In this document: positions 1-64,000 of the stretch, one piece after another | Layout: each line of letters opens with the position of its first letter | Numbering within the stretch: position 1 is the first letter of the stretch | Source: Fibrobacterales bacterium Fibro_02 | GTDB taxonomy: Bacteria > Fibrobacterota > Fibrobacteria > Fibrobacterales > Fibrobacteraceae | Reading direction: 5' to 3' | DNA: 64,000 bases | NCBI GenBank assembly: GCA_001603905.1 | Contig: LVAE01000016.1 | Span: 124,001 to 188,000 of the forward strand | Translations under genes and position numbers: made by a program | Notes under the pieces: generated by a model | Databases searched by the model: none | Seen by the model: only the letters and a program-made list of their open reading frames with translations | Told to the model about the DNA's origin: nothing

Positions 1-1471
1 CGGGAGTGTCCTTGTTGAAGTGGTCGCGGATGATTTCCAGTGTGTCGGCGAGACTCGAAAGGAAGATGCCCGTGGGGAAAAGCCCTGTGGCTTCCATGAT
101 CTTGATGAGTCCGTCGAGGCTCGTGGCGCGGCTTGCGGCGCGGTTCAGTTCCTGCGATAAGGTCTGCTGCAGTTCGGCGTCGAGGCCAGGAAGCTTCACG
201 CCCTGGAATGCCTTGCGTGCTTCGATTCCCTTCTTGTCGAAATAGAGCTCGTTCAGAAGGAGAAGGTCTTTCTTGAGGTCTTGGTATTGCTGGTAGTTCA
301 GTGAAGAAATCCCTTGCAAGACCGAAGCGGGGTACTTGTGCTTGGACGGCTTGATGGCGATGAATTCTTCGAGAAGGTTTGCCAGCGGAACGTTCGCCGG
401 TGCAATCGGATTGTTGACGGTGTCGTAGTATTCCTGGAATTCCGCGCGCATCTTGCGGACATCCTGTTCCAGGACACTGCGGTCGGCTTGCGGGAAACTG
501 CGGAAAGCGGGTTTCCAGGCTTCCTTGAAGGCACGGCCGGAAACGGCTCGGCGGTGAACCACGAGAACCTTTTGTCCCTTGGCGACGGAATCGGCTACGA
601 TGTTTGCGGCAACCTTCATCTTGTCAGTGCCGGGGAGCGCTTGGATGGCGTAGGCTTTCGCCTGGTCGTTCAGGGCGTCGACAATGACCTTGTCTGTATG
701 CGAATCCGTGGTGTAAAGGAAATGGTGGTCTGCAGGCGAGAACACCTTGTCAAAATTCTGTTCTTCGAAAAGGGATTCCTGCGTCTGGAAACCGTCTTCG
801 CTGAAAAGGGAGGCGAGTGCCGGATTGGCGTTGATCGTCTTGTCCTGGAATCCCAGGGCCATGCGTTTCTTGAGGAGCAGCTGGTCTGTGTTGAAGAAAC
901 TGAGACAGAGGCCGTGGCGCGTGAATTTCCAGTTGCGGTTGCTTGCAATCGCCTTTTCAAAAAGTGAAAAGTAGAGAAGCAGGCTGAACTTGCCGTTGAT
1001 GACCGCGTCTTCGGCGGTGGGAAGCGTCACGGAATCCTTGAGGCGTTCGCGGAGGATGACGTTCTCGATGGGGGTGCGCTTCGAAATCTGTAGCGTCTTT
1101 TGGACGGGGTCGGCATCCAGGGGAATGAGCAGGCTCGGGGCGAGCGCGTTGCCGTCCCACTTCAAGAAACCGAGGACCAGGTAGAGGTCTGTCTCGCCGA
1201 AATCTTCAAGCTTGTTGCGGAGAACCGCCGTCATCGCGTCAATGGCGGTTATCTTTTGCTGAGCCGTAAAGTTGGCTGAAACCTGGAAGAACGATTCTAG
1301 CGGAAGGGGACCCTTGGCCTGGAGCCATTTTTCAAAGAACAGGTCACCGGCTTCCATGACAAGGGGAGACTGGAAGTCGTTCTTGGTGGCAAAATTGAGG
1401 AGACGGTCCTTGGTATCAAAGAGGGCCGCTTCTTGCCTTATTTTAGCAACAACAGCGGATGGCGATGACAT
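1..1471 (-). CDS. DUF4011/superfamily I helicase-like protein, N-terminal part (partial)
   Basis: The reverse strand is open for 490 codons from the ATG at 1471 to the window edge, so only the N-terminal part is visible. The layout resembles large DUF4011-type helicase-like proteins: an N-terminal domain, then a P-loop region followed by a segment like helicase motif Ia (KGQKVLVVHRR). The P-loop is degenerate: the expected GPPGTGKS reads ALPGTDKM near residues 278-285, so the second glycine is Asp283 and the Ser/Thr is Met285, while Lys284 remains. Nucleotide binding may be weak or lost. The gene lies 44 bp downstream of gluQ in the same direction. No Shine-Dalgarno is visible, but a TATATTC box lies 5 nt before the ATG. 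The family assignment is by eye and moderate; the open frame is certain. Confidence 0.6.
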   Translation of the reverse strand, partial: MSSPSAVVAKIRQEAALFDTKDRLLNFATKNDFQSPLVMEAGDLFFEKWLQAKGPLPLESFFQVSANFTAQQKITAIDAMTAVLRNKLEDFGETDLYLVLGFLKWDGNALAPSLLIPLDADPVQKTLQISKRTPIENVILRERLKDSVTLPTAEDAVINGKFSLLLYFSLFEKAIASNRNWKFTRHGLCLSFFNTDQLLLKKRMALGFQDKTINANPALASLFSEDGFQTQESLFEEQNFDKVFSPADHHFLYTTDSHTDKVIVDALNDQAKAYAIQALPGTDKMKVAANIVADSVAKGQKVLVVHRRAVSGRAFKEAWKPAFRSFPQADRSVLEQDVRKMRAEFQEYYDTVNNPIAPANVPLANLLEEFIAIKPSKHKYPASVLQGISSLNYQQYQDLKKDLLLLNELYFDKKGIEARKAFQGVKLPGLDAELQQTLSQELNRAASRATSLDGLIKIMEATGLFPTGIFLSSLADTLEIIRDHFNKDTP

Positions 1472-1476
1472 ACCCT

Positions 1477-1483
1477 GAATATA
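1477..1483 (-). promoter_or_regulatory. TAnnTTTG-like -7/-10 box, helicase-like gene
   Basis: TATATTC on the reverse strand ends 5 nt before the ATG at 1471. There is no Shine-Dalgarno sequence, so a leaderless start is possible. Confidence 0.35.
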
Positions 1484-1515
1484 CTTATTTTTCGAGGGGA
1501 TGAACGGGGTGGTTG

Positions 1516-2412
1516 CTATAAAGTACGGATGATTTGTCCAAGTGCGTCTTCCAGGGGCGTGGGGGAGTCGCTCTCCTGGAGCCCGGCCTTGAAAAGTACC
1601 CTTCCGAACAGGGCTTCGGGAGAGATTCCTGCCTCCTTGTCTTGGCGGAGGCTGTGGGCGTGTTCACGCTTGGAAAGCTTCTTGCCGGTAGTGTCGACGA
1701 TAAGGGGGTGGTGCAGGTACAGGGGGCGCGTATAGGCGGGAACCTGGAGCGAGGCGTCGCCTGTACAGGCTTCTGCAATCATCTGCGAAAGGGCAATCTG
1801 GCGGGCGGTGGAACTGAGGATGTCCTCGCCGCGGACAATGTGCGTGATTTGTTGCGTGAGGTCATCGATGCAGACGGCGAATTGGTAGGTCCAGAAACCG
1901 TCGCGGTCACGGATCGGGAAGTCGCCACATTGCTGCTTCGGGTTTTCGTGGAAGTCTCCGAGACGCTCGTCACGCCAGTCTATTACTTTGTCTGAAATCG
2001 CGATGCGAAGGTTGTGCGGTTCGCTGCAGGGGAGGGGCTGCGCGCTGCATTTTCCCTGATAGATGACTTCGCCGGTTTCGCTACGCGGATTTTCGGCGAG
2101 GAGCTGCTTGCGGCTGCAGGTGCAAGGGTAGACGAATCCCTTGGCGACGAGCTTTTCGAGGATCTTCTGGAAAAAGTCAAAGTGACTGCTTTGGATGCTT
2201 TGGCTGTCGTACTTGAAGCCTAGCCAGGCAAGGTCTTCGTAGATGCTGTCGATGTATTCCTTGCGGGCGCGACCCTGGTCGTGGTCCTCGATGCGCAAGT
2301 GCACCTTCAGGTTCCATTTCTTTGCTGCGGCCCACACGTAAAGGGCGGAAAGCAGGTGCCCTTCGTGGAGGTAGCCCGTAGGGCTCGGTGCAAAACGGAT
2401 GGTTCCGGACAT
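1516..2412 (-). CDS. gluQ: Glutamyl-Q tRNA(Asp) synthetase
   Basis: This 298-residue protein is the truncated GluRS paralogue that attaches glutamate to queuosine at the wobble base of tRNA(Asp). It has the class I HIGH-like motif HEGH at residues 16-19, the KLSKR loop in the second half, and a zinc site of the GluQ type (CTC followed by Y-x3-C). It lacks a GluRS anticodon-binding domain, and the length fits GluQ. The frame stays open upstream of 2412, but the extra N-terminus would be translated from a dispersed palindrome; the conserved family start (MSGTIRFAPSPTG) is at 2412. It is divergent from the M16 lipoprotein gene and lies upstream of the helicase-like gene. Confidence 0.9.
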   Translation of the reverse strand: MSGTIRFAPSPTGYLHEGHLLSALYVWAAAKKWNLKVHLRIEDHDQGRARKEYIDSIYEDLAWLGFKYDSQSIQSSHFDFFQKILEKLVAKGFVYPCTCSRKQLLAENPRSETGEVIYQGKCSAQPLPCSEPHNLRIAISDKVIDWRDERLGDFHENPKQQCGDFPIRDRDGFWTYQFAVCIDDLTQQITHIVRGEDILSSTARQIALSQMIAEACTGDASLQVPAYTRPLYLHHPLIVDTTGKKLSKREHAHSLRQDKEAGISPEALFGRVLFKAGLQESDSPTPLEDALGQIIRTL

Positions 2413-2416
2413 GTGG

Positions 2417-2425
2417 GAAAATGTA
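2417..2425 (-). promoter_or_regulatory. TAnnTTTG-like box, gluQ
   Basis: TACATTTTC on the reverse strand ends 4 nt before the gluQ ATG. No Shine-Dalgarno sequence is present. Confidence 0.3.
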
Positions 2426-2451
2426 GAAAATAGTAGGTTGTGGTTTGTATA

Positions 2452-2536
2452 GTCATCCTGGAGGAAGTGTAACGACCGACGGGATCCAAAAGGGATGTTA
2501 TTCGATGGATCCCCTTCGCTTCGCTCCGAGGATGAC
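2452..2536. repeat. Dispersed imperfect palindrome with GTCATCCT/AGGATGAC ends
   Basis: The element starts with GTCATCCTGGAG and ends with CTCCGAGGATGAC, and has internal GGGATCC and GGATCCCC arms. It lies between the divergent gluQ and M16 genes. A related complete copy is at 55601-55662 and a half copy at 12751-12772. It is non-coding and resembles the REP/BIME-type extragenic palindromes of other bacteria. Confidence 0.7.
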
Positions 2537-2574
2537 TTCATCGAGGCAGTCGTCCTGGAGTTCCATTTTTTTTC

Positions 2575-2581
2575 TATTTTG
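2575..2581 (+). promoter_or_regulatory. TAnnTTTG-like box, M16 lipoprotein gene
   Basis: TATTTTG ends 7 nt before the ATG at 2589. No Shine-Dalgarno sequence is seen. Confidence 0.35.
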
Positions 2582-2588
2582 ACAGACG

Positions 2589-4169
2589 ATGAAAATGTCA
2601 AGATTTTTGCATATTGCCTTTAGCGGCTTTTTTGCTGTAGGGCTTATGGCGTGTTCGGGTTCGCCGGAGCCGCAGACGGAACCCGTTACTTCCGCTGCCT
2701 CGGCGGATACGGTGTCGGCCCCTGTTGCAGAACAGGTCGTGGCGGACTCGGTGGCGAAGGCTGAAACCCCGGCGGTGCCCGCAAGCTACAAGGATATCGT
2801 GTTTCCGGAATTTCGCTATGTGGCTCCCTATCCGAAGGATTTCCGTGTCGAAATTGCTCCTGGGATTGCGGGCTACATCGTAAGTGACCGTAGCCTTCCG
2901 CTGGTGAATTTTACAGTTTACTTTGAGCAGCCGCATGTGCCGATGGTCCTGAAGGATGAGGCGGCAAGTTCCATGGTGGGTAGTATGCTGCGTCGTGGCG
3001 GTGGTGGCGGTTTTTCGGCCCGAGCCCTTGACGATTCTTTGGAATTTATCAGTGCGGGCCTGAGTTCGTCGGTCGGGACCTTCACATCGACTTTTGACAT
3101 AGACTGCCTTTCGAAGGATTTTGACAATATGCTTGCCTTGGCGAAACAGGTGCTCACGGCCCCCGCCTTTGACAAGGAACAGCTTGAGATTTTGCGGGCG
3201 AATTTCCTGACTGCTTATGACCGCCGTTACGATACTCCGGCGAAGGTGCTTTCGGCGCTCCGTTCCAAGGTGAACTATGCCCCGAATCCGAGGTTGTGGG
3301 ATGCCAACGCGGAGGAGTACAAGAAGGTTTCCGTTGCCGACGTGAAACGCTTGTCCCAGGGAGTGTATTCTTCGAACCGGATCGTGTTTGCGCTTTCGGG
3401 CGATGTGGATCGGGATTCCGCTGTCACGAAACTCAAGGAATTCTTCGAAGGCTGGAAAATTGCGGTCGGTGCGGCGGACTCTTCGGCAAAGAAGAAGGCG
3501 GCGAAACCCACGGTGGCAGAACCGCAGCCGCTTTCGTTCTTGCGCAAGCCTGGCATCTACGTGGTGGACAAGGACATTACGCAGGCGAATATCTCGATGA
3601 ACCAGCCGTTCGTGAAGAGACCGCACGAGGATTACTACCCGGCGGCTGTCGCGAGTTTCATTCTGGGGGGCGGAAGTTTCACGAGCCGCCTGATGAACCG
3701 TGTGCGCAGTGACGAAGGCCTTGCCTATAGCGTGTATAGCTCCGTCGGCAACGACTACCACGATACGGCCTTGGTGACGATTGCCTTGCAAACCAAGGTG
3801 GAGTCGGTTGATTTTGCGTTGAAGCTGATTCGCGAGGTAGTGCAGGAATTTGCCGAAAAAGGCCCCACCGAAGAAGAACTTTCGCAGGCGAAAAAGTCGC
3901 TGATCGAAAGCCTCCCGAGCCTATTTGATAGTCCCGAAGCGACCGCGACGATTTTTGCGCGGGGTGAATTGATTGGAAAGACCTTCGACCACTACTTGGA
4001 TTACGTCAAGGAAATCAACGCCGTGACGGCAGACCAGGTGAAGGCGATGACCAAGAAGTATTTTGACATGGACAAGATGACAGTCTCGATTGTGGCGCCC
4101 GTGGCGAAACTGGAAGCCTTGAAGCCGTTTACGGTGGTTCCGCTTGATAGTCTGGAGTTCAGGGACTGA
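2589..4169 (+). CDS. M16 family (insulinase-like) lipoprotein, non-catalytic subunit type
   Basis: This 526-residue protein has a lipoprotein signal peptide with lipobox LMAC and a Pro/Ala/Thr-rich linker, followed by two M16 domains. In the first domain the zinc motif HxxEH is absent; its position reads GSMLRRGGGG, so it should not be a metallopeptidase on its own. The second domain keeps the Arg...Tyr pair (RSDEGLAYS) that heterodimeric M16B enzymes carry on the non-zinc subunit. The catalytic partner is usually adjacent; here the only zinc-type M16 is at 56718-58181, which instead lacks that Tyr. The stop overlaps the next start (TGATG). Confidence 0.85.
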   Translation: MKMSRFLHIAFSGFFAVGLMACSGSPEPQTEPVTSAASADTVSAPVAEQVVADSVAKAETPAVPASYKDIVFPEFRYVAPYPKDFRVEIAPGIAGYIVSDRSLPLVNFTVYFEQPHVPMVLKDEAASSMVGSMLRRGGGGGFSARALDDSLEFISAGLSSSVGTFTSTFDIDCLSKDFDNMLALAKQVLTAPAFDKEQLEILRANFLTAYDRRYDTPAKVLSALRSKVNYAPNPRLWDANAEEYKKVSVADVKRLSQGVYSSNRIVFALSGDVDRDSAVTKLKEFFEGWKIAVGAADSSAKKKAAKPTVAEPQPLSFLRKPGIYVVDKDITQANISMNQPFVKRPHEDYYPAAVASFILGGGSFTSRLMNRVRSDEGLAYSVYSSVGNDYHDTALVTIALQTKVESVDFALKLIREVVQEFAEKGPTEEELSQAKKSLIESLPSLFDSPEATATIFARGELIGKTFDHYLDYVKEINAVTADQVKAMTKKYFDMDKMTVSIVAPVAKLEALKPFTVVPLDSLEFRD

Positions 4170-5230
4170 TGTTGCGTCTTGCTCGACAGGTGATGTTTGT
4201 TGCCGTTGCGATGCTTTTCTGTGCCGCGGTGTCTTTTGCTACGGATAATGCCGTGCAGGATGTTTTGGCGGACTCGCTTATTAATCGGCACCTCCATGAA
4301 AAACTCCGCCAAAAGCTGGGTAACGAAGACGACTTGCGTGCGCTCTGCTCGGGTCTCAAGATCTGCATGGACATTGACTACGAAGGCTGTTTCGAAGAAG
4401 ACAAGAAACCTTGGCCGCACCACAAGTACGACAAGGAATTCTGCGGTGTCTTCAAGGAAGTGGAAAAACGCGGCTTTTTGCCTGATCCTAATGTCACGAT
4501 GGCGGCGGAAGTCTATGCAAGGCTTGGCAGACGTTATCGTGCGATCTATGTGAACGAGGGAACGCTTCCGCTGAACGAAAGTGTCATCAAGTACCTGTTT
4601 GACAATATGCCCTTTACGGCGCAGCTGATCAACGCCTACTTGGACGAAAACTACACGCTTGAGTATACGCATCCGAACAGGCGTTTCTTTAACGGAAGCA
4701 ACGGTCGCAGCCTTTCCGGGGAATTCTACTGGGCCCTGCAGGATAGCGCCGGAAAACGGCTCGGGATGCGCAACCTGTTCTTCGGTTACGGCCATGCGCA
4801 TGTGCTCAAGTGGCAGTTGCACGGAACGGCAATCGCGTATCTGGACATGGATCCCCTTCCGGGAAACAAACTTAAGTACAAATTAACTGCCATCGTGTTT
4901 CCGGCGAATTCGGTGCTCAATTCCATTATGCAAATGAAAGTGTTCCGGAGTGTCGTGAACAGCAAGATTGACCATATTGTCGATGATATCAAGAAGGCTT
5001 CCAAGATGTACTTTAGCGGCAATAAGGAACCGATGCTGAAGAGTGCAGCCCTGAAATCTTCCGAGAATGTACAGTACGTGTTGGATTTTGAAGAAGTGGT
5101 CAACGGTGCCCATTGGGAGCTGGGCGACTTTGAACGTTTGCAGAAGGCCCGCAAGGAAAAGCGCAAGCAGGATATGCAGGCTGTGCCCATCATGGTAGAC
5201 GACAATCAAATAATCAAGGACAAGAAATGA
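4169..5230 (+). CDS. Exported protein of unknown function
   Basis: This 353-residue protein begins with a signal peptide (hydrophobic residues about 8-24, ending near SFA). I do not recognise a family. It has several cysteines in the first third (CSGLKIC, CFEED, CGVF), an aromatic Gly-rich central segment (FFGYGHAH), and a charged, Lys-rich C-terminus. It overlaps the M16 gene before it by one base and the methyltransferase after it by 4 bp, so the three genes are probably co-transcribed. It is likely periplasmic or associated with the outer membrane. Confidence 0.8.
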   Translation: MLRLARQVMFVAVAMLFCAAVSFATDNAVQDVLADSLINRHLHEKLRQKLGNEDDLRALCSGLKICMDIDYEGCFEEDKKPWPHHKYDKEFCGVFKEVEKRGFLPDPNVTMAAEVYARLGRRYRAIYVNEGTLPLNESVIKYLFDNMPFTAQLINAYLDENYTLEYTHPNRRFFNGSNGRSLSGEFYWALQDSAGKRLGMRNLFFGYGHAHVLKWQLHGTAIAYLDMDPLPGNKLKYKLTAIVFPANSVLNSIMQMKVFRSVVNSKIDHIVDDIKKASKMYFSGNKEPMLKSAALKSSENVQYVLDFEEVVNGAHWELGDFERLQKARKEKRKQDMQAVPIMVDDNQIIKDKK

Positions 5231-5886
5231 GCGAAGAAAGAGAATCGATGGAATCCCTGTTGGCGCGCGTAACGGAACGCCGCCGCGAACTTTTGACATC
5301 TGTGGTGGATCGTCGCACAAGGCATTTTTGCATGGTGCTGGAAGACCTGTTCGATCCGCACAACATTTCTGCCGTGATTCGCACCGCCGAAGTCTTTGGT
5401 CTCCAGGATGTACACATTATTGAAGAGGACAACGCCTATAGCGTGAACAAGTCCATTCTGAAGGGGTCCTACAAGTGGATGAGCCTGTACCTTTACAAGA
5501 AGCGCATGCTCTGCATGGAAAAGCTGCGTGCGAAGGGCTACAAGATTGCCGTGGCGAGCACCAACACGACCAACTCCGTTCTGGATCTGGATTTAAGCCA
5601 GCCGACGGCTTTCTACCTGGGTAGCGAATTCCACGGGAACCATCCCGATACGCTCGCCCATGCTGATTACGAGTTTAAGCTCCCGCAGTACGGCATTACC
5701 GAATCGATGAACGTGTCGGTGGCCGGTGGCGTGCTGATGACCTACCTCGACGTATTTATGCAGAAGGAAGGTCGCGAGAAGTTCCTGCTCAAGAAGGAAG
5801 AACGCGATGCCCTGCTCTGGGACTGGCTCGACCGCCATGTAAACGGCATCGAGAACAACAGCCCCATTACGCGTGTGGAAGAATAA
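5227..5886 (+). CDS. trmH: SpoU/TrmH family RNA 2'-O-methyltransferase
   Basis: This 219-residue SPOUT enzyme transfers a methyl group from S-adenosylmethionine to a ribose 2'-OH, most likely G18 of tRNA. Motif 1 contains the catalytic Arg (HNISAVIRTAEVFG), motif 2 is YLGSEFHG and motif 3 is MNVSVAGGVLMT, which together form the trefoil-knot cofactor site. The N-terminal arm (RRELLTSVVDRRTR) and the length match TrmH more than the larger RlmB type, but the substrate cannot be fixed from sequence alone. It overlaps the preceding unknown gene by 4 bp (ATGA) and is followed by a terminator. Confidence 0.8.
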   Translation: MSEERESMESLLARVTERRRELLTSVVDRRTRHFCMVLEDLFDPHNISAVIRTAEVFGLQDVHIIEEDNAYSVNKSILKGSYKWMSLYLYKKRMLCMEKLRAKGYKIAVASTNTTNSVLDLDLSQPTAFYLGSEFHGNHPDTLAHADYEFKLPQYGITESMNVSVAGGVLMTYLDVFMQKEGREKFLLKKEERDALLWDWLDRHVNGIENNSPITRVEE

Positions 5887-5924
5887 ACCGTCTATCCCGT
5901 TCGCAAAAACCTATTTCTAGCCTC

Positions 5925-5952
5925 AAAGCCCCCTTTTTAGAGGGCTTTTTTT
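5925..5952 (+). terminator. Rho-independent terminator after trmH
   Basis: AAAGCCC and GGGCTTT arms enclose a short loop and run directly into a T tract. Confidence 0.8.
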
Positions 5953-5973
5953 CTGCGCTATATACAAAAATGC

Positions 5974-5980
5974 TAGATTG
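5974..5980 (+). promoter_or_regulatory. TAnnTTTG-like box, MCE gene
   Basis: TAGATTG lies 8 nt before the ATG at 5989. No Shine-Dalgarno sequence is visible. Confidence 0.35.
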
Positions 5981-5988
5981 AAGCTCAA

Positions 5989-6909
5989 ATGAAAAAGTAT
6001 ACGGCTCTTTATTTTTCAGTCGGCCTAGTGGTCATACTGGCCCTTATCATTCTTGTTTTCGGAATTTTCTTTTTGAACGAGAAGGATCCACGGGAAACGT
6101 TTAATACTTTCCATCTCCGTTTTACCCAGGTGAGCACGCTCGTTTTGGACGACCCCGTCAAGGTAAACGGCGTGAAGCTCGGAAAGGTCGAGGCCATTGA
6201 GCTCTCGGGGCACCGTGTGGTGGTGACCATCCGCCTGCGTACCGACGTGAAGATTCCGAAGGATTCTGAAATCCGTGTGCAGAATATCGGCATTATGGGT
6301 GAACGCCAGATCGGCATTATCCTGGGCGATCAGACAGACTACTTTGCACCGGGCGATACCATTACCGGCCAGTTCGATGCGGGTATTGCCGAGGCGATCG
6401 GCCTTGCGGGCGAACTTTGCGACAGCACCAAGGTGCTTCTGGAATCGGTGAAGCACGCCCTGAACCAGACAATCGTGAATCCAGAGTTCCAGGAAAGGTT
6501 CAAGACCCTGCTCGTGAAAGCGGAAACCCTGGAAGACCGTGCCATTACCATGCTGAATACGACGGACCCGCAGCTCAAGAAGAGCCTGCAAGGGCTGAAC
6601 CAGGTGGTGGTGAAGGTCGACAGCCTGATTGACGGGGTGAAACCTCCCATCGACAATATGTTCGCCAATACCGATAAGGTGATGAGCGATGCCGACAAGC
6701 TGATCGGCGAACTCGAGGGCGTAACGAACCATTTGGATGAACTGATCGTCAAGGTTCAGACGAAGATTGAATCCAAGGACAATACGGTCGGCATCTTGCT
6801 GAACGACAGGACCTTGCATGACGATTTGGTGAAGACGGTGCACTCGGCGGATAGCTTGGTACGCGTTATCCTGCACGACGGTCTCGATATCAATGTGGAT
6901 TTGTTCTGA
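5989..6909 (+). CDS. MCE/MlaD family lipid-transport protein
   Basis: This 306-residue protein has one N-terminal transmembrane helix (residues about 7-29) and then an MCE domain (about 40-115; signature DDPVKVNGVKLGKVEAIEL). The C-terminus is long and helical, rich in Leu, Asp and Val. MCE proteins form rings that carry phospholipid or other lipids between inner and outer membrane, usually with a permease (MlaE) and ATPase (MlaF). Neither is in this window. The next gene, HPr, starts 7 bp after the stop, an unusual partner for MCE. Confidence 0.85.
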   Translation: MKKYTALYFSVGLVVILALIILVFGIFFLNEKDPRETFNTFHLRFTQVSTLVLDDPVKVNGVKLGKVEAIELSGHRVVVTIRLRTDVKIPKDSEIRVQNIGIMGERQIGIILGDQTDYFAPGDTITGQFDAGIAEAIGLAGELCDSTKVLLESVKHALNQTIVNPEFQERFKTLLVKAETLEDRAITMLNTTDPQLKKSLQGLNQVVVKVDSLIDGVKPPIDNMFANTDKVMSDADKLIGELEGVTNHLDELIVKVQTKIESKDNTVGILLNDRTLHDDLVKTVHSADSLVRVILHDGLDINVDLF

Positions 6910-6916
6910 GGAAAAA

Positions 6917-7189
6917 ATGATAGAGAAAACACTGGTGGTGACAAACAAGTTGGGAATTCACGCTAGGCCGGCCGGAATGATCGTCGATATTACCGGTCAG
7001 GCGAAAAGCGACATCTCGATTGTGTTCGAAGGCTCCAAGGCAAATGCAAAGAGCATCTTGAATGTGATGATGCTCGCCATTCCCGCTGGCTCCGAAGTCA
7101 AGTTCGAGATAGACGGCGAAGATGAAGAAAGCGTGGCTTCTCAGCTGGAAAGTCTGTTCAATGACCACTTCAACGAAGAACCCTGCTAG
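6917..7189 (+). CDS. ptsH: Phosphocarrier protein HPr
   Basis: This 90-residue protein relays phosphate from Enzyme I. The active-site histidine is His15 (GIHARPA), exactly the classical position, and Ser46 (AKSIL) is the regulatory serine phosphorylated by HPr kinase in other bacteria. The start at 6917 was chosen because it is preceded by GAGGAAAA and places these residues correctly; the frame is open a little further upstream inside the MCE gene. It overlaps ptsI by 29 bp. No EIIA, EIIB or EIIC gene is present in the window. Confidence 0.93.
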   Translation: MIEKTLVVTNKLGIHARPAGMIVDITGQAKSDISIVFEGSKANAKSILNVMMLAIPAGSEVKFEIDGEDEESVASQLESLFNDHFNEEPC

Positions 7190-8990
7190 TAATAAGGCTC
7201 CCGTCCGCACTGTATTGGCGGGCGTGCCTGCGTCTCCGGGCTTTGCCATGGGACGCGTTTTCCCGGTTATCAACCGGAATATTTCGGTGGTGGAAGAGAC
7301 ACTGCCGGAAAGCCGTCTTGCTGACGAAGAACAGCTCTTCTTGAAGGCGATTCACAAGACGGTCAAGGAAGTTTCGCAGATCAAGGAAATTTCCGAAAGT
7401 CGCACAGGGATGAAGGACAGCCTCATCTTTGCGACGCACTTGATGATTTTGCAGGATCCCGTGTTGATCAACGGAATCCTTGATAAGGTCCGTAAGGAAC
7501 ACAAGAATGCGCGCTGGGCGGTTCACGTGGTGCTGGGCTCCTATATCGACCAGTTCGAGAAGGTCGATTCCCCGGCGATGCGCGACAAGGCGGCGGACCT
7601 GAGGGACGTGTACAACCGTCTGATGGCGGCGATGGAAGACTCCGGACCTGTGTTGGAGGATGAAGCTCGCGAGGACGGTGTGATTCTGGTGGGCCACGAA
7701 CTTTTGCCGAGCCTACTGATGTCGATCAAGCCCGGCCAGGTGGCTGCTCTTGCGATGGATACCGGTGGTCGTACTAGCCACGTGGCGATTCTTGCCCGTT
7801 CGCTCCAGATACCGTTGGTGTCGGGTCTCCGCAATTTTGCGGCTATGGTGAAGCCCGGCGATACGGTCATTGTCGACGGTTCTAGCGGACAAGTCGTAAT
7901 CAATCCGAACCAGGACGACGTCAACGAATTCCATGCACGTCAGGAAGTCTTTGAACGGCAGCGCCGTGAACTGTTCACGATGCGCCAGCTGGAGCCGATG
8001 ACGCGCGACGGCAAGTATATCACCTTGCACGCCAACATCGAACTTCCGTCGGAATCGGAAAAGGTGACGGATTTCGGTGCGACGGGTATTGGCCTTTACC
8101 GTTCTGAATTCTTGTTCCTGCGTAAGGACGCGCCGACTCAGGACGAGCAGCGTGATGCCTACCGCTATATCCTCGAGACGATGTTCCCTTGCCCCGTTAC
8201 GATCCGTACCTTGGATGCCGGTGGCGACAAATTGGTGAACGGCATTACGGCGGTGAATGAGTCGAACCCGTTTATGGGATGGCGCTCGATTCGCGTGTGT
8301 CTCGACCGCGAAGATATTTTCTGCACCCAACTGAAGGCGTTGCTGCTTGCGAATACCAAGGGTAACCTGCGCTTGCTGTTGCCGATGATTTCGGGGATGA
8401 CGGAACTCCGCCGTGCCCGCGCCTGCATCGAGAAAAGCCGCAAGGAACTCGAGGCCGAAGGCCACAAGGTCGCCAAGGTGAAAATGGGTGTGATGATCGA
8501 AGTCCCCGCCGCGGTGATGATTGTGGACAAACTAGCGAAAGAGGTGGATTTCTTCAGCATCGGTACGAACGACCTGATTCAGTTTACCTTGGCCGTAGAC
8601 CGCACGAACGAATTGATTACGGACATGTTCCAGCCGCACCATCCGGCGGTGCTCAGTATGATTTACCAGACTGTCCAGGCGGCTCACCGTGAGGGAATCC
8701 CCGTGGCGGTTTGCGGTGAAATGAGTGCAGACCCGATGAGCGTGTTGCTCTTGGTGGGACTTGGTGTCGACGAACTTTCGATGACTCCCTGGAGCGTGAT
8801 GTCGACCAAGAAGATTATCCGTTCCATCAACTTCGAGGATGTTCGTGATTCTGCCCTGACGGTTTTGCAGATGGATGACGCCGAGAGTGTGAACAGCTAT
8901 ATGCACGGCAAGTATGCCCAGACGATTCGCGACCTGGGAATATCGAGCTTTGTGGGCCAGGTGGACAATAGCAAGAAGATTAAGAATTAA
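7161..8990 (+). CDS. ptsI: PTS Enzyme I (phosphoenolpyruvate-protein phosphotransferase)
   Basis: This 609-residue enzyme takes phosphate from phosphoenolpyruvate and passes it to HPr. The phosphohistidine motif GGRTSHVAILARS places His207. The PEP-binding barrel shows GIGLYRSEFLF, RTLDAGGDK, SIGTNDLIQFTLAVDR and the CGEMSADP cysteine motif. The start at 7161 is preceded by GGAAAG at about 10 nt; an in-frame ATG at 7122 would extend the protein into ptsH coding sequence and looks non-homologous. ptsH and ptsI overlap and must be co-expressed. Without a nearby permease the pair may serve a regulatory PTS or permeases encoded elsewhere. Confidence 0.93.
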   Translation: MTTSTKNPASNKAPVRTVLAGVPASPGFAMGRVFPVINRNISVVEETLPESRLADEEQLFLKAIHKTVKEVSQIKEISESRTGMKDSLIFATHLMILQDPVLINGILDKVRKEHKNARWAVHVVLGSYIDQFEKVDSPAMRDKAADLRDVYNRLMAAMEDSGPVLEDEAREDGVILVGHELLPSLLMSIKPGQVAALAMDTGGRTSHVAILARSLQIPLVSGLRNFAAMVKPGDTVIVDGSSGQVVINPNQDDVNEFHARQEVFERQRRELFTMRQLEPMTRDGKYITLHANIELPSESEKVTDFGATGIGLYRSEFLFLRKDAPTQDEQRDAYRYILETMFPCPVTIRTLDAGGDKLVNGITAVNESNPFMGWRSIRVCLDREDIFCTQLKALLLANTKGNLRLLLPMISGMTELRRARACIEKSRKELEAEGHKVAKVKMGVMIEVPAAVMIVDKLAKEVDFFSIGTNDLIQFTLAVDRTNELITDMFQPHHPAVLSMIYQTVQAAHREGIPVAVCGEMSADPMSVLLLVGLGVDELSMTPWSVMSTKKIIRSINFEDVRDSALTVLQMDDAESVNSYMHGKYAQTIRDLGISSFVGQVDNSKKIKN

Positions 8991-9036
8991 AATGAAGAAT
9001 GAAAAGTGCCGCAGGAGAAGGTTTTCATTTTTCATT
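8991..9036 (+). terminator. AT-rich hairpin after ptsI
   Basis: AATGAAGAATGAAAA (8991-9005) is nearly perfectly complementary to TTTTCATTTTTCATT (9022-9036), giving a 15-bp stem with one mismatch and a 16-nt loop. It starts right after the ptsI stop and may end that transcript or be a small repeat. Confidence 0.45.
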
Positions 9037-9060
9037 GGACATTTCTAGGGGAATGAGTAC

Positions 9061-11454
9061 ATGTGTAGAATTGCTTGTTTGGTAGTGTTTTTGAGTGTGT
9101 TCGCCTTGGCGGATTCCGCATCTGTAACGCCTCCTGTAACTGCCGCGCCGATAACCCCTGCGGCTCCAACGGAAAATGCTGCAGCCCCGCAGGGCCCGCT
9201 TCCGTCTCAGTCAACGGATAGCCTGATTGCGACGATGCCCCTGGCGCCCGTTGACCCGTATGCGGAACTGGAGCAGATTGCCCCGGCGCATTTCCAGGAC
9301 ATGGTGGTGCGTCAGCAGCGCCTGAAGGCGATTAGCGAGGATGAGTCGCAACCGAAGAACGTGCGCGACTTCGCCCGGGCTGCCCAGTTCTATTACAAGG
9401 AACAGTGGGACAGCTCCTATGCGGCGTACGATATTCTGCGAGGTCGCGATACGCTGTTGGACGGTGCGGTCATTCTCCGTATGGCGACGGCGAAGTTCAA
9501 GCTGGGCGATTACAAGATGATGCGCTCAGCATTGTCGGCATACAGGAATTACGAGAAGGACGCCTCGTTTGATAGGGCTGCCTCCCGCTTGAGAATCGAG
9601 GCGGCAATGGCGGATTCTACCTTGAGTGATCACGCCCATGCGGACTCGCTGAAGGCTTTCGTGGAAAAGTATCCGAAGTCCGATGACGCGGCGGCTCTCC
9701 GTTACCGTTACGCGCAGTACCTGGAACAGTTCAAGCAGCTGAAAGATGCCAAGCGCGTCTACCTGAAACTCCTGACGAGTTCCTCGGTGTATAAGGATTC
9801 TGCCTTCATGGCCATCCGCAGGCTCCGCAAGGTGCGTGGCGCCCCGGAAACCTTGGAAGAAAAAGTTGCGTATGCGAAGATGGCTTGCGCGAAGGACAAT
9901 GCGGGCGAATGCCTGACGCTGTTGGATTCGATTCGGATTCTGGATTCCCTGCTGATCACGCTTTCGCCGGAATCGGCCCTCCCGCCGCCCGAAGATTCTT
10001 TGCAGAAAAATCTGCCGCCCAGTTCCCTGGACATGGCGACCCGTATCAACTTGTGGGAAAAACGTGCCGTGACGCTGCGTACCTTGAAACGCGAAGAAGA
10101 GTCAATAAAGCAGTTCAAGTTCCTGCTGGATTCCGTGGAAGCCCGCCCGCTGTGGATGCAGTCCATCTTGCGCCTGTACAGGAATAATGCCGGACGCTAC
10201 GAAAAGGAAATCCGAGCGATGGACGCCGCGTTGCAGGATGCGAGCCAGTTCAGCAAGGAAAATGCGAACAACCTGTGGGTGAAGGGTTTCGAGTACGAAC
10301 AGAAGGAAAATTACGACAGCGCGATTGTCTGTTACAGGACCCTTTCGCACAAGCGCTTCAAGAATAATGTCAAGAGGCAGTGGGCGAAGTTCCGTATCGG
10401 TTTTGTGTACTATAAGCAAGAAAAGTGGAACGAGGCCGTTGCCGCCTTTATCGATGCGAGCAAGGAACCGTTCCTGTGGAGCGGAAGCGGCGCCCGCATG
10501 TTCCTGGGTGATGCCTATATGAAGCTTGGCAAGGATTCGCTTGCCCGTGAAGCTTACCTTGACTGTATCCGCGATTTCCCGCTGGCCTACTATGCACATC
10601 GCAGCCGCCTGAAGTTGGTTGAATATGGACTGATGGCCGAGAAGGATGTTCCTTATGCGCACGGGGTGCTGATGGCGCCTGAACAGACTCTTGCCTGGGT
10701 GCGCGCCTCGCAGAAAATAGGGAAGCCTGACACGAGCTACAATGCGGAACGCTACAAGAGAATTCGCACTCTGTTCCAGTATGGCTTTAGTGAACAGGCC
10801 TTTGCGCTTTACGACGAGGCCCGCAAGAAAAACGCAAAACGCCTGGATTTCTTGTATGAGTACGGAAAGCTTTTCTATGAAATGGGCGAGACTGCAGCCG
10901 GTTACCGCCTCGCTCGCCAGTTCCAGAACAACATCGATCGACGCCGCCTGATGGCGCCGCCCATCGATGTGCTGCATTACCTGTACCCGATTCCGTACAA
11001 GGAACAGGTCAAGTTCCATTCGGGCGAACGGATCGACCCGTTCTTCGTGTACAGCGTGATGCGCCAGGAATCGATTTTCAACTTCGAAATCATGTCGCCG
11101 GCAGGTGCTTGCGGATTACTGCAGATTATGCCCGCGACCGGCAAGATGCTCGCCGGCAAGGAAGGCCTCGAGAACTTCGAACCGCGCCAGCTCTTTAACG
11201 CCTACATGAACATCCGCCTGGGTATCCGCTACTTGGTGGACTTGAAGGCCGAATACAACGACGACTACATGTACGTGCTCGGCAACTACAACGCCGGTCC
11301 CAAGCCCACCAAGCGCTGGCAGGCCGCTGGCGAGGGGAAGCCCTGGGATATCCGTGCCGAAGAAATCAGCTACTGGGAAACCCGCGACTACGTGAAACGC
11401 GTCATGGGCAACTACTGGATTTACCAGGAAATCTACGACAGTTCAGAATTTTGA
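9061..11454 (+). CDS. Lytic transglycosylase, Slt70-like, with TPR region
   Basis: This 797-residue exported protein has a signal peptide (residues 1-18), an Ala/Pro-rich linker (about 20-65), a long alpha-helical region with TPR-like helices (about 75-620), and a C-terminal SLT domain (about 655-790). The catalytic glutamate is Glu670 in the motif RQES, followed by PAGACGLLQIMPAT and LGNYNAGP, the standard Slt signature. Such enzymes cleave the peptidoglycan glycan strand to leave 1,6-anhydro-muramic acid. The last codons and the stop lie inside a 32-bp direct repeat that bounds the next small gene, so the original C-terminus may have been altered by an insertion. Confidence 0.88.
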   Translation: MCRIACLVVFLSVFALADSASVTPPVTAAPITPAAPTENAAAPQGPLPSQSTDSLIATMPLAPVDPYAELEQIAPAHFQDMVVRQQRLKAISEDESQPKNVRDFARAAQFYYKEQWDSSYAAYDILRGRDTLLDGAVILRMATAKFKLGDYKMMRSALSAYRNYEKDASFDRAASRLRIEAAMADSTLSDHAHADSLKAFVEKYPKSDDAAALRYRYAQYLEQFKQLKDAKRVYLKLLTSSSVYKDSAFMAIRRLRKVRGAPETLEEKVAYAKMACAKDNAGECLTLLDSIRILDSLLITLSPESALPPPEDSLQKNLPPSSLDMATRINLWEKRAVTLRTLKREEESIKQFKFLLDSVEARPLWMQSILRLYRNNAGRYEKEIRAMDAALQDASQFSKENANNLWVKGFEYEQKENYDSAIVCYRTLSHKRFKNNVKRQWAKFRIGFVYYKQEKWNEAVAAFIDASKEPFLWSGSGARMFLGDAYMKLGKDSLAREAYLDCIRDFPLAYYAHRSRLKLVEYGLMAEKDVPYAHGVLMAPEQTLAWVRASQKIGKPDTSYNAERYKRIRTLFQYGFSEQAFALYDEARKKNAKRLDFLYEYGKLFYEMGETAAGYRLARQFQNNIDRRRLMAPPIDVLHYLYPIPYKEQVKFHSGERIDPFFVYSVMRQESIFNFEIMSPAGACGLLQIMPATGKMLAGKEGLENFEPRQLFNAYMNIRLGIRYLVDLKAEYNDDYMYVLGNYNAGPKPTKRWQAAGEGKPWDIRAEEISYWETRDYVKRVMGNYWIYQEIYDSSEF

Positions 11455-11473
11455 ATTCAGATTTCGGAATTAA
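11442..11473. repeat. Left 32-bp direct repeat of IVP element
   Basis: 25 of 32 bases match the copy at 11875-11906. It contains the stop codon of the transglycosylase gene. Core features are TCAGAATT, TGAA and GGAATTAA or CGAATTAA. Confidence 0.7.
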
Positions 11474-11498
11474 TGAAAATTTGAATGTAGGAAATGTG

Positions 11499-11906
11499 AT
11501 GGAAGAAAATTTTTTACAAAATAAAAGTATGAATTTTTCTATTAGAATGGTTGAATTGTATAAAAGACTTTCTATTGAAAAACATGAATATGTGATGTCA
11601 AAACAGATTCTTAGAAGTGGAACTAGTATTGGAGCTAATATTCGAGAAGCGAAACGTGCGCAATCTTCACCAGATTTTTATGCTAAACTGACGATATCTT
11701 TGAAAGAAGCTGATGAAACACAGTATTGGTTGGAATTGTTGAATAAAACAGGTTATATAAACGACGATATTTTTAAAAGCGTAAATTCAGATTGTGAAGA
11801 ACTTATTAGACTGTTGGTCTCGATCACCAGAACCGTTCAAAATAAGATAGCTAAGACAAAGTACTTAAGAAAAACTCAGAATTCTGAAATCCGAACTCCG
11901 AATTAA
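11499..11906 (+). CDS. Four-helix-bundle protein of the 23S rRNA intervening-sequence protein family
   Basis: This 135-residue all-helical protein shows the family core RSGTSIGANIREAKRAQS (residues about 46-63) and an ISLKEADETQYWLE segment. The family was first found in intervening sequences of 23S rRNA genes, but many copies, like this one, sit alone on the chromosome; their function is unknown. The gene is much more AT-rich than its neighbours. It is bracketed by imperfect 32-bp direct repeats, and its stop codon is inside the right repeat. The start at 11499 was chosen because the family's N-terminus aligns there; the frame is open from 11451. Confidence 0.85.
   Translation: MEENFLQNKSMNFSIRMVELYKRLSIEKHEYVMSKQILRSGTSIGANIREAKRAQSSPDFYAKLTISLKEADETQYWLELLNKTGYINDDIFKSVNSDCEELIRLLVSITRTVQNKIAKTKYLRKTQNSEIRTPN
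11875..11906. repeat. Right 32-bp direct repeat of IVP element
   Basis: This is the partner of 11442-11473. It contains the stop codon of the four-helix-bundle gene and ends 2 bp before the next gene. Confidence 0.7.
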
Positions 11907-11908
11907 CT

Positions 11909-12748
11909 ATGCTCTTCCTCCTCCTTACAATCGGTCCCGCGTTCCTTTTTGCCTGCGGAAACATCCTCGAAAAGTCGGGGGTGTCTACGGTCGGCAAGCG
12001 CACGGGCGGAACGTCGCAGCCTTGGGAATTTTTCAAGGGCGTGATTACGAATAAATTCTGGTGGCTGGGCATTGGCTGCTCGGGGCTTGCCACGCTCGGC
12101 TATTACATTGCCATGGCGCAGTACGACCTTTCGCAGGTGCAGCCGATGATGGTGCTGAACCCGGTGCTCACGGCCCTGATGGGTTTTTGCATCTTGAAGG
12201 AAGTCCTAACGAAACGCATCGTGATCGCAATTTGCTTTGTGGTAGCGGGTCTCCTTTACTCGGTGGAAAACCTGGGTGAATCGACCGCGATGCAGAATGT
12301 CGGGATGCTCTGGGCGTATGCGGTCGGTCTCAGTGCTGTGACGCTCGTGGCGCACCTCTGGGTCAAGGACCGCGAAATGGTGGATTCGCTCATCATGGGC
12401 GTGGGCTTTGGTCTTTCGGCGGCATTCTACAAGAGCCTTGCGATGGACTTCGACTTGGACCACATCGAGATTTCGTCCATCGCGAACTTGCTTCTGGATT
12501 TCAGGACGCTCGGCTACATTGCGACCTACGGCATAGCCTTCCTCTATTCGCAAGTGTCGTTCTCTCGCGGACGCGCCTTGTTCATCATCCCGTTCAGTGC
12601 GGCGGTGGGCGCTGCGGTCCCGACGCTTGCTGGCGTACTCGTGTTCTCCGAGGCGTTCCCGGTGGGCAAGGTCATCTCGGTGACCTTGGTCCTGATAGGC
12701 GCTTGCCTGTTTATCGTGCGCCGCCCTCGCCGAAAAAAACGTTCCTAG
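11909..12748 (+). CDS. DMT superfamily (EamA-like) membrane transporter
   Basis: This 279-residue protein is very hydrophobic, with about nine or ten predicted membrane helices in two halves, the pattern of drug/metabolite transporters. The first helix holds GNILEKSG, and each half ends in a helix pair of the EamA type (VQPMMVLNPVLTALMGFCILKE; then the region around VGAAVPTLAGVLVFSEAF). The C-terminus is basic (RRPRRKKRS) and cytoplasmic. The substrate cannot be told. It starts 2 bp after the right repeat of the preceding element, so it may originally have followed the transglycosylase gene directly. Confidence 0.75.
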   Translation: MLFLLLTIGPAFLFACGNILEKSGVSTVGKRTGGTSQPWEFFKGVITNKFWWLGIGCSGLATLGYYIAMAQYDLSQVQPMMVLNPVLTALMGFCILKEVLTKRIVIAICFVVAGLLYSVENLGESTAMQNVGMLWAYAVGLSAVTLVAHLWVKDREMVDSLIMGVGFGLSAAFYKSLAMDFDLDHIEISSIANLLLDFRTLGYIATYGIAFLYSQVSFSRGRALFIIPFSAAVGAAVPTLAGVLVFSEAFPVGKVISVTLVLIGACLFIVRRPRRKKRS

Positions 12749-12750
12749 TT

Positions 12751-12772
12751 GCGCCTTGCGCTCCAGGATGAC
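12751..12772. repeat. Half copy of the AGGATGAC palindrome
   Basis: GCGCCTTGCGCTCCAGGATGAC matches the right arm of the element at 55601-55662. No left arm is recognisable; upstream is the end of the transporter gene. Confidence 0.5.
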
Positions 12773-12795
12773 GTTCACATTTTCATATTTAATTA

Positions 12796-12802
12796 TATAT
12801 TC
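12796..12802 (+). promoter_or_regulatory. TAnnTTTG-like box, CotH lipoprotein gene
   Basis: TATATTC ends 5 nt before the ATG at 12808. This supports that start over the in-frame ATG at 12826. Confidence 0.3.
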
Positions 12803-12807
12803 AAAAT

Positions 12808-15594
12808 ATGGTGTGCAGATACTTCATGTACTATTGTTTGTTGCTGCTGATCGTTTTAGGACTTTCGGCGTGTTCCGACGATTCTTCCAGTTCTTCTAAA
12901 AAAGACGAGAGTCCCGAAAGTAGTTCGTCGGCAGATTCCCTTGAAGGGGCGGCACTTCCTTTTGTCGGTGGCCCGGTGATGTTTACCGAGGTCGATCCGA
13001 TAAACATTGTGTACAAGGACCACGAGGGCGACGATGCAGGCTGGGTGGAATTTTTCAATACTTCAGCCGATACGGTAGACCTGACGGGAATGTACCTGAC
13101 GGATTCAAAGTCGGAGCCGTTCAAGTGGAAATTCGGTAATGTGAAACTGGAACCGAATGTGTTCCTGCTTGTGTTCCTGTCGGGGAAGGACTATCCCGAT
13201 TACGTGCTTCCGCATGATTCGCTTGACATGATTGGAAGTGGCTGCTGGACATGGACCGATGCGCAGAACGATCCGGCGGGATTCAGTTATGCGGACCCGT
13301 TGCCGGGCAAGACGAAGAACTGTTTCAAGGAAGACGATGTACAACGTTTCGGTAGTGTGATGCGGCTTGGCGAAAACGAGGAACTCGGCTGGTCGTCCAT
13401 TTCGTTTTTCGTAGGGACGGGAAATGCCGATCCTTCGGATGTGCGGGATATTTCGGCTGCGAACGAGGTGCTGGTCCATGCCTATATTACCCAGGGACGC
13501 AAGGTCTCCTTCAGACTGGCGCAACCCGATATGGATGACTGGAAGGGCTACGAGCTGATTCTGGAAGGCACGGGGGATTCCTCGACGGTTTACCGGTTGC
13601 CGCTCCCGACGGGGACGACTTTCCCCGACCTCAAGAATATTTACGGCACGCGTATTAGCCCCGAGGCAAGCGATTCGCGGGAGGTGGCTCTCAAGGTGTT
13701 CAGCTATGTCGCCCGTAACCGCGGGCATGAGCCGCACGCCGGTTTCAAGCTTTCGAAGAAGGGCGGCTCTCTGTACCTGGTAAATGCCGATACGGCGATT
13801 GTGGATTCCGTGGCGTACCCTGAAACGCCCGTGGGAAAAACGTGGGGCTTTGGAGTTTTGGCGGATGGATCGAACGGCTTTGGATATGCGGAGGCTTCTC
13901 CGTACGGCCTTGCAGCATCGGTGGTGGCGCCGTCACGTTCTCCGTCGGTTGATACGTTGGCGGATTTCCCGCCGTCGGGATTCTATGCGGAACCGTTCGA
14001 GGTGCAGATTCCGCGGAACAATTCGGTGCGCTGTGTCGTAGGGGGTGCTTCTCCTACGGAAGGCCCGACGGAAACGGCGCTAGTACAGATAAAGTCTTCG
14101 GCGACGGTTCGCTGCGCCTCGTTTGCGAAGGGGGCGCTCCCTGGCGAAGAACTGGTCCGCACCTACATTATCGGGGAAGCCCCCGCCTTGCCGGTCGTAT
14201 TCGTGACTGCAGATCCGAATTCCATGTTCGATCCCGATTCGGGAATCTATATGGAGGGCCCTAATGCGCAGAGCAAGGAACCGCATTACGGAGCGAACTA
14301 CTGGCTCGACAAGGAAATCCCCGTGACGGTGGAAATGCTTGAACCGGGGACTTCGTCGCCAGCCTTTTCCAAGAGGGCAGGACTTAAGATTTTCGGCAAT
14401 TACAGTCGCCAGAATCCCAAGAAATCGGTCGCGATTACCTTCCGCGAAAAATACGGAGATTCGCGCCTGAAGTATGCTCTGTTCCCCGAATTACCGGAGC
14501 TGAACAAGTTCAAGGTTTTCCTGTTGCGCAATAACGGAAGCAATTTCGGGAATGACTATATTCGTGACCGTCTCGCCAGTTCCGTTAGCGAAGGACTAGG
14601 GGTTGATTACCAGCGCGGGAGATTCGCGGTCGTATATTACAATGGGGAGTACTATGGCATTCACAGTATCCGTGAACGCTCGACGGAATACTATTTCGAG
14701 ACGCATTACGGCCTGGACCCCGACGAAATTGACTTACTCAAGGCGGACAATTCCGTTTCGGCGGGTTCTGCGGTTGATTATGTGGCGCTGATGGACTGGA
14801 TAGAGAACCGTTCGCTCAAGGATGCCGACAATTATGCCCATGTTGCAGCGGAAATTGATGTCGATAATTTCATCAATTACATGCAGACCGAAATATACGC
14901 GAACAATCGCGACTGGCCGGGAAACAACCTCAAGAAATGGCGCGGCACGAATCCGAAGACCAAGTGGAAATGGTTCTTGTACGATATGGATTTCGGAATG
15001 GGAAATGACTATAGCGAATTTACGAACAACATTTTTGAGTTCGCTACGGCAGAAGATGGCCCTTCGTGGCCGAACGGACCCGAGTATACACTGCTGCTCC
15101 GCCGCCTGCTGGAAAATGACGGCTTCAGGGCCGCGTTTATCAACCGTATGGCCGTTCTCTTGCAGATGAACTTTGAAAGCTCCCGTGTGCTTGCCCGCAT
15201 CGACAAGATGATGGCGAAAATCGAATCGGAAATTCCTCGTGACCAGAAACGCTGGGGCTTGAGTGCGTCGCGGATGGAATCGCAGCTGAATTCGATCAAG
15301 AGCTTCGCGAAGACTCGCCCCGGCGTCGTGTATGACGAGCTGCGCGAATATTTTGCTCTGGATGCCCCGGCGCCCGTAAGTTTGTCTGTAAATGGACCGG
15401 GTGCCGTTCTGGTTCAAGGGCTGAAGGTCGATACTTCTCCTACGACCGTAAACTTTTTTAAAGGTTTTCCTGTGACGGTAACGGCGGTTGCCTCGGCAGG
15501 GGGAATTTGGGATGGCTGGAGCGACGGCGAAAAGGAAGCGACTCGGACGATCCTGCCGGAGAAATTCAGCTCGTTAACGGCAAATTTTAAGTAG
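12808..15594 (+). CDS. Lipoprotein with lamin-tail domain and CotH kinase-like domain
   Basis: This 928-residue protein has a lipoprotein signal (lipobox LSAC) and a Ser-rich linker, then a lamin-tail-type domain (about 50-200; AGWVEFFNTSADTVDL). A beta-rich chitobiase/LTD-like middle follows, then a CotH domain (about 500-790), and a C-terminal repeat with WDGWSDGE (about 860-928). The CotH part shows the protein kinase-like acidic motif YDMDFGMG near residue 724 and RERSTEYYFE. CotH proteins are secreted kinases first known from spore coats; in non-sporulating Gram-negatives their substrates are not known. It borders the polysaccharide region, and a second CotH lipoprotein lies at 34434-35675. 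Confidence 0.85.
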   Translation: MVCRYFMYYCLLLLIVLGLSACSDDSSSSSKKDESPESSSSADSLEGAALPFVGGPVMFTEVDPINIVYKDHEGDDAGWVEFFNTSADTVDLTGMYLTDSKSEPFKWKFGNVKLEPNVFLLVFLSGKDYPDYVLPHDSLDMIGSGCWTWTDAQNDPAGFSYADPLPGKTKNCFKEDDVQRFGSVMRLGENEELGWSSISFFVGTGNADPSDVRDISAANEVLVHAYITQGRKVSFRLAQPDMDDWKGYELILEGTGDSSTVYRLPLPTGTTFPDLKNIYGTRISPEASDSREVALKVFSYVARNRGHEPHAGFKLSKKGGSLYLVNADTAIVDSVAYPETPVGKTWGFGVLADGSNGFGYAEASPYGLAASVVAPSRSPSVDTLADFPPSGFYAEPFEVQIPRNNSVRCVVGGASPTEGPTETALVQIKSSATVRCASFAKGALPGEELVRTYIIGEAPALPVVFVTADPNSMFDPDSGIYMEGPNAQSKEPHYGANYWLDKEIPVTVEMLEPGTSSPAFSKRAGLKIFGNYSRQNPKKSVAITFREKYGDSRLKYALFPELPELNKFKVFLLRNNGSNFGNDYIRDRLASSVSEGLGVDYQRGRFAVVYYNGEYYGIHSIRERSTEYYFETHYGLDPDEIDLLKADNSVSAGSAVDYVALMDWIENRSLKDADNYAHVAAEIDVDNFINYMQTEIYANNRDWPGNNLKKWRGTNPKTKWKWFLYDMDFGMGNDYSEFTNNIFEFATAEDGPSWPNGPEYTLLLRRLLENDGFRAAFINRMAVLLQMNFESSRVLARIDKMMAKIESEIPRDQKRWGLSASRMESQLNSIKSFAKTRPGVVYDELREYFALDAPAPVSLSVNGPGAVLVQGLKVDTSPTTVNFFKGFPVTVTAVASAGGIWDGWSDGEKEATRTILPEKFSSLTANFK

Positions 15595-15609
15595 TTGGCG
15601 GCGGTGGAG

Positions 15610-15630
15610 TCCCTTGCGAACGCCAAGGGA
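15610..15630 (+). terminator. Hairpin after the CotH gene
   Basis: TCCCTTG and CAAGGGA form a perfect 7-bp stem with a 7-nt loop, 16 bp after the stop. There is no T tract, so termination is uncertain. Confidence 0.35.
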
Positions 15631-15715
15631 ACAGAAAAATGTGATGTATATCCTAAAGATTACCACTTTGCCGTTTTTTTAGCTAAAATAGTGGGTACGG
15701 AAAATGCCGTTTTTC

Positions 15716-15723
15716 TAAATTTG
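15716..15723 (+). promoter_or_regulatory. TAnnTTTG box, ugd
   Basis: TAAATTTG, an exact match to the Bacteroidota -7 consensus TAnnTTTG, ends 7 nt before the ugd ATG. Confidence 0.45.
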
Positions 15724-15730
15724 TGCCACT

Positions 15731-17101
15731 ATGAGTTACAATACCAAGATTCTTTGCATTGGCGCGGGCTATGTCGGTGGCCCCACTATGACCGTTATCG
15801 CCGACAAGTGCCCTGATGTCAAGGTGACCGTAGTCGATATCAACCAGGCCCGTATCGATGCCTGGAACAGCGACAATCTTCCGATTTTTGAACCCGGCCT
15901 CGACGATGTGGTGAAGCGCGCCCGTGGCCGTAACCTCTTCTTTAGCACCGATATCCCGGCTGCCATCAAGGAAGCGGACATTATCTTTGTCTCCGTGAAC
16001 ACCCCGACCAAGACTTTTGGCCACGGAGCAGGCAAGGCTTCTGACTTGCAGTACTGGGAAAAGACGGCTCGCAACATTCTCGAAATTGCCGACGAAGGCA
16101 AGATTATCGTGGAAAAGTCCACGCTGCCGGTGCGTACTGCCGCCGCCATGGAACGAATCCTGAATTCCAACGATAAGGGACTCCACTTCGAAGTGCTCTC
16201 TAACCCGGAATTCTTGGCCGAAGGTACCGCCATTAACGACCTTTTTGAACCGGACCGCGTGCTTATCGGCTCCCACCAGACCGAATCTGGTCTTGCTGCT
16301 TGCCAGAAGCTCGTGGACGTGTATGCACACTGGGTGCCGCGTGACCGCATCTTGACGACGAACCTCTGGAGCTCCGAACTTACGAAGCTCACGGCTAACG
16401 CCTTCCTTGCCCAGCGCATCAGCTCCATCAACTCGATTAGCGCCCTCTGCGAAAAGACCGGTGCTGATGTGGACGAAGTCGCCTACGTGATGGGTAAGGA
16501 CCGCCGTATCGGTCCGAAGTTCCTCAAGGCCTCTATCGGCTTTGGCGGTTCCTGCTTCAAGAAAGATATTTTGAACCTCGTGTACCTGTGCGGTTACTAT
16601 GGACTCCCCGAAGTGGCCGCCTACTGGGAAAGTGTCGTGAAGATCAACGAGTGGCAAACCCACCGCGTGGTGGACCGTATGCTCGAGACGATGTTCAACA
16701 CGATTGCGAGCAAGAAGATTGCTGTGTTCGGTTTCGCATTCAAGGCGAACACCGGTGATACCCGTGAAAGTCCCGCGAACCTCGTGGTCCGCGATTTGTT
16801 GAATGAACATGCGGTGCCGGTCGTGACCGACCCGAAGGCTATTCCTGATGCCAAGCGCGACCTCAAGGACGTGATTGACCAGGTGCAGTTCGAAGAAGAC
16901 CCGTACAAGGCCGCCGAAGGTGCTCATGCGGTGGTGGTTTGCACCGAATGGAAGTGCTTCGCCGAACTTGACTGGAAGCGCATTTACAAGGGAATGGCCA
17001 AGCCCGCCTTCGTGTTCGACGGACGCAACATTTTGGATGCCGACGCTCTCCGTAAGATTGGATTTGAAGTATCCAGTATCGGTAAGGGCAAGGCGGAGTA
17101 G
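15731..17101 (+). CDS. ugd: UDP-glucose 6-dehydrogenase
   Basis: This 456-residue cytosolic enzyme oxidises UDP-glucose to UDP-glucuronate with two NAD+. The N-terminal Rossmann motif is GAGYVGGPT (residues about 11-19). The catalytic cysteine sits in FGGSCFKKD near residue 275, with the conserved NPEFLAEG and [14 protein letters not shown] segments. [16 protein letters not shown] begins the C-terminal NAD/UDP-binding domain. The sequence style is that of the long animal/plant-like UGDH group rather than the short enterobacterial form. It opens the polysaccharide region and, with the next glycosyltransferase 6 bp away, starts the first operon; it supplies a glucuronic acid donor. Confidence 0.93.
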
Positions 17102-17107
17102 TTTAAG

Positions 17108-18214
17108 TTGAAAGTCGCTGTTGTTGGCACTCGCGGAATTCCTGACATCATGGGCGGAATTGAAACCCATTGTCAGGAATTGTATCCACGCCTGGTGGAA
17201 CGCGGTGCTTCTGTCGTAATTTTTGCGCGAAAGGCCTATACACCCCAGAAAAAACCTTATTTCTATAAGGGCGTCGAGGTCGTTCCTGTCTATGCTCCCA
17301 AGATTTCGGGAGTGGAGACGTTTGTCCATACCTTCAGGTGCTTCCTCAAGGTGTTGGCCTGGAAACCCGATGTCGTTCATCTGCACGCCATCGGCCCCTC
17401 CTTTATTGCCCCGTTGTTCAGGCTCGCAGGCCTCAAGGTGGTCTATACCCATCATGGTCAGGACTACAACCGTGCCAAGTGGGGCAAGCTCGCCAAGGCA
17501 ATCCTTCGCCTGAGCGAATACGTGGGAACCAAGTTCTCGAATCGCGTTATCGTAATTTCGGATTTGCTGGAAGACTGGCTACAGAAAAAATACCATTGCA
17601 ACAAGACTGTCCGTATCAATAACGGTGTTACGTTGCAACCGGCCTTGTCCGAAGACAAAACAAAAAAATGGCTCAGCAAGTATGGGCTCGAAGGCAAACG
17701 TTATATTTTTGCCTTGGGCCGATTTGTTAAGGAAAAGGGCTTCCATGACTTGATCGCTGCCTACAAGAAAGCGAGTCTGGTTGATGTGAAACTTGTGATT
17801 GCCGGATCGGCGGATTTTCAGTCGGAGTATGCGACCAAGATGAAACGTGACGCCGAGGAAGTCGGTGCGATTCTTCCGGGCTTTATTCACGGCGAAGAAC
17901 TGCAGGTCCTTTTTGAAAATGCGTCTCTGTTCGTGATTCCGAGCTACCATGAAGGTCTTCCGATTGCGTTGCTCGAGGCTCTCGGCTACAACAGGAACGT
18001 TGTGGCGAGCGATATCCCTGCGAATATGGAAGTCCCGCTTCCTGAAGAGTGCTTCTATGAATTGGGCGATGTCGACGAACTTGCCGACAAGATGACCCTG
18101 TTTATGGAAAGCCCCGTGCAAAGGGATTTCAGACATATCGTCGAATACCATTACGATTGGGACAAGATTGCGGACCAGACGATGGACGTGTACAAGAGCC
18201 TCGTCAGGAAATAG
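17108..18214 (+). CDS. Glycosyltransferase family 4
   Basis: This 368-residue GT-B enzyme has a Gly-rich N-terminus (GTRGIPDIMGGIETH), a central YIFALGRFVKEKGF and the GT4 nucleotide-sugar motif PSYHEGLPIALLEAL with its E-x7-E pair. It retains the anomeric configuration of the donor; donor and acceptor are not predictable. The start codon is TTG at 17108, 6 bp after ugd and preceded by GGCGGAG about 10 nt upstream. The close link to ugd makes a uronic-acid or hexosyl transferase for the surface glycan plausible. Confidence 0.88.
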   Translation: MKVAVVGTRGIPDIMGGIETHCQELYPRLVERGASVVIFARKAYTPQKKPYFYKGVEVVPVYAPKISGVETFVHTFRCFLKVLAWKPDVVHLHAIGPSFIAPLFRLAGLKVVYTHHGQDYNRAKWGKLAKAILRLSEYVGTKFSNRVIVISDLLEDWLQKKYHCNKTVRINNGVTLQPALSEDKTKKWLSKYGLEGKRYIFALGRFVKEKGFHDLIAAYKKASLVDVKLVIAGSADFQSEYATKMKRDAEEVGAILPGFIHGEELQVLFENASLFVIPSYHEGLPIALLEALGYNRNVVASDIPANMEVPLPEECFYELGDVDELADKMTLFMESPVQRDFRHIVEYHYDWDKIADQTMDVYKSLVRK

Positions 18215-18231
18215 TAGACAGGCTTTTGGTT

Positions 18232-19236
18232 ATGAATCGGTTTGAATCGCTTGACTGCTTAAGGGCCCTTGCGGTAATCGGTATCGTAATTTGTCATATC
18301 CTTGGAAATATTGACTTTGGTCTGCCTGAAAATTTCTTCTTCCAGACATTTCTGCCGTTTGGCGCGGATTATGTTTTTCTGTTCATGATGCTTAGCGCAT
18401 TTTCGATGTGCTGTGCCTATTACCAGAAATTCAAGGACCGTCAGGTTGATTTAAATACTTTCTATAAAAGGCGCTATCTTCGCATTTGGCCTTTTTTTGC
18501 CTTGATGGTCTTGATTGATGTTGCCTTGGGCTTTTCAAAGGAATCTCTTATCGAGGCCTTTGCGGATTTGACGCTCTTTTTTGGCTTCTTGCCGAATCCG
18601 GATATCCATGTGATTGGGGTAGGGTGGTTCCTTGGACTGATCTTTGCGTTTTACGCTATCTTCCCATTTTTCGTATTCCTGATTGACAATAAGATCAGGG
18701 CTTGGATCGTTCTTGTGTTGTCGATTGCGATGACGATATTTGCGTCGTCGTATTTCTCTAGGCCCGAATTGGTGGTGCGCGCTGTAGGAAAATGGAGCTT
18801 CCTTTATTGTATGCCCATGTTTGTGGGCGGTGGCCTCATCTATCTTTATATCGATAAGATAAAGAAAATTCCTGTGTTGTGGGCGCTTTCGATTGCCGTA
18901 TTGGCGACGGTGCTGTTTTTTGCATTGGATTCCTATCATTTCGTGGCCAAGATGCTTTTGTTTGTGTCATGGTTGATTTTTGCCATTGCGGACAGCGTGC
19001 GTTCGACCCAGTGGACCCTGATGCGAAACAAGTTTTTCGCATTCTTGAGCGGAGTCTCGATGGAAGTCTATCTGTGTCATATGATGTTCTTTAGGGCTAT
19101 CGAGAAAACTCATGTTCTGGATTTCGTTCCTTCGGGAATTCTTCGTTTCTTGGTGTGCCTGGTGTTGACTTTGGCCGGTGCGATTGCGTTTTCTGTCTTG
19201 GTCAAGAAAACGATTTTCCGTGATATTCATCGATAA
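18232..19236 (+). CDS. Acyltransferase family 3 (OafA/YrhL-like)
   Basis: This 334-residue protein has about ten membrane helices and the AT3 start pattern SLDCLRALAVIGIVICH, in which the histidine is the proposed catalytic residue, and a later RRYLRIWP segment. AT3 proteins move acetyl or other acyl groups across the inner membrane onto surface glycans. The start at 18232 gives the family N-terminus; the frame is open upstream inside the preceding gene. It is followed after 15 bp by the SGNH lipoprotein and beta-barrel genes, forming the first copy of a module repeated at 35.7-38 kb. Confidence 0.85.
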   Translation: MNRFESLDCLRALAVIGIVICHILGNIDFGLPENFFFQTFLPFGADYVFLFMMLSAFSMCCAYYQKFKDRQVDLNTFYKRRYLRIWPFFALMVLIDVALGFSKESLIEAFADLTLFFGFLPNPDIHVIGVGWFLGLIFAFYAIFPFFVFLIDNKIRAWIVLVLSIAMTIFASSYFSRPELVVRAVGKWSFLYCMPMFVGGGLIYLYIDKIKKIPVLWALSIAVLATVLFFALDSYHFVAKMLLFVSWLIFAIADSVRSTQWTLMRNKFFAFLSGVSMEVYLCHMMFFRAIEKTHVLDFVPSGILRFLVCLVLTLAGAIAFSVLVKKTIFRDIHR

Positions 19237-19251
19237 CGGTTTTCTCTTGAG

Positions 19252-19851
19252 ATGAAACGGCTCCTGCTGTCATTTCTTTTTGTAATCGCCTTCGGTAGCT
19301 GTGCCTTCGAAGAAGGTGAAGATGAACTGTGCTTTGTGGGGGATTCCATTACCTATCTATGGGATCTCGAGTACTATTTCCCGAACTACATTGTGAGTAA
19401 GCATGCGGTTAGCGGTGCCGGGCTGAAACAGATGGATTCCTGGGATGTCTCCGATTGCAAGGGCCGCACGACAATCCTCTTGATTGGTACCAACGATATC
19501 GGCTATTGGAAATCGACTGCCGATGGTATTGAACACTTGCGTGAAGAATACAAGGACAGGTTTATCAAGAGTGCGAAAAGGATTGAGGCGAGTCCGCTGA
19601 TTGTTCTGTCCATTTTGCCGAGAAATGCCTGGGGAGAACAGGATCCGGCCGTAAACGAGAATATCGAAATTCAAAATGAAATCCTTAAGCGTGCTCTGAA
19701 AACAGAAATTCCCGGAAGCCGGTTTGTCGATGTCTTTGACATGTTCTTGGATAGTGGCTTTGAAATTCGCGAGGACCTGTTTAAGGACGGCTTGCATCCA
19801 AACGATGAGGGCTACGAAATCTTGTCGCAAAAAATACAGGGGGTCTTATGA
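19252..19851 (+). CDS. SGNH/GDSL hydrolase-like lipoprotein (module copy 1)
   Basis: This 199-residue protein has a lipoprotein signal (FGSC) and is nearly all one SGNH domain. Block I is VGDSIT with Ser32, block III is IGTND, and block V is DGLHPN with Asp179 and His182, so the full Ser-Asp-His set is present. Secreted SGNH proteins act as O-acyl esterases or as the acyl-transferring partner of AT3 or MBOAT proteins. It shares WDLEYYFP and PLIVLSILPRN-type segments with the paralogue at 35764-36348. Its stop overlaps the start of the beta-barrel gene (ATGA), and the AT3 gene is just upstream. Confidence 0.85.
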   Translation: MKRLLLSFLFVIAFGSCAFEEGEDELCFVGDSITYLWDLEYYFPNYIVSKHAVSGAGLKQMDSWDVSDCKGRTTILLIGTNDIGYWKSTADGIEHLREEYKDRFIKSAKRIEASPLIVLSILPRNAWGEQDPAVNENIEIQNEILKRALKTEIPGSRFVDVFDMFLDSGFEIREDLFKDGLHPNDEGYEILSQKIQGVL

Positions 19852-20447
19852 GAAAGGTTCTTTGGATTGCGTTGTTGCTTTGCTGTGTGAATTTGTCTGC
19901 AAACGAATCGTTCTCCTACTTATTGGGAATGAGAAACAACCACTATGTTTTTGTCGGGGTGGAGTATGCCTCGCGTTTTGGAATAGCGGTCGAAAATTCG
20001 GTGTTTACGCAGGGAATGGAAAAGCAGTATGTCCGCGTGGAGCCTTTTTATCGCTGGAATCTGGGCGAGGGACTTGTAGGGAACTATGCCTTGTATGCGG
20101 GTATGCGCTATGACCAAGACTATTATGATGTCGGGGCACGTCTGGATGTCCTCTGGCAAAGTTACCGCTACCTGCAGGTAGGGGGAACTTTGATGCCCTT
20201 TTATGATAGTTCCTTGAAGGGTTTGGTCGGATACCAGGCTTATGTGCAGAGTTTTCTGCTGAAAGAAATCGGCGTGTTTGTCGGTGCGAAAAACCTTCCT
20301 GATTTTAGGAATGTGGAGCGCCGTTACATGGCTGGCCTGGAGATTGAATCGGGTAACTTGATCGTTCGCCCGGAATTGTCGTTTCCGATGAATGGGGGAA
20401 CGCATCTGTCTCGGGTGTCGCTATTTTTTGTTTACAGGAGCCTCTGA
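19848..20447 (+). CDS. Small outer-membrane beta-barrel-like protein (module copy 1)
   Basis: This 199-residue protein has a signal peptide (residues 1-18) and a string of alternating aromatic/hydrophobic strands (GMRNNHYVFVGVEY, YALYAGMRYDQDYYD, VGVFVGA-type), as in small 8- to 10-stranded outer-membrane barrels. It ends in an aromatic-rich strand with SLFFVYRSL. I do not recognise a named family. The protein at 36345-36941 is a clear paralogue (both contain RNVERR after a PDF or PDY). In both places it overlaps an SGNH lipoprotein gene by 4 bp, so the two products probably act together. Confidence 0.75.
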   Translation: MRKVLWIALLLCCVNLSANESFSYLLGMRNNHYVFVGVEYASRFGIAVENSVFTQGMEKQYVRVEPFYRWNLGEGLVGNYALYAGMRYDQDYYDVGARLDVLWQSYRYLQVGGTLMPFYDSSLKGLVGYQAYVQSFLLKEIGVFVGAKNLPDFRNVERRYMAGLEIESGNLIVRPELSFPMNGGTHLSRVSLFFVYRSL

Positions 20448-20486
20448 AAGTCCTGTTAAAAGCTGGCGAAAAACAAGGCGGGGAAG

Positions 20487-20514
20487 TTGGTGGACAGGCT
20501 TAAATTGCTATAAT
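20487..20514 (+). promoter_or_regulatory. Promoter before the radical SAM gene
   Basis: TTGGTG (20487-20492) and TATAAT (20509-20514) are 16 bp apart, a sigma70-like pair. The 113-bp gap before 20560 suggests a new transcript with its own leader and an AAGGAGG-like site at about 20538. Confidence 0.5.
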
Positions 20515-20559
20515 TATAGGTGTTGTTTTTGGGTTGAAAAGGAGGCTTGTTGAGGTTTT

Positions 20560-21654
20560 ATGTCTTGCTCGAATTGTAGCCATTGTAATTCTAAGATTCA
20601 GATGCCGACAGACGTGTCGGTGATTACAACTTACCGTTGCCAGATGCGCTGCAAGATGTGCAACATCTGGAAGAACCCGACCAAGAAAAGTGAAGAAATT
20701 CAGGCGAAGGATCTGGAAATCCTTCCGCAACTCAAGTTTGCAAATGTGACCGGCGGCGAACCCTTTATCCGCCAGGACCTGGAAGACATCGTGGAAGTGC
20801 TGTTCACCAAGGCCCCCCGTATCGTGATCAGTACGAGCGGCTGGTGGGTGGACCGCGTTATCAAGCTTGCAGAACGTTTTCCCAATATCGGCATCCGTGT
20901 GAGTATTGAAGGCCTTGAAGGCACCAATAACTTCTTGCGTGGACGCGACGACGGCTTTGAACGCGGCATGCGTACGCTGAAGACCCTGCATGAAATGGGC
21001 GTAAAGGATATCGGCTTTGGCCAGACGCTCAGCAATTGGAACAGCAACGACCTGATTCCGCTTTACGAACTCGCCCTCTCGATGAATTTTGAATTTGCGA
21101 CGGCGGCCTTCCACAACAGCTACTACTTCCATAAGGAAGACAACCAGATCAGCAACAAGGAAGAACTCTGCGACAATATCGGCAAGCTGGTGAACCGCCT
21201 GCTGAAGGAGAACCATCCGAAGTCCTGGTTCCGTGCCTTCTTCAACCTGGGCCTTATCAAGTACATCCAGGGCGGCAAGAGAATGCTCCCGTGCGAAGCG
21301 GGTTCCGTGAACTTCTTTACTGACCCGTGGGGCGAAGTTTACCCCTGCAACGGTCTGGAGCCGCGTTACTGGCAGGAAAGTATGGGCAATATCCACAACG
21401 CAAAGAACTTTGAGGAAATCTGGTTCAGCGAACAGGCGCAGAAGGTGCGCGAAAAGGTGCGTACCTGCCCCAAGAACTGCTGGATGGTGGGAACCGCCGC
21501 TCCGGTCATGAAAAAGTACATTGCGCATGTGGCCCCGTGGGTGCTTACGGCAAAGCTCAAGAGCCTGTTCGGCAAGGAAATTGACTGCTCCAAGTTCCCG
21601 ACGTTCGATGTCGGTCAGGACCCGCGTCAGGGTGACTTGAGAATCGAAGGATAG
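20560..21654 (+). CDS. Radical SAM/SPASM domain protein
   Basis: This 364-residue protein has the radical SAM cluster C27-x3-C31-x2-C34 (YRCQMRCKMC), a GGEP motif (VTGGEPFIRQD), and a C-terminal SPASM-like cysteine set (LPCEAGSVNFF, VYPCNG, RTCPKNCW) for auxiliary iron-sulfur clusters. There is also an N-terminal CSNCSHC motif (Cys3, 6, 9). SPASM enzymes modify peptides, proteins or sugars by radical chemistry. Here it stands alone between the barrel gene and glycosyltransferase genes, with no peptide substrate gene seen, so a sugar or lipid-linked glycan substrate is possible. The next gene begins 10 bp downstream. Confidence 0.88.
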   Translation: MSCSNCSHCNSKIQMPTDVSVITTYRCQMRCKMCNIWKNPTKKSEEIQAKDLEILPQLKFANVTGGEPFIRQDLEDIVEVLFTKAPRIVISTSGWWVDRVIKLAERFPNIGIRVSIEGLEGTNNFLRGRDDGFERGMRTLKTLHEMGVKDIGFGQTLSNWNSNDLIPLYELALSMNFEFATAAFHNSYYFHKEDNQISNKEELCDNIGKLVNRLLKENHPKSWFRAFFNLGLIKYIQGGKRMLPCEAGSVNFFTDPWGEVYPCNGLEPRYWQESMGNIHNAKNFEEIWFSEQAQKVREKVRTCPKNCWMVGTAAPVMKKYIAHVAPWVLTAKLKSLFGKEIDCSKFPTFDVGQDPRQGDLRIEG

Positions 21655-21664
21655 TGAGCGCGCG

Positions 21665-22843
21665 ATGCGGATTCTGCTAGCAAACAAGTTTTACTACCGT
21701 CGTGGTGGTGATTGCGTCTATTCTATAGAACTTGAAAACCTGCTTAAGGCTGCGGGACACGAAGTCGCCTTCTTTGCGATGGTTTACCCCGAAAACTTGG
21801 ATAGCCCGTGGAAAAGCTACTGGCCTAGCGAAGTCGCCTTTTCTCCGAAGAAGCCTGCCGCATTCTTCAAGGCGTTCAAGCGCCCGTTTGGTGATGCGGA
21901 AACCGTAAAGAAGTTTACCGCGCTGCTCGACAGCTTCAAACCCGATGTGCTGCACTTGAACAACATCCATACGCAGCTTTCGCCGGTGATGGCTGAAATT
22001 GCGCATGCGCGCGGCATCAAGGTGGTGTGGACGCTGCACGACTACAAGCTGGTTTGCCCCGCCTACACGTGCCTGTGCAACGGTAAAATCTGCGAAGACT
22101 GCATAGGCGGTGACAAGCGGAACTGCACGGCGAAAAAATGCCTCAAGAACAACTGGCTTGCAAGCAAGATTGCCGAGAAAGAAGCCGTGGCGTGGGACCG
22201 AGAGCGTCTGGAACGCTGCGTGGACAAGTTTATCTGCCCGAGCCATTTTATGAAACAGAAAATGGAACAGGGCGGCTTTGATGCTTCGAAGCTGGTTGCT
22301 CTTCATAATTTTGTCGATGAATCGAAATTTGCGCATGGACCGGTGGAACGCGAAAATTCCTACTGTTTCGTGGGGCGCCTCTCCAACGAGAAGGGCGCTG
22401 AAACCCTGTTGCGAGTAGCATCCAAAATAGAGGCTCCCCTCTACGTGCTTGGAACAGGTCCGCTTGAGGCCAATCTCAAGGCAAAGTATGCTTCGGCAAA
22501 GCAGATCCAATTTAGGGGGCACTGCGACTGGGATACATGCAAGTCTGTGTTGCTCAAGTCCAAGTTCAGCGTGGTGCCGAGCGAATGGTACGAAAACAAC
22601 CCGTTCTCGGTGATTGAACCGCTCTGCCTTGGTACTCCCGTGCTGGGTGCGAACGTCGGTGGAATTCCCGAACTGATCGAACCGGAAAAGACCGGCGAAC
22701 TTTTTGAGATGGGCAATGCCGAAGACCTTGAAGCGAAGCTCCGCAAGATGCTCGCTGGGGACTATTCCTTTGACGTGGAACCTCTCCGTAAGCATTTCTC
22801 CAAGGACAATTACTTGGTGCAAATGATGTCTGTCTACAGGTAG
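21665..22843 (+). CDS. Glycosyltransferase family 4
   Basis: This 392-residue GT-B protein has N-terminal MRILLANKFYYRRGG and a C-terminal GT4 domain with YCFVGRLSNEKGAETLLRVA, PSEWYENNPFSVIEPL and GGIPELI. A cysteine-rich insertion at about 130-160 (CPAYTCLCNGKICEDC and CTAKKC) could bind a metal and is typical of a subgroup found in capsule and exopolysaccharide loci. It lies between the radical SAM gene (10 bp) and a GT2 gene (5 bp). The donor sugar is unknown. Confidence 0.88.
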   Translation: MRILLANKFYYRRGGDCVYSIELENLLKAAGHEVAFFAMVYPENLDSPWKSYWPSEVAFSPKKPAAFFKAFKRPFGDAETVKKFTALLDSFKPDVLHLNNIHTQLSPVMAEIAHARGIKVVWTLHDYKLVCPAYTCLCNGKICEDCIGGDKRNCTAKKCLKNNWLASKIAEKEAVAWDRERLERCVDKFICPSHFMKQKMEQGGFDASKLVALHNFVDESKFAHGPVERENSYCFVGRLSNEKGAETLLRVASKIEAPLYVLGTGPLEANLKAKYASAKQIQFRGHCDWDTCKSVLLKSKFSVVPSEWYENNPFSVIEPLCLGTPVLGANVGGIPELIEPEKTGELFEMGNAEDLEAKLRKMLAGDYSFDVEPLRKHFSKDNYLVQMMSVYR

Positions 22844-22848
22844 CGCGC

Positions 22849-23832
22849 ATGCCGCAAGAACAGCCGCTGATTTCCGTTATTGTTCCTGTCTATAAGGTCG
22901 AGGCGTACTTGGACCCGTGTGTCGAAAGTATCGTAAACCAGACCTATCGGAACTTGGAAATCATCCTGGTTGACGACGGCTCTCCTGACCGCTGTCCCGA
23001 AATGTGTGATGCATGGGCTGCGAAGGATTCGCGAATCAAGGTCGTTCATAAGAAGAACGGCGGTGCTTCCGATGCGCGAAATGCGGGATTGGACGTGTTC
23101 TTGGGAGACTATGTCACCTTTGTGGATGCCGATGACCTTGTCGCTTCTGATATGGTCGAAGTCTTGTTTAAGGGATGTGTCGACAATGGTGCGGATGTTT
23201 CTATGTGCGCCCTGCAGAATTTCTCGGAGAACGCCCCCTGTTTAGATGGACGAAATTCTTCGGCCGAAAAGATTCTTTCTGGCGAGTTTGTCTGTACTCA
23301 ATTTTTCTGCTGTTACGGTCCTAATCCTGTTTCGAAACTTTTTAAACGTTCCGTTGTGAAAGAATCTCGATTTATCTTGGGCCGTAAAATGGGTGAAGAT
23401 GCTGCCTTTACGTATCCAATTCTGTATGCCCAGGAGAGGATTTGCTTTGTGCAGCGGTATATGTATTTTTATAGGAGTAATCCATCCAGTGCTACCGGAA
23501 CATACAGCCTGAACCAACTTGACGAATTGAAGACCTTGCAAGAAATGCTGTCGTTCTACGAAGAAAAAAAGGAAAGCAAAATCTACAATGCGATGGCCCT
23601 TGAGTATTTTGCCCGGATTCTTGCGCACGAAAGCAAAATGAAAAAATCCGGCATACAGGATGCTTGTGCCCAAGAAAGATTGCGCCAGGAAAAAATGGCC
23701 TTGATGAAAAAAGGTGGGCTGACCCTCGCAAACAGGCTTCTGTTTTGTTTCGGGAATCGTTTTTCCGGTGTGTTCCGGAAACTGTTCTTTCAGAACCAGG
23801 CGCGTTGCAAAAGAATGTATGGAGGCTGCTAG
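22849..23832 (+). CDS. Glycosyltransferase family 2
   Basis: This 327-residue GT-A enzyme shows the family start SVIVPVYKVEAYLDPCVES, the LVDDGSPD motif and the metal-binding FVDADDLV (DxD) motif. It is a cytosolic inverting transferase that adds sugars to a lipid-linked repeat unit. Upstream and downstream genes are a GT4 gene and a Wzy-like gene; its stop (TAG) abuts the next ATG. No membrane helix is apparent, and the C-terminus is basic. Confidence 0.9.
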   Translation: MPQEQPLISVIVPVYKVEAYLDPCVESIVNQTYRNLEIILVDDGSPDRCPEMCDAWAAKDSRIKVVHKKNGGASDARNAGLDVFLGDYVTFVDADDLVASDMVEVLFKGCVDNGADVSMCALQNFSENAPCLDGRNSSAEKILSGEFVCTQFFCCYGPNPVSKLFKRSVVKESRFILGRKMGEDAAFTYPILYAQERICFVQRYMYFYRSNPSSATGTYSLNQLDELKTLQEMLSFYEEKKESKIYNAMALEYFARILAHESKMKKSGIQDACAQERLRQEKMALMKKGGLTLANRLLFCFGNRFSGVFRKLFFQNQARCKRMYGGC

Positions 23833-25149
23833 ATGACTTATGCCGTCATGCTATCCTGTTTTTTTTTGATCTATGTGTTTTTCACGACGCAAGATGCGAA
23901 TGTCAAGCTCTTGACTCTTTTGGGAAGCTTGGTCATTTTTTCGGGAGGAATGTACTTTACCCTTACTCCGGTCGTTGCTCCGATGCATATCCCGTTGTAT
24001 GGCTTTCTTGCTTATGCGCTTATCCTTAAGAAAAGCCAGTTTTCCGAGGAATTGTCTGCGTTCCCCCTGAAAATGGGACTTTCGCTCCTTTTCGTTACTT
24101 TCTTGCTGTCCGGTTTCTTTGGCTCCGAAGGCGGTATCCATGGAATGTTTACGGCGACACGCTTGTTTTTGGATTCCTATGGATTTATTTTGGCTGCTTA
24201 CTTGATTGCGTACCAGTGTGATTACGAGAGCATTACGGATAAGCTTTACTGGCCGATTCTTATCTTTTGCGCCTTTGGCTTTATCGAAGCGGCAATGAGA
24301 TATAATTATATATACGCAATGCTTATGGATTCGTTCCCGGAATATTCGGGCCTTTTGGAAAAAGGTAGCCCGGATATGAATTTCCATGATTCCTGGCGTA
24401 TAAGGACTTCCGTTACAACGTGCCATCCGACTACATTGGGAGCCTTGTTGACGATGCTCTTTATTTTGTACCTTCCCAGGGTGAAGGAAAGAGTGTACAA
24501 GATTTATTTCTTGATGGCGGTTCTTGCTTTAGCCATTTACTTATCCGGATCGCGTTCGGCGTGGGTTTGTACCGCCATGTACCTGGTTTATTATGTCATA
24601 AAGTCTCAATCGGCGCTGGTAAAGATGTTCTTCTTCTTTTTCTTGCTGGTGGGGATTGGCTATGTTGGGCATTCCTTTGTTGAATCGTTCTCTGCGGATG
24701 ATCGAGGGAGCTCCTTGGACATGCGACAGCGAAACCTGCTTGTTTGCTTGGTCTCGTTTGCGGGTAGCCCTATTGTGGGGCATGGATTCAATTACATGTC
24801 GAATATTGTTGATCGATACGACGATGGATCTGCAGTTGATGGCGTTATGGAATCCATTTTCTTTAATTTGATGGTGGAACAGGGCGCGTTAGGATTACTA
24901 GCTTATTTCGGCTTTGTGGGACTTTGCCTTTTGATTTTCCATAGATTGAAAAACTATGACTCGACGATTGCCGAAATCGGCTCGGGAATAACGGTGATGA
25001 TTACCATCTTTTCGCTGATGTCGGGGACTCTTGGCAACCTTCATTCGATGTCGTATCTTTTTGTGGGTGCTTGTCTAGGAATGTTGTGCGCGAAAAAAGA
25101 GGAAACGGAACAAAATGTTGAAGAAAGTGCTGCTGAAGATTCTGTTTAG
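23833..25149 (+). CDS. O-antigen/exopolysaccharide polymerase-like membrane protein (Wzy type)
   Basis: This 438-residue protein has about eleven membrane helices with a large loop near GHGFNYMSNIVDRYDDGS, the usual layout of O-antigen polymerase or ligase (Wzy_C) proteins. Sequence conservation in this family is low, so the call rests on topology, the GSRSAW segment, and position between glycosyltransferase, TagF-like and Wzx-like genes. It would polymerise lipid-linked repeat units in the periplasm. It starts directly at the stop of the preceding GT2 gene and overlaps the next gene by 35 bp. Confidence 0.75.
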   Translation: MTYAVMLSCFFLIYVFFTTQDANVKLLTLLGSLVIFSGGMYFTLTPVVAPMHIPLYGFLAYALILKKSQFSEELSAFPLKMGLSLLFVTFLLSGFFGSEGGIHGMFTATRLFLDSYGFILAAYLIAYQCDYESITDKLYWPILIFCAFGFIEAAMRYNYIYAMLMDSFPEYSGLLEKGSPDMNFHDSWRIRTSVTTCHPTTLGALLTMLFILYLPRVKERVYKIYFLMAVLALAIYLSGSRSAWVCTAMYLVYYVIKSQSALVKMFFFFFLLVGIGYVGHSFVESFSADDRGSSLDMRQRNLLVCLVSFAGSPIVGHGFNYMSNIVDRYDDGSAVDGVMESIFFNLMVEQGALGLLAYFGFVGLCLLIFHRLKNYDSTIAEIGSGITVMITIFSLMSGTLGNLHSMSYLFVGACLGMLCAKKEETEQNVEESAAEDSV

Positions 25150-26272
25150 TTTTCCGTTTTTGAAAAAAAACGTCATTATCCTGGAGAACAATCCGGACTT
25201 TGACGGTAGTCCCATGAAGGTTGAACGGGACTTGAAAAAGAAGTTCCCTGAAGGGAAGTTTCTGTTTGTATGGGCTGTCGATAAGCATTGCGCTATTCAC
25301 ACTCAAGAAAAAACAGTTGCCTTTTGGGGCGGCCTCACTCTAATTGATAAAATTAAGAAGTATTTCTATTTGTCGAGGGCGATACTTATTATCGACAGCA
25401 ACCGTCCTGTATTCAAGTGGAATCCCAAAACGATCCGCATTTATACATCCCATGGGGGAACCTTAAAGAACTGTGACAAGTATATGCATTCCATTGGAAA
25501 AGTGGATTACTATTTGACATTGTCGGATTATCTTGCGGATATAGATTTTGAAATTCTGAAAGGTCGTTCCGTATCTAGTCGAGAACAGATTCTTCCTATA
25601 GGTCTTCCTCTGAATGACGTCATCTTTGAAGATTTTGATTTGTATCGTTGTGGCTTGTTGAAGGGAAAGCGCTATGATAAAATTATCGGGTGGCTTCCGA
25701 CCTTTAGACAGCATAAGAATAATGACCAGTCGATTTCCTTGGAAAATGAAAAAAAGTTTTCGTTGCCTCTTTTCCAGTCACAGGCCGATTTTGATAGGAT
25801 TGACGCATTTTTGGCCTCAAAGAATACCCTGCTGATAGTTCAGCTGCACCCTTGCCAAATATCGTCGTTGCCAGCAAATTCATATGGCAATATCCTTTTT
25901 ATAACGCAGGAGCAGAAAAATCAGTATGGGATTACGAACATGAATTTGCTTCATTGTTTTGATGCCATGATTACGGATTATTCGGCAGCCTACTATGAAT
26001 TTTTGTTGCTGAACAGGCCAATTGGTTTGACTATAGATGACTACGAGGAATACGCTGCAAAAATAGGCTTCTATATCGATTATAAGCGGCTTGTGCAAGG
26101 TGAACGCTTGTCAAAAATTGAAGACCTGGAAACTTTCATAGACAATGTTGTGATCGGAAATGATGTCTGTCGCGAAAATAGGGAAAGATCCCTCCACGAA
26201 ATTCACAATTATGCTGATAACCAGTCTTCCGAAAGACTAATAGACTTTATTGCGTCGAAGATAGATTTGTAA
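25115..26272 (+). CDS. CDP-glycerol:glycerophosphotransferase-like protein (TagB/TagF family)
   Basis: This 385-residue protein has the family hallmarks: a SHGGTLK motif (His113) like the HGT-x-K of TagF, and ITDYSAAYYEFLLLNRP with Asp288-Tyr-Ser290. These enzymes pass a glycerol phosphate or a similar phospho-polyol from CDP carriers onto a growing polymer, as in wall teichoic acids of Gram-positives and some Gram-negative capsules. A hydrophobic N-terminus may contact the membrane. Two cytidylyltransferases in this region could supply the CDP donor. The gene is AT-richer than most and overlaps the Wzy-like gene by 35 bp. Confidence 0.82.
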   Translation: MLKKVLLKILFSFPFLKKNVIILENNPDFDGSPMKVERDLKKKFPEGKFLFVWAVDKHCAIHTQEKTVAFWGGLTLIDKIKKYFYLSRAILIIDSNRPVFKWNPKTIRIYTSHGGTLKNCDKYMHSIGKVDYYLTLSDYLADIDFEILKGRSVSSREQILPIGLPLNDVIFEDFDLYRCGLLKGKRYDKIIGWLPTFRQHKNNDQSISLENEKKFSLPLFQSQADFDRIDAFLASKNTLLIVQLHPCQISSLPANSYGNILFITQEQKNQYGITNMNLLHCFDAMITDYSAAYYEFLLLNRPIGLTIDDYEEYAAKIGFYIDYKRLVQGERLSKIEDLETFIDNVVIGNDVCRENRERSLHEIHNYADNQSSERLIDFIASKIDL

Positions 26273-26273
26273 A

Positions 26274-27710
26274 ATGAGTTCCATTGCATCGCAGTCCATC
26301 AAGGGGTTTATTTGGAGCGCCGTAGAACGCTTCTCTTTGCAGGGTGTCCAGTTCTTTATTGGTATCGTTCTTGCTCGCCTGTTGAGTCCTTCCGATTTTG
26401 GAATGATCGGTATGCTGACGATATTCCTCAGCATTTCGCAGATTTTTGTGGACTGCGGATTCTCAAATGCGCTCATCCGAGAAAAGGAAGTGACCGATCA
26501 AGATTATGGAACGGCCTTCCTTCTCAATTTCTTGATCAGTGTCGCGTGTTTTGGAATCCTTTTTGCGATAGCTCCTTTTGTCGCTGATTTCTATCAGCTC
26601 CCTGAACTGGAATTGGTGATGCAGGTGGTCTCACTCACACTGATCATCAATGCGCTGTTTACGGTGCATAAGGCAAAACTTTCTCGAGCGGTAGATTTTA
26701 AGACTCAATCGAAGGCTTCGTTTGGAGCGGCCCTGCTTTCTGGAATATTTGGGGTGGTCCTGGCTTATTGTGGCTTTGGAGTGTGGAGCTTGGTTTGGCA
26801 GTCGATTGCCAATTCGGTGCTGAATTTGTTAATCTTTTCGGTGTTGCTCCGGTGGTTCCCGAAACCGTGCTTTAACAAGGCCTCGTTCCATTCGCTGTTC
26901 TCTTTTGGCTCCAAGCTTTTGGTATCTAGTCTTATTCATTCGGTCTATTCCAATCTTTATAACCTTGTTATCGGAAAGAAATTTACGGCTACGGATTTGG
27001 GCTTCTATACCCGCGCCGATCACTTGTCCTCGTTCCCTTCATTGAATGTGGCTTCGATTCTTTCCCGAGTGACGTTCCCGATACTTTCAAAACTTCAGGA
27101 TGACAATGAAAAACTGCTTAGTGTCTATAAGAAGTATTTGCAGGTTTCCTGTTTCCTCATTTTCCCACTGATGATAGGGCTTTGCGTTTTAGCGAAACCG
27201 ACGATTATTATTTTGTTGGGCGAGAAATGGTCGGGCGCTATCTTGCTGATGCAGATTTTGTGCTTCTCTTCGATTTTGGATCCAGTTTGCAATATCAACC
27301 TGAACCTTCTGTATGTCAAGGGCCGTTCGGATCTGGTGCTAAAGCTGGAAATTATCAAGAAGACGATAGCCATTATCATCTTGTTTACTTCGATGCGGTA
27401 CGGCCTTGTCGGAATGTGTGTGGGCCGTGCCCTTTATGGTTTCATTGCAACATTCCTGAATATGACTTATACGAGGAGCTTTATTGACCTTTCCATTTGG
27501 GGTCAAGTAAAGTTGCTTGCGTCGTCGTTTGTGCTGTCCCTGTCGATGGGTGGCGTCATCTGGCTTGTGATGAATCTGTTCTCTTCGGATGGGTTACAGC
27601 TGGCAACTGGAATCCTGACGGGTGTTGCGTTCTATTTTGCCGTGGCGTATCTTTTAAAGATGAATCCGCTACGGTTGCTGATTGAATTAAAGAATCGACG
27701 TCACGCCTAG
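26274..27710 (+). CDS. Polysaccharide flippase (Wzx/PST family)
   Basis: This 478-residue protein has about fourteen membrane helices and matches the WzxC-like polysaccharide transporter group: the N-terminal RFSLQGVQFFIGIVLARLLSPSDFGMIGM segment is the family start, and a FYTRADHLSSFP region lies in the middle. It would flip lipid-linked repeat units across the inner membrane for the Wzy-like polymerase. It starts 1 bp after the TagF-like gene and ends tail-to-tail over the LicD gene, sharing 4 bp (27707-27710), which may link the ends of the two transcripts. Confidence 0.88.
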   Translation: MSSIASQSIKGFIWSAVERFSLQGVQFFIGIVLARLLSPSDFGMIGMLTIFLSISQIFVDCGFSNALIREKEVTDQDYGTAFLLNFLISVACFGILFAIAPFVADFYQLPELELVMQVVSLTLIINALFTVHKAKLSRAVDFKTQSKASFGAALLSGIFGVVLAYCGFGVWSLVWQSIANSVLNLLIFSVLLRWFPKPCFNKASFHSLFSFGSKLLVSSLIHSVYSNLYNLVIGKKFTATDLGFYTRADHLSSFPSLNVASILSRVTFPILSKLQDDNEKLLSVYKKYLQVSCFLIFPLMIGLCVLAKPTIIILLGEKWSGAILLMQILCFSSILDPVCNINLNLLYVKGRSDLVLKLEIIKKTIAIIILFTSMRYGLVGMCVGRALYGFIATFLNMTYTRSFIDLSIWGQVKLLASSFVLSLSMGGVIWLVMNLFSSDGLQLATGILTGVAFYFAVAYLLKMNPLRLLIELKNRRHA

Positions 27711-28519
27711 TCGAGCCAGTAAATCTTGCTGAGAGTGTGAGGAGACGTTCTGTTTCCTGCGGGAGGTGGCGTCATATAGTCCCCGTACATCTGCGTAAGC
27801 CAAGCATCGTATTCTGCGGTGACCATAAATTCCTCGTTATCGAACGGGACTTTGAGAAATTTCTCGAACATGGTTCGCGGATAGACGGAGCGGTAGGCGG
27901 GACCAATTTCGGGGTCAACTGCAACTCCGATATATTTTGCATTCTCGTTGGAGAGTGAATTTACGATTTCGTATTCTTTCTCGGTGATTTTTTTCATCGA
28001 CCAGAAAATCTGTGTCGCCTTGGCCAGTCGAATGAGAATACGCTTCCACCAGACATTCTTTTTTCCAGGCTTTACCAGCTTGATGCGGAATTTCTTCTTG
28101 AATCTGTCAAGGCTTTTGATGAACTGGTTGCATTCATCCTTGGTGTCGAAGAGGTTGTCAAACGGAAAGACATCAATATTGATTCCGATATCCTTCATAG
28201 AAGTGCGTTCTTCAAGAATTGTGCGTGTGTCGGCCACCTTGGCGTAGGGGTGGTGGTAATCGACATCGTTACGGTAATCGTAGATGCGATAGGCCCCGTT
28301 CTTGCCTGAATAGCTAGCAACAAATTTCTCGTAGTCGGGACGCAGCATGGCGATGTCGATGTCGTCATCCCATGGAATGTAGCCTTTATGTCGAATAGCT
28401 CCGAGTAGCGAACCGAAGATGAGTGTGTAATGGAGATTGTTCGCTTCGCAAAACTGGTGGATGTCCTTCAGTATATCCACCTGAATTTGCTTCATTTCAT
28501 CAACGGAGATGAGTCTCAT
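27707..28519 (-). CDS. LicD family phosphotransferase (copy 1)
   Basis: This 270-residue protein carries the LicD signature GSLLGAIRHKG at residues 36-46 and IPWDDDIDI at 48-56; the acidic cluster binds metal and is catalytic in this family. LicD proteins transfer phosphocholine or related phospho-alcohols from CDP donors onto glycans. It is last in a minus-strand operon of cytidylyltransferase fusion, aminotransferase, LicD and LicD. The start at 28519 overlaps the previous stop (TAATG); a four-codon longer start exists. It aligns without gaps through residue 56 with copy 2, so the two arose by duplication. Confidence 0.9.
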   Translation of the reverse strand: MRLISVDEMKQIQVDILKDIHQFCEANNLHYTLIFGSLLGAIRHKGYIPWDDDIDIAMLRPDYEKFVASYSGKNGAYRIYDYRNDVDYHHPYAKVADTRTILEERTSMKDIGINIDVFPFDNLFDTKDECNQFIKSLDRFKKKFRIKLVKPGKKNVWWKRILIRLAKATQIFWSMKKITEKEYEIVNSLSNENAKYIGVAVDPEIGPAYRSVYPRTMFEKFLKVPFDNEEFMVTAEYDAWLTQMYGDYMTPPPAGNRTSPHTLSKIYWLD

Positions 28520-29352
28520 TATTCTTTCCAATAAAACAAGTTGCAGTCAAGAGTGTGTTGCTCTCGATCTTTCGGCGGGGGCGGCTGCATATAGTTCTTG
28601 CCGTAATTTAGGCTTAAAACGGCATCCCATTCCTTGACGGCCTTGAATTGCTTGTCTTCAAAAGGAACGTCGATATACTCTTCAAAAAATTTCTTTTCGT
28701 AGAATTGCCTGTCAAGTGTTTCCGTGCAAGGCAACTGGCTGCAGTGCGTACATTCGTTGTAGTCGTCTTCTGTACTTAACCTGATGATTTCTTGATTGAT
28801 CTTGTGAATGTCGAGGTTGAAGTATCTGATTTTTCGAAGAAGTTGCTTGAAGTTCTGTTTTAAGGAATTGCTTGTCGATAGGGGTGGAATCGCTCGGCGG
28901 GCGCATAGCTGCAGGTTTCGTAGCTGTGCAATTTTCAGCATTTTGTTGCGGAAAGCCTCTCGGTCGCTTTTTATTCCGTCAATGGGGAAAACATCTATCC
29001 ATATTCCTAGTTTTTTGCTGTTGCGTAAGGAATACCATGGGAGTACGGATTTGCAGATGGTTTGCTTGGTATCGCAGATGCGTGCAATTGTTGTGTAGCT
29101 GTCTTTGCCAGGAACGATTAGGGATAGGTCTTCGGTGTCTTTGAAGGTCGCGAGGAACCGTTCGTAATCGGGGCGCGGCATAAAGATATCAACGTCGTCA
29201 TCCCAGGGAATGAATCCTTTGTGACGAATGGCACCTAAAAGGGTCCCATAGGCAAGGGAATAGCGGATGTTATTATTGATGCAGAAATCATGAATTTTGC
29301 TCATCATCCCCAGGAGGACTTGCTGCATTTCCTTTAGTGTGAGTTCCTTCAT
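28519..29352 (-). CDS. LicD family phosphotransferase (copy 2)
   Basis: This 277-residue protein has the LicD core GTLLGAIRHKG (residues 36-46) and IPWDDDVDI (48-56), and a short CTHCSQLPC cysteine segment not found in copy 1. It probably moves a phospho-alcohol from a CDP carrier onto a glycan; two divergent copies may serve two acceptor sites. Its start overlaps the aminotransferase stop and its stop overlaps the start of copy 1, both as TAATG, so translation of the operon should be coupled. Confidence 0.9.
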   Translation of the reverse strand: MKELTLKEMQQVLLGMMSKIHDFCINNNIRYSLAYGTLLGAIRHKGFIPWDDDVDIFMPRPDYERFLATFKDTEDLSLIVPGKDSYTTIARICDTKQTICKSVLPWYSLRNSKKLGIWIDVFPIDGIKSDREAFRNKMLKIAQLRNLQLCARRAIPPLSTSNSLKQNFKQLLRKIRYFNLDIHKINQEIIRLSTEDDYNECTHCSQLPCTETLDRQFYEKKFFEEYIDVPFEDKQFKAVKEWDAVLSLNYGKNYMQPPPPKDREQHTLDCNLFYWKE

Positions 29353-30425
29353 TAGATGAACCCTTTGCTCTTTAAATCCTTGAACGCATCAATCAGCTTG
29401 TCGTAATCTGCCGTTGTAAGGGCGCCGATGTGGCCCACGCGGAAAACGGTATCCTTCATTTCGCCGCCGTTCGGACAAATCCACATGCCGTATTCGTCCT
29501 TGATCTTGAGGAAGATATCGTAGGCGGAAGCCGTCGTCGGATGAAGCGGAGTCACTGCGTTCGAGAGCGATTCGGAGACAATTTCAAAGGGAAGTCCCTT
29601 GATGCGTTCGCGGAAGTAGTTCGCAAGCGATGCCGTGCGGGCAATTTCAGCCTCTACGCCGCCATTTGCATCAATTTCCTTGAGGCGTACGTTGATCTGG
29701 CGCAGGATGCTGACGGCGGGCGTCCACGGGGTCTGTCCACGTTCGGCGTTCTTCAGGGCAATTTTCAGGTCCAGGTACTGGCACTTGCACTTGATTTGTT
29801 CAATGCGGGTAAGCGCTTTCGGCGAAAGGGCCATCACCGAGATTCCCGGCGGACAGGCGAGGGCCTTTTGCGAACCGGTAATCATCACGTCGGCACCGAG
29901 CGTGGCCATATCGAAGGGGTCGGCGAGGAAGGTGCTGATGCAGTCCACGATCAGAAACAGGTTGTTCCTCTTGCAGAAATCGCTGATAAGCTGCATGTCG
30001 TAGTGCACGCCGGTAGAGGTCTCGTGCTTGTTCACGATGAAGGTGGTGTAGCCATTGCCTTCAAATTCCTTCAGGTGCTCGGCCTTGAGCGCCTTGCCCG
30101 GCTGGAGCTTGATTTCGGTGAAGGGAATCTCGTGCAGTTCGCAGAGCTCCACGAATCGGTGGCCGAAGCTACCGCCGTTGACGATAATCGCCTTGTCGGC
30201 GGGGGTGAGGGTGTTCATGATGGCGGTTTCCATGCCCGCCGAGCCCGAACCTGTAATGAAGACGACCCTGGAGTCGTCGGAGGCCTTTGCGAATTTCTTG
30301 ACCAGTCGTTCGTTCTCGAACATCAGTTCCGAGAATTCCGCCGTGCGGAAATAAGGGACCTGTTCTGCGCCGATGGCACGTACGGCGTCACTGGATTGTA
30401 CCGGGCCTACTGTAAAGTTGATCAT
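29352..30425 (-). CDS. Class V pyridoxal-phosphate aminotransferase (AGXT/PhnW-like)
   Basis: This 357-residue fold-type I aminotransferase starts with the family pattern [13 protein letters not shown]. It has the PLP lysine Lys187 in [11 protein letters not shown] and a [10 protein letters not shown] phosphate-binding turn. The GSQK form resembles alanine-glyoxylate/serine-pyruvate aminotransferases more than true 2-aminoethylphosphonate transaminases (PhnW), although automatic annotation may say PhnW; no phosphoenolpyruvate mutase is visible nearby. The start at 30425 follows AGAGGTT; the longer open frame overlaps the upstream gene. In this operon it could aminate a ketone made by the fused oxidoreductase, to give an amino-alcohol phosphate. 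Confidence 0.82.
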
Positions 30426-30433
30426 AGCAACCT

Positions 30434-31777
30434 CTAAATCTCGTAAAAGTTCTTTCGTTCGCTGAACTGCTGCATGATGTATGCCATCTGGATGCTTTCG
30501 CGACGCCGCAGGCGGGCGGAAGAAAAACGATGGTTGTATATACAGCTGATAAATTCCTGTATTTCGTAACGCAGGCCGAAACCGTCCCACTTGTAGAAAA
30601 ATTTCTTGTTGTCGTTCTGGTCCTCGTATCGCAACTCGAAGTAGTCTGTCTTCCACCACGGTGCAGGAACGTAGGCATATCCTTTTGTTCCTGATATGAC
30701 GAGGTCGCCTTCGGTCTTAACGCCTAATCCGACCTTGAACGAGCATACGGCCTTGGGGAAACGGAATACGCCTTTCGTGTGGATGTCGACTCCGTTTTCC
30801 ATTCGCGAGAAAAGTTCCAGGCTTTCGTACTGGATTCCCATCAATTTGAGAATGGGAAGCAATGGGTAAGATCCCTGTTCGAACATGGCGCCACCAGCCT
30901 GGTTTGCGTCGAATTCCCTGCCGCCCTTGTCCAGGAGCTGGGAGAGAGAGGCTTCGATGTCGACAACCTCTCCGATAAGCCCTGACTTGATCATCACAAT
31001 AAGGTGATTGAATGCAGGGCAGTGCGCCGTCTTGTTCGCTTCCATCAAGATGAGGGATTTTTCCTTGGCGAGTCTGTACAGTTCCTTGGCTTGGTCACCA
31101 TTAAGGACCATCGGTGTCTCGCAAAGGACGTGTTTCCCTGCCTGGATTGAATCCTTGATGCACTGGTTGTGGGCGAGATGAGGCGTCGCGATGTAGACTG
31201 CATCAACTCGGTTGAAAAGGTCCCCCAGTTCCTTGCAGGGCTCAATACCTTCAAATTTATGGGCGAATGTGTTGCATTTCTCAAAATCTGTATCGTAGGC
31301 GGCAACGACGTTTACTCCGTTGACGATCTGCGCTTCAGATGGAAACCGCTCTGCTACGCGTCCGCAACCGATGATGCCGACGTTCACGATGCTCTGCGAT
31401 TCCTCGCGTAACATCGTCGAGGAGATGCCCTCGGTACGGGGAAGATAGACGACTTCGCAGAATTCGTTCAGATAGTCAAACTTCCCTTCCCAGTCAGAGC
31501 CAATGGCAAAAATATCGACATCGTATTTCTGGATATCGTCTATTTTTTGGCCGACATAGTCTTCGATGATGATCTGGTCCGCAAGGCCGGTTGCTTTTAC
31601 TGCTTCGACGCGTTCAAGGACATTGTTGTGAACATTCAACTTTCCTCGTTCGCGGTCAAAATTGTCGTTTGTAACCCCCACGATGAGAAAGTCGCCGAGT
31701 GCCTTTGCTCGCTTTAACAGGTTGATGTGGCCCTGGTGTAGCAGGTCGTACGTGCCGTATGTGATTACACGTTTCAT
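30434..31777 (-). CDS. Fused cytidylyltransferase (TagD-like) and Gfo/Idh/MocA oxidoreductase
   Basis: This 447-residue protein joins two domains. Residues 1-130 are a TagD/GCT-type cytidylyltransferase: HQGH at 14-17 and RTEGISST near 115-122, which activate a phospho-alcohol with CTP. Residues about 132-447 are a Gfo/Idh/MocA NAD(P) oxidoreductase with [12 protein letters not shown]. In the usual EKP motif of that family the Lys is replaced by Thr221 (CETP), by a single base change from AAA to ACA, so redox activity may be altered or lost. It is first in the operon with the aminotransferase and two LicD genes, 8 bp before the next start, and divergent from the AT3 gene. SD-like GGAGAA precedes the ATG. 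Confidence 0.85.
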
Positions 31778-31803
31778 TGTTATTCTCCAATAAAAAATAT
31801 AGC

Positions 31804-31809
31804 TATATT
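31804..31809 (+). promoter_or_regulatory. TATATT box before the AT3 gene
   Basis: TATATT ends 8 nt before the ATG at 31818 in a 40-bp divergent gap; no Shine-Dalgarno on this side. The opposite strand also reads TATATT here for the fused gene. Confidence 0.35.
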
Positions 31810-31817
31810 ATGATGGT

Positions 31818-32870
31818 ATGTCTCTTTTAGTCCTAGTTCTTGCAACCATAATTGGTGTTACGATTTTTAGAACATGGCAAAATCGCCAGATTCTTAAATG
31901 GCAAGAAAATTACTTGAGTATCGCGACTAGTCAGACTGTAAAGGGCTTTTTTGTTATTCTCATTTTTTTGAGCCATTTCAATTCTTATGTGCTGTATACA
32001 GATCCGGTTGACTTGCCCTTGGCGGACTTTTGCAAGTTCTTTGGGCAGCTAATCGTAGCCCCGTTTTTCTTTTATTCTGGATATGGAGTTTATGAATCCA
32101 TCAAGAAAAAGGGAAATGATTACATCAGGTCTTTCCCCAAGAGAAGAATTCTAAAGACTTTATATCATTTTGACTTGGTGATTCTTTTGTTTGTTGCCTT
32201 GAATTATGTATTCGAAATACATTATAATTTGAAAACAATACTCCTTTCGCTGATTGCCTGGGATGATATTGGAAATAGCAACTGGTTTATTTTTGGCATT
32301 CTGGTAACATACCTGTTGAGCTATATCGCTTTTAGGTTGAAGATTCAATCAAAATACTCTATAATGATTGTTTTTCTGCTGACTCTAGGGTATATTGCTC
32401 TGCTCTATTTTTTTAGAAAGACGGAGCCGTGGTGGTACAATACGATTGTATGTTATCCGCTAGGAATGCTTTATTCCTATTTCAAAGATCCTATCGAAAA
32501 TCATATCCTGAAAAAGCGCTGGATTTTGTGGCCTGTGGCAGTCTCAAGTACGTCCGTTTTTGTGGCTTGCTATATGTATGCCGATTGTTTTGCTACGGTA
32601 ATGTTCCAAGTTAGGGTCCTTTCCTTTTTGGTATTGCTTGTGGTATGGACCCGATTGTTCCCTGCTCCGAATGCGATTTTTAAGTGGTTCGGAAATTATG
32701 TGTTTGAAATTTATATCTTACAGAGAATACCAATGATTGCATATGCTCAATTGGGAATGGATCGGTCGGTTTACGTGTATTTCGGTTTGTGTGCTGCAAC
32801 AACCCTTCTTTTGGGCATTGTATTCAAATATGTCGTAAATTATATGGATTCTAAAGTCCTGATGAAATAA
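31818..32870 (+). CDS. Acyltransferase family 3-like membrane protein
   Basis: This 350-residue protein has about ten helices, with one extra helix before the AT3 core, like the protein at 36952-37992. The core begins SQTVKGFFVILIFLSHF, where the His is the likely acyl-transfer residue, and continues through the VAPFFFYSGYGVYESI segment. The sequence is AT-rich with many Tyr and Phe. It would O-acylate a periplasmic glycan. It is divergently transcribed from the fused cytidylyltransferase gene; the next plus-strand gene, a second cytidylyltransferase, is 58 bp downstream. Confidence 0.75.
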   Translation: MSLLVLVLATIIGVTIFRTWQNRQILKWQENYLSIATSQTVKGFFVILIFLSHFNSYVLYTDPVDLPLADFCKFFGQLIVAPFFFYSGYGVYESIKKKGNDYIRSFPKRRILKTLYHFDLVILLFVALNYVFEIHYNLKTILLSLIAWDDIGNSNWFIFGILVTYLLSYIAFRLKIQSKYSIMIVFLLTLGYIALLYFFRKTEPWWYNTIVCYPLGMLYSYFKDPIENHILKKRWILWPVAVSSTSVFVACYMYADCFATVMFQVRVLSFLVLLVVWTRLFPAPNAIFKWFGNYVFEIYILQRIPMIAYAQLGMDRSVYVYFGLCAATTLLLGIVFKYVVNYMDSKVLMK

Positions 32871-32928
32871 AATATGTATCTTATGATAAAATTTCTGTTG
32901 CAGAAAAGACCTGTGATTAGGGTTTGTT

Positions 32929-33351
32929 ATGAAAAAGTATAAAGTAGGCTATACGGTAGGTGTGTTCGACCTGTTTCATGTGGGACACTTGAATCTGCTG
33001 GAACGTTGCAAGGCTATGTGTGATGTCTTGATTGTCGGCGTCTGTGACGATGCCTATGTGCGTGATGTAAAACATAAGGAACCCGTTATTCCTGAAGATG
33101 AACGAAAACGGATTGTTGAAGCCCTTAAGTGTGTTGATCAGGCCTATATTGTTGATTTTAAGGTGACTGATGACAAAATGCTTGCCTATGAACGTTTTCA
33201 TTTTGATGTCCTTTTTTCGGGTGATGACTGGAAGGGCTCAGAACGCTATCTTCGAACGGAGCAGCAGTTTAAGCCTTATGGAGTGGCGATAGAATATTTG
33301 CCTTATACAAAGGGTATTTCGACATCTGACCTAAAAATGAAGATGAAATGA
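32929..33351 (+). CDS. Cytidylyltransferase, glycerol-3-phosphate type (TagD-like)
   Basis: This 140-residue single-domain nucleotidyltransferase has VGVFDLFHVGHLNLLERCK with the HxGH motif, and YTKGISTSDL near the C-terminus in place of RTxGISTT. The length equals that of bacterial glycerol-3-phosphate cytidylyltransferase, which makes CDP-glycerol, although ethanolamine- and other phosphate-specific members look similar. It is a plausible donor source for the TagF-like enzyme at 25115-26272. It lies 27 bp before a GT4 gene. The frame is unambiguous, although no strong Shine-Dalgarno sequence precedes the ATG. Confidence 0.88.
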   Translation: MKKYKVGYTVGVFDLFHVGHLNLLERCKAMCDVLIVGVCDDAYVRDVKHKEPVIPEDERKRIVEALKCVDQAYIVDFKVTDDKMLAYERFHFDVLFSGDDWKGSERYLRTEQQFKPYGVAIEYLPYTKGISTSDLKMKMK

Positions 33352-33378
33352 TCTAATCCATAAGGAAATGATTATCCT

Positions 33379-34443
33379 GTGAAAATTGTTCATCTTTTAT
33401 GGGGCCTTTCTAACGGCGGCATCGAGAATATGCTGGTTGATATTGTCAATCAGCAGGTTGAGGATAATGACATTTCCTTTATTGTCGTCAACCAGATGAT
33501 AGACGAATCTATTGTCGCCCGACTAGATAAGAGAGTCCGTATTTACTGTTGTGGAAGGAATGTCAAGAGCAAGAATCCGCTTCCGTTTCTAAAGGTTAAT
33601 TATTACCTGTTCAAGATTCGCCCTGAGATTGTTCATGCCCATTATGATGACATGGCGCGGCTCATTTTGGGGAAGTGGAGAATGGTCCGGACGATTCATA
33701 ATACCACGAATGATTTTAATGAATCGAAATACTTTAGGGCCTGCTACGCGATTTCTAAAGCGGTCCAGGAAGAATGGGAAAAGGCAGGAAAGGAAACGAT
33801 CCTCGTCGAAAACGGAATCCGTTGCGAAAGCGTCCGTTGTGAGCGGAATGGGCTCTTCAATGATGGCTTGCTGCATTTTGTACAGGTGTCTCGACTGTAT
33901 ATCAAGCAGAAGGGCCAGGATATTCTTCTGAAAGCCCTTGCTGAAATAAAGAATAAAAACTTGTGTCCTCTCAATTTTAAAATGCACCTGATTGGTGACG
34001 GCTCGAGCCGAGAACTCTTGCAGGAAATGTCGAATACCCTTGGAATCAATGAACTCGTGGTATTTGAAGGCAATAAGCCTCGTGAGTGGATATACGAAAA
34101 CCTCTGCAATTTTGACTTATTTATTCAGCCTTCGCGTTATGAAGGTTTTGGATTGACTGTCGCCGAGGCAATGGTTGCAAAGGTCCCCGTACTTTCGAGT
34201 AATATCGAGGGTCCCGTAGAAATTATGACGGTAAATGACGGCGGGTCGAATCGGCTTGTCGGCTATACTTTTGAAACGCAAAATTCTGAAGATCTAGCCA
34301 AGAAAATTGCGGAGTTTGTACAAAACGGCCGTAATGAAAAATCTGTCGAGTTGGGCCGTCGTCATGTTATGGCGAATTATGATATCCGTAATACCGCTCT
34401 ACGGTATTTAGAAGAATATCGTAAACTTCTTGCCTACAAGTGA
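33379..34443 (+). CDS. Glycosyltransferase family 4
   Basis: This 354-residue GT-B protein starts with GTG at 33379. It shows HLLWGLSNGGIENMLVDIV at the N-terminus, FVQVSRLYIKQKGQDILLKAL in the linker and the GT4 donor site PSRYEGFGLTVAEAM with the E-x7-E pair, then GPVEIM. It retains the donor's anomeric configuration; the sugar is unknown. It follows the single-domain cytidylyltransferase by 27 bp and ends tail-to-tail over the CotH gene, sharing 10 bp (34434-34443). Confidence 0.9.
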   Translation: MKIVHLLWGLSNGGIENMLVDIVNQQVEDNDISFIVVNQMIDESIVARLDKRVRIYCCGRNVKSKNPLPFLKVNYYLFKIRPEIVHAHYDDMARLILGKWRMVRTIHNTTNDFNESKYFRACYAISKAVQEEWEKAGKETILVENGIRCESVRCERNGLFNDGLLHFVQVSRLYIKQKGQDILLKALAEIKNKNLCPLNFKMHLIGDGSSRELLQEMSNTLGINELVVFEGNKPREWIYENLCNFDLFIQPSRYEGFGLTVAEAMVAKVPVLSSNIEGPVEIMTVNDGGSNRLVGYTFETQNSEDLAKKIAEFVQNGRNEKSVELGRRHVMANYDIRNTALRYLEEYRKLLAYK

Positions 34444-35675
34444 TTGTCAATCCATTCCATGCGCTGCTTTATCCAGCTGTTTAACGAATCGATGGCTTCG
34501 TCATAGCTGTCGTAGGCTTCCTTGTAGGTCCAGTTCTCTGTGTTTTCGAGGACAGGCCAACGCTTGAATTCGTTTTTGGTGGCTGGGGCGAGTTCTGCCG
34601 CGTATTTTGAAATAGAATCGGGGAAGGTGGCGAGAAAATCGCGGTGCTCCTTCCAGTAGTCCACGGCGGCTTGCCAATATTTAGCTCGCTTGAAAATGTA
34701 TCCGTTCCATCCACTATTACGGATATACCAATCGGTGGTGGTGCGAAGGGAATCAACTTCCCAGTTTCCGTAGGCGACGTCAAAATCCCATACGGGGCCG
34801 AGCCGGATAGGTTCCCCGCGTTGCCAGGTTACATAAATGCTTCGCCTAAAGGCTCCGTCCAGGTTCTTTGAAAGTTCCTGAATCCAGTAGAAACGCAGGT
34901 AATCCTCGAAATCAAGGAAGTCGGTGATTTCATGGTTGCTTTGAAGTGTGTCGTCGTCTTCATCCTTTAGAAAATTCTCGAATTCACTCAGGACACCCTT
35001 GATGATTTGGGTGTCAAAATAATCGGGATCCTTGGGGTACTTGATGCCGAAGGTAGTTCCCTTCTCGGTAACGACAAAATGTTCCTTGCCGAATTCGGTG
35101 GGGCATCTTTCAAGCAAGAAGGAACTGTCTGCCTTGGGGATGTCCACGCGGTCCTTGCCGACTTTCACCGTTTCAACCAGTTGGTAGACTCCCTGGTATT
35201 GCCTGTTCAGATACAGTTCGACGAAGGTGCTTCTCGGCGTGTATTCGTCGCCGAGCCAACCTGCGAGTTTATATGTAATAAAGTTCTTGAGGAGTGTCTT
35301 GTCGGCGGAATTAGCGATAAGTGCCCAGTCTTTATCCTTGGGCATCCCGAACATTTCCTGTTTTTTTGCGAATTCAATTTTGTAGCTGGGCTTGGGCATT
35401 CCCGTAAAACTGGAGTTGCCGCGCCCCTTGATGGTCAATTCAAGAACGTCGCTTTCGGGAGAGTCCTTGCCGTATACCTGCAACTTTGCGGGAATCTTGG
35501 TTTCGCGGTCGCGAATTTGCGTGAAGTCCTCGGTCTCGATGACAAGTCGCGGCAAGCTTACGTAGGGGTATTCCGAATCGTCAATCGGTAAGTAGGCGGG
35601 TGTACTCTCGGGATCGTTCCATACGCAGGAACAGATTATACAGCCGAATAGTATTATAGCGAGCCGAATCCTCAT
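34434..35675 (-). CDS. CotH kinase-like lipoprotein (second CotH)
   Basis: This 413-residue protein has a lipoprotein signal (lipobox IICSC) and one CotH domain. It shows the family features: ELTIKGRGNSSF near 80-92, KPSYKIEFAKK, YQLVETVKVGKDRVDI, and the acidic PVWDFDVAYGNW motif, equivalent to the metal-binding D-x-D of secreted CotH kinases. It lacks the lamin-tail and repeat domains of the protein at 12808-15594. CotH proteins phosphorylate proteins outside the cytoplasm; the substrate here is unknown. It sits alone on the minus strand between the GT4 gene and the second SGNH module. Confidence 0.85.
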   Translation of the reverse strand: MRIRLAIILFGCIICSCVWNDPESTPAYLPIDDSEYPYVSLPRLVIETEDFTQIRDRETKIPAKLQVYGKDSPESDVLELTIKGRGNSSFTGMPKPSYKIEFAKKQEMFGMPKDKDWALIANSADKTLLKNFITYKLAGWLGDEYTPRSTFVELYLNRQYQGVYQLVETVKVGKDRVDIPKADSSFLLERCPTEFGKEHFVVTEKGTTFGIKYPKDPDYFDTQIIKGVLSEFENFLKDEDDDTLQSNHEITDFLDFEDYLRFYWIQELSKNLDGAFRRSIYVTWQRGEPIRLGPVWDFDVAYGNWEVDSLRTTTDWYIRNSGWNGYIFKRAKYWQAAVDYWKEHRDFLATFPDSISKYAAELAPATKNEFKRWPVLENTENWTYKEAYDSYDEAIDSLNSWIKQRMEWIDNHL

Positions 35676-35680
35676 AATTT

Positions 35681-35687
35681 AAATTTA
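35681..35687 (-). promoter_or_regulatory. TAAATTT box, CotH lipoprotein gene
   Basis: TAAATTT on the reverse strand ends 5 nt before the ATG at 35675. No Shine-Dalgarno sequence is present. Confidence 0.35.
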
Positions 35688-35740
35688 AAAAATTGAGCGG
35701 TGTGCTTTCGGCAGAAAATTTTGCGCGGAATGTTTTTTGC

Positions 35741-35749
35741 TAGATTTTG
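35741..35749 (+). promoter_or_regulatory. TAGATTTTG box, SGNH gene copy 2
   Basis: TAGATTTTG ends 14 nt before the ATG at 35764. No clear Shine-Dalgarno lies between. Confidence 0.35.
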
Positions 35750-35763
35750 CGTTGATTGCGAAT

Positions 35764-36348
35764 ATGAAAAAGTGGCTGCTTTTCCCATGGATCCTTTTTT
35801 TGTGGGCGTGTGATTATGATGACGATGACACGCGTGTTTGTTTTATAGGCGATTCAATTACCTATCAGTGGGATCTTGAATACTTTTTCCCGCAGTATAT
35901 GCCCTTAAAACATGCGAAAAATGGCGCAAAGATTCAGAATCTTGATGATTGGGATTTGCGAGAATGTCGGGGAATACCGTCCGTCATATTGATGGGAACC
36001 AATAATAGTAGTGAATTTTTTGATGAAGAAAGAAGAAATGCTTTCTTGCAGAAGTTTTATACCCGAATCGAAAAAATCCAGGCAGACCCGTTAATCGTTG
36101 TTTCGATTCTTCCTCGTAATTTTCAGCGTCAGCAGAGTTCGCGTGTGAATGAAGTCATTCGCAATGTGAATAATCGTGTGGAAAAAGGACTGGATTCGTT
36201 AAATGGTCGCTTTGAGTATTTGGATGTGTATCCGTTGTTTGCCCAAGATGAATATGAAGCTAGGATGGATTTGTTTAAGGACGGCTTGCATCCGAATATT
36301 GCAGGACAAGAAATTTTAGCCTCGGAAGTTCTGAAGGTGTTAAGATGA
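35764..36348 (+). CDS. SGNH/GDSL hydrolase-like lipoprotein (module copy 2)
   Basis: This 194-residue protein has a lipoprotein signal (LWAC) and an SGNH domain: IGDSIT with Ser31, MGTNN as block III (Asn instead of the usual Asp after the key Asn), and DGLHPN with Asp173 and His176. It is paralogous to 19252-19851, sharing WDLEYFFP, KHA and PLIVVSILPRN. The start at 35764 was chosen because the signal peptide begins there. Its stop overlaps the next gene (ATGA), as in copy 1, and an AT3 gene follows the barrel gene instead of preceding the SGNH gene. Confidence 0.85.
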   Translation: MKKWLLFPWILFLWACDYDDDDTRVCFIGDSITYQWDLEYFFPQYMPLKHAKNGAKIQNLDDWDLRECRGIPSVILMGTNNSSEFFDEERRNAFLQKFYTRIEKIQADPLIVVSILPRNFQRQQSSRVNEVIRNVNNRVEKGLDSLNGRFEYLDVYPLFAQDEYEARMDLFKDGLHPNIAGQEILASEVLKVLR

Positions 36349-36941
36349 GAAAATCTGTCGTTATTTTTTTTATGGTTTCGGCCACACTGCTCTTTGCCAA
36401 TAACCAGTTCTTTATGGGAATGCGTAATCAGCGTTTCCTGTTTGCAGGTGTTCAGCATGGTTCGTATGGGGTTGCCTATGAGCAGTCCCTGTTCAATCAG
36501 GATCCTGAACAGCAACATGGAAGTTTAGGCCTTTTTGCGGAATACACGCTGCCACTGTCGATGAAACTCTGGTATGTTCTGTATGGTGGCATGCAGTACG
36601 ACATGGATTATTATGACTATGGCGGGGAGCTGTCCCTGCTTTGGGCTCCCCAAGCCTATTTCCAGATCAAGGCGCGGTATCGTCCGTTTTATGATAGCGA
36701 TCTCGGGACCCATTATGGATACCTTATCCAGTTGCAAAGTTTCCCCTTTGAGGATGTAGGCTTCTATGCTGGCTTTAAGAATATGCCTGATTACCGAAAT
36801 GTGGAACGTCGCTTTTTTGGGGGAATGTTGTTCGATGTAGGACGCTTGGGTGTCTATCCTGAAATTTCGACACCGGTTCATGGAAGCTTTGAGTGGACCC
36901 GTGTCCAGCTTAACTTTATTTACCGGTACGATTTTAATTAA
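36345..36941 (+). CDS. Small outer-membrane beta-barrel-like protein (module copy 2)
   Basis: This 198-residue exported protein (signal peptide about 1-18) is made of aromatic amphipathic strands such as FFMGMRNQRFLFAG and YVLYGGMQYDMDYYDYGG, and ends with LNFIYRYDFN, an aromatic C-terminal strand as in outer-membrane barrels. It is a paralogue of 19848-20447; both contain MRN near the N-terminus, MxYDxDYYDxG in the middle and PDxRNVERR. No named family is recognised. It is coupled to the SGNH gene by a 4-bp overlap and followed 10 bp later by an AT3 gene. Confidence 0.75.
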   Translation: MRKSVVIFFMVSATLLFANNQFFMGMRNQRFLFAGVQHGSYGVAYEQSLFNQDPEQQHGSLGLFAEYTLPLSMKLWYVLYGGMQYDMDYYDYGGELSLLWAPQAYFQIKARYRPFYDSDLGTHYGYLIQLQSFPFEDVGFYAGFKNMPDYRNVERRFFGGMLFDVGRLGVYPEISTPVHGSFEWTRVQLNFIYRYDFN

Positions 36942-36951
36942 GGACTGAAGA

Positions 36952-37992
36952 ATGAAGCTTGACCTGATATTGACTTTTTTGCTGATTGCGTTTTTGTTTG
37001 CGTCGGTCTTGTGGAAAAGTGTTCCCAAGGAGGGACCGTTCTCGTTTGACAAGAATTTTACGGGAGTCCTCAAGGGCGTAAGTGCCATCGTTGTCGTCTT
37101 TGTGCATGTCCCGGAGCTTTACCATAACGCGGCCCAGAGAATGGTGATGAGCTTTGGCTTTGTGGCGGTAACGGTGTTCTTTATGATATCGGCTTATGGA
37201 ATGCAGTTTTCGGCGAACCGTTCACCGGATAAGTATCTCTCTCATTTTTGGCGTAACCGTCTTGCGAGCTTGCTGATTCCATGTTTTTTGGTGAATCTCT
37301 TTTGTGTTCTGTTCAATGTTTGCTCAGGACGCGATTTTTCTTTGTTGAAGTCCCTCATCAGTATGCCGGGATATGTGTGGGTCCTGCTGCAGTATTGCAT
37401 TCTCTTTTTTGTAGTCATGTTCTGCCAGCAAAAGTTCAAAATAAAACCTTCTATCTGCCATGTTGTCTTGGCCGTTGCAGTTGTGGCATCTAGCCTTTAC
37501 TTGTACCTGTCTTCGCCGGATGCCAGTAATTCTGCCGAAATGGGGTGGTGCTATGAGCGCATGGGACTTGTCTGGGGACTGTTGCTTTTCATATTCTTCT
37601 CAAAAATTGCCGACTTCATTGGTTCCCGATGGATGCCGAAAACAGTTGTTTTGGGACTGTCTTCGTTGGTGCTGGGAATTGCCTATGTGATGAATAAAAC
37701 GGTGTGGTTCTACGGGGAGTATCTTTTAAAGATTGTCCTAGGCTTTGCGATCGTCAGTTTTGTATTGTTCCTGTCGCGGAAGAGAAGGTTTGGGAATGCC
37801 GTTGTCAATCACCTAGGCGTCATTTCCTACGAGATTTATTTGTCGCATGAATTGATGATGCGGACGATTTCGTATTTGTTCCCGACGGTGTCGAGTGGAG
37901 TGTTCCTCGTTCTGACGATGACGTTTACGATCATCTTTAGTACGGTGGTTCACAAGATGTCGTCGAAACTGGTCAATTGGGTGCGCGTATAA
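36952..37992 (+). CDS. Acyltransferase family 3-like membrane protein (module copy 2)
   Basis: This 346-residue protein has about ten helices with an extra helix before the AT3 core. The core begins FTGVLKGVSAIVVVFVH (the His is the putative catalytic residue) and has FFMISAYGMQ and FWRNRLASLLIP segments. A late VISYEIYLSHELMM helix is typical of AT3. It follows the SGNH and barrel genes within 10 bp, so all three should be co-expressed. It is not a close copy of the AT3 of module 1, which suggests functional association rather than a simple block duplication. Confidence 0.82.
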   Translation: MKLDLILTFLLIAFLFASVLWKSVPKEGPFSFDKNFTGVLKGVSAIVVVFVHVPELYHNAAQRMVMSFGFVAVTVFFMISAYGMQFSANRSPDKYLSHFWRNRLASLLIPCFLVNLFCVLFNVCSGRDFSLLKSLISMPGYVWVLLQYCILFFVVMFCQQKFKIKPSICHVVLAVAVVASSLYLYLSSPDASNSAEMGWCYERMGLVWGLLLFIFFSKIADFIGSRWMPKTVVLGLSSLVLGIAYVMNKTVWFYGEYLLKIVLGFAIVSFVLFLSRKRRFGNAVVNHLGVISYEIYLSHELMMRTISYLFPTVSSGVFLVLTMTFTIIFSTVVHKMSSKLVNWVRV

Positions 37993-37997
37993 AACCT

Positions 37998-38014
37998 AAA
38001 TAGGGGCGCTATTT
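37998..38014. terminator. Short hairpin between convergent AT3 genes
   Basis: AAATAG and CTATTT are a 6-bp stem with a 5-nt loop in the 16-bp gap and over the stop of the minus-strand gene. It could end either transcript. Confidence 0.3.
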
Positions 38015-38998
38015 CAAGCCGAAAATCATTCGCGTCATTTGAAATTTTCGGATGATGTAGAATAAGACGATGGGGCCGACGATTCCTGCAAGAATGCAAA
38101 GAAGGGCTCCCATGACAAATCCCGTGTCGGAGTTTGCGAAAAAGGAAACTTTCTGGACGATGGACTTGGCCAACCCTTCGAATGTCGTGTGGAAGAGATA
38201 GATGATGTAACTGGCGGAGCCGACAATCAAGATGGGCTGAATGTATCTTGTTGCGCGGATATGGGCGATCCAGGTGGATGTTGACATCGTGGATGCTATT
38301 CCGAACCATGCAAGGATTTCGTTGGTGTAGGGTGTTTCAAGCAGGAATAGAATGCTTGTGACGACAAAGAGGATAATTGAGAATATCTTCAGGATATTCT
38401 TGTATTTTTCCCAGAACTTGTGCGAGAAAACGATGCTTCCATAATCGCAGGCGCTGGTGCCGACCATGAACCAGAGCAGGTTGCGGGAAGTTTCGTTAAT
38501 GGCAAACAGCTCGATGCTTCCGAGAGTAAATACGTAGTGTAGCAGGATGGAGATCAAAAGCAGGACGAGCCTAGCTTTTTCTGTCTTAAAGAAGGGGATA
38601 ATCAAGAAACAGGTGAAAAGTGACCAGATGAACCACAAAAAGTAACCGGCTGCCGGAAGGTATAGAATTTGTATGTAGGTTTCTGGCGTAACAGGATTTT
38701 CAACATACATGTTGCGCTGTGTCAGTAGCTTGATCGAGATGATGATCATCGAGACGATGATATAGGGAACGAACAGACGCCTGAATTTTTTCTTGATAAA
38801 GGTGAAGTATCCTTCGTCCTTCTTGAAGGAAAGATAGATGTAGCCGCTGGCGAACATGAAAAGAGGCATGTGGAATGTGTAAATCCAGGAATGCAGCGCC
38901 AGGTACCAGCCGGGCGCGTTTTCGGGGTAATAGTGGCCGATGACAACGAGAATGATGGCGATCGCTTTGGCAATGTCGAAGTGGACAAGTCTTGTCAT
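38009..38998 (-). CDS. Acyltransferase family 3-like membrane protein
   Basis: This 329-residue protein has about ten helices and the AT3 start VHFDIAKAIAIILVVIGHYY, where His22 is the likely catalytic residue, followed by HMPLFMFASGYIYLSFKK and FRRLFVPY. A late SASYIIYLFHTTFEG helix matches the AT3 C-terminal part. It probably acylates a surface glycan. It is monocistronic on the minus strand, convergent with the module 2 AT3 gene, and has an AAGGA ribosome-binding site before the ATG. Confidence 0.82.
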   Translation of the reverse strand: MTRLVHFDIAKAIAIILVVIGHYYPENAPGWYLALHSWIYTFHMPLFMFASGYIYLSFKKDEGYFTFIKKKFRRLFVPYIIVSMIIISIKLLTQRNMYVENPVTPETYIQILYLPAAGYFLWFIWSLFTCFLIIPFFKTEKARLVLLLISILLHYVFTLGSIELFAINETSRNLLWFMVGTSACDYGSIVFSHKFWEKYKNILKIFSIILFVVTSILFLLETPYTNEILAWFGIASTMSTSTWIAHIRATRYIQPILIVGSASYIIYLFHTTFEGLAKSIVQKVSFFANSDTGFVMGALLCILAGIVGPIVLFYIIRKFQMTRMIFGLK

Positions 38999-39053
38999 CG
39001 GAAAATCCTTGGGCGGCTCGGTAACTATTCGGTGCTACTAAGATAGAATTTTT

Positions 39054-39061
39054 TAAATTTG
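39054..39061 (+). promoter_or_regulatory. TAnnTTTG box, barrel gene at 39074
   Basis: TAAATTTG is an exact TAnnTTTG match ending 12 nt before the ATG at 39074. Confidence 0.4.
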
Positions 39062-39073
39062 TCAAATAAACCG

Positions 39074-39907
39074 ATGTCTGTTTTTATTCGAAAGACTTTG
39101 AAAGTTGTGCTTCTTTTGGGGCTCGCGTCTATCGCGACATTTGCCCGCGAGACGGTTTCTCCGGTGCGCGCTCCCGAAAGTTTTGTGCTGCTGGGCGCCC
39201 TTGCGGAACTCCGCGATGACGTTTATAGTGGCGATGTCAATGTGGTGGGGGAGTATGCGCCCTGCAATTGCTTTAGCATCTACGGGGATTTTGCCTACCG
39301 ACTCGTGAGTTACGAGTGGAATACGATGGCACATGACCAGATTCATGAGATGGTGAACTTGCGGGTGAACGGTCTCAACGAATCGTACCTGGGCATGAAA
39401 CTGATGCCGTTCCCGTTTGCAGGTGTCGATGTCAGCTGGAGGCTCCCGCCGCGCGAAGGTTCCCGCGTGAACCGTTTCCATCGGCTGGGCGTTTCGCCTT
39501 TTGGCCTCTATGAATTCTCGCGGAACATGGCGCTCGGTGCTGCGGCGGAATACTTTACTTTCCTTGAAGAACGCGATTTTCAGCCAGGTGACGAACTTGG
39601 CCTCAAGGGGTCGATTTCGTGGAAGCTCCTGTGGGACCGCGACGACCATTCGGGCTGGAAATTTGACTACGTTTTCCTGTACCGCTGGCGCATCCAGGAA
39701 TCTGAAAACTTGAGTCTGCAGAAACCGTATCGCAAGATGGACGACCTTTATCGCGGCTACAAGATGCGCGTGGATGCGGCGCGTTATTTTTCCTCGTTCG
39801 GCAACTCTCTTGGCATTGCCCTTTTCTACGAGATGAATCGCGGGCACCTGTTCGGGATGGAAACAGGACACACATTAGGGCTCTATGCAAAGTTCTTGTT
39901 CCTATAA
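39074..39907 (+). CDS. Outer-membrane beta-barrel-like protein of unknown function
   Basis: This 277-residue protein has a signal peptide (about 1-24) and then amphipathic strands rich in Tyr, Phe and Gly (VVGEYAPCNCFSIYGDFAYR; LFYEMNRGHLFGMETGH), ending in LGLYAKFLFL, an aromatic C-terminal strand. A transporter or receptor role cannot be told from the sequence. An upstream TTG at 39059 would extend the frame, but the signal peptide and the promoter box favour 39074. It overlaps the next oxidoreductase gene by 23 bp, the first link in a run of overlapping genes up to 45430. Confidence 0.7.
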   Translation: MSVFIRKTLKVVLLLGLASIATFARETVSPVRAPESFVLLGALAELRDDVYSGDVNVVGEYAPCNCFSIYGDFAYRLVSYEWNTMAHDQIHEMVNLRVNGLNESYLGMKLMPFPFAGVDVSWRLPPREGSRVNRFHRLGVSPFGLYEFSRNMALGAAAEYFTFLEERDFQPGDELGLKGSISWKLLWDRDDHSGWKFDYVFLYRWRIQESENLSLQKPYRKMDDLYRGYKMRVDAARYFSSFGNSLGIALFYEMNRGHLFGMETGHTLGLYAKFLFL

Positions 39908-40826
39908 GGCGGTCTTGATTGGTAACGGCACCATGGGACAGCGGCATAAGCGGCTGTTCGAGGAAGATGGTGTTGGGTTCGTCGGAATCGCAGACACGAC
40001 AGCCGAGGCTGATGCCCTGTTCAAAAAAATCGTTGCAGGCAATCTTTCTCCCGATTTCGCGGTCGTTGCATCTCCTGCTGTGGCGCATGATGAATACGTA
40101 AAGAAATGCATTGAAATAAAGCTTCCGCTCCTTGTGGAAAAGCCTGTGTCAATTTCGGCACTTGCTGCGATGGAATACCAGAAGCTTGCGCTGGAGCAAA
40201 ACGCATTTGTATTTGTCGGCCATTCGGAACGTTATAACCCCGCAATCGAAGAATTTACGAAGACCGATTTCTTCAAGGAGATGCAGGATTATCTGAAATT
40301 CTGGTACCTTCAGAAACAGGACTTCGCTCCAGTGAGCTTCAAGTTTACGCGAACGCACGGGTTTTCGCCGCGTAACCGCGATGTCCCCGTGGAGCTAGAC
40401 CTGATGATCCACGACATGGACTTGCTTTGTTTCTTTGTCGACAAGAACGCGATGATGTACAGGTCTTTCCGTTGCGAAGAATTGTCGGAAGACCGTGTCC
40501 ATGCTTTCTATGACTTGAGAACGTTGACGGCTGAATTTATAGCAGACCGTAATTGTGCTTCTGACTCCCGCATGGTAGAAATTTCGATGAACGGCCGTTC
40601 CGTAACATTGGACTTGGGTGCCTATCGCAATGGCAATCCGGCGTATGCATTGCAAAAGGAACATCAGGCTTTTCTAAATTATTTGAACTCTTATAAGAAT
40701 ACGGCAAAAGATCCCGAATACGATTGGTATGGTAGCATTTACGATGCCTGCCAAGCGGTCATAATGGTTTCTTTGATTGATGAAGTGTATAAAAAGGGGA
40801 GAGCGAATGAAATTGATGCAAAATAA
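39885..40826 (+). CDS. Gfo/Idh/MocA family oxidoreductase
   Basis: This 313-residue NAD(P)-dependent enzyme has the Rossmann motif GNGTMGQRHKRLF near the N-terminus and the intact EKP motif (LLVEKPVSI, in contrast to the ETP of the fused protein at 30434-31777). HSERYNPAIEEF and DLMIHDMDLL follow in the C-terminal sugar-binding half. It probably oxidises a sugar or its nucleotide form. It overlaps the barrel gene by 23 bp and the SppA gene by 20 bp, an unusual link between cytosolic sugar metabolism and envelope genes. Confidence 0.85.
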   Translation: MQSSCSYKAVLIGNGTMGQRHKRLFEEDGVGFVGIADTTAEADALFKKIVAGNLSPDFAVVASPAVAHDEYVKKCIEIKLPLLVEKPVSISALAAMEYQKLALEQNAFVFVGHSERYNPAIEEFTKTDFFKEMQDYLKFWYLQKQDFAPVSFKFTRTHGFSPRNRDVPVELDLMIHDMDLLCFFVDKNAMMYRSFRCEELSEDRVHAFYDLRTLTAEFIADRNCASDSRMVEISMNGRSVTLDLGAYRNGNPAYALQKEHQAFLNYLNSYKNTAKDPEYDWYGSIYDACQAVIMVSLIDEVYKKGRANEIDAK

Positions 40827-43176
40827 GATTGTGCCCGCGTTTGTCCTGTTCTGTGCGGCGCTTGCCTTCGCCTATATTCCCGGTGAATCGGGGTTTGTCT
40901 CGCTCGAAAATGAACATGGCATTTGGGGCAACCCGGCTGGGCTAACGGCCTTTGATTCCAAGGGCGCCCTGGTCAGTTACGATTACGATGATGGCATCAA
41001 GAGCTTCCGCGTCGGTGGAAATCTGGACCATTGGGCGGCGGGATTCGATTACACGCAGGGGCCAGATCATTTGGATTTGTCCCGCTGGAGTCTCACGCAT
41101 GGTAACGACTTGTGGAACCGCAGCATCTTTGTCGGTGAACGCGTCACGGCTCTCCGCAGCGCTGACTTTACTGGCACCGAATGGGGCGTTGATCTCGGTG
41201 TGATGATTCGCCCGTTCAGGTTCCTTTCTGTGGGCTATTCCTGCGACAATGTGCTTTATACGGGGCCGCAGGCTCCCGACCGTATACAGAACTTGGGTGC
41301 GACGGTTCGTTTCGGTCCTTTGATGAGCGTGAGCTACGATGTGGAAGATTTCGAGAATCATCGTTTGCTGGTGGAGTTGGGAATGTACGGTGCCCGCTGG
41401 GGACTCCGCATTCCGATTTATGGAGACGATGAATATCGGCTGACTTTCTCGATGTCGCTTGGCGGTTACAACAATGTCGCGGTGCATGTCTACGATGACC
41501 TGTTGCCGAAGGGTGCCGCATGGGGCTACCACAGCGCCCGTAATCCGGATGCATCGTTGAGTGCGCAGATTATTCGCGTTCCGCTCGATATGGAAGTTTC
41601 CGAGACCGAAGACGAATTCGCCTTTTTCCGCAAGAATTCCATCTACCTCTGGCATGTCCGCAACTTATTTGAACACATGCTGCGTGATCCTGCATCGGGA
41701 CTTGTGATTCTTGACTTTTCAGGGTACAAGGGCAACATCGGTATTTCGAGCGAAATCGACCGCTACGTGCAAAAGCTCAAGGCCCGTGGCGGCAAGGTGA
41801 TTGCCTATATGGATGATATTCGCCCTGCGGTGCTGCTGGCGTCTGCACATGTGGACCGCATTGTGGTGGAGCCTTCGGCGCACATGAACTGGCGTGGCCT
41901 CGGCGGGAACGTTCTCTTTTACAAGGGGCTTTTTGACAAGCTCGGTGTGAAGGTGGAATTCCTGCGTCATGGCAAGTACAAGTCGGCGGTGGAACCTTAT
42001 GTGGCTGATTCGATGTCGGCGGAATCCCGTTCCAACCTGGATTCGCTTTATACGGATTTGTGGACGGCTTTGCAGACCTACATTTCGATGCGTCATGCGG
42101 GAGGCGCCAAGGCGTCTGATGCAGCGTTGAGTCAGGCTTATGCGCATCTGGATTCCCTGGCGAAGCAGCCGCTAGTGACGGCGTCTGCCGCAAAGCGCGC
42201 GGGCCTCGTCGATACGCTGCTTTACCTCGATCAGGTTCCTTCCTATGCGCTTAAGACCTTCTTCGGTATCGATTACCCGCAGGCGTCTTTCCGTACCTGG
42301 CGTCCGACGGACAAGCGGATTTTCAACGAGAGCTGGAGCCGCCGTGCATCGGTCGCGCTCCTGAATATCGACGGGACAATTGATTCGCGTATGGAACGCT
42401 CCGTTCTGGAATCGCTCCGCAAGTTGCCCGCGACGGGGGCCGAGGCGTTGATCGTTCGCATTTCTTCGCCGGGCGGCTCCGCAATCGCTTCGGACAAGAT
42501 TTGGGCGGCGCTCCGCCATGTGAGCGAACAGGGAATTCCCGTGGTTTCGAGCATCGGCTACATGGGTGCGTCGGGCGGCTACTACATCGCCTGTGCGGGT
42601 GACCGGATTCTGGCGGAACCCATGGCAATTGTCGGAAGCATCGGCATTTATGGCGGCAAGATTGATGTCTCTGGGCTGATGTCGAAAATTGGACTTAAGG
42701 CCGAAACGGTCAAGACGCATGAATATGCGGATGCGACGACTTTTACGCGTCCCTGGAGCGATGCAGAAAAGGCGGCGTTGCAGCAGTACATGGATGAATT
42801 CTACGATCGCTTTACGGGTGTCGTCGCGAAGGCTACGGGAATCCCGCAGGCAACTGTCGATACGGCGTACGGCGGCGGCCGTGTGATGATAGGCGTCAAG
42901 GCGCTTCAGGCTGGCCTGGTGCATGATCTCGGCGGCATTGACGATGCGATTGCCGTGGCAAAACAGTTGGCGCATATCGGCGAATCGACCGACGTGGATC
43001 TGATGGTGCTTGGTTCGGGAAATTCGTTTACGTTACCTTCGTTTGGTGCTATGTTTGGCGCAAAAGCCCTGACGGATTTCTCGGATTGGGCGGACTACCT
43101 TTATGACCTGGGTCGTCCGCAACTTTGGGCGATTGAACCGGCCTTGTTTGAATCGTCGTTACTGGGTGTTGAATAA
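40807..43176 (+). CDS. sppA: SppA-like signal peptide peptidase fused to an N-terminal barrel-like domain
   Basis: This 789-residue protein begins with a signal peptide, then about 220 residues of beta-rich sequence (GIWGNPAGLTAF, LGATVRFGP and similar) like outer-membrane barrel proteins of the PorV/UPF0164 type. The rest is a two-domain SppA (67-kDa form) with catalytic Lys392 in YKSAVEP and Ser589 in MGASGGYY. SppA cleaves leftover signal peptides in the membrane. A barrel-type extension is not normal and would place the peptidase differently. The start at 40807 follows AGGGGAG and overlaps the oxidoreductase gene by 20 bp; the stop overlaps the next start by one base. Confidence 0.85.
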   Translation: MKLMQNKIVPAFVLFCAALAFAYIPGESGFVSLENEHGIWGNPAGLTAFDSKGALVSYDYDDGIKSFRVGGNLDHWAAGFDYTQGPDHLDLSRWSLTHGNDLWNRSIFVGERVTALRSADFTGTEWGVDLGVMIRPFRFLSVGYSCDNVLYTGPQAPDRIQNLGATVRFGPLMSVSYDVEDFENHRLLVELGMYGARWGLRIPIYGDDEYRLTFSMSLGGYNNVAVHVYDDLLPKGAAWGYHSARNPDASLSAQIIRVPLDMEVSETEDEFAFFRKNSIYLWHVRNLFEHMLRDPASGLVILDFSGYKGNIGISSEIDRYVQKLKARGGKVIAYMDDIRPAVLLASAHVDRIVVEPSAHMNWRGLGGNVLFYKGLFDKLGVKVEFLRHGKYKSAVEPYVADSMSAESRSNLDSLYTDLWTALQTYISMRHAGGAKASDAALSQAYAHLDSLAKQPLVTASAAKRAGLVDTLLYLDQVPSYALKTFFGIDYPQASFRTWRPTDKRIFNESWSRRASVALLNIDGTIDSRMERSVLESLRKLPATGAEALIVRISSPGGSAIASDKIWAALRHVSEQGIPVVSSIGYMGASGGYYIACAGDRILAEPMAIVGSIGIYGGKIDVSGLMSKIGLKAETVKTHEYADATTFTRPWSDAEKAALQQYMDEFYDRFTGVVAKATGIPQATVDTAYGGGRVMIGVKALQAGLVHDLGGIDDAIAVAKQLAHIGESTDVDLMVLGSGNSFTLPSFGAMFGAKALTDFSDWADYLYDLGRPQLWAIEPALFESSLLGVE

Positions 43177-44249
43177 TGCTTTATATTGTCTTGACTGTTC
43201 TTGGCTGCCTTACGATCTCGGCGTTCTGCTCCGTGACGGAGGCGTCGTTCTATAGTGTCCCGCCTGCGATCATCGAGTTTTTGCAGAAACATAAAAAGTT
43301 TACCGCGCGCTACATGGTGCACGTGAAGGAAAACATTGACCGCTACATCGCTTCGGTGCTGGTGGTGAATACGATTGCGAATACCGTGGGCGCGTCCTTG
43401 GCGACGGCGCTTGCCGTGAAGAACCTGCCGCCGATTGGACAGGTGTCACTTCCGATTGTTCTGACAATTTTGATTTTGCTGTTTGGTGAAATTACCCCGA
43501 AGACTTTGGGCGTCAAGCAGGCGAAGGTTGTGGCGCCCCTGGTGGCCGTTCCGTTCTACTACATCACCATCGTTCTTTCCTGGACAGGGGTCATTTGGCT
43601 CTGCCTTACGCTCACCAAGCATTGGACCCGTGAAAAGGAAGACAAGAAGGATGTGAGCATCGACGATATCAACAGTCTCGTGAGCCTTGGTCTCCGCGAG
43701 GACGTGATTGACCGTCAGCAGTCCTTGGTCATCAAGAACATTCTGTCGCTGAAATCGGTGCCGGTGCGCAAGGTGATGACGCCCCGTCAGGTGGTATTTT
43801 CGCTCAAGGCGGATTCTACAATCGGCGAAACCTTGGATGAACGCGGTAACTGGCCGTTCTCCCGCGTGCCGCTTTACGAAAAGGGGAAGGACAACTGGAT
43901 TGGAATCGTTCTTCGCCGCGATGCCTACAACAAGCTCGCCGAAGGGCTGCGTGACGTGAAGCTTCGGCAGATGATGCGTCCGTTGCAGCTTATCCCTGAC
44001 AGCCTTACCTTGGACAAGCTGCTTCTCCGTTTTTTAAAGCAGCGTGGACATATCGTGGGTGTTGTCGATGAGTGGGGTGCAATCGCTGGCATCGTGAGCC
44101 TCGAAGATGTGCTCGAAGAAATCCTCGGCCGCGAAATTGTCGACGAATACGACGAAAACGTGGACCTCCAAGAAACCGCCCGCCGCCGCTCCAAGGCCCT
44201 CGCCCGCATTAGACAACAGAGCAAGATGCAAAAGGATGTTGAAAAATGA
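43176..44249 (+). CDS. DUF21/CBS domain membrane protein (CNNM/CorC-like)
   Basis: This 357-residue protein has an N-terminal DUF21 domain with about four helices (TEASFYSVP; VNTIANTVGASLA; LFGEITPKTLG). A cytosolic CBS pair begins at VRKVMTPRQVVF and ends with HIVGVVDEWGAIAGIVSLEDVLEEILG. It is the CNNM/HlyC-CorC group linked to Mg2+ or other divalent ion handling. It ends soon after the CBS pair and seems to lack the usual C-terminal transporter-associated domain. It overlaps SppA by one base (TAATG) and the next AT3 gene by 4 bp (ATGA). Confidence 0.88.
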   Translation: MLYIVLTVLGCLTISAFCSVTEASFYSVPPAIIEFLQKHKKFTARYMVHVKENIDRYIASVLVVNTIANTVGASLATALAVKNLPPIGQVSLPIVLTILILLFGEITPKTLGVKQAKVVAPLVAVPFYYITIVLSWTGVIWLCLTLTKHWTREKEDKKDVSIDDINSLVSLGLREDVIDRQQSLVIKNILSLKSVPVRKVMTPRQVVFSLKADSTIGETLDERGNWPFSRVPLYEKGKDNWIGIVLRRDAYNKLAEGLRDVKLRQMMRPLQLIPDSLTLDKLLLRFLKQRGHIVGVVDEWGAIAGIVSLEDVLEEILGREIVDEYDENVDLQETARRRSKALARIRQQSKMQKDVEK

Positions 44250-45430
44250 CCTCCGCTAAACCAAATTATTTCCCTGCGTTAGATGGTCTTCGTCTTTTGG
44301 CAAGCATCAACATCGTGATGCTTCACTTGGGTAGTTCCTCTGCGCTCGCCTACATGGCGGACTTCAAGTGGGTTATGCCGATTATCAATGCGCCTGCCTT
44401 TGCGGCGGGTATCTTCTACGTGCTTGCAGGTTTCCTTTTTGCGAGTAAGTTTAGCGATCCGGAACGCCGCATTCCGGTAGTCCCCTTTATGTTTGCGCGA
44501 ATCGCGAAGCTTTACCGTCTGCATTTCTTCATGACACTCCTGATGTTCGTTGTGCTTGTCTTCAAGTTCAGCGGTTACTCGCACTTGCCCGCCTTAAACG
44601 AAATAGGGGACTGCGCTGCGGCGGGCCTCGCCAAGATGACTCACCCGTGGCGGAGCCTTTTCTTGCACCTTTCGCTCACCTGGTCCATTGTCCCTGATTT
44701 GGGCATGAAACTGAATGAACCTTCGTGGTCGCTCACAAGTTTTTTCGTGTGCTATGCGGTGACCCCCTGGTTTAGCCGCTGGTTGTTTAGACAAAGTAAT
44801 CGTACGCTCTGGGTGCTTTTCGGAACGCTCTTTATTCCGGGTATTCTGTGGGCGGTTTTCTTCGGCCTCTCTGATAACCTTTGGTTCGATAGCTACGATG
44901 CCAAGTACCGCTTTTTCCACATTTTTGCGCCGGTGCGAATCTTTGAATACCTGTTTGGCATGGTGCTTTTCAGACTCTTCAAGGAAGGTCATTTCGATTT
45001 CTTGAAACGGAGATTCATGAGCGGTGCCGCGCAGTTCCTGATGCTTGCCGCTATCTACGGGAGCCTTTTCCTGATGCGTCCGGAACTGAACCCCGGCTTC
45101 AACTATTTCTTCCACCATTCGCTCCCGATTATGTTGTACGGGCTGTTCCTGGTCTCGCTCCTCACGGGAGAGGGCTTCATGGCTCGTTTCTTCTGTATTG
45201 GTATCGTTCGCAAGATTGGTCGTGCGTCCTTCTACCCGTATCTGATCCACTTGCCCCTCATCACGATCGCCTGGGGCATTTGCAACTTGAACCGTCCGAA
45301 AAATACGATTCTTTTGCTACTCTTTATTTACACTGTGAGCACGCTCTATAGCGAATTCAAGGTGTGGCGTCGCAAAAAGCAGAAGGCGAAACAGCAGGCA
45401 GCCTCTTCCGCCGCGCCGCCAACCAAATAA
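44246..45430 (+). CDS. Acyltransferase family 3 (OafA-like)
   Basis: This 394-residue protein has the classical AT3 N-terminus PALDGLRLLASINIVMLHLG with the catalytic His, a RIAKLYRLHF loop and about ten helices. The C-terminal tail is basic and Ala-rich (RRKKQKAKQQ) and cytoplasmic. It is the fifth AT3 in the window and the longest. It closes the overlapping run that began at 39074 and is followed by a terminator; an O-acetyltransferase for a surface glycan is the likely role. Confidence 0.85.
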   Translation: MTSAKPNYFPALDGLRLLASINIVMLHLGSSSALAYMADFKWVMPIINAPAFAAGIFYVLAGFLFASKFSDPERRIPVVPFMFARIAKLYRLHFFMTLLMFVVLVFKFSGYSHLPALNEIGDCAAAGLAKMTHPWRSLFLHLSLTWSIVPDLGMKLNEPSWSLTSFFVCYAVTPWFSRWLFRQSNRTLWVLFGTLFIPGILWAVFFGLSDNLWFDSYDAKYRFFHIFAPVRIFEYLFGMVLFRLFKEGHFDFLKRRFMSGAAQFLMLAAIYGSLFLMRPELNPGFNYFFHHSLPIMLYGLFLVSLLTGEGFMARFFCIGIVRKIGRASFYPYLIHLPLITIAWGICNLNRPKNTILLLLFIYTVSTLYSEFKVWRRKKQKAKQQAASSAAPPTK

Positions 45431-45445
45431 GCGTTCTGCAAAAAA

Positions 45446-45472
45446 GGCCTCCGAATGAATCGGAGGTCTTTC
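45446..45472 (+). terminator. Terminator after the AT3 gene at 44246
   Basis: GGCCTCCGA and TCGGAGGTC arms with a short loop are followed by TTTCT. It may also serve the converging sugar porter gene. Confidence 0.65.
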
Positions 45473-45491
45473 TGTGTGTAGGAGTAAAAAA

Positions 45492-46883
45492 CTACATCTC
45501 TTCGAGTACCTTGCCCTTCGTTTCCTTGATGAACTTTGCCACGAAGAAGATGCTGAACGCAGCGAAGAAGGTGTATATCATGTATGTCGGGCCGACGCCG
45601 ATGCCGTCTTTACCCGTAAGTACCGGGAAGCTCCAAGTGACGATGAAGTTGGCTGTCCACTGGGCAAGTCCGCAAATGGCGATAGCCACGGCACGGATGC
45701 GGTTGTTGAACATTTCGCCGAGCATCACCCACATGACAGGGCCCCATGTTGCTGCAAAGAAGGTCACGTACAGGTTTGCGGCAATCAAGGCGATGACGCC
45801 CGCTGCTTTGGGGAGACTTCCGTCGACATTGGCGCTCATGAAGCATGCGGTAAGCGTTCCAAGGGTTATCGCCATGCCGATACTACCAATAAGAAGCAAT
45901 GGCTTACGGCCGATTTTATCGATAAGCATAATGGCGACAATAGTCATCACCAGGTTCACGCCGCTCGAAATCACGCTCGTGAAGAAGGCGTCGCTTTCTC
46001 CGAAACCGACACTCTGCCACAGCATGGTGCCATAATAGAAGATGACGTTGATGCCCACAAGTTGCTGTAAGATGGCTAGTCCAAGGCCTGCCCATACAAT
46101 CGGAGCGATTCTCTTCTTTCCTCCAACCATTTCAAAGAGGTCGGCGAGCTTTGCGGGCTTTTCGTTTTTGAAGGTCTCGTGAATAGATTCGATTTCTTTA
46201 TCGACACCTTCAGAATCGATCTTGGCGAGGACTTCCTTTGCTTCCTCTAGGCGTCCCTTATGCACAAGGTAGCGCGGTGATTCGGGAAGCTTCCAAGCTG
46301 CAATGCCGTAAAGGGCTGCCGGGATGATTTCGACCCAGAACATGACCTGCCATGCCTTGAAACTTCCAAAGAAAGCGTTGTTTGCGGAACCTGCTAAACG
46401 AACAATCACATAGTTCGAGAGGAGTGCAACGAAAATACCAATCACGATGGCAAACTGTTGCATTGAACCCAAACGTCCGCGCAAATGTGCCGGAGCAGTT
46501 TCTGCAATGTAGATTGGGGCGATAATAGAGGCCACGCCGATACCAACACCGCCAATCACGCGCCACATGATAAAGTCAGGGATGCCGAACGGAATGCCTG
46601 AACCGATAGCGCTTACTAAGAACAGCCCGGATGCGGCAAGCATACAGCGGACACGTCCGAACATATCTGCCAAACGTCCTGCAAAATATGCACCGATGGC
46701 TGCGCCGATCAGGGCTAGCGAAACGGCCCAGGCAAGCTGATAGTCGCTGGCATTAAAATGGGTTTTCAAAGCTCCGTTTGCACCGTTAATCACAGATGAG
46801 TCGAAGCCGAACAGAAATCCGCCAATCGCTGCGGATAGGGTAATCAGGACGATGTGCCTGAGGTTGGAGTTTGCACTAGACAT
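45492..46883 (-). CDS. MFS sugar porter (XylE/GLUT type)
   Basis: This 463-residue transporter has twelve predicted helices and the sugar porter signatures: GFDSSVINGA in helix 1, GRLADMFGRVRCM, PIYIAETAPAHLRGR, PESPRYLVHKGR, QQLVGINVIFYY and DKIGRKPLL. It imports a sugar, usually with a proton. The ATG is preceded by AGGAAC. A 34-bp palindrome lies about 93 bp upstream (46976-47009) and may be an operator. Beyond it, in the same orientation, is the 3' remnant of a GH13-like gene, so this transporter may once have belonged to an alpha-glucan or oligosaccharide operon. Confidence 0.92.
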   Translation of the reverse strand: MSSANSNLRHIVLITLSAAIGGFLFGFDSSVINGANGALKTHFNASDYQLAWAVSLALIGAAIGAYFAGRLADMFGRVRCMLAASGLFLVSAIGSGIPFGIPDFIMWRVIGGVGIGVASIIAPIYIAETAPAHLRGRLGSMQQFAIVIGIFVALLSNYVIVRLAGSANNAFFGSFKAWQVMFWVEIIPAALYGIAAWKLPESPRYLVHKGRLEEAKEVLAKIDSEGVDKEIESIHETFKNEKPAKLADLFEMVGGKKRIAPIVWAGLGLAILQQLVGINVIFYYGTMLWQSVGFGESDAFFTSVISSGVNLVMTIVAIMLIDKIGRKPLLLIGSIGMAITLGTLTACFMSANVDGSLPKAAGVIALIAANLYVTFFAATWGPVMWVMLGEMFNNRIRAVAIAICGLAQWTANFIVTWSFPVLTGKDGIGVGPTYMIYTFFAAFSIFFVAKFIKETKGKVLEEM

Positions 46884-46975
46884 AAGTGTTCCTTTTTTTA
46901 TTTGAACATTTTATAGATAATATATTTGCAAAAATTGAAAAAGGCCCATTTTTATGAAAATAAACTGCAAAAACA

Positions 46976-47009
46976 ATATTCCAATCTGGAATAATCCAAA
47001 TTGGAATAT
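46976..47009. promoter_or_regulatory. 34-bp palindrome upstream of the sugar porter
   Basis: The ends ATATTCCAAT and ATTGGAATAT are perfect inverted repeats, and 30 of 34 positions are symmetric overall. The position and dyad symmetry suit a transcription-factor operator; the regulator is not in the window. Confidence 0.5.
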
Positions 47010-47030
47010 CATTCGCTTGCGCGGCAATCT

Positions 47031-47232
47031 CTATTTTTCGAATATAACAGCTTCGAGGGACCGCATTTTCCCGGGTTCCGTATCGCCGTAATTCGAGACG
47101 ATCAGCTTGCTGCCTACTACGATTGTGCTGTCGTAAGTAGCTTCCGTTTCGCTCAGGTTCACGAGTACGGTGACGGAGTCGTTTCCGTCGGAATCCATAA
47201 AGCTGTTCGGGTAGAAAAACTCCTTTCTTGAG
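47031..47232 (-). pseudogene. 3' remnant of a GH13-like alpha-glucosidase gene
   Basis: Reading the reverse strand from about 47232, a frame runs to a stop at 47033-47031. It reads like the last beta-domain of GH13 enzymes such as oligo-1,6-glucosidase: KEFFYPNSF, then SVTVLVNLSETEATYD, then KLIVSNYGDTEPGKMRSLEAVIFEK in separate blocks. The N-terminal catalytic barrel is missing; just upstream lies the 5' end of the YceD gene on the other strand, so the gene is cut off. It is in the same direction as the sugar porter and separated from it by the palindrome. The identification is by pattern only. Confidence 0.55.
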
Positions 47233-47294
47233 GCGAAAGATAGATTTATAAGGACTGAAGCTTTTTGTAATTTGACTCGTTTTACGTTTTTTAC

Positions 47295-47302
47295 TAAATT
47301 TG
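47295..47302 (+). promoter_or_regulatory. TAnnTTTG box, YceD gene
   Basis: TAAATTTG ends 7 nt before the TTG start at 47310, the same spacing as in front of ugd. A TTGAC sequence lies about 18 bp upstream of the box. Confidence 0.5.
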
Positions 47303-47309
47303 GGTTACT

Positions 47310-47837
47310 TTGAGACTAGATATTGCACAAAAACTTGTTGATTCCGAAGACCGCCGGGTGGTCTGGTCCCGCTCCGATGCCCCCGAGATTTTCGACGAAC
47401 TGCACCTCAAGGGCGACCTGGTAGCCGAGGTGTTGGTAAGCCCCGAAGGCGAAAACAAGTGCCTTGTGACAGGTTCTGTCTCCGGAGTGCAAACTCTGAC
47501 CTGCTCCCGCACCCTGGAGCAGTTCGATCGCCCCTTTACGACCGAAGTCGTGATTGAGGTGACGCGTTCCCAGGTGGCCAAACAGGAACTGGACGAAGAC
47601 GATGTTGACGTTTTTGCCTACCAGATTCCCCAGGGGCAGAGCTTCGTAGATGTTTCCGAGTGCATCCGACAGCTGGTTATATTGCAAGAACCAGTCGCAC
47701 CCGTGAAAAATCCTGACGAAGATTTTATCTTTGTAACAAACAATCAAGCCGACGGTGGAGACTCGGGCGACAAGCCTATGGATCCCCGTTGGGAAAAACT
47801 CAAGGCTCTTAAGAGCAAAATGGAAAATAGGAGTTAA
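47310..47837 (+). CDS. YceD/DUF177 family protein
   Basis: This 175-residue protein belongs to DUF177, which is nearly always encoded directly before rpmF, as here. It shows the family pattern of an early LKGDLVAEVLV strand and a SVSGVQTLTCSRTLEQFDRPF segment, then an acidic tail. It is thought to affect 23S rRNA or ribosome large-subunit maturation. The start codon is TTG at 47310; an ATG start is not available near the conserved N-terminus. It is 2 bp before rpmF, and the plsX gene follows. Confidence 0.88.
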   Translation: MRLDIAQKLVDSEDRRVVWSRSDAPEIFDELHLKGDLVAEVLVSPEGENKCLVTGSVSGVQTLTCSRTLEQFDRPFTTEVVIEVTRSQVAKQELDEDDVDVFAYQIPQGQSFVDVSECIRQLVILQEPVAPVKNPDEDFIFVTNNQADGGDSGDKPMDPRWEKLKALKSKMENRS

Positions 47838-47839
47838 AA

Positions 47840-48028
47840 ATGGCAGTACCTAAAAGAAAAACCTCGACCGCCCGTCGTGACAAGCGCCGCACCCACTGGA
47901 AGATGGAAGTGCCCGCTATGGCTACCTGCGATCATTGCGGTTCCGTGAAGCGTCCGCACCGCGTGTGCCCGGTTTGCGGCTACTACAATGGTGTCGAAGT
48001 GATCAACATGAAGGATGCCGAAGCCTAA
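47840..48028 (+). CDS. rpmF: 50S ribosomal protein L32
   Basis: This 62-residue protein has the L32 N-terminus AVPKRKTSTARRDKRRTHW and a four-cysteine zinc ribbon (CDHC and CPVC). It is a component of the large ribosomal subunit. The gene order DUF177, rpmF, plsX is widely conserved in bacteria, and the 2-bp gap to the gene before implies co-translation. Confidence 0.97.
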   Translation: MAVPKRKTSTARRDKRRTHWKMEVPAMATCDHCGSVKRPHRVCPVCGYYNGVEVINMKDAEA

Positions 48029-48047
48029 TTAACGGTTCTACTGTTGT

Positions 48048-48053
48048 AAGGAG
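48048..48053 (+). promoter_or_regulatory. Ribosome binding site deciding the plsX start
   Basis: AAGGAG directly abuts the ATG at 48054 but is 6 nt before the ATG at 48060, so 48060 is the likely start. Confidence 0.7.
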
Positions 48054-48059
48054 ATGTCC

Positions 48060-49043
48060 ATGGTTAAAGTTGCTCTTGATGCTCTCGGTGGCGATTTCGC
48101 CCCGGACGTAGTGATTGAAGGTGCGGTTAACGCCGTCAACAAGAATGCTAACCTCCACGTGGTTCTGTGCGGACCGGAGGCCGAGGTCAAGGCTAAGCTC
48201 GAAAAGCTTGGCTATGCTGGCAAAGGCATTTCCGTGGTCGATGCACCGGATCCTGTGGCCATGGACGAACATCCTGTCGAAGTCCTCAAGAAGAAGCCCC
48301 ATTCCGGCTTGGTGACTTGCGTCGCCCTGCAGAAGAAGGGCATGGTAGATGCTTCCGTGAGTGCCGGTAATTCTGGCGCCATGATGGCTAGCTGCCTTAT
48401 GCTTCTTGGCCGTACTACAGACAAATTCAGCCGTCCGCCTATCGGCTGCGTGATTCCGACTGCTGACCGCCCGATCATCTTGGTCGATGCCGGTGCCAAC
48501 GTCGACGAACGCGCCGCTACCCTGGTGGATTTCGCCATTGCAGGTTCCGCTTTCGCCGAGACCTACTTCGGTTACGAAAAGCCGAAGGTTGGCCTCCTCA
48601 ATATGGGCGAAGAAGAACACAAGGGCCCGGCTGTGCTGCAGGAAGCTCACCAGTTGCTGAAGTCCGCTCCGGTGAACTTTATCGGTAACATCGAAGGCGA
48701 AACGCTTATCGAAGGCGTGGCCGACGTGGTGGTGACCTCCGGCTTTACGGGCAACGTTGTCCTGAAGATGCTCGAAGGTTTCTACGAACTGCACAAGAAG
48801 ATGTTCGGTGTCATTGATACCCCGAATGGTCGTCGTTTTGACGAAATGTGGGACTACCGCATGACGGGTGGCGCCTTGCTGCTCGGCCTGAATGGTACCG
48901 GCATTATCGCTCACGGTCGTTCCGATGCTCTCGCTATCGAAAAGGCTGTGGAAGTGGCTGCCAAGTATGCCGAAAAGGGCGTCTCGAAGAACATCAACGA
49001 ACGCCTGCTCGCTATCAAGGATGAACCCTCCGAAGCAAAGTAA
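48060..49043 (+). CDS. plsX: Phosphate acyltransferase PlsX
   Basis: This 327-residue enzyme makes acyl-phosphate from acyl-ACP for phospholipid synthesis. It begins VKVALDALGGDFAPD and has VSAGNSGAMMA, IILVDAGANVDER and SGFTGNVVLKMLEG, all PlsX signatures. The start at 48060 rather than 48054 is chosen because of ribosome-binding-site spacing. It follows rpmF by about 30 bp, and a strong terminator follows. Confidence 0.95.
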   Translation: MVKVALDALGGDFAPDVVIEGAVNAVNKNANLHVVLCGPEAEVKAKLEKLGYAGKGISVVDAPDPVAMDEHPVEVLKKKPHSGLVTCVALQKKGMVDASVSAGNSGAMMASCLMLLGRTTDKFSRPPIGCVIPTADRPIILVDAGANVDERAATLVDFAIAGSAFAETYFGYEKPKVGLLNMGEEEHKGPAVLQEAHQLLKSAPVNFIGNIEGETLIEGVADVVVTSGFTGNVVLKMLEGFYELHKKMFGVIDTPNGRRFDEMWDYRMTGGALLLGLNGTGIIAHGRSDALAIEKAVEVAAKYAEKGVSKNINERLLAIKDEPSEAK

Positions 49044-49074
49044 GCTCTAATTAGCTTGTTTGAAACCAGGTTTC

Positions 49075-49107
49075 AGGAGCCCCGATTCATTTCGGGGTTC
49101 TTTTTTT
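49075..49107 (+). terminator. Terminator after plsX
   Basis: CCCCGA and TCGGGG arms with a short loop precede a run of seven T. Confidence 0.8.
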
Positions 49108-49116
49108 GCATAAAGA

Positions 49117-49141
49117 AGAACGCCTCCGTAACGGAGGCGTC
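49117..49141 (-). terminator. Terminator for icd
   Basis: CGCCTCCGT and ACGGAGGCG form a near-perfect stem; on the minus strand it is followed by TTCTTCTTT. It faces the plsX terminator. Confidence 0.6.
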
Positions 49142-49185
49142 TATTATAATGCATCGGTTTTTGCGAGCCGCTTGCGGTGCGTAAA

Positions 49186-51399
<2,214 letters not shown>

Positions 51400-51421
51400 T
51401 CATAGGTTCGCTCACATGGCC

Positions 51422-51436
51422 TCGGGCTTTGCCCGA
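51422..51436. repeat. Short GC-rich hairpin between icd and pectate lyase genes
   Basis: TCGGGC and GCCCGA flank TTT. The gap 51379-51641 also holds CGCCTTGCGTCT near 51470, like the right arm of the AGGATGAC palindromes; otherwise nothing clear is seen in it. Confidence 0.35.
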
Positions 51437-51641
51437 CGAATGTTCGCTCAACGACTTATCTTCTTTCGCCTTGCGTCTTTAATCGTGGACTTCTATTCGT
51501 GTAAAAAATTGGGAAACATCGTTGTTTATGGCTGATTTTTGGCTTAAAATGTAGACAGAAATATTTTTGTAATTACCGCTTTTCCTGAAAATAACATAGA
51601 TTTAGAAAAGAATTTGCGCGGTTTCGCGGGATGAGGTTTTT

Positions 51642-53372
51642 ATGAGTGTTTGGAAATGTTCGGCGCCGGTAATGGGCGCGTTCGGATTGGCGTTTGCCGT
51701 GTCGTCGTTTGCGGCGGATTATGTTCCCCCTTCGACGGCTGTTTCGAAGATTAATTCTTACCGCGGTTATTCGGAGTTGACTAAAGCTGCGTCTGGTATG
51801 GATATCGACCAGTACACCTACAATATGACCACGTGGCAGATTGCAAACGGCGGTTTTTACAAGGCCATGGCCGACAAGTACAAGAGCGCCTACTCCGGCG
51901 GACAAAAGTCGGAATGGCGCGCCAAGGATGGTGGCGACCTCGGCACGATCGACAACAACGCGACTATTCAAGAAATGCGCTTGCTGGCAGTGCGTTACAA
52001 GGAGACGACCAACAACAATTACAAGGTCGCTTTCAAGACGAGCTTCAACAAAGCGGTGAACTTTTTACTGACCATGCAGCGTTCCAAGGGTGGGCTTCCG
52101 CAGGTGTGGCCCAAGCGCGGGAACTATTCGGACCAAATTACGCTGAACGACAACGCCATGATTCGTGCAATGGTCACCATGATGGATATTGCAAACAAGA
52201 CGTCTCCGTTTGATTCCGACATCATTGACGAGGCGACTCGCAGCAAGATGCAAGGGGCGATGGACAAGGCGATTGATTACCTGCTCAAGGCGCAGATTGT
52301 GAACAACGGAAATTTGACGGTGTGGTGCGCCCAGCATGACACGAACAGCCTCGCTCCGGTAGGTGCCCGCGCCTACGAACTCCCGAGTAAGTCCGGCAAC
52401 GAATCCATGGGCGTAGTGTGGTTCCTGATGAACTGGCCTAAACAGACCGAAGCAATCCAGAATGCGGTCAAGGGCGCCATTGCCTGGTACAAGAAAAACA
52501 GGTTGAAAGACAAGGCCTTTAGCAAGACGGCCGGCGTTGTAGACAAGTCGGGCTCTTCGCTGTGGTTCCGCTTTTACGAAGTGAATAGCGACGACTACTT
52601 TTTCTGCGACCGCGACGGAGCCAGTACCAAGACGCAGGACTTTATGAAAATTAGCGAGGAACGCCGCACGGGTTACCAGTGGGCGGGCGACTACGGCAGC
52701 GCAATCCTTTCGACGGAAGCCGCATATTTGGAAGCGCTCGAAAAGGCGACGGGTACTTATGTGGAACCGCCTCCTCCGGCGGCCATGTGCGGGAGCGATA
52801 CCTGCAAGACATTCATCGATGGCGTGAATTTCGTGGACATCAAGGGTGCCAAGGAAACGACGAATACGGGCTTTGTGGGCGAGGGCTACGCCAATGTAGA
52901 CAACGAAACGGGTAGCTACGTAACTTACGGCGTGACCGCTGCAAAGGCGGGCGAATACGATTTGACGATCCGCTTTGCAAATGGCGGCTCGGGTGCTCGC
53001 GGCTACGACATCTATGTGGGCGATGCGCTTGTCGTTCAAGGGGCGAGCATGGGCTCTACTGGCGGCTGGACCACTTGGGAGGCGCAAACCATTAAGGTGC
53101 CGCTCGAAAAGGGTTACAGCGAACTCAAGTTTACAAGTACGGGTAGCGAAGGCATGGCAAACATCGATTTTATCGGCTGGATGAGTGCCGACTTGTACGC
53201 CGGCGAAAAAGATATCGGTGGAACGACCGTGATCGGGACCCGCGCCGTGCAGGCTGTTCCGGCAAATGCTGCCGCCCGCTACTATGTAGATTTCGGTAGC
53301 CGTGACAACGCCGCAGGCGTTTACCTGAAAAAAGCGAACGGGAAAGTGTTTAAAGTGAATGGAAAGAGGTAG
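51642..53372 (+). CDS. Secreted pectate lyase (PL10-like) with a carbohydrate-binding module
   Basis: This 576-residue exported protein has a signal peptide (about 1-24), an alpha-helical polysaccharide lyase domain of the PL10 type (about 40-370; TLNDNAMIRAM, ERRTGYQWAGDYG), a CBM35/CBM6-like beta domain (about 385-525; DNETGSYVTYGV, WTTWEAQTIKVPL) and a short basic tail (NGKVFKVNGKR). It cleaves polygalacturonate by beta-elimination. The start follows GATGAGG. A pectinesterase gene lies 66 bp downstream, in the same direction, and would remove methyl groups so that the lyase can act. Confidence 0.88.
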   Translation: MSVWKCSAPVMGAFGLAFAVSSFAADYVPPSTAVSKINSYRGYSELTKAASGMDIDQYTYNMTTWQIANGGFYKAMADKYKSAYSGGQKSEWRAKDGGDLGTIDNNATIQEMRLLAVRYKETTNNNYKVAFKTSFNKAVNFLLTMQRSKGGLPQVWPKRGNYSDQITLNDNAMIRAMVTMMDIANKTSPFDSDIIDEATRSKMQGAMDKAIDYLLKAQIVNNGNLTVWCAQHDTNSLAPVGARAYELPSKSGNESMGVVWFLMNWPKQTEAIQNAVKGAIAWYKKNRLKDKAFSKTAGVVDKSGSSLWFRFYEVNSDDYFFCDRDGASTKTQDFMKISEERRTGYQWAGDYGSAILSTEAAYLEALEKATGTYVEPPPPAAMCGSDTCKTFIDGVNFVDIKGAKETTNTGFVGEGYANVDNETGSYVTYGVTAAKAGEYDLTIRFANGGSGARGYDIYVGDALVVQGASMGSTGGWTTWEAQTIKVPLEKGYSELKFTSTGSEGMANIDFIGWMSADLYAGEKDIGGTTVIGTRAVQAVPANAAARYYVDFGSRDNAAGVYLKKANGKVFKVNGKR

Positions 53373-53393
53373 CGCCCTTTAGTAGAAAAGGAG

Positions 53394-53414
53394 ATGCCGG
53401 GTCAAGCCCGGCAT
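53394..53414. repeat. ATGCCGGG/CCCGGCAT hairpin between the pectin genes
   Basis: An 8-bp perfect stem with a 5-nt loop sits in the 66-bp gap. A similar GCCGGAC/GTCCGGC hairpin is at 56675-56691. Confidence 0.65.
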
Positions 53415-53438
53415 GACAAGGAAGAAAGGAATGGTTTT

Positions 53439-55574
53439 ATGTTGAATGGTGTTACATCAAAAATCTGTCTACTTGCGACTTTAGGTCTCGCTATTTCTTC
53501 CTCCGCTGTCGAAAAAAAGAAGATTGATTTCGTGGTCGGTGTCGATGGCGATTTTAAGGCGGCCATGAGCAAGGCTGCGTCTTCGGGCGCGAGCGAATCG
53601 AACCATTTCGTTATCTTCTTCCCCGATGGCGAATACAACATCGGAAGCCTTACCGGCGACAGCAACCAGATGACGACTTTCACGGCGTCGAATACTTCGC
53701 TCGTGGGCCAGAGCGCCGACAAGACGGTTCTTTACAACAAGTCCATTAACGAAGGCATCAGCGTGACCGCGACACTCAAGGTGAGCGCGAACAGCGTGTA
53801 CATGCAAGACATTACGCTTTACAACAAGGCGAACTACGGGAACGAAGCCAACTGCGGCAGCGCCTGCCGCCACGATGCGCTCATGACGGTGGGCGACAAG
53901 CTTGTATACAAGAACGTAAAGCTCCTGAGTACGCAGGATACCTACTACACCAAGTTGAACAACAACAAGAAGGGCCGCAGCTACTGGGAAAATGGCCAAA
54001 TCGAAGGTACGGTCGACTTTATTTGCGGTGACGGCGACGTGTTTTTTGAAGGCACGAACCTGGTGATGCGCCGTAGCGGTGGCTACATTACCGCCTCGCA
54101 GAACAATACCGATTGGGGCTACGTGTTCAACAACACGACAATAACCGTGACGAACAACAGCTTTAACAAGACTTTCTATCTCGGCCGTTCGTGGGCTCGC
54201 GCCAAAACGGTTTTCTTGAATACAAAGATGGTGGCGGAACCCAAGGCCGAAGGCTGGGGGCCCGACATGAACTCCGCACCCGTTGTGTTCGGCGAGTACA
54301 ACAGTAAAAATGCTAGCGGCGGTGCAGTCAACACAAGCCAGCGCAAGACCTATTTTAATGGCGGCAAGGACGCTTCGACGGCGACCACGCTCAAGACGGT
54401 GTGGAATGCAAACGATGCCGCCAAGTACACACTCCAGAACGTGCTCAAGGGTAGTGACAACTGGGACCCGACCAAATTGACGGCACAGGTGAATGCTCCG
54501 AAAATTGAGCAGGAAGGGGCCGAAATTGTGTGGGCCGACGACGATAACGCTCGCGCTTGGGTGGTCTTCGTGAATGGCAAGTACAAGGCGAATGTGGTTA
54601 CGCCGAGTTTCTCGCTTGATGGCGTTGCAACGGGGTCCAAGATTTCGGTGCGTGCTGCGAACAGCATGGGCGGCCTCGGCGCGTATTCCAACGAAGTCGC
54701 AACAGTCGACGCGAATGTGACTTACTATAAGGTGACTCTTGGCGATGCCATCGGTGGCAAGGTGGAATCCTCGCTTTCGGGCAGCAAGGTTGCTGAAGGG
54801 AAAACGGCGACATTTACGGCCAAGCCGAATGAAGGCTGGACTTTTGCGGGCTGGAGCGGCAAGAGCGCTGCGGACATTGACGCAAGCAAGGCTGCAGTTG
54901 AAATCGTTGCGACAGGTGACATTGAACTTATCCCGAGCTTTGCGGCAGAGGGAACGACTGTGTTCCAGGTGGAAGACGGTATCATTACAAATGCCGCTGC
55001 AGAAAGCAACAATGCAGGGTTTAACGGAAACGGCTTTGTGAACTTTGGTGCAGGCGACTTGAGCATGGTGCAGGTTCCGGTTTATGCCGAAGTGGGTGGC
55101 GAATATGAAGTTGTCGTGCGCTATGCAAATGGCAGCGGCAAGGCGCGTAGCCTTGCGGCGGCTGGTCCAGGGGTTTGTCCCGCTGGAATTGACGGTTGCA
55201 AGAGCGCCGAAACAATGACCTTCGAGGCGACTACAAACTGGACGACTTGGGAAACCCTTTCGTTCAAGACGAAACTTTCCGCCGGAGCGGGTTACTTTAC
55301 CTTTGCGACGATTGGCGGCAACGATGGCCCTAATCTTGATCAGCTGGAATTGATTTTGGTCAAGGCGGACGAAACCACATCCGTTCGTGGAATTGCTGCA
55401 CCGAGTCTGCAACTGGTCCCGACAACTCGCGTGCGCCTGTTTACCTTGACGGGGCAGCTGATTCGCGAATCCCCGGGCTCGACCGTAAGCACCGAAAATT
55501 TGGCGCCGGGTGTGTACTTGCTGCAGCGTGGCGACGGATCCCTGCTCCGCCAGCAAATCATCCGCGTGAAGTAG
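53439..55574 (+). CDS. Secreted pectinesterase (CE8) with repeat, CBM and C-terminal tail
   Basis: This 711-residue exported protein has a signal peptide (1-21) and a CE8 beta-helix (about 25-340) with QDITLYNKANYG, STQDTYYTK, GTVDFICGDGDVFFEG and FYLGRSWARAK (conserved Gln, Asp and Arg). A bacterial repeat domain (WTFAGWSG, about 440-510), a CBM6/35-like domain (about 515-640), and a C-terminal sorting-type tail (RVRLFTLTGQLIRE, LAPGVYLLQ) follow. It hydrolyses methyl esters of pectin. The start at 53439 has AAGGA 8 nt upstream; the frame is open further, but that part comes from the palindrome. Confidence 0.88.
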   Translation: MLNGVTSKICLLATLGLAISSSAVEKKKIDFVVGVDGDFKAAMSKAASSGASESNHFVIFFPDGEYNIGSLTGDSNQMTTFTASNTSLVGQSADKTVLYNKSINEGISVTATLKVSANSVYMQDITLYNKANYGNEANCGSACRHDALMTVGDKLVYKNVKLLSTQDTYYTKLNNNKKGRSYWENGQIEGTVDFICGDGDVFFEGTNLVMRRSGGYITASQNNTDWGYVFNNTTITVTNNSFNKTFYLGRSWARAKTVFLNTKMVAEPKAEGWGPDMNSAPVVFGEYNSKNASGGAVNTSQRKTYFNGGKDASTATTLKTVWNANDAAKYTLQNVLKGSDNWDPTKLTAQVNAPKIEQEGAEIVWADDDNARAWVVFVNGKYKANVVTPSFSLDGVATGSKISVRAANSMGGLGAYSNEVATVDANVTYYKVTLGDAIGGKVESSLSGSKVAEGKTATFTAKPNEGWTFAGWSGKSAADIDASKAAVEIVATGDIELIPSFAAEGTTVFQVEDGIITNAAAESNNAGFNGNGFVNFGAGDLSMVQVPVYAEVGGEYEVVVRYANGSGKARSLAAAGPGVCPAGIDGCKSAETMTFEATTNWTTWETLSFKTKLSAGAGYFTFATIGGNDGPNLDQLELILVKADETTSVRGIAAPSLQLVPTTRVRLFTLTGQLIRESPGSTVSTENLAPGVYLLQRGDGSLLRQQIIRVK

Positions 55575-55600
55575 TGCTCATCCCTGGATTCTTCGAATCA

Positions 55601-55662
55601 GTCATTCTCGACCGAAGGAAGGGAATCCAGTACTGGATCCCGTCGCTACGCTCCAGGATGAC
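55601..55662. repeat. Dispersed palindrome with GTCATTCT/AGGATGAC ends
   Basis: The ends are GTCATTCTCG and GCTCCAGGATGAC; the inner arms GGAATCCAG and CTGGATCCC pair. It belongs to the same family as 2452-2536. It is in the gap after the pectinesterase gene. Confidence 0.7.
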
Positions 55663-55690
55663 CTTCTTAATTCCTTTTTTATAAAACTCA

Positions 55691-55731
55691 CACTTCACAC
55701 CCCGCACTTCACACTTCACACCCCACACTTC
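55691..55731. repeat. Tandem-like CACTTCACACCCC repeat
   Basis: CACTTCACACCCC occurs at 55691-55703 and 55712-55724, with partial copies between and after. It lies directly upstream of the promoter box of the next gene. Confidence 0.6.
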
Positions 55732-55741
55732 CTACTTTTAC

Positions 55742-55748
55742 TATATTG
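55742..55748 (+). promoter_or_regulatory. TATATTG box, gene at 55757
   Basis: TATATTG ends 8 nt before the ATG at 55757. No Shine-Dalgarno sequence is present. Confidence 0.35.
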
Positions 55749-55756
55749 CTCCCTGT

Positions 55757-56668
55757 ATGTTAGGTATTGAACAGAAAAAAGGAAATGACGACAACCTGTG
55801 CGGGCGCATGATTGCCTACGCCAAGATTTTGCCGAACCCCGATGAACGGGATAGCGGCACACCGTTTGATGACATGATCAAGAACGGGCTCTTGGCGCTG
55901 GAAGGTGATTTCCGTATGTTCTCACCGCGCGTACCTAGCAAGAAGGCGCTTGACCGAGCTGTCGATGACAAAATCAACGACATGCTGGAATCGATGCAGG
56001 CCGATGGCGTGGAACTCCCGTCCGATATGGATGTGGAACAGATGCGCGAACGCCTGCATGAACTTTCGAGTATGGAAGTCATCCCGATTCCGGCGAAAAT
56101 CGGTAACTTTACCCGCGAAGAAGACATTCTCGCCGAGGATGCCGATATCTATTACATCGGTGAGTTCATTGGTGCGGGGCAAGCTCACTTTTGCCTCACG
56201 ACGCTCCCGATTTATTACCAGGCGCGTTTTCGCGAACAGGCTCGCAAAAAAGAAATGGATTTCTTGAACGATGCTTTGGAACAAATCGAGTCGGGCGCAT
56301 TCATGGATACCGAAGACTTGCAGAATGATTCCGAAGAATTGTTCCCGAAGGGGCTTACATTGAACACCTTCATGGGCGATTTAGGCAAGCTCCTGAATAC
56401 GCGCGTGATTCCGTTCTTGCTTGCGCTTGAAACTGAAGAACAGTATAACGAACAAATTAAGCTGTTCTACGAATTTATGAAGGGCTATCCGGTTCAGGCT
56501 GATGTCAAGCTGATAGACCTTGCACTCCGTGACTTGCGCGAGAAGCGTGATTCGTCAATGGCTCGCAAACTGCTAGAACTGGGCTGCCAAAAGATTGACG
56601 CCATCTACAACGAAAATCCGCAAAAAGCCCGCGAAATCGGGCAAGAAATTGCGAAGTTCGCACAGTAA
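55757..56668 (+). CDS. Cytosolic protein of unknown function
   Basis: This 303-residue acidic protein has no signal peptide or membrane helix. I do not recognise a family. The N-terminus resembles a small regulatory domain (GRMIAYAKILPNP). Then come a charged helical region with MQADGVELPSDMDVEQMRERLHEL-type heptads and a segment IYYIGEFIGAGQAHFCLTTLP, and the C-terminal third is helical (ALRDLREKRDSSMARKLLELG). It is flanked by two different palindromic repeats and is probably monocistronic. Confidence 0.75.
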   Translation: MLGIEQKKGNDDNLCGRMIAYAKILPNPDERDSGTPFDDMIKNGLLALEGDFRMFSPRVPSKKALDRAVDDKINDMLESMQADGVELPSDMDVEQMRERLHELSSMEVIPIPAKIGNFTREEDILAEDADIYYIGEFIGAGQAHFCLTTLPIYYQARFREQARKKEMDFLNDALEQIESGAFMDTEDLQNDSEELFPKGLTLNTFMGDLGKLLNTRVIPFLLALETEEQYNEQIKLFYEFMKGYPVQADVKLIDLALRDLREKRDSSMARKLLELGCQKIDAIYNENPQKAREIGQEIAKFAQ

Positions 56669-56674
56669 TGATAT

Positions 56675-56691
56675 GCCGGACGAGGTCCGGC
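56675..56691. repeat. GCCGGAC/GTCCGGC hairpin between convergent genes
   Basis: A perfect 7-bp stem with a GAG loop, 7 bp after the stop of the unknown gene, is followed by TTATTT. It may end transcription from both sides and is like 53394-53414. Confidence 0.6.
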
Positions 56692-56717
56692 TTATTTGCT
56701 TGTGTTTTTAGTGAAAT

Positions 56718-58181
56718 TTATTTTTTAAGAAGAAAACCTGCGACAGACTTTTCCTTCACGAAGGTCTTCTGTGCTGCAGCTTGAACGTCTGCTGCCGTGA
56801 CTTTGTTGAGTTGCTCCGCCCAATTTAAGAAGAGGCGGTAATCGCCGAACATTTCGTACCAGGCGAGCATGGTCGCCACATTTTCCATATCGGTCAGGCT
56901 GCGTACGAGCCCGGCGTAGGCGCGGTTCTTGACCTTCTGAAAATCTCGTTCGGTCACGGGTTCGGTCTTGAGTTTTTCGAGTTCTTCCCACACGATTTTT
57001 TCGACTTTCGCTGGGTCTGCATCTGGCCGCATGTTCACGGTGACACCGAATTCCGAAATGTACTTGTTCGGGCTGTTGCTGGCACTCACGCTCACGGCAA
57101 GTTTTTCTTCTTGTACCAGGCGCTTGTAGAGTCTGCCGGAGCGGCCGTTCAAGACGCCTTCGGCAATGTCGAGCGGATAAAGAATGCTGTCGCCGACTTC
57201 AGGAGTCTTAAATGTCAATGCATACATGTTGGGTGCGTCGGGGCGCGTGACGGTCAGGCGCTTTTCGCCGGCCTGTTCGGGGTCGCGAATCGTGAGCGGC
57301 GGGAATGCTTCGCCGGTCGGAATCGGGCCAAAGTATTTCTTGACCATTTCCATTGTCGCGGTCGTATCGAGGTCGCCCGCCAAAACAAGGATCGCGTTGC
57401 GCGGCTTGTAATACTTGCGGTAATGTTCGTCGGCCATTTCGCGCGTCAAGTTCATGATATCGCTTGGCCAGCCGATAGTCGGCACGCGGTACGGGAAAGC
57501 CTCGTAAATCATGGAATTGAGTGTCTCGATGAATCGACCTGTCGGCTTGTCGTCGTAGCGCATGCGGCGTTCTTCGCGCACGACCATGCGTTCAGAATAG
57601 AACTCACGCAGCACGGCGTTCTGCATACGGTCTGCTTCGAGCCACATGAAAAGTTCAATCTTGTTCTTCGGAAGCGTCACGATATAGGCGGTCATGAGAT
57701 CGCTGGTGAAAGCGTTCAGACCTGTGCCACCGGCGGCCTGGTAAGCGCTCCAAAGTTCGTCCTTCACAAAAATCTTGCGGTGTTCGTTCACCACGGAATC
57801 GTGTTCGGCGGTGAGTTTCTTGACTGTTGCCGTGTCGCCCGCCAGAATTGCCGGGCGGATCAAGGCTTGCAGGCTATCTTGAGTGGCCATAAACTTGGCG
57901 TCGGCAATGCTGTCGGTTATGCCGACTTTCTTTGTGCCCTTGAAAAGTTCATGTTCCAAAATGTGTGCAAGACCCGATTTTCCCGGAACTTCGTGCACGG
58001 AACCCGTCACGTAGAACAGACGGCAACTTACCGTGGGGGCCTGCTTGTTCGGATGCAGAAGCACCGTGAGCCCGTTGGGCAAAATTTCCTTGTGTACTGT
58101 CAGGTTGACTTGGGCCTCCACCGGAGTCACAAACATCAATGCTCCCGCGATACATGCTACAATGCTGGAAAACTTTCTCAT
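56718..58181 (-). CDS. M16 family zinc metallopeptidase (catalytic subunit type)
   Basis: This 487-residue exported protein (signal peptide about 1-23) has the inverted zinc motif HILEH, His73-x2-Glu76-His77, followed by ELFKGTKKVG. The second M16 domain reads RLYKRLVQEEKLAVSVS, where the Tyr of the R/Y pair is Val, as in the zinc-bearing partner of heterodimeric M16B proteases. The complementary subunit type, with the Tyr but no zinc motif, is the lipoprotein at 2589-4169. It is 19 bp downstream of the cation efflux gene on the same strand, but has its own TAAATTC box 6 nt before the ATG. Confidence 0.9.
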   Translation of the reverse strand: MRKFSSIVACIAGALMFVTPVEAQVNLTVHKEILPNGLTVLLHPNKQAPTVSCRLFYVTGSVHEVPGKSGLAHILEHELFKGTKKVGITDSIADAKFMATQDSLQALIRPAILAGDTATVKKLTAEHDSVVNEHRKIFVKDELWSAYQAAGGTGLNAFTSDLMTAYIVTLPKNKIELFMWLEADRMQNAVLREFYSERMVVREERRMRYDDKPTGRFIETLNSMIYEAFPYRVPTIGWPSDIMNLTREMADEHYRKYYKPRNAILVLAGDLDTTATMEMVKKYFGPIPTGEAFPPLTIRDPEQAGEKRLTVTRPDAPNMYALTFKTPEVGDSILYPLDIAEGVLNGRSGRLYKRLVQEEKLAVSVSASNSPNKYISEFGVTVNMRPDADPAKVEKIVWEELEKLKTEPVTERDFQKVKNRAYAGLVRSLTDMENVATMLAWYEMFGDYRLFLNWAEQLNKVTAADVQAAAQKTFVKEKSVAGFLLKK

Positions 58182-58187
58182 ATTTTT

Positions 58188-58194
58188 GAATTTA
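58188..58194 (-). promoter_or_regulatory. TAAATTC box, M16 peptidase gene
   Basis: TAAATTC on the reverse strand ends 6 nt before the ATG at 58181. Confidence 0.35.
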
Positions 58195-58200
58195 GTAAAC

Positions 58201-59103
58201 TTATTTCACTTTCCGTTCATCATACGGGTCAATATGCACAAGCGCGTCGACTACGTTTTCTCCCGCCTCGATCATACGGCGTTCTACTTCTTCGGCCAAG
58301 TCGTGGGCGGCCAAGAGTGTCATGTCGGCAGGGACGACGACGTGCAAATCTACATGTAAATCAGAACCCACGTAACGCGTGCGGAACCCGTGAATGCTAA
58401 TTACGTTCGGACAGGCGAGTGCGATTTCCTTTAGCTTTTGGGCCACTTCGGCGCTCGCGCCTTCGTCGGCCACACGATGGATTCCCGGCCACGCAATTTC
58501 AAAGCCCGAATGCAGGATGAATACGGAAACGATAATCGCGCCTACGGAGTCTGCAAACCAAAGCGTCGGACAAAGAATCCCGAACAAGACTGCAATCAAG
58601 ACCGGTATGGAACTGTAGGCGTCGCTCCTATGGTGCCAAGCGTTTGCTTCGACGGCCTCGCTGCGGATGGCGCGCCCCTTTGCGCGCGTGTAGCGGAAAA
58701 GCGCCTCTTTCACGATGATTGAAACTGCTGCCATAATCGCCGCAATCCATTCGGGGTGCGACTGCTCGCCGTTCGTGAGTGCCACGACGGCATTGTAACC
58801 GAGGCCGAGACCCACGGCGCAAACCGCAAGTCCTATTCCGACCGAAATCAAGGTCTCGAATCGTCGGTGTCCATACGGGTGCTGTGCATCGGGAGGTGAA
58901 TTCCAGAAGCGTGAACCTACGATAATCGCGATGTCCGTGATAAAGTCAGAGGCGCTGTGAATGGCGTCGGCAATAAGTGCCTGGGAACCGCCCAAATAAC
59001 CCGCAAAAAACTTGCCCACCGACAAGACAACGTTCCAGCCGAGCCCCACCCACGTGACGCGGCGGACTTCTGCGGAATCATCTTTTTTTGCGATACGAGT
59101 CAT
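58201..59103 (-). CDS. Cation diffusion facilitator (CDF) transporter
   Basis: This 300-residue protein has six predicted helices and the CDF metal-site motifs ADAIHSASDFITD in helix 2 and HHRSDAYSS in helix 5 (His-x3-Asp), plus a cytosolic C-terminal domain (DLHVDLHVVVPADM, LVHIDPY). It exports a divalent metal such as Zn2+, Mn2+ or Fe2+ in exchange for protons. It precedes the M16 zinc peptidase on the same strand. An 8-bp inverted repeat just before the ATG (59104-59142) may be regulatory. Confidence 0.92.
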   Translation of the reverse strand: MTRIAKKDDSAEVRRVTWVGLGWNVVLSVGKFFAGYLGGSQALIADAIHSASDFITDIAIIVGSRFWNSPPDAQHPYGHRRFETLISVGIGLAVCAVGLGLGYNAVVALTNGEQSHPEWIAAIMAAVSIIVKEALFRYTRAKGRAIRSEAVEANAWHHRSDAYSSIPVLIAVLFGILCPTLWFADSVGAIIVSVFILHSGFEIAWPGIHRVADEGASAEVAQKLKEIALACPNVISIHGFRTRYVGSDLHVDLHVVVPADMTLLAAHDLAEEVERRMIEAGENVVDALVHIDPYDERKVK

Positions 59104-59142
59104 TGTTTGGTGAAATATAAAACTTTATAGTGCAACCAAACA
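59104..59142. promoter_or_regulatory. Inverted repeat before the CDF gene
   Basis: TGTTTGGT and ACCAAACA are perfect 8-bp arms 23 bp apart, directly upstream of the CDF ATG and around its TATATTTC box. It is a candidate operator or an mRNA hairpin. Confidence 0.35.
59112..59119 (-). promoter_or_regulatory. TATATTTC box, CDF gene
   Basis: TATATTTC on the reverse strand ends 8 nt before the ATG at 59103. Confidence 0.35.
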
Positions 59143-59186
59143 GGTTCCTTGTACATCTAAATATTCGAAAAACGGGTAAGACTTTC

Positions 59187-59194
59187 TATTTTTA
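59187..59194 (+). promoter_or_regulatory. TATTTTTA box, efflux adaptor gene
   Basis: TATTTTTA ends 10 nt before the ATG at 59205. Confidence 0.3.
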
Positions 59195-59204
59195 GGTAGC
59201 GTTT

Positions 59205-60539
59205 ATGAAAAAGCTTTTGAAAATCTTCATCATCCTCGTGATTCTTGGCGCTATCGCTTATGGCGTCAAGACGTTCTTTTTTTCGGCGAGTGCCGAAAAT
59301 GCCGCGGGCCCGCTCGTAAGTGCCAAGGTAGTGCAGACCACAATTTCGACCACCATTTCGGCAACGGGAACGCTGGAACCCGTCGACCAGGTGGAAGTCG
59401 GTACGCAGGTGTCGGGTGACATCGCCAAAATTTATGCCGATTTCAATTCCAAGGTCAAAAAGGGCCAGGTCATTGCGGAACTCGACAAGTCCAAGCTCAA
59501 GGCCACACTCGCGCAGGCCGAAATTGCCTACCGTAGCGCCGAAACCGACTACAAGTACAAGGAATCGACCTATAACCGCGTCAAGAAACTTTCCGAAAGC
59601 AATTCCGCAAGCGCTGTGGAACTTGAAACCGCTGAATACAATATGAATTCGGCGAAACTCTCCGTGGAACGCAGCCAGAACGAAGTCAATCAGGCCCGCC
59701 TTAACTTGAGCTATGCGACTATCAAAAGCCCCATTGACGGAGTGGTCCTGAAACGCGCCGTAGAAGTCGGCCAGACGGTGGCTGCTTCCATGAGCACTCC
59801 TACTTTGTTTGTAATCGCCAAGGACTTGAACCAGATGAAGGTGATGGCCGACGTAGATGAAGCTGACATCGGCCAGGTGAAACAGGGCCAACGCGTCACG
59901 TTCTCCGTGGACGCCTTCCAGAACGAAACGTTTAACGGTACCGTGCAGGAGGTTCGCCTGAATCCGACGACCACGAGCAACGTGGTGACTTACACGGTCG
60001 TGATTTCCGCTGAGAACCCGGAACAGAAACTGCTCCCCGGCATGACCGCGACCTGCACCATCGTGACGCAAGAAATCACCGATGCCATCGCGATCCCGGT
60101 GAAGGCGCTCAAGTTTACTCCTGCCGATGGCACCCCGATGGCAGAACCGCCCCAGGGCATGCGTCCGCCGCACGAATCTGGCGACAGTTCCTCCGTGAAA
60201 GATGGCCTTGCCAATGCGAATTTTAACGCCGGCGATGTCCCGAAGGGCGACTTCAAAAGGGGTAATTTCCCGCCCCCCGGCAGTTTCCCCAAGACCTTCA
60301 AGAAACGTGCCGACGGCAAAAAGCCGAGTGGCAACCTCGTGTGGGTAAGTATCGACGGTAAGGCCGCCCCGCGCCCCGTCAAGACAGGCATCAGCGATGG
60401 TGTGAACATCCAGATCCTCAAGGGACTTTCCGTGGGTGACTCCGTGGTCGTTAGCCAAGAAACCGTGGCTGCCACCAAGGAAAAATCCTCCGTAAGCAGC
60501 CCCTTCATGCCTAGCCCTCCGGGAAAAAAGAAGAAATAA
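59205..60539 (+). CDS. Efflux RND/MacA-type periplasmic adaptor
   Basis: This 444-residue protein has one N-terminal membrane anchor (about 5-25) and a lipoyl/barrel-sandwich domain (TISTTISATGTLEPVDQVEVGTQVSG in short blocks; SYATIKSPIDGVVLKR). A helical hairpin lies between the two lipoyl halves, and a beta-barrel contains the LLPGMTATC segment. An insertion at about 305-385 is rich in Pro, Gly and Lys. Such adaptors link an inner-membrane pump to an outer-membrane channel; the MacB or RND partner is not in the window. The next gene is a HIT-family gene with its own box, so this gene appears alone. Confidence 0.88.
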   Translation: MKKLLKIFIILVILGAIAYGVKTFFFSASAENAAGPLVSAKVVQTTISTTISATGTLEPVDQVEVGTQVSGDIAKIYADFNSKVKKGQVIAELDKSKLKATLAQAEIAYRSAETDYKYKESTYNRVKKLSESNSASAVELETAEYNMNSAKLSVERSQNEVNQARLNLSYATIKSPIDGVVLKRAVEVGQTVAASMSTPTLFVIAKDLNQMKVMADVDEADIGQVKQGQRVTFSVDAFQNETFNGTVQEVRLNPTTTSNVVTYTVVISAENPEQKLLPGMTATCTIVTQEITDAIAIPVKALKFTPADGTPMAEPPQGMRPPHESGDSSSVKDGLANANFNAGDVPKGDFKRGNFPPPGSFPKTFKKRADGKKPSGNLVWVSIDGKAAPRPVKTGISDGVNIQILKGLSVGDSVVVSQETVAATKEKSSVSSPFMPSPPGKKKK

Positions 60540-60554
60540 CGGTGGCAATTTTAC

Positions 60555-60561
60555 TACCTTG
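60555..60561 (+). promoter_or_regulatory. TACCTTG box, HIT gene
   Basis: TACCTTG ends 8 nt before the ATG at 60570. Confidence 0.3.
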
Positions 60562-60569
60562 TAATTATT

Positions 60570-60926
60570 ATGAGTGAAAATTGCCTTTTCTGCAAAATCA
60601 TCAAGGGTGAAATCCCTTCCAAGAAAATCTACGAAGACGACGACGTCTTTGCCTTCTACGACATCGCCCCGCAGGCTCCGGTGCATTTTTTGGTGGTGCC
60701 CAAGCGCCACATTTCGACCATCATGGACATGCAGCCTTCCGACTGCGAACTGGTAGGCAAGATGCTTTACCGCGCCCAGCTCATTGCCAAGGAGCTCGGT
60801 ATCGAAGAATCTGGTGCTCGTTTCGTATTCAACTGCAAGGCCGACGCTGGCCAGACGGTGTTCCACATTCACCTGCACGTGCTCGGTGGACAGGTGATGG
60901 GCTGGCCTCCGTTCCCGAAAGACTAA
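60570..60926 (+). CDS. HIT family nucleotide hydrolase (HinT-like)
   Basis: This 118-residue protein has the N-terminal pair CLFCKI, and the histidine triad with His99, His101 and His103 (HIHLHV) followed by LGG, as in HinT/PKCI-1 proteins that hydrolyse AMP-linked phosphoramidates. The last residues are WPPFPKD. The stop codon is directly followed by the recO start, so the two genes, and panB after them, form one operon. Confidence 0.93.
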   Translation: MSENCLFCKIIKGEIPSKKIYEDDDVFAFYDIAPQAPVHFLVVPKRHISTIMDMQPSDCELVGKMLYRAQLIAKELGIEESGARFVFNCKADAGQTVFHIHLHVLGGQVMGWPPFPKD

Positions 60927-61691
60927 ATGATCAAAACCCGCGCCATAGTACTCCACCGGTTCGCGTACAGCGACTCTAGCTTTATCGTGAAAGTGCTTAC
61001 GGAAGAGTGTGGCGTGGTGAGCTTTATTGTCAAGGGCGCAAAACGAAAGGAATCCCCGTTCAAGGGGGCGCTTGATCCGCTGGCGTTGTCGGAGGTGGTT
61101 TTCCGGCAGAATCCTTCGACGGAACTGCAGTTTATCAAGGAAGCCTCGATTATCAACTGGAGAGAAACCTTGCGGGCCTCCCTTATGGAGCTCGCTGTAG
61201 CCCAGGTTATGGCCGAAATCGTCTTGCGTTACGCCCCTCAAGGCGTGCCCTTGCCAGATGAATTCGCCCTGCTGGATGGTGCGCTTTCGCAGCTTGACCG
61301 GTCGAATCCTGCCGAGGGTATCTTTGCCAAGTGGTTGCTCGATATCAGCGACCTGTGGGGATACCACCTGGAACTGGGTGTATGCAGCCGCTGCGAGAAG
61401 CCGCTTGTTGAACCGGCGGCAGATTTTTTCCCTGAAACGGGAGCGCTTCTTTGCAGACATTGCTTGGGTGTGCAGAGCGCAAGGGCGCGCCAGGAAACGC
61501 TGAAAGGCCTTTGGGAGTTATATCTATGTGAAAAAAACGGCCTTGATGCTCCCCAAAATCTGAATGGTCGCGTTTTTGTGGAGAATGCTTTGCTATCTTA
61601 TCTGCGCAATCACATCGGATTCCTGAAAGAAATCCATTCCCTTTCATGGCTACAGGAGGTTCGTAAGTTATGCTCAGCCCAATCGACATAA
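60927..61691 (+). CDS. recO: DNA repair protein RecO
   Basis: This 254-residue protein has the RecO N-terminal OB fold (KTRAIVLHRFAYSDSSFIVKVLTEE, then SFIVKGAKRKESPFKGALDPL) and a zinc finger of the CSRC and CRHC type in the second half. RecO helps RecR load RecA at single-strand gaps. It begins directly after the HIT gene stop and overlaps panB by 22 bp. Confidence 0.93.
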   Translation: MIKTRAIVLHRFAYSDSSFIVKVLTEECGVVSFIVKGAKRKESPFKGALDPLALSEVVFRQNPSTELQFIKEASIINWRETLRASLMELAVAQVMAEIVLRYAPQGVPLPDEFALLDGALSQLDRSNPAEGIFAKWLLDISDLWGYHLELGVCSRCEKPLVEPAADFFPETGALLCRHCLGVQSARARQETLKGLWELYLCEKNGLDAPQNLNGRVFVENALLSYLRNHIGFLKEIHSLSWLQEVRKLCSAQST

Positions 61692-62419
61692 AAAACAAGA
61701 AAGCTAAAGGCGAAAAAGTTTCGATGATTACCGCCTACGACTACGCTTTTGCCCAGATGGCAGAGGCGGCAGGTGTGGACCAGATTTTGGTAGGCGACAG
61801 TCTTGCAAACACCATGCTCGGCTACAAGAGCACCCGCGAAATTGGCATGAACGAGATGCTGATTTTTGTGGCCGCGGTTTGCCGCGGGGCACCGAACACC
61901 CACGTGGTGGCCGACATGCCCTACTTGAGCGACAAGGACCCGCAAACGGCTTACGATAACGCACGCCGCTTTATGGACGTGGGGGCTTCTTGCGTAAAAA
62001 TCGAGGGTACCCCCGCGGGCGTGCACGAATATTTGCTGAGCCACGACATTCCCATTTGCGCTCATCTTGGACTTTTGCCGCAGACGGCCGAAAACTTCAA
62101 GCAGAAGGGCCGCACCGAAGAAGAAGCGGCTGCAATCATCAAGGCGGCCAAGTACGTAGACGACCTGGGTTGTTTCGAGATGGTGCTGGAACACATTCCC
62201 GAAGAGCTCGGTACCAAGATTACCGGCATGGTGAACGCGGTGACGATCGGTATTGGCGGCGGAAAGTTTACGGACGGCCAAGTGCTCGTGATGCACGACG
62301 CCCTGGGGATGCACCAGCGCAAGCTGCCTCCGTTCGCAACGAAGTTCGTGGATATGTTCAGCCTCGGTGTTGAAGGATTTAAGAAATATATCGACAGTGT
62401 GCAGAATCCGAATAGATAA
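61670..62419 (+). CDS. panB: 3-methyl-2-oxobutanoate hydroxymethyltransferase
   Basis: This 249-residue TIM-barrel enzyme makes ketopantoate, the first step of pantothenate and CoA synthesis. Signatures are MITAYDYAFAQMAEAAGVD, LVGDSLANTMLGY, VKIEG, HLGLLPQ, the GIGGGKFTDGQVLV segment and the late MFSLGVEG. The start is supported by AGGAGG 9 nt upstream, inside recO. A terminator follows about 65 bp after the stop. No panC is present in the window. Confidence 0.95.
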   Translation: MLSPIDIKNKKAKGEKVSMITAYDYAFAQMAEAAGVDQILVGDSLANTMLGYKSTREIGMNEMLIFVAAVCRGAPNTHVVADMPYLSDKDPQTAYDNARRFMDVGASCVKIEGTPAGVHEYLLSHDIPICAHLGLLPQTAENFKQKGRTEEEAAAIIKAAKYVDDLGCFEMVLEHIPEELGTKITGMVNAVTIGIGGGKFTDGQVLVMHDALGMHQRKLPPFATKFVDMFSLGVEGFKKYIDSVQNPNR

Positions 62420-62483
62420 AGTTCGCTCGTATCTGTTTGATATTCTTCAAGTTACGACTTGAAATCTTTTTTTTGATAGAAGG

Positions 62484-62513
62484 GTTCCCGATTTTTTTTC
62501 GGGAATTTTTTTT
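62484..62513 (+). terminator. Terminator after panB
   Basis: TTCCCGA and TCGGGAA arms enclose a T-rich loop and run into eight T. Confidence 0.8.
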
Positions 62514-62514
62514 G

Positions 62515-62719
62515 TTGACAAAGTGGTGGCCTGCGCGATTTTTTGAACTTTGAACAAATTAATTTCAACATTATCCACTGAAAAATATTCTTTCTATAAT
62601 CATTTTTTTTGTAAAAAATGAATTTTTTTTAATTTTTTTGAAAAAAAGTGTTGATTATTTGTGAAAATAAGTTATTTTATACACAGATAATTCACAACAT
62701 AACCATAAGGAAGAAAAAA
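62515..62719 (+). promoter_or_regulatory. AT-rich promoter region of the histone-like gene
   Basis: The region is very AT-rich with long A and T tracts, which would make the DNA bent. It has TTGACA at 62515-62520, TATAAT at 62595-62600 and a TTGATT (62652-62657) with TATTTT about 17 bp downstream. A leader ends in AAGGAAG before the ATG. One of these is probably a strong promoter. Confidence 0.45.
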
Positions 62720-63037
62720 ATGGCTACAAAGACTGCTACAAAGAAGCCGGCTGCTGCAAAGAAGCCCGCTGTTGCTAAGAAACCCGCTGCTGCAAAGAAG
62801 CCTGCTGCTGCAAAGAAGCCGGCCGCTGCAAAGAAGCCCGCTGACGCAAAGAAGCCGGCCGCTGCAAAGAAGCCCGCTGCTGCCAAGAAGCCGGCCGCTG
62901 CAAAGAAGCCCGCTGCTGCAAAGAAGCCCGCTGCTGCCAAGAAGCCTGCTGCAAAGAAGCCGGTCGCTGCCAAGAAGCCCGCTGCAAAGAAGCCGGTCGC
63001 CAAGAAGGCTCCTGCTAAGAAGGCTGCAAAGAAGTAA
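62720..63037 (+). CDS. Histone H1-like Lys/Ala/Pro-rich nucleoid protein
   Basis: This 105-residue protein is almost entirely built from AAAKKP-type hexapeptides, with fifteen KKP blocks and a shorter PVAKKAP ending. Such proteins bind DNA non-specifically, like eukaryotic H1 tails or AlgP and chlamydial Hc-type proteins. The 18-bp DNA unit is repeated in tandem, so copy number can vary by slippage. The start at 62720 was chosen because it follows AAGGAAG and matches the known MATKTATKKP-like starts; the frame is open to 62648. Confidence 0.85.
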   Translation: MATKTATKKPAAAKKPAVAKKPAAAKKPAAAKKPAAAKKPADAKKPAAAKKPAAAKKPAAAKKPAAAKKPAAAKKPAAKKPVAAKKPAAKKPVAKKAPAKKAAKK

Positions 63038-63062
63038 TCTCAACAATTTTCTCCTTTGTTGG

Positions 63063-63097
63063 CGGACCCTGAACTCGTTTCAGGGCCCGTTTTTTTC
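63063..63097 (+). terminator. Terminator after the histone-like gene
   Basis: GACCCTGAA and TTTCAGGGCC arms with a CTCG loop are followed by seven T. Confidence 0.8.
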
Positions 63098-63117
63098 TAT
63101 AGGCGGGGCTCGTTTTC

Positions 63118-63125
63118 TATTTTTG
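63118..63125 (+). promoter_or_regulatory. TAnnTTTG box, gene at 63130
   Basis: TATTTTTG, an exact match, ends 4 nt before the ATG at 63130. Confidence 0.45.
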
Positions 63126-63129
63126 GAGT

Positions 63130-63486
63130 ATGATTTCAGAAAAAGATCTCGCCGAATTAGAGAATATTCCTTACGAAGAACGTGTCAAGCGCGTTGAAAA
63201 GCTTTTAGAAGGCAAGAGTGAACCCCGAGCCTTTGAACTCGGGCTGTTGCTTGCCCTTAAGATGGGGCAGGAAATTCGCGAAGGCAAGGAACTCGGTAGT
63301 GAATCGGGCGACTTGGTTGCCAGTTGGAACGGGAAACATCCTGATTCTGTTGTTGAAGAATCGATTGCTTTTGCGAAGGAATTCCTGACGAATCCTGCAA
63401 AGATTGCTGAGAAAATTAAAAGCGGCATGCTGAAGGCCAAAGACGAAGCGGCTTCCAGCAGTACCGACGAGGCATCCAATGGATAA
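63130..63486 (+). CDS. Small acidic protein of unknown function
   Basis: This 118-residue protein has no signal peptide and is mainly helical (ELENIPYEERVKRVEKLLEG, then FELGLLLALKMGQEI). The C-terminus is Ala/Ser-rich. I do not recognise a family. It overlaps the next gene by 8 bp and so is probably co-expressed with the Ppx/GppA-like phosphatase. Confidence 0.7.
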   Translation: MISEKDLAELENIPYEERVKRVEKLLEGKSEPRAFELGLLLALKMGQEIREGKELGSESGDLVASWNGKHPDSVVEESIAFAKEFLTNPAKIAEKIKSGMLKAKDEAASSSTDEASNG

Positions 63487-64000
63487 CAAACTAATTGCCA
63501 CCGTCGATATCGGGAGCCATAGCTGCATTCTTTTGATTGCGGCTTTCGAAGACGCTCCCGCCACCGAAGAGGGGGCCGCCCCGGGCAAGGTGCTTGTCCC
63601 GAAGCTGCAGAAAGTTGAAGTCTGTCGCCTGGGCGAAGACATTTACGAGCACGGCGCCATTACCGAAAAGCGCATAAAGGAACTCGAAGCCATCATGACG
63701 AAGTTCCGCATGGACCTACATGCCCTGGGGGCAAACCTCAAGGCGGCGGTCATGACTGAGGCTATGAGGAACGCCGAAAACCCCGACGAGGTGATTGCCG
63801 TTGTGGAGCATGCCCTGTGGGTCAAGCCGCGAATCATTTCGGGCGAAGAAGAAGGCAGGCTCACCTACCGTTCCGTGAAGGAATGGCATGGCGAAGGTAT
63901 CGTGACGATTGACATCGGTGGTGGATCTACGGAACTCAGCAACGGCGATACCACGTTCTCGATTCCGGTGGGCGCGCTCAAGATGTTCAAGGCGATGGGC
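63479..64000 (+). CDS. Ppx/GppA family exopolyphosphatase, N-terminal part (partial)
   Basis: This ORF has 174 codons and is cut by the right edge. It begins with the ASKHA ATPase-like phosphate motif VDIGSHSC (Asp10), where the usual GSNS reads GSHS, then ISGEEEGRLTY and the second phosphate loop VTIDIGGGSTEL, the normal Ppx/GppA layout. These enzymes release phosphate from polyphosphate or convert pppGpp to ppGpp. It starts inside the end of the preceding small gene. Confidence 0.9.
   Translation, partial: MDNKLIATVDIGSHSCILLIAAFEDAPATEEGAAPGKVLVPKLQKVEVCRLGEDIYEHGAITEKRIKELEAIMTKFRMDLHALGANLKAAVMTEAMRNAENPDEVIAVVEHALWVKPRIISGEEEGRLTYRSVKEWHGEGIVTIDIGGGSTELSNGDTTFSIPVGALKMFKAMG

Follow-up and report, generated by a model that had tools for sequence, protein, structure and literature searches.

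What is a gene of the 23S rRNA intervening-sequence-protein (IVP) family doing between two ordinary protein genes, and why do the repeats on its two sides carry stop codons? The question is raised by a stretch of 64,000 nucleotides, hereafter the window, from Fibrobacterales bacterium Fibro_02 (contig LVAE01000016.1, positions 124,001 to 188,000), in which such a gene is wedged between a lytic transglycosylase gene and an EamA-type transporter gene. A preliminary description, made from the sequence without database searches, had proposed that the gene moved there as a unit, with repeats resembling an insertion target or ends, and perhaps with a choice of sites at gene ends.

The IVP locus and its flanking repeats

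Profile searches matched the open reading frame to TIGR02436 (E=3.1e-32, 111 bits against a cutoff of 24) and to PF05635 (98.7 bits against a cutoff of 33.8); profiles of the IVP family were the only ones to match, and no tyrosine transposase profile did. The identity of the gene and its place between the transglycosylase and EamA genes, as given in the preliminary description, are thereby confirmed, and so is the gap of 2 bp before the downstream start codon (Table 1). The gene is the only IVP copy in the genome (a draft, 89%-complete, Fibrobacter-like to judge by its relatives), and the GC content of the element is 0.30 against 0.51 for the window. Comparison with relatives at the same site indicates purifying selection on the IVP gene (dN 0.10-0.23, with dS 1.2 or saturated, the near-identical pair L043/L050 aside). 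In relatives without the element, the transglycosylase ends in ..EIYDGI-stop or similar.

Table 1. Features of the IVP locus, with positions in the window
Feature	Position	Strand	Remarks
IVP gene (23S rRNA intervening-sequence-protein family, TIGR02436/PF05635)	11499 (ATG)..11906	+	alternative in-frame TTG start at 11451
Left heptamer array	11442..11474	+	TTCAGAA TTTTGAA TTCAGAT TTCGGAA TTAAT; holds transglycosylase stop 11452-11454
Right heptamer array	11873..11905	+	CTCAGAA TTCTGAA ATCCGAA CTCCGAA TTAA; overlaps 3' end of IVP gene and its stop 11904-11906
Upstream host gene, lytic transglycosylase with repeat protein N-part	9061..11454	+	last codons (SSEF-stop) supplied by left array
Downstream host gene, EamA/DMT-type transporter	11909..12748	+	ATG 2 bp past element
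Whole insertion relative to empty relatives	11442..11908	+	57 orthologous junctions compared

The direct repeat noticed earlier is real. The best ungapped direct match between the flanks is 25/32 (11443-11474 against 11876-11907), and the stops of the transglycosylase (left) and of the IVP gene (right) do lie inside the copies; a match of this quality was reached by 7 of 1500 random pairs of AT-rich 60-mers from the window, a count inflated by overlapping pairs. The same flanks match in inverted orientation at 23/32, which gives the element terminal inverted repeats like those of a 23S rRNA intervening sequence (IVS). Each arm is a row of four to five heptamers that follow the pattern TTCNGAA imperfectly, and the window copies read as both direct and inverted repeats because this motif is its own reverse complement. 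The lag-7 score is 10.5 for the right arm, one of only two such runs in the 64-kb window, and 6.5 for the left arm, which is weak alone; judged from these sequences, the 7-bp periodicity at the window locus is certain only through its relatives. The other period-7 run in the window (55688-55728, TCACACTTCACACCCCGCACTTCACACTTCACACCCCACAC) has a different heptamer and lies far from the IVP gene; no second IVP was found in this genome.

The transglycosylase/EamA junction in related species

The orthologous transglycosylase/EamA junction was compared in 57 species loci of the window's genus. No element was present in 35 of them, an IVP in 11, and heptamer arrays without a gene in the remaining 11, this last state being assigned by eye. 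The usual junction consists of the transglycosylase stop, 3 bp and the ATG of the EamA gene. Empty and occupied orthologous sites are thus both present, as is expected of a transposable element, and the gene does occupy its site as a unit, as the preliminary description had supposed. It had also advised a search of related genomes for an empty site holding one repeat copy: empty sites were found, but the clean ones hold no copy at all. A 32-bp target-site duplication is rejected on that ground, and the idea that the repeats represent a duplicated insertion target is not supported, the arms being heptamer arrays that are inverted at other loci.

IVPs like that of the window (type A) occupy the junction in four species, and IVP-family sequences of another type in seven, with about 25-30% identity to the window IVP; one of the latter (L056) is a truncated remnant. 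The arms of the other type are (TTAGAAC)n on the left and (GTTCTAA)n on the right, or (AGTTACT)n on the left and (AGTAACT)n on the right. All 11 junction IVPs are oriented alike. When the three states (type A, other type, none) are mapped on a tree built from the flanking proteins, at least 9 changes are required, and presence or absence by itself requires 8. The sister of the window's species, which has type A, carries the other, unrelated IVP type at the same junction, and an occupied junction (G016) and an empty one (G022) are 94.5% identical upstream, with about 13 bp replaced and a join that is therefore approximate. By sequence comparison, the junction is a hotspot with repeated gain and loss, given the eight to nine state changes, the sister species with unrelated IVPs and the pair of occupied and empty sites. 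These site comparisons, in which the closest empty/occupied pair is the one at 94.5% identity, revealed neither an insertion event nor a target duplication nor an excision product.

Two other Fibrobacter junctions, lysS-like/lolC-like (L007, L127, L150 and others) and ..ADTQMR/MEGLLILI (L006, L009, L087 and others), each host several unrelated IVP clades with different heptamers and are further hotspots.

Heptamer arms, protein lineages and gene-free arrays

Period-7 arms flank IVP genes well beyond this genus. At 61 non-redundant IVP loci of Fibrobacterota, the mean lag-7 run was 13.7 on the left and 13.5 on the right, against 3.1-3.9 at other lags, and the flanks stayed at background at every shift from 3 to 15 other than 7 and 14. 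A separate sample of 76 loci from other phyla (Acidobacteria, Planctomycetes, Clostridia, Bacteroidota, Proteobacteria, Chloroflexi, Cyanobacteria, CPR and others) gave 12.1 and 13.2, and a third of 28 loci from Geobacteraceae gave 16.6 and 13.9; neighbouring genes, used as a control, gave 4.1 and 4.2. The arms are inverted: the score of the left flank against its own inverted right flank was 18.4 in Fibrobacterota, against 8.55 with those of other loci (p=2.5e-29), and 20.1 against 8.6 for swapped flanks at the 76 loci of other phyla, while direct-repeat scores were 9.3 and 9.5, respectively, against 7.7 for swapped flanks. An inverted score of at least 15 was reached by 79.6% of 162 IVPs and by 2.4% of the 210 genes that neighbour them at these loci. 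Other IVP copies, around which the preliminary description had advised looking for the repeat, are thus surrounded by repeats of this kind.

The best period was 7 in 124 of the 139 periodic IVP loci and 8 in 11, and in 23 of 162 IVP loci, none of the periods 4 to 13 gave an array. Within a locus, the units of the two arms matched in at least 6 of 7 positions in 37 of 52 cases, against 2.5 after shuffling. Arrays have a median length of 31 nt (quartiles 29-35), and left arms are poor in C (10%). Most sampled IVPs sit between protein genes, and over many phyla the left array starts a median of 1.5 nt from the upstream stop and the right array ends 5 nt before the next start, which agrees with the earlier surmise of sites at gene ends. 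Outside Fibrobacterota, the arms of L214, L204, L164 and L236 have a period of 8 or 9, and the class-1 octanucleotide repeats of Geobacter metallireducens (PMC2700814) may be akin to them. At some sites or IVP flanks (L355, L370, L123) heptamer arrays reach 80-110 nt, a length that suggests ongoing expansion.

Which heptamer is used follows the protein. Clades of the IVP tree follow heptamer rather than site: members of the ACGAGAG clade are found at two separate junctions, and the lysS-like/lolC-like junction alone has clades with AGTGGTT, AAGTAGG, ACGAGAG and AGGTGTG arms. Pairs of IVPs from different sites share the heptamer in 69% of cases at 70-80% identity and in 2-8% below 60%, and same-site pairs at an identity of 0.2-0.5 share it in 0-5%; for pairs from different sites, the Mantel correlation reaches 0.17, where the null distribution has a spread of 0.028.

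The heptamers are also dispersed. In a census that covered 61 genomes of the genus and counted exact 19-mers for two heptamers, ACGAGAG had a median of 37 copies in the 9 genomes that carry its IVP against 2.5 in the 52 without it (p=2e-5), and AGTGGTT a median of 9 against 0 (p=8e-4), p values that take genomes as independent and ignore kinship. The non-matching heptamer showed no significant difference between IVP classes in this census of 61 genomes, and reversed-pattern controls gave 0 copies. The window heptamer has 14, 75, 36 and 12 copies in the four type A genomes against a median of 0 (p=3e-4, kinship being ignored here too). It is also abundant in G080, G084, G022 and G082, as is ACGAGAG in G018, where no cognate IVP was detected; these exceptions could reflect loss of the IVP, gaps in metagenome-assembled genomes, or spread without an IVP. 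Many of the genomes compared are drafts. In Oryzomonas, a cross-phylum check of copy number, one array only was found besides those of the IVP itself. Repeats that are specific to a protein lineage and dispersed in the genome constitute an organisation like that of RAYT and REPIN. In two species a ParB-like gene contains an in-frame ACGAGAG array in its variable linker, and other species have eroded forms of the array (L262, L321, L322); the intragenic array of L262 was considered as a clean insertion site and rejected, the linker being variable and offering no readable junction.

Orphan heptamer families have been described before. The genome of G. metallireducens contains 49 elements of four tandem GGGACCG heptamers (PMC2700814), and tandem TAACTGA repeats occur in Beggiatoaceae and cyanobacteria (PMC4679880). 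Were such families to have IVPs as their partners, GGGACCG arms should be found around an IVP in some nearby genome. This is the case in G128, a Geobacteraceae genome, where an IVP (35331-35642) lies between arrays at C30:35249 and C30:35754, its arms being GGGGACCGGGGACCGGGGACCGGGGACCGG and CCGGTCCCCGGTCCCCGGTCCCCGGTCCCC. The link between GGGACCG and an IVP is thus drawn from this relative, in which the heptamer is exact. Among open-licence PMC papers, none was found that links IVPs with heptamers beyond that on the Coxiella IVS (PMC4990558).

For their arrays, the authors of the G. metallireducens genome proposed binding sites of a global regulator (PMC2700814), and the main alternative to a mobile element is of this kind: the IVP would be a nucleic-acid-binding regulator that does not move, the arrays would be sites at which it acts as on an operator or on RNA, dispersed by some other route, and the sites at both ends of its gene would be autoregulatory. 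Heptamers that track the protein clade, and arrays scattered in and between genes, fit such a regulator. It leaves unexplained, however, the inverted arms standing exactly at the borders of the IVP, the sporadic occurrence of the gene and the recurrence of unrelated IVPs at the same junction, and we consider it unlikely. The arrays might instead be the mobile or targeted entity, arising first at gene ends, with IVP genes carried into like arrays or recombining between them. Gene-free arrays do outnumber IVPs, and junctions with an array only exist at the same site, but most empty junctions are without an array and heptamer identity tracks IVP relatedness, not site, so this order of events appears less probable still.

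It is very improbable that the element is a 23S rRNA IVS copied out of an rRNA gene: the protein family is the same, and a terminal stem and heptamers are found in the Coxiella IVS too (PMC4990558), but no rRNA lies at or near the site (no Rfam match in the window, which also eliminates an insertion within an rRNA gene), and the arms hold no 23S-derived sequence, differ between IVP types and mostly flank IVPs that lie between protein genes. Hardly credible at all is that period-7 arrays are inconsequential simple repeats made by slippage, with flanks similar by chance, for although in many bacteria no long simple repeat is commoner than the heptamer (as cited in PMC4679880), arrays are nearly absent at neighbouring genes of the same loci, and those of IVPs have two inverted arms, clade-specific units and a tight length.

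A putative mobile element and its relations

The feature is probably a mobile element bounded by inverted repeats, with a pentameric IVP protein that reads its own heptamers and a movement that we infer from the sequences compared. It measures about 465 bp and consists of one IVP gene between inverted arrays of about four to five heptamers each. Two solved IVP relatives, PDB 2gsc and 2rld, have five chains per entry. The IVP four-helix bundle would bind its own heptamers in a hairpin or in single-stranded DNA or RNA, conceivably with one heptamer per subunit, an arrangement that arms of four to five heptamers would suit. The transcript of the element may fold into a long end-to-end stem like that of the 23S rRNA IVSs excised by RNase III; predicted arm-arm RNA pairs average 25.8 for own arms and 14.9 for swapped arms, with 44 in the window. 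The most economical account would be that protein and cognate arms form a selfish unit, much like RAYT with REPIN but without a transposase, which would spread chiefly into the short gaps, a few bases long, that separate neighbouring operon genes, and of which gene-free arrays would be non-autonomous copies or remnants. To our knowledge, the IVP protein has no recognised catalytic domain, and the movement step could be performed by an enzyme of the host or of another element.

The four-helix-bundle fold is common to IVPs and the Avd proteins of diversity-generating retroelements, which are usually grouped with the S23 family. The 23S IVS of Coxiella, which RNase III cuts, has a terminal stem of 28 bp, and three GACAGAT heptamers directly precede its S23p gene (PMC4990558). 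With the 23S rRNA IVSs that carry an S23/IVP reading frame (Coxiella, Leptospira) the window element shares the protein family and terminal inverted repeats able to form a long stem; unlike them, it sits between two protein genes and not in rRNA, and its arms are IVP-clade-specific heptamer arrays with dispersed gene-free counterparts. RAYT genes with REP/REPIN sequences (PMC3116915) offer a parallel in their single-copy gene, in flanking short repeats that are dispersed and depend on the protein lineage, and in gene-less doublets. RAYT, however, is a tyrosine transposase whereas the IVP is a four-helix bundle, and REPs are palindromic 20-40-mers whereas IVPs have tandem arrays of a heptamer whose sequence is free. 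The H4 elements of G. metallireducens (PMC2700814) and the TAACTGA repeats (PMC4679880) resemble the arms in having four to five tandem heptamers, inter- or intragenic, some in opposed pairs; no IVP partner had been proposed for them, whereas here GGGACCG flanks an IVP in a Geobacteraceae genome.

These comparisons suggest that heptamer-bounded IVP units are an overlooked kind of mobile element. A broader proposal, a serious possibility although not one that we would call probable, is that IVP proteins may be the sequence-reading parts of a widespread, undescribed class of such elements: pentameric four-helix bundles that would recognise tandem heptamers one per subunit and move hairpin units without a known transposase, and from which the orphan heptamer repeats of bacteria would derive, 23S rRNA IVSs being one special place where they land. 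IVP/S23 genes, so far known mainly from rRNA inserts, occur in many phyla but have had no known role from the description of the IVS onwards, and reports of tandem heptamer families have treated these as orphans. A link between the two supplies the protein with a likely ligand that can be read from each genome, makes binding and movement directly testable, and would explain why insertions of this class recur at the junctions of operon genes. Should the IVP indeed read heptamers of freely varying sequence, it would represent an unusual recognition system.
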